IMG/VR virus record: IMGVR_UViG_3300049203_000165
Location: 1 to 25,895 of that record
DNA from: a virus
DNA: 25,895 nt
Reading direction: 5' to 3' (one strand)
The notes below the pieces were generated by a model. It saw nothing but the letters and a program-made list of their open reading frames with translations. It made no database searches and was not told where the DNA came from. Of this stretch, positions 1-25,895 are shown piece after piece (the stretch's first letter is position 1; the number at the start of each line of letters is the position of its first letter). Position numbers and translations under genes: made by a program.

Positions 1-996
1 TTCGGCCCAGCGGGCCAGCTGGCCGTCCCAGGCCGGCTGCACGCTGTAGCGGCCGCGGCCTTCGTGGGCGGCCCAGGCGGCGTCGATCGCGGCGCGCCAG
101 ACCTTGGTGACCTCGGCCACGTAGGCAGGGCTGCGCTGGCGGCCTTCGATCTTGACCGCGTCGACACCGGCCGCGACCAGCTGCGGCAGCAGGGCCAGCG
201 TGTTGAGGCTGGTGGGCTCCTCCAGCGCATAGTCGTTCGCCAGGCCGCCCACCTCGAAGCGGCCCTTGCACAGCGTCGGATAGCCACGCGGCTCGCCGGG
301 CCGGTAGTGGTCGATCAGCACGCCGCCCAGGCGCGCCCGCACGCCGTCGGCGGCTTCGTCCCAGCGCACGGCGGAGGGCGGCGAGCAGACGCCGGCCGTG
401 TTGGGCGACTGGCCGGTGGCGTAGCTGGACAGCGCACAGCGCCCCTCCACCATCACGCACAGGCTGCCGAAGCCGAACACCTCGACCGGCACGGTGCAGT
501 GCTTCAACAGCTGCTGCACCTGCTGCAGCGTCAGCACGCGCGGCAGCACGGCGCGCTCGATGCCGTAGCGCTGGCGGTAGAACTCGATGGCCTCCCAGTT
601 GGTCGCCGAGGCCTGCACCGACAGGTGCAGGCGCAGCTGCGGGTGGCGGCGGCGCGCATTGGCGAGCACGGCCGTGTCGGCGACGATGAGGGCGTCGGCA
701 CCCAGCTCGGCGGCGTGGTCGACGGCGCGCTGCCAGGGCTGCGTGTCGCGCGCGTCGGCAAAGGTGTTCAGCGCCATCAGCACCTGGCGGCCCAGGCGGT
801 GGGCCAGCATGACGCCTTCGCGCACCTGGCCGGCGTCGAAGTTCAGGCCGGCGAAGTTGCGCGCATTGGTGGCGTCCTTCAGGCCCAGGTAGACGGCGTC
901 GGCGCCGGCATCAAAGGCCAGCTGCAGCGCACGCAGCGAGCCGGCGGGACAGACGAGCTGCGGCTTGCGTGGCGGCGGGCTGGATTCGATTGACAT
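1..996 (-). CDS. ubiU: UbiU, U32-family protein of O2-independent ubiquinone synthesis (5' part)
   Basis: The first 332 codons are present and the gene runs off the left edge. UbiU with UbiV forms an Fe-S heterodimer that hydroxylates ubiquinone precursors without oxygen; the family was formerly annotated as peptidase U32/YhbU. The N-terminus carries the family signature (LVCPAGS at 14-20, DAVYLGLK at 33-40, ARNFAGLNF at 45-53). Four cysteines at 180, 187, 204 and 243 have spacings of 7, 17 and 39 residues, the same spacings I recall for the [4Fe-4S] ligands of E. coli UbiU (C169, C176, C193, C232). The start lies 10 nt after the stop of the DUF2249 gene, so the two probably share a transcript. 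This is host DNA outside the prophage. Identity is firm; only the C-terminus is unseen. Confidence 0.93.
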   Translation of the reverse strand, partial: MSIESSPPPRKPQLVCPAGSLRALQLAFDAGADAVYLGLKDATNARNFAGLNFDAGQVREGVMLAHRLGRQVLMALNTFADARDTQPWQRAVDHAAELGADALIVADTAVLANARRRHPQLRLHLSVQASATNWEAIEFYRQRYGIERAVLPRVLTLQQVQQLLKHCTVPVEVFGFGSLCVMVEGRCALSSYATGQSPNTAGVCSPPSAVRWDEAADGVRARLGGVLIDHYRPGEPRGYPTLCKGRFEVGGLANDYALEEPTSLNTLALLPQLVAAGVDAVKIEGRQRSPAYVAEVTKVWRAAIDAAWAAHEGRGRYSVQPAWDGQLARWAE

Positions 997-1006
997 CGCC
1001 GGCCGC

Positions 1007-1306
1007 TCAGCCCTGGCCACTGCTGCAAGCGCAGGAGCAACCACCCGCGTCGGGCAGCGCGCCCACGGCGCCGGTAGCCAGGCGGCCGATGCGGATGCGC
1101 CAGAAGTCGGGCTCGGCATGCACCACCTGCCAGCTGAAGGCCTGCGGGTGGTGGGCGCCGAACTGCATCAGCAGGCCGCGCGGCTCGTGGTCATTGATCA
1201 GCTCGAAGGCTTCGCCCGGCGCCAGCGCGTCAAAGCATTGGAAGGCGAGCCGATGGCGTTGCACCGGCGCGAGCGGGCGCAGGTCGTGAAGAGCGGTGGT
1301 CGTCAT
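1007..1306 (-). CDS. DUF2249 domain protein
   Basis: A 99-residue protein covering one DUF2249 domain: LRPLAPVQRH (9-18), FDALAPGEAF (25-34), NDHEPRGL (38-45), FSWQ (57-60) and FWRIRIGR (68-75). The family is small, often linked to hemerythrin-like, nitrite or nitric oxide genes, and has no settled biochemical role. The C-terminus ends in three alternating cysteines (90, 92, 94) in a Gly/Ser-rich tail, which might bind metal. I chose the ATG at 1306 because the domain starts at once after it; an in-frame ATG at 1366 would add 20 unrelated residues and would place the FNR-like box inside the gene. No Shine-Dalgarno is visible, which fits a leaderless or near-leaderless transcript from the promoter described upstream. 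It precedes ubiU by 10 nt. Confidence 0.85.
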   Translation of the reverse strand: MTTTALHDLRPLAPVQRHRLAFQCFDALAPGEAFELINDHEPRGLLMQFGAHHPQAFSWQVVHAEPDFWRIRIGRLATGAVGALPDAGGCSCACSSGQG

Positions 1307-1314
1307 GGGCCGGC

Positions 1315-1356
1315 AGACTAGGCCCGACGCCGCCGCGGCGCCTTGAACTGGGTCAA
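1315..1356 (-). promoter_or_regulatory. FNR/Anr/Dnr-type promoter for DUF2249-ubiU
   Basis: A perfect TTGA-N6-TCAA palindrome (TTGAACTGGGTCAA) lies at 1343-1356, centred at 1349.5. On the minus strand a TAGTCT hexamer at 1320-1315 matches the T1, A2 and T6 positions of a -10 element. If transcription starts about 7 nt later, near 1308, the box is centred at -41.5, the classic class II activator position for CRP/FNR-family regulators. No good -35 is seen, as expected for such promoters. The predicted start is only 2 nt from the ATG at 1306. An oxygen- or NO-responsive control fits the anaerobic role of UbiU. Which regulator binds cannot be told from the site. Confidence 0.6.
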
Positions 1357-1410
1357 GGACGCCCACCGCCTGCCACTGCGATCAAACCTCGGATAACCGG
1401 CGCACAAAGG

Positions 1411-1443
1411 AAAACGGGCCAGACGCTTTCGCATCTGGCCCGT
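1411..1443 (-). terminator. Rho-independent terminator, originally of tRNA-Arg
   Basis: The arms 1414-1426 and 1431-1443 form a 13-bp stem with one G-T wobble closed by a GAAA tetraloop on the minus strand, followed by TTTT. It lies 18 nt beyond the CCA end of the tRNA fragment, so it is most simply the native terminator of the tRNA-Arg gene, left on this side when the phage integrated. It also insulates the DUF2249-ubiU promoter from prophage late transcription. Confidence 0.85.
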
Positions 1444-1461
1444 GGTTTCTCTTCTTATTTT

Positions 1462-1506
1462 TGGTGCGGCTGGCAGGATTCGAACCCACGACCCCTTGGT
1501 TCGTAG
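1462..1506 (-). tRNA. 3' half of tRNA-Arg(ACG); prophage attachment junction
   Basis: On the minus strand this reads as anticodon loop CTACGAA, 3' anticodon stem CCAAG, variable loop GGGTC, T arm GTGGG-TTCGAAT-CCTGC, 3' acceptor strand, A and CCA: exactly positions 32-76 of tRNA-Arg with anticodon ACG. The D arm and 5' acceptor strand are missing; the upstream DNA does not pair or resemble a tRNA. Tyrosine integrases commonly use the 3' half of a tRNA gene, with attP restoring the intact tRNA at one end and leaving a 3' fragment at the other. This fragment therefore marks the left prophage boundary; the 45 nt are the upper limit of the att core visible here. Confidence 0.85.
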
Positions 1507-1623
1507 TTTTCCCGCCTTTTCTAAGCCGTTGATTTTATTGGGGTTCGGTGCCGTCCGTTCCAACCTTCGTGCACTGTATTGGACAAGGTCAGAGAGGCCA
1601 GTCCCCCAAAACTCCCCACGGGA
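1507..1623. other. Non-coding interval between att junction and methyltransferase gene
   Basis: It holds no credible gene, clear terminator or repeat. It is A/T-richer than its surroundings (for example the stretch around 1510-1545), as is common near phage attachment sites. The short ORFs that cross it arise from the tRNA remnant. Confidence 0.6.
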
Positions 1624-2412
1624 CTAGAACAGCCCGGCCGGCTCGGCCGACTGATCCCAGCTCCAGATCACCAGCTCTTGGCGGGCCGCCGCGCGGCCGC
1701 CGCCACCGACTGTGTAGTCGATCTCGAGCGACTCCATGTGGAAGCCGGCGAAGACCTCCCGGATGGCCGGGTGGTCGTTGATGCTCACCATCGCCTTGCC
1801 CTTCATTCGGCGCATGGCATCAGCCATGGCTTCGTACTCGCTGAACGGGAACGGCACCCCGTAGCCCTCGGTCTGCCAGTAAGGCGGGTCGAGATAGAAG
1901 AAGCTGTGCGGCCTGTCATATCGCTCCAGGCAGGCCAGCCAGTGCATGTTCTCGATGTAGGCGTTGGTCAGCCGGAGGTGGGCCGCGCTGAGCGTCTCCT
2001 CGAGGCGCAGCAGGTTGACCGGCGGCGCCGTGGTGGCTGTGCCCCAGCTCTGGCCCTGGACCTTGCCACCGAAGGCGTGCTGCTGCAGGTAGAAGAAGCG
2101 CGCGGCGCGCTGCAGGTCCGTCAACGTCTCGGGCGGGGTGTCCTGCATCCACTTGAACACCTCGCGGCTGGAGAGCGCCCACTTGAACTGGCGCACGAAC
2201 TCCTCGAGGTGATTCTTCACCACCCGGTAGAGGTTGGTCAGCTCGCCGTTGATGTCGTTGATGACCTCCACCTCGGCAGGAGGCCGCAGGAAGTAGAGCG
2301 CTGCCCCGCCGGCGAACAGTTCGACGTAGCAACTGTGGGGCGGAAATCGCGGGATGAGCTGGTCGGCGAGGCGGCGCTTGCCACCTACCCAGGGGATGAT
2401 CGGTTGGGCCAT
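1624..2412 (-). CDS. D12-class N6-adenine DNA methyltransferase (orphan, Dam-like)
   Basis: A 262-residue SAM-dependent adenine methyltransferase. PWVGGKRRL (7-15) and ELFAGGAALYF (31-41) form the SAM-binding part, IND at 51-53 follows, and the catalytic DPPY motif is at 175-178; SINDHP (210-215) and the C-terminal QELVIWS (245-251) also fit the family. The length is typical of Dam-like enzymes. No restriction endonuclease is adjacent, so it is an orphan, which in phages usually protects DNA from host restriction or tunes expression. It is the last prophage gene before the attachment site, 127 nt after Rz1. No Shine-Dalgarno is evident before the ATG at 2412. The target sequence (GATC or other) cannot be read from the protein by eye. 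Confidence 0.92.
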   Translation of the reverse strand: MAQPIIPWVGGKRRLADQLIPRFPPHSCYVELFAGGAALYFLRPPAEVEVINDINGELTNLYRVVKNHLEEFVRQFKWALSSREVFKWMQDTPPETLTDLQRAARFFYLQQHAFGGKVQGQSWGTATTAPPVNLLRLEETLSAAHLRLTNAYIENMHWLACLERYDRPHSFFYLDPPYWQTEGYGVPFPFSEYEAMADAMRRMKGKAMVSINDHPAIREVFAGFHMESLEIDYTVGGGGRAAARQELVIWSWDQSAEPAGLF

Positions 2413-2539
2413 GTGAAATTAGGGGGGTACATTCCGGCCCGCCCTCCGGAGGGTGGCGGGGCCTTGGCTAATCACAGGCATGGACTGTGGGCGGCGGCCG
2501 TCGACGGTGCTCGCAACACCGGCGGCGGTCGCCTCGTCT
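2413..2539. other. Gap between Rz1 and methyltransferase gene with GC palindrome
   Basis: No gene is supported here. A 12-bp perfect palindrome CCCTCCGGAGGG occupies 2442-2453, flanked by further imperfectly pairing GC-rich arms, so the RNA could fold as a hairpin. There is no T-tract on either strand, so a terminator is not claimed. No convincing promoter was recognised. Confidence 0.4.
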
Positions 2540-2770
2540 TTATTCACCGAGCGCCGCGGCGCGGCACTTGTCGTACTGCTCGGCCAGCTCGTGCGCCTTG
2601 CGCTGCCAGCCGGCGAGCGTGGCGTCAGTGGCCGGCGTCCGAGGCGGGCAGAGCGCCCGGATCAGGTGCTGTTGCGGGGGCGCCGGGGATGGCGGCATTG
2701 AAGTGCTGCAGGCTGTCAGGGCCAGTGTCGCAAGCAGGGTTGCGATAGACCTCGCGTGTCTGGATCTCAC
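2540..2770 (-). CDS. Rz1-like outer-membrane spanin lipoprotein
   Basis: A 76-residue lipoprotein: basic N-terminus, hydrophobic stretch ATLLATLALTA (10-20) and lipobox ending at C21, followed by a proline-rich segment and a short helical tail. Spanin pairs of Rz and Rz1 bridge the periplasm and fuse inner and outer membranes in the last step of lysis. I chose the GTG at 2770 because AGGAG lies 7 nt before it and it places the signal sequence at the N-terminus; the longer frame to 2914 would add 48 Arg/Pro-rich residues. The gene begins inside Rz in another frame and extends 85 nt past the Rz stop, the usual overlapping spanin arrangement. Confidence 0.82.
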   Translation of the reverse strand: MRSRHARSIATLLATLALTACSTSMPPSPAPPQQHLIRALCPPRTPATDATLAGWQRKAHELAEQYDKCRAAALGE

Positions 2771-2990
2771 GTTCAAGCTCCTGCCGGACGGTCTGGTGCC
2801 GCACGGTGATTTTTGGGATGGCTGCCGCGATTGCACTGGCGGCCGCGTCAGCGGCGACGGCCGCGGCCTTGTCCTCGCGGGACTGGGCGGCCGTCTCAGC
2901 ATCCTTGCCAGCACCGTAGGCGAGGTGAGCAGCGGCCGCGAGAGTGGCCAGCCAGGCGGCGGCGGCGCCGAGCAGCAGGTAGGGCGACAT
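2625..2990 (-). CDS. Rz-like inner-membrane spanin
   Basis: A 121-residue type II membrane protein. One N-terminal transmembrane segment (about 3-26) is followed by a long charged, Ala-rich helix that would be periplasmic. The stretch VRHQTVRQELEREI and the REVYRNPACDTG motif are typical of Rz-like proteins. The ATG at 2990 overlaps the stop of the DUF6527 gene as ATGA, and a GAGG precedes it; an upstream in-frame start at 3134 would add 48 residues of out-of-frame DUF6527 sequence and is rejected. The 3' half overlaps the Rz1 gene. Confidence 0.82.
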   Translation of the reverse strand: MSPYLLLGAAAAWLATLAAAAHLAYGAGKDAETAAQSREDKAAAVAADAAASAIAAAIPKITVRHQTVRQELEREIQTREVYRNPACDTGPDSLQHFNAAIPGAPATAPDPGALPASDAGH

Positions 2991-3433
2991 CAGGCCTCGT
3001 CCCTGCCGTGCGGCGGGAGGTCGGGCAACGGTTGCACCGTGCCAGCGAACTGGTGCGAGCAGTCGCCCAAGAAGATGACCTCGCCCGGCTGAGCGCCATT
3101 GCAGCCGATGAAGGTGTGGCAGCGCCGCCCCCACTTCGGGTGATCCATCATCCAGTCGTGGCCAGCCTTGCCGGCCTGCTCGAACTTCTGCCGGATCTCC
3201 GCATGCTCCGGGTTCGTGTCGGGCTCATAGGGATGTGGGTAGCGGTAGGTGCGGCAAAGCACGCTCGGTCCGAACACTGGCTTCTCTAGATCGCCATTGA
3301 ACGACCAGCGCGGCCGGCCGTCGTTCGGCTCATGCCCTTGCAGCCACACGATGTGCATTTCCTTGCACCCCTGGCACCAGTAGGACAGGCCACCGCCACC
3401 GATGCTTCGGAATTTTGAAGACACCTGGCTCAT
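2990..3433 (-). CDS. DUF6527 family phage protein
   Basis: A 147-residue protein with the hallmarks of DUF6527, a family of unknown function often found in phage lysis regions and sometimes misnamed ammonia monooxygenase. Visible are a CxxC at 20-23, the WSFNGDLEKPVFGPSVL block (43-59), C105-H106 in a CHTFI motif, C111, and DCSHQFAG (124-131). The conserved Cys and His residues suggest a metal site, probably zinc (inference). It is joined by ATGA overlaps to the endolysin gene upstream (3430-3433) and to Rz downstream (2990), so it is translated with the lysis genes. Its role in lysis is unproven. Confidence 0.8.
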   Translation of the reverse strand: MSQVSSKFRSIGGGGLSYWCQGCKEMHIVWLQGHEPNDGRPRWSFNGDLEKPVFGPSVLCRTYRYPHPYEPDTNPEHAEIRQKFEQAGKAGHDWMMDHPKWGRRCHTFIGCNGAQPGEVIFLGDCSHQFAGTVQPLPDLPPHGRDEA

Positions 3434-4044
3434 GCGAAAGCCCTCACCGCCTGCTCGAAGCGCTGCCGGCGATCAGCAAGGCCCGCCAGGGCCGGACCAT
3501 TGATGGCATGCGTGAGGGCGTCGATGTTGCTGGCGTCGGCCAGCGGGAGGCCGTTCGCGCTGACGAAGAACCAAGCCGCCGTCATGGCGGCGTGCAGCGG
3601 CTGGCTGACGAGGTCAGGCTGCGCCTTGTAGGGCTGGTCGAGCGCGGCCGCGGCGGCGAGGTAGTTGGCGCGGCCGGTGAGCTGCAGAAGGCCGCGGCCG
3701 CGGTAGGCCCAGCCGTCGCCGCTGCTCTCGTCGCCGTTCCCGTTCTTGTTGGCGTAGACCCGATTGGCCAGCGCCTTCGGGTTGCGCAGCAACGTCGCGG
3801 CGACGTCCAGGCTGGGCACGCGCGAGTGGAACAGCTGCCGCACGCGCTCGGCCGTCGTGTAGTACAGGTTCTCTTCGAGCACCGTGAAGCCGGCGCTCTC
3901 GTGCGCGCACTGGCTGACCCAGGCGGCCTCCCGCACCGGGCGGTCAATGCCGAAGCGCAGCGCGGCCGCGGACAGCGGCGAAGCCCAAAGGCGGGCCTGG
4001 GTGGGCGCGAGGCCCGCGGCGATCAGCGTGGCGATGGTGATCAT
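3430..4044 (-). CDS. Endolysin, GH19 chitinase/lysozyme-like
   Basis: A 204-residue glycoside hydrolase family 19 protein, expected to cleave the glycan strands of peptidoglycan during lysis. The sequence shows QCAHESAGF (45-53) with the catalytic Glu at 49, a second acidic pair in LEENLYY (56-62), RNPKALANRVYANKNGNGDE (87-106), and the YRGRGLLQLTGRANY signature (114-128). The whole protein is one catalytic domain without a cell-wall-binding module or signal peptide, so export depends on a holin. It follows the membrane protein gene by 3 nt and overlaps the DUF6527 gene by ATGA. Annotation as chitinase would be misleading in this context. Confidence 0.9.
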   Translation of the reverse strand: MITIATLIAAGLAPTQARLWASPLSAAALRFGIDRPVREAAWVSQCAHESAGFTVLEENLYYTTAERVRQLFHSRVPSLDVAATLLRNPKALANRVYANKNGNGDESSGDGWAYRGRGLLQLTGRANYLAAAAALDQPYKAQPDLVSQPLHAAMTAAWFFVSANGLPLADASNIDALTHAINGPALAGLADRRQRFEQAVRAFA

Positions 4045-4047
4045 GGT

Positions 4048-4356
4048 TCAACCTTCCTTGACCCGGGTACGGACGATGAGGACCGCAAAGCCCAACGCGA
4101 AGCACACGTCTTGCAGGGTGGGCGGCGGCAGCGGCAGAAAGCGGCCGGCGACGATGCCGCCGGCGCCCAGTGCGAGAAGGGCCCAGGCCAGCGCCTTGAG
4201 CCACTCGGTGACGCGCTCGCGCGGCCGCAGGCCTTGCCGCAGGGGGGCGGTGCGCTCGAGCTTGTTCAACGCTTCGGCGAGCGTGGCCAGGCCGGCCAGC
4301 CAGTACACGAAGCACGCCCAGCCCGGCGCGAACACGATGAAGGCGGCGAGGTTCAT
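4048..4356 (-). CDS. Small three-helix membrane protein, probable holin
   Basis: A 102-residue protein with three predicted membrane segments (about 4-28, 52-72 and 80-96), a basic loop between the first two, and a charged C-terminus. Size, topology and the position directly before the endolysin gene suggest a class I holin. The ATG at 4356 is chosen because it overlaps the upstream stop as ATGA; an in-frame ATG at 4416 would add 20 hydrophilic residues read out of the neighbouring gene. No family-level similarity was recognised, so the role is inferred from context. It may act with the membrane protein encoded just upstream. Confidence 0.65.
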   Translation of the reverse strand: MNLAAFIVFAPGWACFVYWLAGLATLAEALNKLERTAPLRQGLRPRERVTEWLKALAWALLALGAGGIVAGRFLPLPPPTLQDVCFALGFAVLIVRTRVKEG

Positions 4357-4748
4357 TGCCCATCTCCCGCCCGATCGTTCGACGTCGACGCGCCAGTGCG
4401 CTGTTTGATGGCCCATCGCAGCGCGTGCTGAGCGCAGGCGCCGATCGTGAATGCGGCGCCGAGGAGTGCAGCCCCCGGCGCCGGAAGGATGGGAGCGAGA
4501 TAACCAGCTGTCAGGCTGGACGCGACGGCGAAGGCGATGCGCCGGCCCGTGGTGCGCAGCAGCTCGCGCCAGGTGTCGCCGCTGGACGGCACCGCATTGA
4601 GCAGCGCGATCGCGGCCAGCGCGCCGCAGAAGCCGGCGATCAGCACGTCAGGGCGCAAGCCCAGCGGCACGCCGATCAGCGTGACGGCGGGTACGGCTAC
4701 GCTTGCCGCGGCCAGGGTGCTCGCGGCGGTGGATACGGGTTCGGGCAT
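4353..4748 (-). CDS. Small membrane protein, second holin candidate
   Basis: A 131-residue hydrophobic protein with up to four membrane segments (about 10-30, 33-51, 71-88 and 93-110) and a hydrophilic, charged C-terminal tail. It starts directly after the stop of the preceding gene and ends in an ATGA overlap with the 102-residue membrane protein. Two adjacent membrane proteins before an endolysin often form a holin/antiholin or holin/pinholin pair; which is which cannot be told here. Confidence 0.6.
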   Translation of the reverse strand: MPEPVSTAASTLAAASVAVPAVTLIGVPLGLRPDVLIAGFCGALAAIALLNAVPSSGDTWRELLRTTGRRIAFAVASSLTAGYLAPILPAPGAALLGAAFTIGACAQHALRWAIKQRTGASTSNDRAGDGQ

Positions 4749-5303
4749 CTAGCCTCCCAGGGTGGAAAGAGTCAGCGGCTCTGCCAGCAGCTCGGCGAGC
4801 GCCTCAGGTGAGCTGGCTTGCTCGATGGCGCTCAGGCGGTCGCGCACCGCCTGCTTGTCGATGCTCACGAGGCTGAGGCGCTCGACGGCCGCGGCAGGAG
4901 CCGCCCAGCCCATCGCCTGGGCCAGCAGCAGCTCGCCGACAGGTCGCGCCTCTTTGCCGTCAAGCTGGACAAGAAGCTGCAGCAGCGGCGGTCGGGCGTT
5001 TGCCTGCAGCAGCTTGAGCTTTGGCGCTTCCCGCCACGCCTCGGCCGTCGCGTCCCATGCCCAGCCCATCCACTCGTTCTCGGGCGGCGGCGCAGGCACG
5101 CGCGAGACAACGGTGGGCGCCACGTCGACCAACAGGTCACCGAAGTCGTCGACGGGCCAGACGGCGCGGCGCGTCAGCGGGTTGTGCGTTCCTTCGACCC
5201 AGGCGTGGCCGTCTGGCGCCGGGTTCAGATCGAGGTTGCCGCCGACGCGGGCGGAGGTGAAAGCGCCGGTCGCAATGTGGCAAAGGGTGTAGTTGATGCT
5301 CAT
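4749..5303 (-). CDS. Hypothetical phage protein between tail and lysis modules
   Basis: A 184-residue soluble protein that I do not recognise. The N-terminal half is rich in Gly, Pro, Trp and beta-prone residues, with an NEWMGWAWD stretch (76-84), while the C-terminal half is helical and Ala/Leu-rich. Genes at this place, after the tail tip and before the holin, often encode tail fibre assembly chaperones or minor tail proteins, but no diagnostic motif is visible. It overlaps the upstream 108-residue gene by ATGA, so both are probably co-translated. Confidence 0.6.
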   Translation of the reverse strand: MSINYTLCHIATGAFTSARVGGNLDLNPAPDGHAWVEGTHNPLTRRAVWPVDDFGDLLVDVAPTVVSRVPAPPPENEWMGWAWDATAEAWREAPKLKLLQANARPPLLQLLVQLDGKEARPVGELLLAQAMGWAAPAAAVERLSLVSIDKQAVRDRLSAIEQASSPEALAELLAEPLTLSTLGG

Positions 5304-5626
5304 CGCTTGGCGAGCCTCACTTTGACGCTGAGATCGGCCTGCACGCTGCCCGCGCCGTTGATCGTTCGATCAATGAACGACGTCACTGCTGACCACGTCA
5401 CCCCACCACCCGGATAGTCGGCAACGAGCATGCAACCGCCATTGAGGCGCGACAGCACGCCGTGCGCGACGACCGCGCTGCTGTTGTCGAGGATCTGGCA
5501 CTTGACGCGGATATCGGAGGCACCGCTCCCTCCGAAGTCGCCGTTCGTCGCCGAGTACTTGCCCGTGAAGCTCACGATGACCTGACCCGCCGACGACGAC
5601 GAGAAGTTGACGCTTGGGTATGCCAT
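5300..5626 (-). CDS. Hypothetical beta-rich protein after the tail-tip gene
   Basis: A 108-residue protein without a signal peptide or membrane segment. It is rich in Ser, Gly, Val and Thr with alternating hydrophobic positions, suggesting a beta-sandwich such as a small virion or tail-fibre accessory domain. Its ATG lies 2 nt after the stop of the tail-tip gene and its stop overlaps the next start as ATGA. I recognise no family. Confidence 0.6.
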   Translation of the reverse strand: MAYPSVNFSSSSAGQVIVSFTGKYSATNGDFGGSGASDIRVKCQILDNSSAVVAHGVLSRLNGGCMLVADYPGGGVTWSAVTSFIDRTINGAGSVQADLSVKVRLAKR

Positions 5627-5628
5627 CG

Positions 5629-8600
5629 CTAGCCGAGATTGGAGTAGGAAACGGTGTCCGCGGCGCTGGCCAGCTCGGTGACTGCGGTCGACGCGATGTC
5701 GCCGGTGCCGGCCTGGCCGCTGATGTTCACGCCGAAGGTGGCGCCGACCGTGGCGTTGTCAGCGGGCTTGCCGGTGCCCGTGACGCTTCCCCATGTGGCG
5801 CGCTGCGCCGCTTCGTTCGCGACTGCGTTGAGAAGCGCCTGGCGAGCCGAGTAGTAGGCCGCCCAGGTGGCTTGGTCGGTGGCCGGCGTGATGGGGGTGT
5901 CGGTTGTCGTGTCCGACCAGCTCGGCGACAGGCCGCTGAGGTAGCTGCTGAGCCCGGTGTAGGCGGCGCTGTACGCGTCGCGCAGCGAGTAGAGGCCGTA
6001 AGTGGTGCCCTGGGCATAGATGCCGCTGGACTCGTCGGCGATCGCCTGCCAAGCCCTGATGAGCGCCGGCTTCTCGGCCGCGTCGATGTAGCCGTTGCTG
6101 CGCATCGTGGCCAGCGCGCTGAGGGCGCTGCTGGCGTTGGACGCCGCAGTGTCGGCCGTGCCTTGAGCCGTCGAAGCGGCAGACGCCGCGGAATCGGCCG
6201 CACTTTGCGCCGTGTCGGCGAGCTGCTTGGCTTTGTCCGAGATGGCGTTGAGCAACGCTTGGCGGGCGGCGAAATAGGCGGCCCAGGTGGCTTGGTCGGT
6301 GGCTGGTGTGATTGGCGTGTCGGTGCTCGTGTCGCTCCAGCCAGGTGACAGCGAAGTCAGATAGGCACTGAGATCATTGCGAGCTGTTGCGTAGGCGTCT
6401 CGCAGCGTCGTCAGGCCGTAGGTGGTGCCGGAGCTGTAGATGCCGGCGTACTCATCGCTGATGGCCTGCCAAGTCTTGATCAACGCTGGCTTCTCGGCGG
6501 CATCGATGTAGCCGTTGCTGCGCATCGTGGCCAGCGTACTGAGCGCGCTGCTGGCATTGCTTGCAGCCGTGTTGGCCGTGTCCTGGGCAGCATCAGCCGC
6601 GTTCTGCGCGGCGGTGATGCTCGGCACGAGCGCCGAGTTCAGGACGGCACCGGTCTCGAAGTACTCGCGCAGGCTCGGCTCTGTGCCGTCGACCACGTTG
6701 ACCATGGGTCGGCCGAAGATTTGAGTAGCGCCGGCGCCGGCGTAGTACTGGTACGCGCGATGGCCAGCGGCGCCGGTTGCTGAGTGGTTCCAGTTGTTGC
6801 CGCTCTGGACAATGGCGCCGGTCTTGCAGTCATAGATGCCTGACCCGGCATGGCTGTTGTTGACGCTTCCATAGGGGAAGACGTAGCCGACGAAGAGGAA
6901 CCATCGATCCGTCGGCATCGCGTCGCGGGCGCCGACCGCGAAGTAAGGGTTGCCGTGGGTGTCGGTGCCGTTCAGATCGCACACAGAGCTTGGTTGCACG
7001 CCCCAGTACGCGTAGCCATGCAGGCCGGTGTCCCGGACTTTGATCGGCACCACAAAGCGATAGGTCTTTGATGGGTCAAGCGCCAGCGTGTTGGCGGCAT
7101 CCCAGCCGCCACCTGAATCGCCGCCGCCTGAAACCTCGTGGGCATACCAGACCACATCGCTGCCGCCGCGCGGGCCAGGGCCGCCGACGTCCTCGGTGGC
7201 GTACATGATGTTCTCTTCGCCGTTTGTTCCCCACGGGATCGTGGCGCCGCGCTTCCACCAGCCAACGTCGACCATGTTGTTGCGGATGGCATCGTCCGGT
7301 GGACGGTTGGCGACCTGCCCCCAGTTCGCGCGCTTCGCCGTTTCGTTGGCAATGGCGTTGAGCAGCGCCTGGCGGGTCGAGTAGTAAGCGCCCCAAACAG
7401 CTTGGTCGGTGCTGGGGCTGATGGGCGTGTCTGTCGTCGTGTCGTCCCATGCCGGCGAAAGTCCACCGAGGTAGCTTGCAAGGTTTGCATAGGCGGCCTG
7501 ATAGGTATCGCGCAGACCATCGAGGCCGTAGGCCGTCCCGTTGGCGTAGATGCCCGGCCGCTCGTTCGCTACGGTGACCCATTCTTTGATGACGGCGGGC
7601 TTCTCGGCGGCGTCGAGATAGCCATTGCTGCGCATGGTGGCAAGCGTGGTCAGCGCGTTGCTGGCGTTGCTGGCCGCAGTGTTCGCAGTGCCCTGCGCCG
7701 CGGCCGCCGCCGCGTAAGCAGCGCCGGCGGTCGCCACGATGGCATTGGGCGTTTCGCCAGCGGCCCACAGGCTCGCGTCGATCAGGCCCGGGGCCGATCC
7801 GGGATTGCCAGAGTCGGGCCCGCCGCTCTCCAAGGTGCCGATGACGTAATGAACGCCAGGCGTCGGCGTGAAGGTGGTCCAGGTGCCGGCGCTGTTGTCG
7901 TCGTACTGCCACTGGCCCTCGAAGTGGCGCGCGAGCACGTAGGGGCGGAAGCTGGTGCCGAGAACGCTGAAGCCCGGGCCGGAGATCGCCAGCATGATGT
8001 AGCCAGCCACCGGGCCGAAGTTGGTGAACAGCCCTCCGTTCGGGACCGGGGTGGCGACGCCATTGATGAAGATGCTGCCCGGCGCGTCGATGGGCGCGCC
8101 AGAGGCGTCTCGGCCATGGATATAGGCCTCGGAGAAGTTGACGGTGCCGGCGAAGTTGGCGACGTTGAGCTTGATGCCTAACGTGGTGCTGGGCCGGCCT
8201 CGGACGTAGTGCGCCCCGGTGATGGTGTACGACGTCGCGGCGACGTCGGCCAGGCTTTCCTGACCGCCTGAAAACACGTTGAACGAGGTGAGCTTGACGT
8301 AGACGGTCTTGCCGATCAAGCCGGGGTCCAGCGGGCCGCTGCGCGCGACGGCATCGTCGACGCGAACCCATGGCGTGCCGCCTCCATGTTCGACCTGAGC
8401 GGTGCCGTAGACGCCCCGAACGAGGCCAGCCAGCGTGTAGGCGTTGGGAGCTGTCAGCGTGGCTGTCTCATAGGCCATGTACTCGCCGGCGATCGAGCCT
8501 GACCGCGCGACGTAGAACAGCGTCGACAGGTTGGCCGCGTCGGCCGCGCTGCCACTGAGCAGCTGCTGCGCGGCGTTGGTGAACAGCGCCATGCTGCTGC

Positions 8601-10173
8601 CGCTGTCGAGCTGCGTGACGCCATAGCGGCTGTTGGTGCGCAGCGTGGTGATCTGGCGGTAGTTCGTACCGTCATAGCTCACCCACACCTGGCATCCGCC
8701 CCACAGCGGGTTGGTGCTGGCCGTGGCGATCGCCAGCTCGAGGCCGGTGGTGGTGAGGATGCCGGGCAGCTCGAAAACCACCGGGGCCAGCGCGGGGCCG
8801 GGGGATGCGTTGTAGTCGGGCGCATAGCCAGAGCCAGCCTGCGCGCCGTAGCGCGGCGCGGTGGCGATGCCGATCGGGGCATCCTCGGCAACGACCGAGA
8901 TCCGGCGATCGTCCAGCTCTTCGACTTCAAGGATGCGCACAGGCAGGCGGTCGAAGCCGAGGCTCGGCTCGGTCAGCGTGACGAGGCGCAGGGGCTTGAG
9001 CAGGCAGAAGCGCCACGAGAGGTTGAACTCATAGCGGTTGCGCTTGGCCAGCTCGTCCTGCAGCAGCTGCTGCGCGATCTGATCGCCGATGGCGGCATCC
9101 TTGATCTCGGGCGCGGCGATCGCCTCTTTCTCGCGGCGGCCGAACATCTCGATGCTGGCGATGTCGTCGCGGCTGATGGGCTGCTCGGCGTAGCCCGAGG
9201 CGCGGTTCTCGATCTTGAGCGTGATGACGTTGTAGCCGACGTCATCGCTGCTGGCGGTGTCGGCCTCGGCGCCGAGGCCGTAGTGCCGGCGCACGCGCAC
9301 CGGCGGCTCACCCTTGTCAGGGTGGAAATGGTCGTGCGTGAAATCGTAGTCAGGCGTCACCTCGGCCGTGAAGGTGGCGCCGTGGGCGCTGAGGTCGCTG
9401 TCGCCCAGCGGCACCAGCTCCAGCTCGGAGCCGGTGTAGGCGGCCTTGGTGTTGGTTAGCAGCAGGAGCTGCTTGAGCCAGTCGATGCAAGGCCGCTGCT
9501 CGGTCAGGACCGGGCTGAGCCACAGGCCCGCGGCGCGGCAATAGGCTTGGTAGCGGTCGAGCCCGAGCAGGCGGGCGCTGGGCCAGGCGCCGCCGGAGCG
9601 CGTGTCGGTGAGCAGGCGCTCGACGGCGACGCGCGGGTCGCCGTCGACGACGGTGCCGGACACGCCGGGCACGGTGCCCAGACCGCCGGCGTCGAGCTCG
9701 AAATTGTGGTTCGGCAGTCCGGCGCTGTCGTCGAGATCGTAGGCGGGGGCGTAGGCGTAGGCCAGACCGCTGTACCCGAGCGCCTTGGTTGGGTCGTTGG
9801 TGGACAGCCAGCTCCAGACCGCCTGGCCCAGGTTGCCGAGCTGCAGGGACAGGCCGCCTTCGGCGAGGCTGGCGAACTGGCTCTTGCCCCGCCACATGGC
9901 GCCGCCCCCGACGAGCGGGCCGCGGGCCAGGGCGATGACGACGGCGGCCTGATAGGTGTAGCTGACGGTAGTTTGTGTGCCGCCGCCCCCCTTGCCGCCG
10001 CCGCTTTGGCTCTCGCTGTGCTTGATGGCCTTGAACGCGCCGTAGTACAGGAGGTTGCCGGCGACGCGGCCGCGGCCGGTGAGCAGCCACGGGATGGTGC
10101 TGCCGTAGGCGCTGCTCTGGATGCGGATGTCCGCGATCTTCTGCTGCTCGTTGGTGTAGTTCTGGCCGCCCAT
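5629..10173 (-). CDS. Tail-tip / central fibre protein with repeated helical modules
   Basis: A 1514-residue protein that by size and position is the tip (host-specificity) protein, functionally like lambda gpJ and the GTA megatron. The N-terminus (MGGQNYTNEQQK) and a central block at about 270-430 fit putative phage tail proteins of the GTA type (PF13550-like). Next come beta-rich domains, then three copies of a ~119-residue helical module (about 826-945, 1196-1313 and 1336-1454), linked by Ala/Ser/Asn-rich coiled-coil-like stretches. A unique beta-rich region with many Trp and Tyr residues lies at about 946-1195, between copies one and two, and is a candidate receptor-binding part. The ATG at 10173 overlaps the stop of the NlpC/P60 gene as ATGA; the longer frame from 10296 adds 41 Arg-rich residues and is rejected. 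Confidence 0.85.
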   Translation of the reverse strand: MGGQNYTNEQQKIADIRIQSSAYGSTIPWLLTGRGRVAGNLLYYGAFKAIKHSESQSGGGKGGGGTQTTVSYTYQAAVVIALARGPLVGGGAMWRGKSQFASLAEGGLSLQLGNLGQAVWSWLSTNDPTKALGYSGLAYAYAPAYDLDDSAGLPNHNFELDAGGLGTVPGVSGTVVDGDPRVAVERLLTDTRSGGAWPSARLLGLDRYQAYCRAAGLWLSPVLTEQRPCIDWLKQLLLLTNTKAAYTGSELELVPLGDSDLSAHGATFTAEVTPDYDFTHDHFHPDKGEPPVRVRRHYGLGAEADTASSDDVGYNVITLKIENRASGYAEQPISRDDIASIEMFGRREKEAIAAPEIKDAAIGDQIAQQLLQDELAKRNRYEFNLSWRFCLLKPLRLVTLTEPSLGFDRLPVRILEVEELDDRRISVVAEDAPIGIATAPRYGAQAGSGYAPDYNASPGPALAPVVFELPGILTTTGLELAIATASTNPLWGGCQVWVSYDGTNYRQITTLRTNSRYGVTQLDSGSSMALFTNAAQQLLSGSAADAANLSTLFYVARSGSIAGEYMAYETATLTAPNAYTLAGLVRGVYGTAQVEHGGGTPWVRVDDAVARSGPLDPGLIGKTVYVKLTSFNVFSGGQESLADVAATSYTITGAHYVRGRPSTTLGIKLNVANFAGTVNFSEAYIHGRDASGAPIDAPGSIFINGVATPVPNGGLFTNFGPVAGYIMLAISGPGFSVLGTSFRPYVLARHFEGQWQYDDNSAGTWTTFTPTPGVHYVIGTLESGGPDSGNPGSAPGLIDASLWAAGETPNAIVATAGAAYAAAAAAQGTANTAASNASNALTTLATMRSNGYLDAAEKPAVIKEWVTVANERPGIYANGTAYGLDGLRDTYQAAYANLASYLGGLSPAWDDTTTDTPISPSTDQAVWGAYYSTRQALLNAIANETAKRANWGQVANRPPDDAIRNNMVDVGWWKRGATIPWGTNGEENIMYATEDVGGPGPRGGSDVVWYAHEVSGGGDSGGGWDAANTLALDPSKTYRFVVPIKVRDTGLHGYAYWGVQPSSVCDLNGTDTHGNPYFAVGARDAMPTDRWFLFVGYVFPYGSVNNSHAGSGIYDCKTGAIVQSGNNWNHSATGAAGHRAYQYYAGAGATQIFGRPMVNVVDGTEPSLREYFETGAVLNSALVPSITAAQNAADAAQDTANTAASNASSALSTLATMRSNGYIDAAEKPALIKTWQAISDEYAGIYSSGTTYGLTTLRDAYATARNDLSAYLTSLSPGWSDTSTDTPITPATDQATWAAYFAARQALLNAISDKAKQLADTAQSAADSAASAASTAQGTADTAASNASSALSALATMRSNGYIDAAEKPALIRAWQAIADESSGIYAQGTTYGLYSLRDAYSAAYTGLSSYLSGLSPSWSDTTTDTPITPATDQATWAAYYSARQALLNAVANEAAQRATWGSVTGTGKPADNATVGATFGVNISGQAGTGDIASTAVTELASAADTVSYSNLG
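5812..6168 (-). repeat. Tail-tip helical repeat, copy 3
   Basis: Encodes residues about 1336-1454 of the tip protein. Shared landmarks are ATMRSNGYIDAAEKPALI, a Trp-x-x-Ile/Val helix, TYGL, SLSP/GLSP, DTPITPATDQATW and ARQALLNA. It is very close to copy 2 at the nucleotide level and separated from it by only about 65 nt. Confidence 0.85.
6235..6587 (-). repeat. Tail-tip helical repeat, copy 2
   Basis: Encodes residues about 1196-1313. It has the same landmarks as copy 3 and only a few amino acid changes in the AEKPALI and DTPITPATDQATW blocks, so copies 2 and 3 appear to be the more recent tandem pair. Confidence 0.85.
7341..7698 (-). repeat. Tail-tip helical repeat, copy 1
   Basis: Encodes residues about 826-945, the most diverged copy (AEKPAVI, DTPISPSTDQAVW). 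A unique stretch of about 250 residues separates it from copy 2. Related modules recur in minor structural proteins of many phages. Confidence 0.82.
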
Positions 10174-10631
10174 CAGGCCTCCGGATGGAACAGGGTGAAA
10201 GCGCGCATCGGCCGGTCGGTCAGGGGCGCATCGGTCAGGCGCGTCTGGATGACGGCGCCGGCGTCGGCAAGGGCGTGAACGACCTCGAGGCCGCATACCG
10301 CCTGCACAACGACGCCGGCATGGCTGAAGGTGCGGCCAAACTTCCAGACGGCCACGTCGCCTGGCTTCAGCGGCTCGGTGGCCGCCAGCGGCCGGAGGAA
10401 CGCCTCGAGGCCGGCAAGGTAGACCTCCTCACTGCGGTGCATGTGCCACTGCGGTGCGTAGGGCCGTGGATCGACCGTGGCCGGCAGCGCACCGGCAGCC
10501 TGGAAGGTGGCCACCAGCAGCATCAGGCAATCAACGCCAGCGCCGCGCACGCAGGCCTGATGGTGGTAGGGCGTGCCGATCCAGCGCTGGGCTTCGTCCT
10601 GAAGCAGCGCACGAAGGTCTGATGGGGTCAT
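10173..10631 (-). CDS. NlpC/P60-family tail peptidase
   Basis: A 152-residue cysteine peptidase domain, the tail-associated cell-wall hydrolase used during DNA entry in lambda-like phages (gpK-type) and gene transfer agents. The catalytic Cys lies in VDCL (C35), the His in FSHAGVV (H104), with H119 as a likely third residue. WIGTPYHHQ (17-25) and LKPGDVAVW (88-96) match the family. It starts 1 nt after the stop of the DUF2163 gene and overlaps the tip gene by ATGA, the same gene order as in the GTA cluster. Confidence 0.9.
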   Translation of the reverse strand: MTPSDLRALLQDEAQRWIGTPYHHQACVRGAGVDCLMLLVATFQAAGALPATVDPRPYAPQWHMHRSEEVYLAGLEAFLRPLAATEPLKPGDVAVWKFGRTFSHAGVVVQAVCGLEVVHALADAGAVIQTRLTDAPLTDRPMRAFTLFHPEA

Positions 10632-10632
10632 G

Positions 10633-11493
10633 TCAGGCGACCGTCTCGGGCGCGGGGATGTGGGGCTGGCCGCGGAAGCGGATCAGGTTGCCAAGGGCGG
10701 TGCAACGCGCTGCGGTGCGGTTGCAGCCAGGCCGGATGGAGAAGGTGTCGCCAATGGCCGGCTGCTGCGGCCAGGGCAGCACCGTCTGCACGCCACCGCC
10801 GGCGTAGGCGCGCACCGTGCGGGATTCGCCGGCGAGAGCGCCGCTGGTGAAGCGGATGGCGCCCAGGTCGAAGTGGCCCGAGGCCTGGCCGAGGTCGGTG
10901 GCCACATAGTCGAGCCGCGAGCCGGAGAGCCCAGTCACGGCGCCGGCGACCGACATGGCAACCGCGTCGAGGCCGCAGGCCGCGTCATAGATGGTGCTGC
11001 GGCAACCGGGCTGATAGGTCTCCGCGGGCACATGGCGCATGAGCTGGGCGAGCAGGCTGCGGATGGACACGTCGACAGTGCCCAGGCCTGTCTCAGCCGG
11101 GCCGGTCCTGCCCTCGAAGCGCGTGACGTAGCCGCGCTGAGTGCCCGTCACGTCAATGAAGAGCCATTCGAGCAGGACCTGCGCGCCGTCGAGCCCGCCG
11201 CGGGCGGCGAACTGCAGCATCGGGACGCCGCCGACAGTGTCGATCGTGTCGACGAAGGCGGTGAGCTGCACGTCGTCGATCTGCAGGTTGGCGTTGACCT
11301 TGAGCCGGTCGCGCTCATAGACGGCGGGCAGGAACGTGCGGTTGTCGGGCGTCGTCAGCGGCGCGTCGGCGTTCGTCCAGCGCAGCACCACGCCCGTGCG
11401 CGTCGTGACGGTCAGCAGGTCGAAGCGCAGGCCTTCGTCGGTGCCGGCCAGCCAGTCGGTCAGGGCGGCCAGTTCGGGGGCGGTCATCGGCAT
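10633..11493 (-). CDS. DUF2163 / phage BR0599-type tail hub protein
   Basis: A 286-residue baseplate/hub protein with a DUF2163 N-terminal part and a BR0599-type C-terminal part; it corresponds to the hub protein of gene transfer agents and functionally to lambda gpL. Four cysteines, C164 and C173 (QPGCRSTIYDAACG) and C257 and C264 (PGCNRTAARC), form two pairs as expected for an Fe-S cluster site, which is known for lambda gpL and as I recall also for the GTA hub. Either M1 (11493) or M3 (11487) may start translation. It lies between the DUF2460 and NlpC/P60 genes. Confidence 0.88.
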   Translation of the reverse strand: MPMTAPELAALTDWLAGTDEGLRFDLLTVTTRTGVVLRWTNADAPLTTPDNRTFLPAVYERDRLKVNANLQIDDVQLTAFVDTIDTVGGVPMLQFAARGGLDGAQVLLEWLFIDVTGTQRGYVTRFEGRTGPAETGLGTVDVSIRSLLAQLMRHVPAETYQPGCRSTIYDAACGLDAVAMSVAGAVTGLSGSRLDYVATDLGQASGHFDLGAIRFTSGALAGESRTVRAYAGGGVQTVLPWPQQPAIGDTFSIRPGCNRTAARCTALGNLIRFRGQPHIPAPETVA

Positions 11494-11497
11494 GGCG

Positions 11498-12100
11498 TCA
11501 GCTGAACTGGTTCACCGTTTCAAGGGCGACGCCATCGGCGCTGAAGAGCTGGTGCATGAAGCGCTTCAGGTCGAGGTTGTCGTCGGCGAAAGCGACGTGG
11601 TAGAAAAAATTGCCGGTCCACGCAACCGTGGCGCCAGTTGTCGCCGCGCCGCCGGTGAGCGTCAGGGTGTCGCGACCGAACGTGGCCGCGACCGGCGTGC
11701 CGTTGACCAGGGCGACCGGCGCCGAGCCGGTGGTGTCGACTGCGCCGACGCGATCGATGGTGCCGCCTTCGAGGTAGACCAGCGGGTACGTGACGAGGCC
11801 TGGCGCGCCGATGCCGACCGTCTGCGCGACCGCTGCGTTGTTCGTCTCGTCGCGGAAGTAGAAGGGGTCGAGCGCGCCGCGGCGGGCGCGGAAGAAGCCC
11901 CGCAGGGCCTGCAGGTCGGCCACGCTCGGGGCTGCGCGCAGGAAGTTGTACTTGAGCGTGAAGCGCCAGACGGGGAAGAGGCGCTCACCCATCGCCGACC
12001 GGCGGCCGCTCACGGCGCGGTGCACACGGGTGCTGAAGGCTGTGGCGACGCTGCGCTCGGCGGACAGGCCTGCGAGCTTGGGGAAGACGGCGGTGCTCAT
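11498..12100 (-). CDS. DUF2460 distal tail protein
   Basis: A 200-residue protein of the DUF2460 family, the distal tail protein that joins the tail tube to the hub in gene-transfer-agent-like tails. The N-terminal FPKLAGLSAERS (6-17), PVWRFTLKYNFLR (43-55), a LxxLxGFFRARRGALDPFYF block (63-82) and the C-terminal FADDNLDLKRF (171-181) are typical. The ATG at 12100 lies 2 nt after the tape measure stop; a longer frame beginning at 12598 reads an alternative frame of the tape measure gene and is rejected. Confidence 0.87.
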   Translation of the reverse strand: MSTAVFPKLAGLSAERSVATAFSTRVHRAVSGRRSAMGERLFPVWRFTLKYNFLRAAPSVADLQALRGFFRARRGALDPFYFRDETNNAAVAQTVGIGAPGLVTYPLVYLEGGTIDRVGAVDTTGSAPVALVNGTPVAATFGRDTLTLTGGAATTGATVAWTGNFFYHVAFADDNLDLKRFMHQLFSADGVALETVNQFS

Positions 12101-12102
12101 GA

Positions 12103-14664
12103 TCAATAGGCGCTGCGGTTGCGCGCGCGGACGGCCAGGTTGCGCACCACCATGTCGCCCTGCCGCCCGCGGAGCATGCGGTCGAAGCTGCGCGAGTCGA
12201 GCGCGTTGACGGTGTAGTGATCGCCGCGACCGCCGGCGAGCCCGCCCTGCAGGTGCATCTCGCTGAGCGCGCGCATGGTGTCGGCATGCCGAGAGGGCAG
12301 GATCATTTCGTTGGCGTGCGTCTGCACGATGGGGTTGGTGCCCTTGGGGATGTCGAAGCCCCCCTCGGCGCTGAAGATGTTCTTTGCGAAGGCAATGGCG
12401 CCAGCCAGGGCAACGCCGGCGGCGATGGGCGCCAGCACCGGGCCGACGTAGGGAATGGCAGCGATGGCGGCATAGGCGCCCGCGGCAGCCTGATACGCGC
12501 GCATGGCGATGACGCTCAAGCTGACGCTCCCTTCGACGGCGAGCTTCTCCGCGCCGGCCGCGGCGGTGGCAGCCACTTCCTGCTGCCCAAACAGCCACGA
12601 CATGGCCACCTTGCGGGCGCCGGCGACGACCCAGGCCGCGATCGGCTTGGTGACCATCTCGCTGACCAGGCTGCCGCCGATCTGGCGGGCAACGTCGCGG
12701 ATGCCGCCCGCAGTGATCTTGAAGCGCGAGAGCATGCTGTCGAAGCCTTGCTGCAGCGCCTGCTGGCTGGTGCCGAGCACGCTGCGCAGCGGGTCGGCCT
12801 GCTCGACGGTCTGCTGACCCTTGTTGTCGTCGGCGAGGCCCTTGTAGCGGCGCTTGATGGCCGCGATCTCGGCCTGGATGCGCTCGACGGCCACCGGGTC
12901 GTTGATGCCGCCCTTCTCGGCCTCCAGCTCGGCCTGCTTGGCTTGCAGCTCGATCAGGCGGCGCTGCTCAATGGCGCCGGCGCGGATTCGCAGCAGCTCC
13001 GCCTCGGTGATCAGACCCAGCGAGCGCCGCAGCTGCGCGGCCTGCTCGTCGGCAGCGACCTCGTCCAGGCGGTCAGCCGTCTGGATCTCGCGGCGGATGT
13101 TGGCGATTTCACGCAGCTTGGCTTCATGGTCGCGTGCCATCTGCAGCCGGCGGCGCAGCGCGTCCTGATATTCCTTGCTGTCGACACCATAGAGGCTCTT
13201 GACCGACGTGACGTAGTTGTCCATCAGCTCGAGCTGCTTGGCATAGCTGCCCGTCGCCGCGTCGATCTCGACCTGCTTGGCGGCCAGGGCAGCGGCAGCC
13301 GCCTGCTTGCGAAGGGCGCGCTCGGCGCCAAGGTAGCGCTGTGTGGCGCCGAGCTTCTCGGCCTGGCTGAGATCGTGGCGACTCAGGATGCCCTGCCAGT
13401 AGCGGCTCTCCTCGGCGTGGGACCACTCGGTGAACTGGCCTTGCAGGGCCATGCCGTCGGCATAGGCTTTTTTCTGCTCCTCGAAGACGTTGGCCCAGTC
13501 GGCGGTGCGGTTCTTCTCGGGTTCCTTGGGCTTGAAGGTGTCGCCCAGCGTGCTGCCGTCGCTGCCCTTGGGCTTTGGGGGCGGCGGTGGGCCCTTGGCG
13601 TCTTCCTCGAGGCCGGAGATCGCCTTGCGCGTGGCATCGGCTTGGCGTCCCAGCTCGGCCAGCTTGTTCGTCAGGAAGGTCATGCGGCGCGCGGCGGCCT
13701 GGTTGCCCGGGTCGCGGTCGAGCGTGTTCTGCAGGCCGATCTGCACCAGCCGGACGCGTTCCATCTCGGCCTCGAGGTCCTTCAGCTTGCCGCGGTGCTG
13801 GCCAATCTCATCGGTGCCGGTCGCGCGCGCCACCGCCTTGCCGAAGGTGAGCCAGGCCGCCTCGAGCGTGCCGACGTCCTTCGCCGCCTGCACGAAGAAG
13901 TTGCTGAACTCGACGAGCGTCGGCATCACCGCGTTGGCGATGGTCGCCTTGAGGCGCTGAGACGCGACCTCGATGCGGTCCATGTTGTCGTTGAACTGTC
14001 CGGCGGCTTGCGCGTCTTCGTCGGAGATGACGCCGTGCAGCTTGCGGAACTCTTCGCGCAACTCTTTGATGCCGTTGGCGCCGCTGTTGAGCAGGGGGAC
14101 CAAGCCCGGGCCGATGCGCTCGCCGAAGACCTTGACGGCCAGCGCCGTCTTCTCCGGCCCATTAGGCAACTTCGCGAAAATTTCGGCGAGGTCGTTGAGC
14201 ACGACGTCAGCGTTGCGCAGGTTGCCTTCGGCGTCCTTTGCGTCGATGCCGAGCTGCTTGAACAGCTTGCGCATGTCGGCGTCGCCGCCAGCCGCTTTGG
14301 CCGTAGCGTCGCCGATCTTCACCAGTGCCTTGCCGAGCACCTCGGAGTCCGACCCGCTCATCTTGGCGGCATAGCCCAGCTCCGAGAAGGTTTGAGCGCT
14401 GACGCCCGCGGCCTCGGCCGCGTCGTTGGTGGCGTCCATCAGGTCGATCTGCGCCTTGACGCCGGCGACGAAGAGGCCGCCGCCCACCAAGGCGCCCAGC
14501 GCGGCCAGACGGGAGTGCAGCGAGAGCACCGCGCCGCCCATGCCGGCGACCTGGCTCTTGACCTTGTCGGCCGCGCCGGTGACGCTGGTGCCGAAAAGCG
14601 TGAACTCGCGAATCGCCTGCGAGGCGTTCGCGAGGATCTCTACACGGGCTTGTTGGTCGGCCAT
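12103..14664 (-). CDS. Tape measure protein
   Basis: An 853-residue tail length tape measure protein. It is mostly helical and coiled-coil-prone with hydrophobic segments near 42-69 and in the C-terminal quarter (about 730-780), which in this class insert in or cross the host membrane during DNA ejection. FGTSVTGAADKVKSQV near the N-terminus and the FGERIGPGLVPLLNSG block are typical of lambda-family tape measures. At the known ratio of about 0.15 nm per residue the tail would be near 130 nm long (inference). Upstream are the two chaperone frames, downstream the distal tail protein. Confidence 0.92.
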   Translation of the reverse strand: MADQQARVEILANASQAIREFTLFGTSVTGAADKVKSQVAGMGGAVLSLHSRLAALGALVGGGLFVAGVKAQIDLMDATNDAAEAAGVSAQTFSELGYAAKMSGSDSEVLGKALVKIGDATAKAAGGDADMRKLFKQLGIDAKDAEGNLRNADVVLNDLAEIFAKLPNGPEKTALAVKVFGERIGPGLVPLLNSGANGIKELREEFRKLHGVISDEDAQAAGQFNDNMDRIEVASQRLKATIANAVMPTLVEFSNFFVQAAKDVGTLEAAWLTFGKAVARATGTDEIGQHRGKLKDLEAEMERVRLVQIGLQNTLDRDPGNQAAARRMTFLTNKLAELGRQADATRKAISGLEEDAKGPPPPPKPKGSDGSTLGDTFKPKEPEKNRTADWANVFEEQKKAYADGMALQGQFTEWSHAEESRYWQGILSRHDLSQAEKLGATQRYLGAERALRKQAAAAALAAKQVEIDAATGSYAKQLELMDNYVTSVKSLYGVDSKEYQDALRRRLQMARDHEAKLREIANIRREIQTADRLDEVAADEQAAQLRRSLGLITEAELLRIRAGAIEQRRLIELQAKQAELEAEKGGINDPVAVERIQAEIAAIKRRYKGLADDNKGQQTVEQADPLRSVLGTSQQALQQGFDSMLSRFKITAGGIRDVARQIGGSLVSEMVTKPIAAWVVAGARKVAMSWLFGQQEVAATAAAGAEKLAVEGSVSLSVIAMRAYQAAAGAYAAIAAIPYVGPVLAPIAAGVALAGAIAFAKNIFSAEGGFDIPKGTNPIVQTHANEMILPSRHADTMRALSEMHLQGGLAGGRGDHYTVNALDSRSFDRMLRGRQGDMVVRNLAVRARNRSAY

Positions 14665-14671
14665 GGTGGGG

Positions 14672-15049
14672 TCAGTTCACATTGCCGCCGGCGGCGGCGA
14701 ACATGGAGGCGAATTGCCGGATGGCTTCGTCTTCGGTTTCGGGCGTCACTGGCACAGGGTCTTCCTGAGGCTCGATGCCGAGGTAGGCCTGCACCATGGC
14801 CTGCAGCGGCGGAGAGCGCCGCCAGTGCCGCTGGAAGGCGGCACGGCGGTGCAGGTCCATCTGTTCACGCACGTCATCCCAGGTCCAGCCCGTGAAGTCG
14901 ATGGCTTCGACAATCAGGGCGTCCCAGTCGACGAGCCAGATGGGCTCTCCGCCGGCGTCTCCCCCGCGGGCGCCTGCGGGAACGAGATGCGGATCACCTC
15001 GTTGGCCAGCGGCACGGCGGTGGGCTGGTCGAGCGCTTCCTTTACCTCG
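14672..15049 (-). CDS. Tail assembly chaperone, downstream (T) frame, probably made by -1 frameshift
   Basis: This frame is open from 15049 (after a TGA at 15052-15050) to the stop at 14672. It lies -1 relative to the chaperone gene upstream, whose stop is at 14914-14916. A standalone ATG exists only at 14872, which would leave 66 residues. Yet clearly protein-like sequence (WLVDWDALIVEAIDFTGW) precedes that ATG in the same frame, so the functional product is probably a fusion with the upstream frame, as in lambda gpGT. A run of five G at 14965-14961 is the best slip candidate. Exact fusion point is unproven. Confidence 0.65.
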   Translation of the reverse strand, partial: RGKGSARPAHRRAAGQRGDPHLVPAGARGGDAGGEPIWLVDWDALIVEAIDFTGWTWDDVREQMDLHRRAAFQRHWRRSPPLQAMVQAYLGIEPQEDPVPVTPETEDEAIRQFASMFAAAGGNVN

Positions 15050-15249
15050 TCAAGCGTCAGCGCCGGGTCGGTGCGCAGCAGCGACGCGTGGATGAGCTGG
15101 GCCAGCGTCTCGAAGATCTCGAAGGCGCTTGTCCAGCCGCCCAGGGTCATGAGCTGGATGTTGTCCTTCTGCAGCTCGAGCTGTTTGTAGTTCAGCGGCC
15201 GGAGCGGCAGCTCACGGCCGCCGACCGTCACGGTGGCGGCTGCGCTCAT
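14914..15249 (-). CDS. Tail assembly chaperone (G-like)
   Basis: A 111-residue protein in the position of lambda gpG, between the major tail and tape measure genes. It has a beta-prone N-terminus (TVTVGGRELPLRPL), then helices with conserved-looking leucines, and a low-complexity Pro/Gly/Ser tail after about residue 90. That tail is what one expects of a frame that continues past a frameshift site. The ATG overlaps the stop of the major tail gene as ATGA. Confidence 0.75.
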   Translation of the reverse strand: MSAAATVTVGGRELPLRPLNYKQLELQKDNIQLMTLGGWTSAFEIFETLAQLIHASLLRTDPALTLDEVKEALDQPTAVPLANEVIRISFPQAPAGETPAESPSGSSTGTP

Positions 15250-16004
15250 TCGAAGCTCGTCAGGCTGAGTTCGCCCACGACACCCAGCGCGTCGGCCTGG
15301 GCGGCGAAGGAGAAGTCGGGCATGGAGAAGTCCTCGGCCTTGAAGCCGAAGGCCAGGCTCTCCGCCACCAGCGCGTTGAGCGTCAGCGTGAGCGTCTTAC
15401 CCTGGAACTTCTGGCTGAAGATCGCGCGGAAGGTGGGCGCCTCGCCGGCGGGCTGGTTGTTGATCGAGAGTGTCTTCGCACCCGTGGCGGTGGTCTTGTA
15501 GAGGTAGGAGAACGTCAGCGCCGTGCCGTTCTCGGTCGCGTTGAAGGTGTAGACGCCGGTCGTCTCGTTGACGGCGTACTGCTTGGCGGCCGGCGTGGCG
15601 GCGACACGCGCATACGTCTCGCCCGTTGCCGGGTTCTGCACGCCGAGGTCCTCAAGAAAGTTCGCGGCGTTGGCGACCGTAACGGCCGCCGTGGCGACCG
15701 TGCCGGCTTCGTCCAGAGCCAGCAGCTTGGCCTGGGCCAGCAGCGAGCTGCTCGGCTGCTGGAAGAACACTTGGTTCATCAGCGCGCCGTTGAAGCGGCC
15801 AGTCTTCGCCTTGCCGCTGATCTTGACGTTGCCGCGACCGATGGCCTCGGCGAACTGGTTTTCGCCGAAGAGTTCCTTGTTCGACGCCTTGAAGTCGAAG
15901 CTCGTCTCTTGCAGCGTGGCGACCCGGATGGATGCCGCCAGGGCAGCGCTGCTCTTTGCGAACAGCACGCCGGAGTGGAAGGAAATTTGACCGCGACCAG
16001 CCAT
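15246..16004 (-). CDS. Major tail (tube) protein
   Basis: A 252-residue protein, beta-rich and Ala/Thr/Ser-rich, in the standard place of the tail tube protein before the chaperones and tape measure. ASNKELFGENQFAEAIGRG (40-58) and KISGKAKTGRFNGALMNQVFF (61-81) resemble tube proteins of related prophages. It has the best ribosome binding site of the tail genes, AAAGGAG 6 nt before the ATG, fitting a product needed in high copy. Assignment rests on position and general character rather than a catalytic motif. Confidence 0.78.
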   Translation of the reverse strand: MAGRGQISFHSGVLFAKSSAALAASIRVATLQETSFDFKASNKELFGENQFAEAIGRGNVKISGKAKTGRFNGALMNQVFFQQPSSSLLAQAKLLALDEAGTVATAAVTVANAANFLEDLGVQNPATGETYARVAATPAAKQYAVNETTGVYTFNATENGTALTFSYLYKTTATGAKTLSINNQPAGEAPTFRAIFSQKFQGKTLTLTLNALVAESLAFGFKAEDFSMPDFSFAAQADALGVVGELSLTSFE

Positions 16005-16026
16005 GATGGGCTCCTTTGTTTGAGGT

Positions 16027-16473
16027 TCAGTGAGTGAAGATGGACAGGTCGCTCTCGCGCACGGCGCAGCGAGCCCGGTAGGTGAGTTCGGCGATGCCGA
16101 CCTCGCCGACAGCCGCTTGACGCGGCTGGACGGTGTAGAGGCCGAGCTGGGTGGCCAGGCCGCCGAGCGACGGGTCGCGCATCAGCGCACCGTTCACGGC
16201 TTCAACGAATGGATCGGCAATGCGGGCGCGCGGTGCGCCGCGGGTGTGGATGCTGACCAGCACGTCGACCTCCATGTCGAGGAGGTCATACGTGCCCTCA
16301 CTGCCGATCACCGCGACCTTGCGCGCCTGGCCGATGGCGATGTTGAGTGCGGGGCACTCTTCATCGCTGATGGGCGACATGCGCTCGAGGTGGATGCTGG
16401 CCGAGGGAATGGCCGACTGGGCGGCCTGGCTTGTCTCGATGGCGTCGAGCAGCTGCTTGGCGAAGGTGGCCAT
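16027..16473 (-). CDS. Tail terminator / minor tail protein (gpU-like)
   Basis: A 148-residue protein in the slot of the tail terminator, between head-tail joining and major tail genes. The N-terminal helix (TFAKQLLDAIETS) is followed by an alternating beta-type core (DLLDMEVDVLVSIHTRG) and a C-terminal strand (ELTYRARCAVRES), a pattern seen in gpU-type and related tail completion proteins. The ATG at 16473 lies 5 nt after the previous stop; the longer frame to 16725 reads another frame of that gene and is rejected. Confidence 0.7.
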   Translation of the reverse strand: MATFAKQLLDAIETSQAAQSAIPSASIHLERMSPISDEECPALNIAIGQARKVAVIGSEGTYDLLDMEVDVLVSIHTRGAPRARIADPFVEAVNGALMRDPSLGGLATQLGLYTVQPRQAAVGEVGIAELTYRARCAVRESDLSIFTH

Positions 16474-16478
16474 GTCGT

Positions 16479-16778
16479 TCAAGCGGCCTTGAGGGCCACC
16501 GAGCTGAAGAAGCCGTCGCCGCGCTTCTGAGCAGGCGCGCGGACGGTGAAGGCGACACCGGCGACCGTGATCGGGTCGCCGTTGCGGAGGGTGGGCAGGT
16601 CGGCGGTCTGGAACTCCAGCAGGTAGTCCGTGGCCTGCGCCTCGTCGCCGAGGAAGAGGTTGTCGGGCTGCTGCCAGCCAGCGTCGAAGGTCTTCTCGGA
16701 CGGCGTGCCGGGCTTGTAGACACAAGGCTCCAGCAAGCCGGCCGACTTGAAGGCTTCGAAGAAGATGGAGTTGTCCAC
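16479..16778 (-). CDS. Head-tail joining protein (gpFII-like)
   Basis: A 99-residue protein likely to be the head-tail attachment protein, comparable to lambda gpFII. It opens with a short amphipathic helix (SIFFEAFKSAGL) and continues as a small beta domain with DYLLEFQTADLPTLRNGD and the ITVAGVAFTVRAP block typical of such connectors. The start codon is GTG at 16778, 16 nt after the DUF2190 stop. Head-side and tail-side neighbours support the role. Confidence 0.72.
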   Translation of the reverse strand: MDNSIFFEAFKSAGLLEPCVYKPGTPSEKTFDAGWQQPDNLFLGDEAQATDYLLEFQTADLPTLRNGDPITVAGVAFTVRAPAQKRGDGFFSSVALKAA

Positions 16779-16794
16779 CGCCGCCCTGCCCCGC

Positions 16795-17124
16795 TCAGAA
16801 GGACGCGTTGAGGCGCACGCGCACCGTCGTGTCGCCGTTGGCCTTGGCCTGGGTGGCGACGCCGATCTTGGTGTTGCCGCCGGCCGTGGTGGTGCAGCGC
16901 TTGTTGGTGTTGTCCCAGTAGATCGCGGCGCCGACAGTGGCGGTGTCGGTGTTGAGCGCGGTCAGGTCGAACACGCCTTCGGTGACGCCTTCGACGTTGG
17001 CACCGCTGAGCGCCGGCAGGCTTGCGACGGCGAAGATGAGGCCCACGAGCAAGCCGGCGCCGCTGGCGACGTCATAGGGGGCGGTCAGCGTGAGGTTCAC
17101 GCCGGGCTGGACGAAGTTCTTCAT
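16795..17124 (-). CDS. DUF2190 family head protein (possible capsid decoration)
   Basis: A 109-residue DUF2190 protein. The family sits beside capsid genes and is thought to provide head decoration or cement, with a beta-barrel fold. NLTLTAPYDVASGAGLLVG (10-28), VEGVFDL-like and GAAIYWDN (65-72) blocks, and a final VRVRLN strand fit the family. AAAGGA lies 8 nt before the ATG. It is directly downstream of the protease-capsid fusion, separated by a hairpin. Confidence 0.83.
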   Translation of the reverse strand: MKNFVQPGVNLTLTAPYDVASGAGLLVGLIFAVASLPALSGANVEGVTEGVFDLTALNTDTATVGAAIYWDNTNKRCTTTAGGNTKIGVATQAKANGDTTVRVRLNASF

Positions 17125-17166
17125 TGCACGGGTCCTTTCAGGTGTGCAGGGATGCGATGCGGGAGC

Positions 17167-17184
17167 GCGGCGCCTGGGCGCCGC
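17167..17184 (-). other. Hairpin between capsid and DUF2190 genes
   Basis: Perfect 8-bp arms GCGGCGCC and GGCGCCGC with a tight centre lie 21 nt after the capsid stop. No T-tract follows, so it is more likely a messenger-stabilising or processing structure that sets the capsid/decoration ratio than a terminator. Confidence 0.4.
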
Positions 17185-17204
17185 TGCGGTTCACGTCAGA
17201 GCGA

Positions 17205-19370
17205 TCAGGCGCCCGGGTTCTTCCAAAGACCGCGGTGGTCGACGGCCTTGGCGGCGAAGTCGAGGCGCGCCTTGACTTCCAGGCCGTCCACGTCGAAGCC
17301 CATGCGCTGCTCGGTGTAGAGGCCTTCCTCGCCTTCGAGGTAGGCGTACTCGACGGTGTCGATCTGCGCCGGGTCGGCAGCCAGGAACCACTCGAGCGGG
17401 TTGGTGGCGTCCAGGCGCGGCTCCACGACGAGGTCATAGGCGTTGCTGAAGACGTTCACGTCCGCGCTCTTGGTGGCCACAAGCAGCGCGCTGAGCAGCT
17501 TGCGGGCCTGCAGCTCGCGCGCCGAGCTGACGATCATCGTCTTGGCGACAAGGTTCAACGGCTGGTTGTTGCCGCCGAAGTCCTTCTGCTTGCGCATGCC
17601 CTGGGTGGCCTCGTCCAGCGTCGTCTCGGTGATGCCGCCGGCGGTGCCGAGGTTGCCGTGGTTCGCATGGAACAGCGTCGCACCATCGGCCATCACCGGG
17701 TTGCCCTTGAGGATGGCGTACACGGTGTCGCTCTCGAAGTCAGCCGCGGCACGGCCGTACATCTGCGGGATGCGGCTGAGGAAGTCGAGGTCATCGTTGA
17801 TGACGGCATGGCGCGTGACGCCGACCACCTTGCCGTAGGTGGCGAGCTGGATCGTCTCGCCGGCGTCGCTGATCTTGCCGCGCTTGAACTCGCCGAACTC
17901 GTTGACCTTCTCCAGTGCAAGGTTGCCGGCGACGGCGACGCGAGTGGCGGCGCGGAAGTCGCTCAGTGTGCCCTTGCGCGCCCAGGCCTTGAAGGTCTGG
18001 TTGGCGCTGGTGTACGCGTCCCGCAGCGTGCGGTTGACGGTGCTGGCCAGCGCGATCGCAAAGTCGCCCGTGCCATGCATGGAGCGGAAGCCCATCTCGT
18101 CGCTGTTGCCCATCGCGAGCGCCACGATGGCATTCCGGCCCATGCCTTCGGTGTTGACGCCTTGCAGCTCGAGGCTACGGCGCGCCAGCTCGAAGAGGGT
18201 GTAGCCGCGGAAGCGGCGAGCCGTCTCGGGCAGCGTCATCGAGGGGTTGGCGCGGTGCGCGACGGCCGCGGCCATGTCGGCACGGCGCTGCCGCTGCTCG
18301 TCCTGGGTCGTCTGGATACTGGCGGCGCCGCGGGTGGGGCCGCTGGCGTTGGAAGCCGTCTCCAGGCGGGCGAACATTTCAGAGCGGGCCGCGTCGACGG
18401 TAATGCCGCGCGAGATCATCGCGGCGACGTCTTCGTCGGTGACCGTGGCGCCGTGGGCGGTGCGCCGGAAGGCGGCGACAGCGGCGTTGATGCCGTTGAT
18501 GCGCGTGCGCTCTTCAGCGCGGATCTGCTCGGCGGCCGGCTGCTCGGGAGCGGTGCCAGCAGGGGGCGTCGAGCCACCGGCGCCGGTGGAGGTGACGGTC
18601 TCCGCCGCTTGGGCGACGGGAGTGCGACGGAATTGGGGCATGGTTTCCTCTTCAGGTTGAGATGACTCGCCGCGGGCGGCGACGACGGGCTCTTGGGCCG
18701 CAACGGGTGCTGCGGCTTGCGGGGCTTCGGGGGCACGAGTGACGAACTCGCAAGGGAAGGTTCGGCCGCCGACGAGCTGGGCGGCCTGGCTAAGCAGCTG
18801 CTCGGGGTCGGGGCGCTCGACGCCCTCCCCCAGCGAGCGGAGGCCGGCCAGCGGATCAGCGCCGATGGGCACCAAGCTGTTCTCGACGGGCTCCCAGTCG
18901 ATCGCCTGCCACACCGGGTAGCCGCCGTCGACCTCGGGGTCGAGCTTGAGATAGCGGTGGACGATGTAGCCCACCGAGGTGTTGCGCAGGATGCCGTTGA
19001 CGACGTCGCGCCAGTAGGCGTTGACTGTCTCGTCGCGGTCACTGAAGCGGGCGGTGGCTTCGCCGTTGTTGGCGTTCAGCCAGGCGTCTTCGTGCACGCC
19101 GAGGACGCTGGACAGGTCCCACTGCTGGTGGCTGTTGAGGAGCGGCGCGCCGGCCTTCAGGCGGTCCAGGCGGACGTGCGCCGGGTCCAGCGACAGCTCC
19201 TCCCAGTAGTACGACCAGCTGGCCCAGTCGAAGCGCTTGACGCGGGCGCCAGAGGTCCACACGAAGCGGAAGGTGCGGGCCTGCTCGTCGACGGCGCCGA
19301 TGGGCGCCTGGCGCGTTTGCAGCGGCATGTTGCGCACTTCGCTGCGCTGGAGGGCAAGGGGTTGGGGCAT
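17205..19370 (-). CDS. Prohead protease / major capsid protein fusion
   Basis: A 721-residue fusion known in several phage groups. Residues about 20-175 are a prohead protease domain with catalytic candidates H81 (LLNSHQQWDL) and S132 (ILRNTSVGYIV). Residues about 210-370 are low-complexity and helical, suiting a scaffold domain. Residues about 370-721 form an HK97-type major capsid protein that includes GRAAADFESD, LFHANHGNL and ARDL-type segments. The ATG at 19370 has GGAG 5 nt upstream. A second in-frame ATG, codon 244 at 18641, is preceded by GAGG with ideal spacing and would yield a free 478-residue scaffold-capsid product. Upstream lie a hairpin and the cargo interval. Confidence 0.9.
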   Translation of the reverse strand: MPQPLALQRSEVRNMPLQTRQAPIGAVDEQARTFRFVWTSGARVKRFDWASWSYYWEELSLDPAHVRLDRLKAGAPLLNSHQQWDLSSVLGVHEDAWLNANNGEATARFSDRDETVNAYWRDVVNGILRNTSVGYIVHRYLKLDPEVDGGYPVWQAIDWEPVENSLVPIGADPLAGLRSLGEGVERPDPEQLLSQAAQLVGGRTFPCEFVTRAPEAPQAAAPVAAQEPVVAARGESSQPEEETMPQFRRTPVAQAAETVTSTGAGGSTPPAGTAPEQPAAEQIRAEERTRINGINAAVAAFRRTAHGATVTDEDVAAMISRGITVDAARSEMFARLETASNASGPTRGAASIQTTQDEQRQRRADMAAAVAHRANPSMTLPETARRFRGYTLFELARRSLELQGVNTEGMGRNAIVALAMGNSDEMGFRSMHGTGDFAIALASTVNRTLRDAYTSANQTFKAWARKGTLSDFRAATRVAVAGNLALEKVNEFGEFKRGKISDAGETIQLATYGKVVGVTRHAVINDDLDFLSRIPQMYGRAAADFESDTVYAILKGNPVMADGATLFHANHGNLGTAGGITETTLDEATQGMRKQKDFGGNNQPLNLVAKTMIVSSARELQARKLLSALLVATKSADVNVFSNAYDLVVEPRLDATNPLEWFLAADPAQIDTVEYAYLEGEEGLYTEQRMGFDVDGLEVKARLDFAAKAVDHRGLWKNPGA
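18641..18651 (-). promoter_or_regulatory. Internal ribosome binding site and start for scaffold-capsid product
   Basis: On the minus strand AGAGGAAACC immediately precedes the ATG whose last two bases are at 18640-18639. The Shine-Dalgarno core GAGG is 5 nt from the start. The position falls at the junction between the protease domain and the low-complexity linker, as the nested start of Nu3 does within lambda C. Confidence 0.55.
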
Positions 19371-19388
19371 GAGGGCTCCAGAAAGGAC

Positions 19389-19420
19389 AAAGCCCGCCGG
19401 GCTTGCGCGCGGCGGGCTTT
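19389..19420 (-). terminator. Perfect hairpin upstream of the capsid gene
   Basis: Ten-base perfect arms AAAGCCCGCC (19389-19398) and GGCGGGCTTT (19411-19420) enclose a 12-nt loop, just before the ribosome binding site of the protease-capsid gene. With A and T at the outer ends it resembles a bidirectional terminator, though the T-run is short (TTTG). If active, late messages reaching the capsid gene need antitermination; otherwise it may stabilise a 5' end. Confidence 0.5.
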
Positions 19421-19475
19421 GCGGTGAAGGGCAGGTTTTTCTATCGCGATCGGCAGGCGGGTGAAACGGGTCGAG

Positions 19476-19501
19476 CAACAAAAACCCGCACTGGACGGGC
19501 T
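19476..19501 (-). terminator. Rho-independent terminator of the PEP-CTERM gene
   Basis: Eleven nt after the stop of the PEP-CTERM gene, arms AGCCCG (19501-19496) and CGGGTT (19488-19483) form a 6-bp stem with a 7-nt loop, followed by TTTTTGTTG on the minus strand. Short but with a good U-tract. Confidence 0.6.
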
Positions 19502-19511
19502 CTACGAAGGT

Positions 19512-20306
19512 CTATCGCGGCTCTACGCTTCGGAGCCGAACCGATAGGCCCAGAGCGGCGATACCAAGCACCAGCAAGGCATAGCTGCTGGGCTCAGGCA
19601 CCGGCACTGCGACGAAACCGTCGGCCGCGAATGCATGGCCGAAGGTCTGGAACGTCCCAAGCGTTATCTCGGACGTGTCATTGACGAACGACCCGGACAT
19701 TGATCGGTCCTCTTTGTAGTGCCAGAAGACGCTTTCGTCCCCAGGTGGCGTGGTGTAAAACGTCGAGAGGCTCGGATTTTGAAACCACCATTCGCCGCCG
19801 ATGGTTCCACTCAGCTCTAGCGTCGTCGATGTGACAAGGTCCTTGAAGCCATAGCCCAGGGTCGCAACATCAAAGTGTGCCTGTACAGATGCCCTCAACT
19901 CGGTCATCGGCGAAAGAACGAAGTTTCCGTAAAACGAACCACCAGCACCTGATCTCGAATTGCTCAGCGCCATCGCAGCGTTGGAAAAAGAAAATGTGCC
20001 TTCCAGAAGGCTCCCAGCGACGCTGCTTGATGCACTCCCCGCGGCGATGGAGACGCTACGTGAACTGACCCATGTGTCGATTGCACGAGCTTGATTCGTG
20101 TCTTGCGGTTCATGGACACCGTCGGACGCAAAAGCGCCGTGGCTCCAGACCGGATCAGTGAAAGTGACGCTCGGCGTGATGCCGTCATCCAAGTCGATGT
20201 CCACCAGCTGAAGCTTCACCTCGAAGGACACGGCAGCGCTAACTGACGCTGAAACTTGGTTTGACAACGCCAGCAGCCCAATCACAACAGCACATATTGC
20301 TTTCAT
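19512..20306 (-). CDS. PEP-CTERM sorting-domain exported protein (prophage cargo)
   Basis: A 264-residue secreted protein. The N-terminus is a Sec signal peptide (hydrophobic 3-15, likely cleavage near SASVSA), the middle is a Ser/Thr/Gly-rich beta-type domain of no recognised family, and the C-terminus is a classic PEP-CTERM signal: PVPEPSSYALL (235-245), a transmembrane stretch, then Arg at 257 and 259. Such proteins are processed by a host exosortase and tied to exopolysaccharide and surface biology. The ATG at 20306 is chosen for the GGGGAG 5 nt upstream. A hand-counted 60-base sample (19921-19980) is 53 % GC, against 70 % in a sample of the capsid gene, so it looks acquired. It interrupts the head genes between portal-esterase and capsid and has its own terminator. 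Confidence 0.88.
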   Translation of the reverse strand: MKAICAVVIGLLALSNQVSASVSAAVSFEVKLQLVDIDLDDGITPSVTFTDPVWSHGAFASDGVHEPQDTNQARAIDTWVSSRSVSIAAGSASSSVAGSLLEGTFSFSNAAMALSNSRSGAGGSFYGNFVLSPMTELRASVQAHFDVATLGYGFKDLVTSTTLELSGTIGGEWWFQNPSLSTFYTTPPGDESVFWHYKEDRSMSGSFVNDTSEITLGTFQTFGHAFAADGFVAVPVPEPSSYALLVLGIAALGLSVRLRSVEPR

Positions 20307-20359
20307 GGTTCTCCCCTTTCCCAACATTGAGACCGCCGATCTTCAGCCAAGCACATCAA

Positions 20360-20389
20360 TGGCCACCCCCCTCAGGTCCGGGGTGGCCA
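20360..20389 (-). terminator. Hairpin between the SGNH esterase and PEP-CTERM genes
   Basis: Perfect 10-bp arms TGGCCACCCC (20360-20369) and GGGGTGGCCA (20380-20389) with a 10-nt loop lie 6 nt beyond the esterase stop. Downstream on the minus strand comes TTGATG, a poor U-tract, so termination may be partial. No clear sigma-70 promoter was found between it and the PEP-CTERM start. Confidence 0.5.
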
Positions 20390-20395
20390 CTGTGG

Positions 20396-21901
20396 TCACC
20401 ACGCTCCGGATGCCGCGAGCTTGCTGGCCCACTCCTGCGCGAAGGCGGGGTACTGGCTCGCCAGCAGGTGCGGAGCGTTTGTGCCGCTGATGGTGATCGA
20501 CGGTGGCTCCGGGTACGTCTGCACGTTGTAGCCCCAAAGCGCGTAGAGGTCACCGCCCCGGACCACGTTGGCCGGCGTGTTGAAGCCGGACCCGAATGCG
20601 TCGTCGATCCCCAGGCGAAGGGTCTGGAACTGATCCGGGTAGGTGGCGTCCGCGAAGGTGGGCGCATTCGGGTTAAAGCATGTGAAGCCGACCGCCACCT
20701 TGTAGCCTTGCGAGGTGAAGTAGTTCACCATGTTACGTATGGCCTGGGCATACCAACCACGGATCGTGGATTGGCTTCCGACGCTACCCTGTGCATCACT
20801 CTGTCCATTGGCCATGAAGACCCAGCGCTCGGTCACGTTGGTAAGCGCATCGAGCGCGGTCTTCGTGCGAACCATTAAGCCGAGCGGGTCAAAGCCGAAC
20901 TCACCGGAGGCCAGCACTTTGAAGGCCGACAGCGTGCCAAGCGTGGTGGACAGGCACGTCCACACCATGCCCGTCGTCTCGGTGAAGGTGTCGCCAACGA
21001 GTGCAGCGGACATCGCCCGGCCGCCCACGTCCGAGACAGGCTGCGTAGCACCCGTCTTCTTGTCAAGCGCTGCGGGCACCAGGATGTAGTCCAGATTTGT
21101 CGCGCCTCCACCGCTCGGGATGGCCGCGCCGCTGTTGTTCGTCGCGTAGCGGCCAGCGCCGGTCGTGCACCGCAAAACGCGCGTTCCGCTGACGATGACG
21201 TCGCCATAGTCTCCTGCGTCACCGGTCCCGATGCTCGCGCGCTGGCCAAAGAATGTTGTGTTCGCCGCCCATTGAAAGACCTGGCCGCACCACTGCTTGA
21301 TGAACGTGCTGCCGCCGATGGCGCAATTGGTCCACTTCAGGTTGTACCCGCGAGCGCGAAGCAATGCGTCCAGATGCGGAATCACCGAGCCGAGCGGTGA
21401 CACGCTTGGGGCGATAGGGTCCGCAAGGCCGTTGTTCGAGCTGAAGAGCGTGATCTGCGCCTGGTTGCCTGCGCCGGCCCAGGTGCGAGCGGAGCCGCGC
21501 TCGTTGGACTGGCCGACCATCGCGACGCCTCGTGCACCGAGGATGCCAGCGATCCCAGTCGCTGACACCGCAGCTGAGTTCGAGGAAGTACCAGCGGCTT
21601 CCGATGAGACAGCTGCAGAGACCGCATCTCCGGTCAAGGCGGTGACGTTGAGACGCCAGTAGCGGTAGGTCTCCGTCGTCGAGGCCTTGGCGCTACCCAC
21701 GCTCGTGCCGGAGGGGCTGAGCGTCGCCAAGGTCACCCAGCCGATGGCGTCATTGCTGCCCTGCCAGAGGGCAGTGGCGCTGACGCTCCCCGTGCCGGTG
21801 ACAGTGACAGTGCAAGCATGGTCGCCCTCTGTTGCGAAGACGGCCGCGCCAATGGCAACGGCTGTAAGCCGGCCGAGTTGCGTAAGCAAGGGATCGTTCA
21901 T
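20396..21901 (-). CDS. SGNH/GDSL-type esterase with N-terminal virion-like beta domain
   Basis: A 501-residue two-part protein. Residues about 1-105 form a Ser/Thr/Val-rich beta module (LWQGSNDAIGWVTLATLSPS, 45-64) like those in phage decoration and fibre proteins. Residues about 120-501 look like an SGNH hydrolase: nucleophile S132 in VGQSNERG (129-136), block II glycine in NCAIGGST (192-199), a NGQSDAQ block (365-371), and H478 near the C-terminus. The usual Asp of the DxxH motif appears as Asn475 (NAPH), so activity may rely on a Ser-His dyad. Sialate/carbohydrate O-acetylesterases of this class start with GQSN. The ATG overlaps the portal stop as ATGA, so it is co-translated with the portal. 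A longer frame to 23338 only shadows the portal gene and is rejected. Confidence 0.75.
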   Translation of the reverse strand: MNDPLLTQLGRLTAVAIGAAVFATEGDHACTVTVTGTGSVSATALWQGSNDAIGWVTLATLSPSGTSVGSAKASTTETYRYWRLNVTALTGDAVSAAVSSEAAGTSSNSAAVSATGIAGILGARGVAMVGQSNERGSARTWAGAGNQAQITLFSSNNGLADPIAPSVSPLGSVIPHLDALLRARGYNLKWTNCAIGGSTFIKQWCGQVFQWAANTTFFGQRASIGTGDAGDYGDVIVSGTRVLRCTTGAGRYATNNSGAAIPSGGGATNLDYILVPAALDKKTGATQPVSDVGGRAMSAALVGDTFTETTGMVWTCLSTTLGTLSAFKVLASGEFGFDPLGLMVRTKTALDALTNVTERWVFMANGQSDAQGSVGSQSTIRGWYAQAIRNMVNYFTSQGYKVAVGFTCFNPNAPTFADATYPDQFQTLRLGIDDAFGSGFNTPANVVRGGDLYALWGYNVQTYPEPPSITISGTNAPHLLASQYPAFAQEWASKLAASGAW

Positions 21902-23391
21902 GTTGCTTCCTTGGTGGTAGAGCCCGCGACTGCCAGCAGATCGGTGGGGCTGAGCTTCAGGTCGGTAACGGTGGCGTCGGTGTCGAAGATGAGCTGCAGC
22001 AGCGCCAAAGCGTCGCGCTCGGTCTTGATCTCGGCGAAGACGGTCTCGGGGTCGAAGCCGCGCTCGCGCAGGGCTTCGCTGAGGGACTTCAGGCCGGCGC
22101 GGATCTCTTCCTTGTCGGCGAGCGTGTCCTTCAGCGGGTCGACCATGGGCTTGCGCGGCGTGGTGATGCGGTCGGGCTTGATGCCAACCTTGATCCCGTT
22201 GAGCTGGGCGACCTCCCGCCACCAGCGGCGGATGGGCTTGATGAACATCGGGATGAAGGTCAGCCACTGCTCGCCGTCGACGAGCTGGTGGAAGTGCACG
22301 AGGCCCGCGCGGTGCGACGTGTAGTTGCTGCGCGAGGTGTCGCCAGTGAGCTGGGCGTAGGTGACGCCTGCCCCCACGGCGATGGCGTGGAGCTGGGTGG
22401 CTGTGTATTCCCCATACCCCCCCGTCGCCTGTGGCGAGCCAAAGGTGACGGTTTCGCCTTGGGTGAGGTACTTGATGAGGCCGGGGCTGACCTTCTCGGT
22501 GACGCGGGCGGCGGTCTGCCCGGCGCCCTCTTCCTTCTTCAGGTCTCCCATGTGCATGCGGGGCGAGTCGGTCGTCACGAAGGCAGTGAAACAGGCCTCG
22601 ATCTTCTTGCGCACCAGCTCGGCCTCTTCGTAGCCGTCGAGGTCGCGCATGCGCATGAGACTGACAGCGAGCGCCGAGATCCCGCGCACTTGGCTGATGC
22701 GGTCCTTGCTGTAGAGGTGGATGATCTCGCTGGCCGGCACCAGCTTGCTCTGCAGCGCGCGGGCCGCCAGGGCCAGCTCGCCGGGGTGGTCGGCGAACAG
22801 CCAGTAGCCGGTGCGGGCGCCGAGCCGGTCGAAGCGCACGCCCATGATGTCGACGAAGTCGCCGTCGACGCCGGTCTTGGTGTGGTCGAGGTGGTCGGGC
22901 TCGAGGAGCTGGATTTGAAAGGGGACGGCGAGGCCGTCGACGGGCTTGCGCCAGCGGCGGCGCAGCAGGACCTCGCCGCTTTCCTTCCACGTCATGGCGG
23001 CCAGGCGCTGGATGCCACCGAAGTCGAGCTGCCCGTCGGCGTCGCAGGCCTCGCACCACTCGGCCCACAGGCGCCGCTCGACCTTGTTGTCGGGGATGAC
23101 GGTGATGCCGGTGCCGACGATAGCCGTGGCCAGCGTGCGCACGGCCGACTTGGCGTACTCGTTGTCGCGCACCATCTGGCGCGCGCGGTTGCGGCTGGTG
23201 GCCAGGCTGGGCAGGACCTCGGCGTTGGCGCTGCCGCCGCCGGCCTTCCAGCCGGCGGTGCGGCGGCCCAGCTCGGCGGCCTCGTACTTGCGCAGCACGT
23301 CGAGCTGCATGCGCGCCATGCCACGGTGAACCGCCCACGCCGGGGCCACGGCTGCGATCGTGCGATCGAGCCAGGTGAGGTGCATCGCCAT
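21898..23391 (-). CDS. Portal protein (lambda gpB family)
   Basis: A 497-residue portal of the lambda family; twelve copies form the head vertex through which DNA is packaged and released. The N-terminal RNRARQMVRDNEYAKSAVRT (67-86) with IVGTGI shortly after, WKESGEVLLRRRW (135-147), LLEPDHLD (162-169), the IHLY segment and LTGDTSRSNYTSHRAGLV are hallmarks. The start is at M1 (23391) or M3 (23385); neither has a strong Shine-Dalgarno. It follows the gpW-like gene by 6 nt and overlaps the esterase start. Its length is near that of lambda gpB. Confidence 0.93.
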   Translation of the reverse strand: MAMHLTWLDRTIAAVAPAWAVHRGMARMQLDVLRKYEAAELGRRTAGWKAGGGSANAEVLPSLATSRNRARQMVRDNEYAKSAVRTLATAIVGTGITVIPDNKVERRLWAEWCEACDADGQLDFGGIQRLAAMTWKESGEVLLRRRWRKPVDGLAVPFQIQLLEPDHLDHTKTGVDGDFVDIMGVRFDRLGARTGYWLFADHPGELALAARALQSKLVPASEIIHLYSKDRISQVRGISALAVSLMRMRDLDGYEEAELVRKKIEACFTAFVTTDSPRMHMGDLKKEEGAGQTAARVTEKVSPGLIKYLTQGETVTFGSPQATGGYGEYTATQLHAIAVGAGVTYAQLTGDTSRSNYTSHRAGLVHFHQLVDGEQWLTFIPMFIKPIRRWWREVAQLNGIKVGIKPDRITTPRKPMVDPLKDTLADKEEIRAGLKSLSEALRERGFDPETVFAEIKTERDALALLQLIFDTDATVTDLKLSPTDLLAVAGSTTKEAT

Positions 23392-23397
23392 GGCGGG

Positions 23398-23622
23398 TCA
23401 GTCGGCGCAGTAGGCCGCGAAGGTGGTGCCGCCGCGTTCAACGCCGGCGACCTGGGGTGCGGCGATCAGGCCGCGTGAGATAAGGTCCGACTCGATGGCG
23501 GCCTTCGCTTTCATCAGGTCGGACAGGGAGTGGTACTGAACGCGCTTGCCGTCGTACTGCACCATGAGCGTCCCGGTGCCGATAGCGTTGCAGATCGCGT
23601 TGTATTGAGCGACGGTGAACAT
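23398..23622 (-). CDS. gpW-like head completion protein
   Basis: A 74-residue protein between terminase and portal, the lambda W position. The MVQYDGKRVQYHSLSDLMKA segment (20-39) and the helix after it match gpW-type proteins, which bind the portal after packaging and prepare the head for tail joining. It starts 2 nt after the terminase stop. Confidence 0.8.
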   Translation of the reverse strand: MFTVAQYNAICNAIGTGTLMVQYDGKRVQYHSLSDLMKAKAAIESDLISRGLIAAPQVAGVERGGTTFAAYCAD

Positions 23623-23624
23623 GG

Positions 23625-25700
23625 TCAGAGCCAGTTGTCGGTGCCGTCGAGCCAGCCGGCATCGGCGGGCTCTGCGGCGGGTTGCGGGGCTGCCGCCACA
23701 GCGGGGGCGGCAGCGACTGGTGCAGGGGACGGGCTGGCTCCGGCAGCCGGCGCGTTAGCGTTGGCCTCGGCGGGCTCGGCCGCCGCGGCGGTGAAGAGGT
23801 CGCCATTGGTCGGCTCGAGCTGGGACTCGACGTAGGCCCAGTCGGCGGCGGTGAGCTTGTCGACGCGAATGTGCGGATGGCAGGCGGCCGCGTGGGTGTA
23901 GACCATCAGGTCCAGCATCTCGTTGCGCTCGCGAATCTTGTCCCACAGCCCGGTCTGCTCGTTGTAGACCTCAGCGGTGAGCTCGCGGAAGGCCTCAGAG
24001 CCGAGCTGCTTGGTGAGGCGCACCAAGCGCTGCTCGGGGTGGTTGGTGAGCGGGTGGTCCTGCCAGTCCTGCAGGCGCAGGAACAGCGCTTCCTTGGCGG
24101 TGTCGGTGCCGACCATCCAGACGGTGACGCCGTACTTGGCGGCTTGACCGCCGGCGTTCTTGCTTTCCTTCTTCGACGGCTTGCCGAGGATGACCTGTTT
24201 GCGCAGGCTGTGACCCTTGATGCCGATGAGGCTGTCGTGCATGTACCGCTGCAGGTAGCGGTAGGTGCGGGCCGTGTGGGCGCCGCCGGTGTCGATCGCC
24301 GTCATGGCGATGCGCAGGTGCATGCCGGCGCAGTTCGGGAAGGTCTGGTGGCGTAGCTCGGAGAGCTTCTCCCACACCTCGTCGCCCTCGACATCCCCGT
24401 AAATCTTGACGCGGTCGACGATGTGGCTGCGCTCGTTGCGGCCCCAGGCGCGCACCGCGAAGTCCAGGTGATCGAGCTGCACGTCGACAGCGCCGGTCAG
24501 AATGAAATAACCCGGCAGGACCTGGCGGAGCGGGAAGTCCTCGGCGGCTTCCTCGAGGTCCTTCTCGCGCATGCGGTTGGCGTGGTCGTCGAACGGCAGG
24601 CCCAGGATGAGGTTGAAGAAGGTCATCAGCTTGCTGCGATCGCGGCAGGCCTCAAGCCATTCCTCGGCAATCTTTGCCCAGCTGCGGCCCAGGCCGAACG
24701 GCGTGTAGAGCGCGTTCCAGTGGTAGCTGAGGTTGTGGGTGATCCACGGGCGCTCGTGGACCCAGCGCGCGGTGCCACCATCCTTTGCGTCGGCAAGCAT
24801 GGCCGTCTTGTGGTGCTCCTCGATGGCAAGGCCGCAGCCGTCACCCTGGCACATGTAGACGGCCGTCTCGGGCCGGTGACGCTTGACGCCATTGGCGTCG
24901 ACGGTCTTCTCCCAGCGCAGGTGCTTGAAGAACAGCTCCTGCAGATGCCCACAGTGCGGGCACGGCACGTGGTAGCGGGCGCGGCTGCCAGCTTGGTAGG
25001 CCTTCCAGATTTCCGAGCCGCCAACCGCCTCCTCGTCCTCGAGCGGGAGCTTGATCGGCGTGCTGCTGAGGTAGACCTTCGACCAGGCGAATGTGACCGA
25101 GCGCTGCACGGCCTGCTTGATCGCTGAACCTTGCTTCTGGACGCTGACGGGGAACTTGTCGATCTCGTCGAGCGCGATCTTCTCGATAGGCGTCGACGCA
25201 AGGGCCGAGGCCGAGCCAGCGCCCGTGACCTGGATGCTGCCGCCGGGGTAGTACTTGTCGAGGATCTCGTCGCCGGTGAGCAGCTCCTGCAGCGGGCGCG
25301 TCGACTCGCCGTCCTCGGTCGGGATCTGGCTCTTCTCGAACAACGGGGCGATGCGCTTTTTGCTGTAGCGCTCGGCGGCCTTCTCATCTGGCTGCACCAG
25401 CAGGAAGTTGCTGGGCGCCCAGTGGGCGGTGTAGCCGGCCCAGTTGTTCAGGATCTCGCTCTTGCCGTCCTGCGAGCAGGCCATGGTGGTGACCTGGCGC
25501 GCGGGGTGGTGGTCGCTGAGCGCGTCCATAGGCTCGCGAAGCAGCGGGTTGCGCGACGTGCGCCACTGGCCCGGCTCGGCGGACTCGTCAGGCAGGACGC
25601 GGTGCTTGTCCGCCCACTCGCTGACGGTGATCTTCGCCGGCAAGGTCCAGGCCTTCTCGACCGCTTCCATGACCGCGGTGTAGCCGTCGCGCATGTTCAT
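23625..25700 (-). CDS. Terminase large subunit (lambda GpA family)
   Basis: A 691-residue packaging motor and nuclease. The ATPase part has an adenine-site region near WRTSRNPLLREP, a Walker A-like CSQDGKSE (75-82), and Walker B KIALDEID (174-181). A zinc finger is formed by C247, C250, C284 and C289. The nuclease part shows acidic residues D406 (GAVDVQLD) and D470 (TAIDTGG). Family membership predicts cos packaging. After about residue 645 comes an Ala/Pro-rich linker ending in a short Trp/Asp motif, probably a flexible arm to the portal. The ATG overlaps the upstream stop as ATGA. Confidence 0.95.
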   Translation of the reverse strand: MNMRDGYTAVMEAVEKAWTLPAKITVSEWADKHRVLPDESAEPGQWRTSRNPLLREPMDALSDHHPARQVTTMACSQDGKSEILNNWAGYTAHWAPSNFLLVQPDEKAAERYSKKRIAPLFEKSQIPTEDGESTRPLQELLTGDEILDKYYPGGSIQVTGAGSASALASTPIEKIALDEIDKFPVSVQKQGSAIKQAVQRSVTFAWSKVYLSSTPIKLPLEDEEAVGGSEIWKAYQAGSRARYHVPCPHCGHLQELFFKHLRWEKTVDANGVKRHRPETAVYMCQGDGCGLAIEEHHKTAMLADAKDGGTARWVHERPWITHNLSYHWNALYTPFGLGRSWAKIAEEWLEACRDRSKLMTFFNLILGLPFDDHANRMREKDLEEAAEDFPLRQVLPGYFILTGAVDVQLDHLDFAVRAWGRNERSHIVDRVKIYGDVEGDEVWEKLSELRHQTFPNCAGMHLRIAMTAIDTGGAHTARTYRYLQRYMHDSLIGIKGHSLRKQVILGKPSKKESKNAGGQAAKYGVTVWMVGTDTAKEALFLRLQDWQDHPLTNHPEQRLVRLTKQLGSEAFRELTAEVYNEQTGLWDKIRERNEMLDLMVYTHAAACHPHIRVDKLTAADWAYVESQLEPTNGDLFTAAAAEPAEANANAPAAGASPSPAPVAAAPAVAAAPQPAAEPADAGWLDGTDNWL

Positions 25701-25895
25701 GCCGACACCTCGGCCGACTGGGACGCGTCAGCCTGCGCGGCAGCGCTGGCGGCAGCGAGCTGCTGCGCGTTGGCCAGGCCGCGGGCGGCCTCGATCATGC
25801 GTTGGCAGGCACGCTCGCACTCGGCCTCCACGAGCTTGAAGCAGACGCTCGGGTCGCTCTGCACCGCCACGAGCTGCGCCAGGCGAGCGGGCATC
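25697..25895 (-). CDS. C-terminal part of probable terminase small subunit
   Basis: The frame is open to the right edge; an ATG at 25894 exists but the gene may start beyond the window. The visible 65 residues are helical and Ala-rich with a CxxxxxxxxCxxxC pattern of cysteines (18, 26, 30). Position just before the large terminase, with an ATGA overlap, suggests a Nu1-like small subunit; its DNA-binding N-terminus is not visible, so identity is inferred from context. Confidence 0.5.
   Translation of the reverse strand, partial: MPARLAQLVAVQSDPSVCFKLVEAECERACQRMIEAARGLANAQQLAAASAAAQADASQSAEVSA

Follow-up and report, generated by a model that had tools for sequence, protein, structure and literature searches.

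The PEP-CTERM signal is the tag with which some bacteria direct exported proteins to their polysaccharide coat, and PEP-CTERM proteins and exosortases shape the flocs and biofilms of environmental bacteria. To our knowledge, most PEP-CTERM substrates have no known role. One for which a role has been described is PepA, a PEP-CTERM protein that a Burkholderiales strain uses in forming flocs and that reduces its soluble polysaccharide; some PEP-CTERM genes depend on RpoN, for example in Aquincola (PMC9850573). Among phages, the closest described genes are those of lysogenic conversion, such as sieA or gtr of P22 (PMC10883804). The window analysed here, the whole 25.9-kb IMG/VR record IMGVR_UViG_3300049203_000165, is a provirus end in which a slot of variable content separates the portal and capsid genes; a gene for a tagged protein with an apparent signal peptide has probably been acquired there recently. 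We put the chances slightly above even that this PEP-CTERM gene is moron-like cargo of a temperate phage, adding an exosortase substrate to the exopolysaccharide matrix of the lysogen.

A PEP-CTERM gene and its provirus setting

The open reading frame lies on the minus strand (19512–20306; ATG at 20306, stop codon at 19512–19514) and encodes 264 aa, with an apparent signal peptide at residues ~1–20, a middle domain at ~21–232 and the PEP-CTERM region at 235–259. An earlier sequence-only reading had given its span as 19476–20389, which contains the gene together with both of its flanks. The N-terminus (MKAICAVVIGLLALSNQVSA) is by eye an apparent Sec signal peptide, and the protein end (VPVPEPSSYALLVLGIAALGLSVRLRSVEPR) combines the C-terminal motif, transmembrane helix and basic end of a PEP-CTERM sorting domain, with matches above both curated cut-offs (PF07589 in Pfam over residues 235–259, 27.9 bits against 20.7; TIGR02595 in NCBIfam, 20.6 against 16). 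A ribosome binding site (20307–20322, minus strand; GGGAAAGGGGAGAACC, followed by the ATG) precedes the gene. That reading had described an exported protein with a signal peptide, a PEP-CTERM tag and its own ribosome binding site, and had regarded it as an exosortase substrate; the tag and the ribosome binding site are confirmed, the signal peptide is an apparent one, and the sequence supports the view of the protein as an exosortase substrate. The protein had no match in PHROGs, PADLOC or PDB sequences, no enzyme motif was recognised in it, and its score against the floc protein PepA family NF033554 (21.9 bits) was below the equivalog cut-off of 80. Single-sequence AlphaFold prediction gave a mean pLDDT of 29.

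The opposite end of the record is bacterial (bases 1 to ~1460). This flank carries, on the minus strand at 1–1306, a U32/UbiU gene (1–1119, running off the end; PF01136, 216.6 bits) and a DUF2249 gene (1007–1306; PF10006, 79 bits), and is separated from the phage genes by the 3' end of a tRNA (1461–1500, minus strand; GTGGGTTCGAATCCTGCCAGCCGCACCA). The 5' part is missing, no whole tRNA was found, and this 3' end is a probable attachment site. On the phage side, the gene closest to the host junction encodes a D12-class adenine methyltransferase (1624–2412). The best DNA match of the flank in a plasmid collection was to Ideonella dechloratans (77%), and among 330 sampled genomes of the order of genome G226 the flank UbiU shared 78% protein identity with that of G425; G226 was assigned to Burkholderiales on the basis of its 16S rRNA gene, which was closest to Cupriavidus (90% identical, best of the sample). 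A search for the tRNA junction in G425, the genome with the closest UbiU, did not find it. The record is thus a provirus end in a beta-proteobacterium chromosome, and the host flank supports the lysogenic setting assumed by the sequence-only reading. No exosortase gene occurs within the 25.9-kb record. A PEP-CTERM protein is encoded by one member of the GTDB family that UbiU places closest.

The portal–capsid slot and the origin of the gene

Minus-strand gene order in the head region is terminase, portal (21898–23391; PF05136, phrog_21), esterase-like gene (20396–21901; 501 aa, GQSN motif, no Pfam match), PEP-CTERM gene, capsid and protease fusion (17205–19370; PF25209, phrog_4523) and cement protein. 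In distant relatives the portal and capsid genes are separated by only 106 bp (L127) or 263 bp (L134), and in the nearer clade by 2.5–3.3 kb of varying content. L004 has a DUF7483 protein and a BNR-like protein there and L005 a GDSL esterase and a tyrosine integrase; in L126 a polysaccharide deacetylase follows the portal, and in L008 kelch and repeat proteins precede the capsid. The PEP-CTERM gene therefore stands as an extra gene between core genes that are nearly adjacent in L127 and L134 and enclose other cargo in L004 and L005. No PEP-CTERM gene was seen in the slot of the relatives examined, nor were close homologues seen at the same spot that were virion proteins without the tag. Because the contents vary and a capsid-proximal hairpin is shared, the slot is a property of the clade, with the PEP-CTERM gene one of many occupants. 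The integrase gene of L005 (4952–5983 of that contig) lies directly before the capsid gene. Residues 119–501 of the esterase-like protein of the window are shared (68%) with a protein encoded on a contig from an unrelated phage (L143, 5794–7122), and the N-terminal parts of the two differ, which suggests a modular enzyme. Elsewhere in the window, a large tail protein (5629–10296) contains three repeats of ~85 aa or more (TMRSNGYIDAAEKPALI...).

Three hairpins lie around the gene, all on the minus strand. A GC-rich hairpin without a U-run lies between the esterase-like gene and the PEP-CTERM gene (20358–20392; −28.5 kcal/mol on a 56-nt stretch), a weak terminator-like hairpin with a T-run (CCCGTCCAGTGCGGGTTTTTG) lies directly 3' of the PEP-CTERM gene (19470–19492; −12.9 on a 56-nt stretch; absent from the consensus scan output), and a strong hairpin precedes the capsid start (19388–19424; fold −31.2). 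L004, L005 and L006, which carry other cargo, have similar hairpins immediately ahead of the capsid gene, and the capsid-proximal hairpin is therefore part of the phage slot and not of the PEP-CTERM gene. Of the hairpin in front and terminator behind that had been described earlier, the front hairpin stands, the terminator-like T-run hairpin is weak, and the strong second hairpin belongs to the slot. An Rfam scan found no RNA above threshold, and no sigma-70 promoter was found before the gene. A sigma-54 promoter was also considered there and dropped, its score being matched in 9.7% of shuffles.

The composition of the gene sets it apart from both the phage and the host flank. Its GC content is 56.7% and its GC3 0.633, against GC3 values of 0.79–0.95 in 16 other phage genes and 0.909 in the host flank (GC 73%), and its codon usage (RSCU) correlates with that of the phage at 0.37, compared with 0.79–0.98 for the other phage genes. 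The lower GC noted from the letters is thereby confirmed, the atypical composition is that expected of a moron, and slot comparison and codon use together bear out the description of the gene as cargo inside the head operon. The distance in GC3 and RSCU from phage genes and host flank suggests a recent arrival from another genome.

Searches for full-length relatives found none in INPHARED or PLSDB, none by peptide patterns in species genomes (sensitive to close relatives only), and in IMG/VR none except L002 and L003, both of which come from this phage. These two differ from the window by 1 mismatch in 10,142 bp, are identical in the PEP-CTERM gene and both break within it, 21 bp apart; because they cover the region, its junctions are not a one-off chimera. 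In 399 sampled Burkholderiales genomes, matches to the protein were nearly all confined to the tail, and by such tail matches roughly 45 of the 399 carry PEP-CTERM proteins. One genome (G739, locus L093) encodes two tandem PEP-CTERM proteins beside a P-type ATPase gene, in what looks by eye like a chromosomal setting, and one of the pair matches the middle domain with a Smith-Waterman score of 90 (1000 shuffles: mean 38, sd 6.4, maximum 68). The middle domain, previously called unrecognised, thus has a chromosomal Burkholderiales PEP-CTERM relative well above shuffled controls; the homologue search that the sequence-only reading had called for succeeded for this domain and, beyond L002 and L003, failed for the full-length protein.

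PEP-CTERM genes in other phages

The gene stands less alone among phages than the sequence-only reading had implied: roughly 25–34 other IMG/VR contigs carry PEP-CTERM genes. A strict DNA pattern for V-P-E-P-x-x-x-A-L matched 34 IMG/VR stretches, ~25 of them with true tails, and a second pattern added at least about nine more. All 10 of the IMG/VR phage PEP-CTERM proteins scanned exceeded the Pfam cut-off, and eight PEP-CTERM contigs (L049, L054, L057, L066, L067, L070, L072 and L074) carry viral hallmark genes, namely those for major head, terminase, tail, polymerase, protease or lysis proteins. An INPHARED search with a 27-aa consensus tail gave no match, which is weak evidence with so short a query, and no paper on PEP-CTERM genes in phages was found in the literature, most subscription journals lying outside the search.

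One PEP-CTERM family with five copies (L047, L051, L056, L068 and L072) has dN/dS values of ~0.1–0.2 and is under purifying selection. In a second group (L059, L060, L070, L074 and L075) dN/dS is 0.3–0.5, with distances that are partly saturated. Members of the family with the NPPESLVLTSNV motif (L059, L060, L070, L074, L075, L156, L159 and L204) occur in many metagenomes on phage contigs of GC 0.43–0.65, and a second recurring phage PEP-CTERM family with the motifs LQLSADVNG, CADQ and ADQTINGV is found in L044, L046, L055, L063, L067, L071 and L181. In L044, a sigma-54 promoter match (TGGCACGGTGCTTGCG, 11/12) lies 55 nt before the PEP-CTERM gene start; its score is reached in 0.04% of 200-bp stretches, and because about 20 genes were examined we treat this site as a lead only.

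Since unrelated phages also carry PEP-CTERM genes, phages may supply proteins to the surface coat of their hosts. Tentatively, and with less than even confidence, we suggest that unrelated phage groups supply exosortase substrates to the exopolysaccharide-linked sorting of their hosts, as a widespread, undescribed route of matrix or surface remodelling that is partly under host sigma-54 control. Should phages indeed encode such proteins and selection maintain the genes, the protective matrix around their hosts would be a target of phage action. Phage biology would then offer a way to test what PEP-CTERM proteins do, and the phages of soil and wastewater bacteria would seem to hold a new class of genes that alter the host surface.

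Candidate roles and comparison with known systems

As moron-like cargo, the protein would be exported by Sec, held in place by its C-terminal helix and cut by a host exosortase. It would then pass into the lysogen's exopolysaccharide layer or become attached to it, and may there alter aggregation or surface to the advantage of the lysogen or the detriment of other phages. Export, processing by an exosortase and passage into the matrix are proposed on the strength of the tag and of what has been learned from PepA; expression by the prophage, and a gain from it, we infer. Of the features of a moron, the extra gene between core genes and the atypical composition are present, the terminator behind the gene is weak, and no sigma-70 promoter was found. 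The late-operon position, the lack of a recognised sigma-70 promoter and the weak sigma-54-like site count against the moron reading, and a gene in a late operon may be switched on only during lysis, too late for display on the surface to be of much use.

A neutral hitchhiker, that is, a gene of bacterial origin that entered the slot recently, brings the phage no benefit and is due to be lost again, we regard as rather unlikely. It would account for the foreign codon use, for the gene being found in no other phage species of the clade and for the missing clear promoter, but the frame is intact with an apparent signal peptide, ribosome binding site and sorting signal, the gene is present in all records of the phage seen, and purifying selection acts on PEP-CTERM genes of other phages. 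Less probable still is a late lytic function, in which the protein would be exported late and act with its esterase-like neighbour on the envelope or polysaccharide layer, helping progeny to escape or spread. Position and orientation within the late operon fit this, as do the polysaccharide deacetylase and GDSL esterase among the slot genes of relatives; however, hairpins flank the gene on both sides, the protein lacks a recognised enzyme motif, and its sorting signal would keep it on a cell undergoing lysis. An assembly chimera or misread host DNA, to which the deviant composition and the contig breaks of L002 and L003 inside the gene could point, is very improbable, since both junctions are contiguous in the window and separately in L002 and L003, and the host flank is at the opposite end of the record with a GC content of 73%.

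The PEP-CTERM genes of other IMG/VR contigs (L044, L067, L070, L072, L074 and others) likewise encode exported PEP-CTERM proteins carried by phages, but have unrelated middle domains, belong to unrelated phages and share no common slot. The tandem pair at L093 has one member with a related middle domain and the shared motifs DGITPS and F-x-L-[ST]-PMT, but is chromosomal, lies beside the P-type ATPase gene and shows ~30% identity. Like substrates of the PEP-CTERM/exosortase (EpsH, XrtA) systems, such as the floc protein PepA of Zoogloea and Aquincola, the window protein has an apparent signal peptide, a C-terminal PEP-CTERM region and a Burkholderiales setting; unlike them, it is encoded by a provirus, scores below named-family cut-offs and has no exosortase or polysaccharide genes beside its own. 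From phage morons and lysogenic conversion genes it differs in that no sigma-70 promoter was found before it and its product would depend on a host sorting system, and it shares with them the position of an extra gene between core genes, the atypical composition and the hairpins around it.
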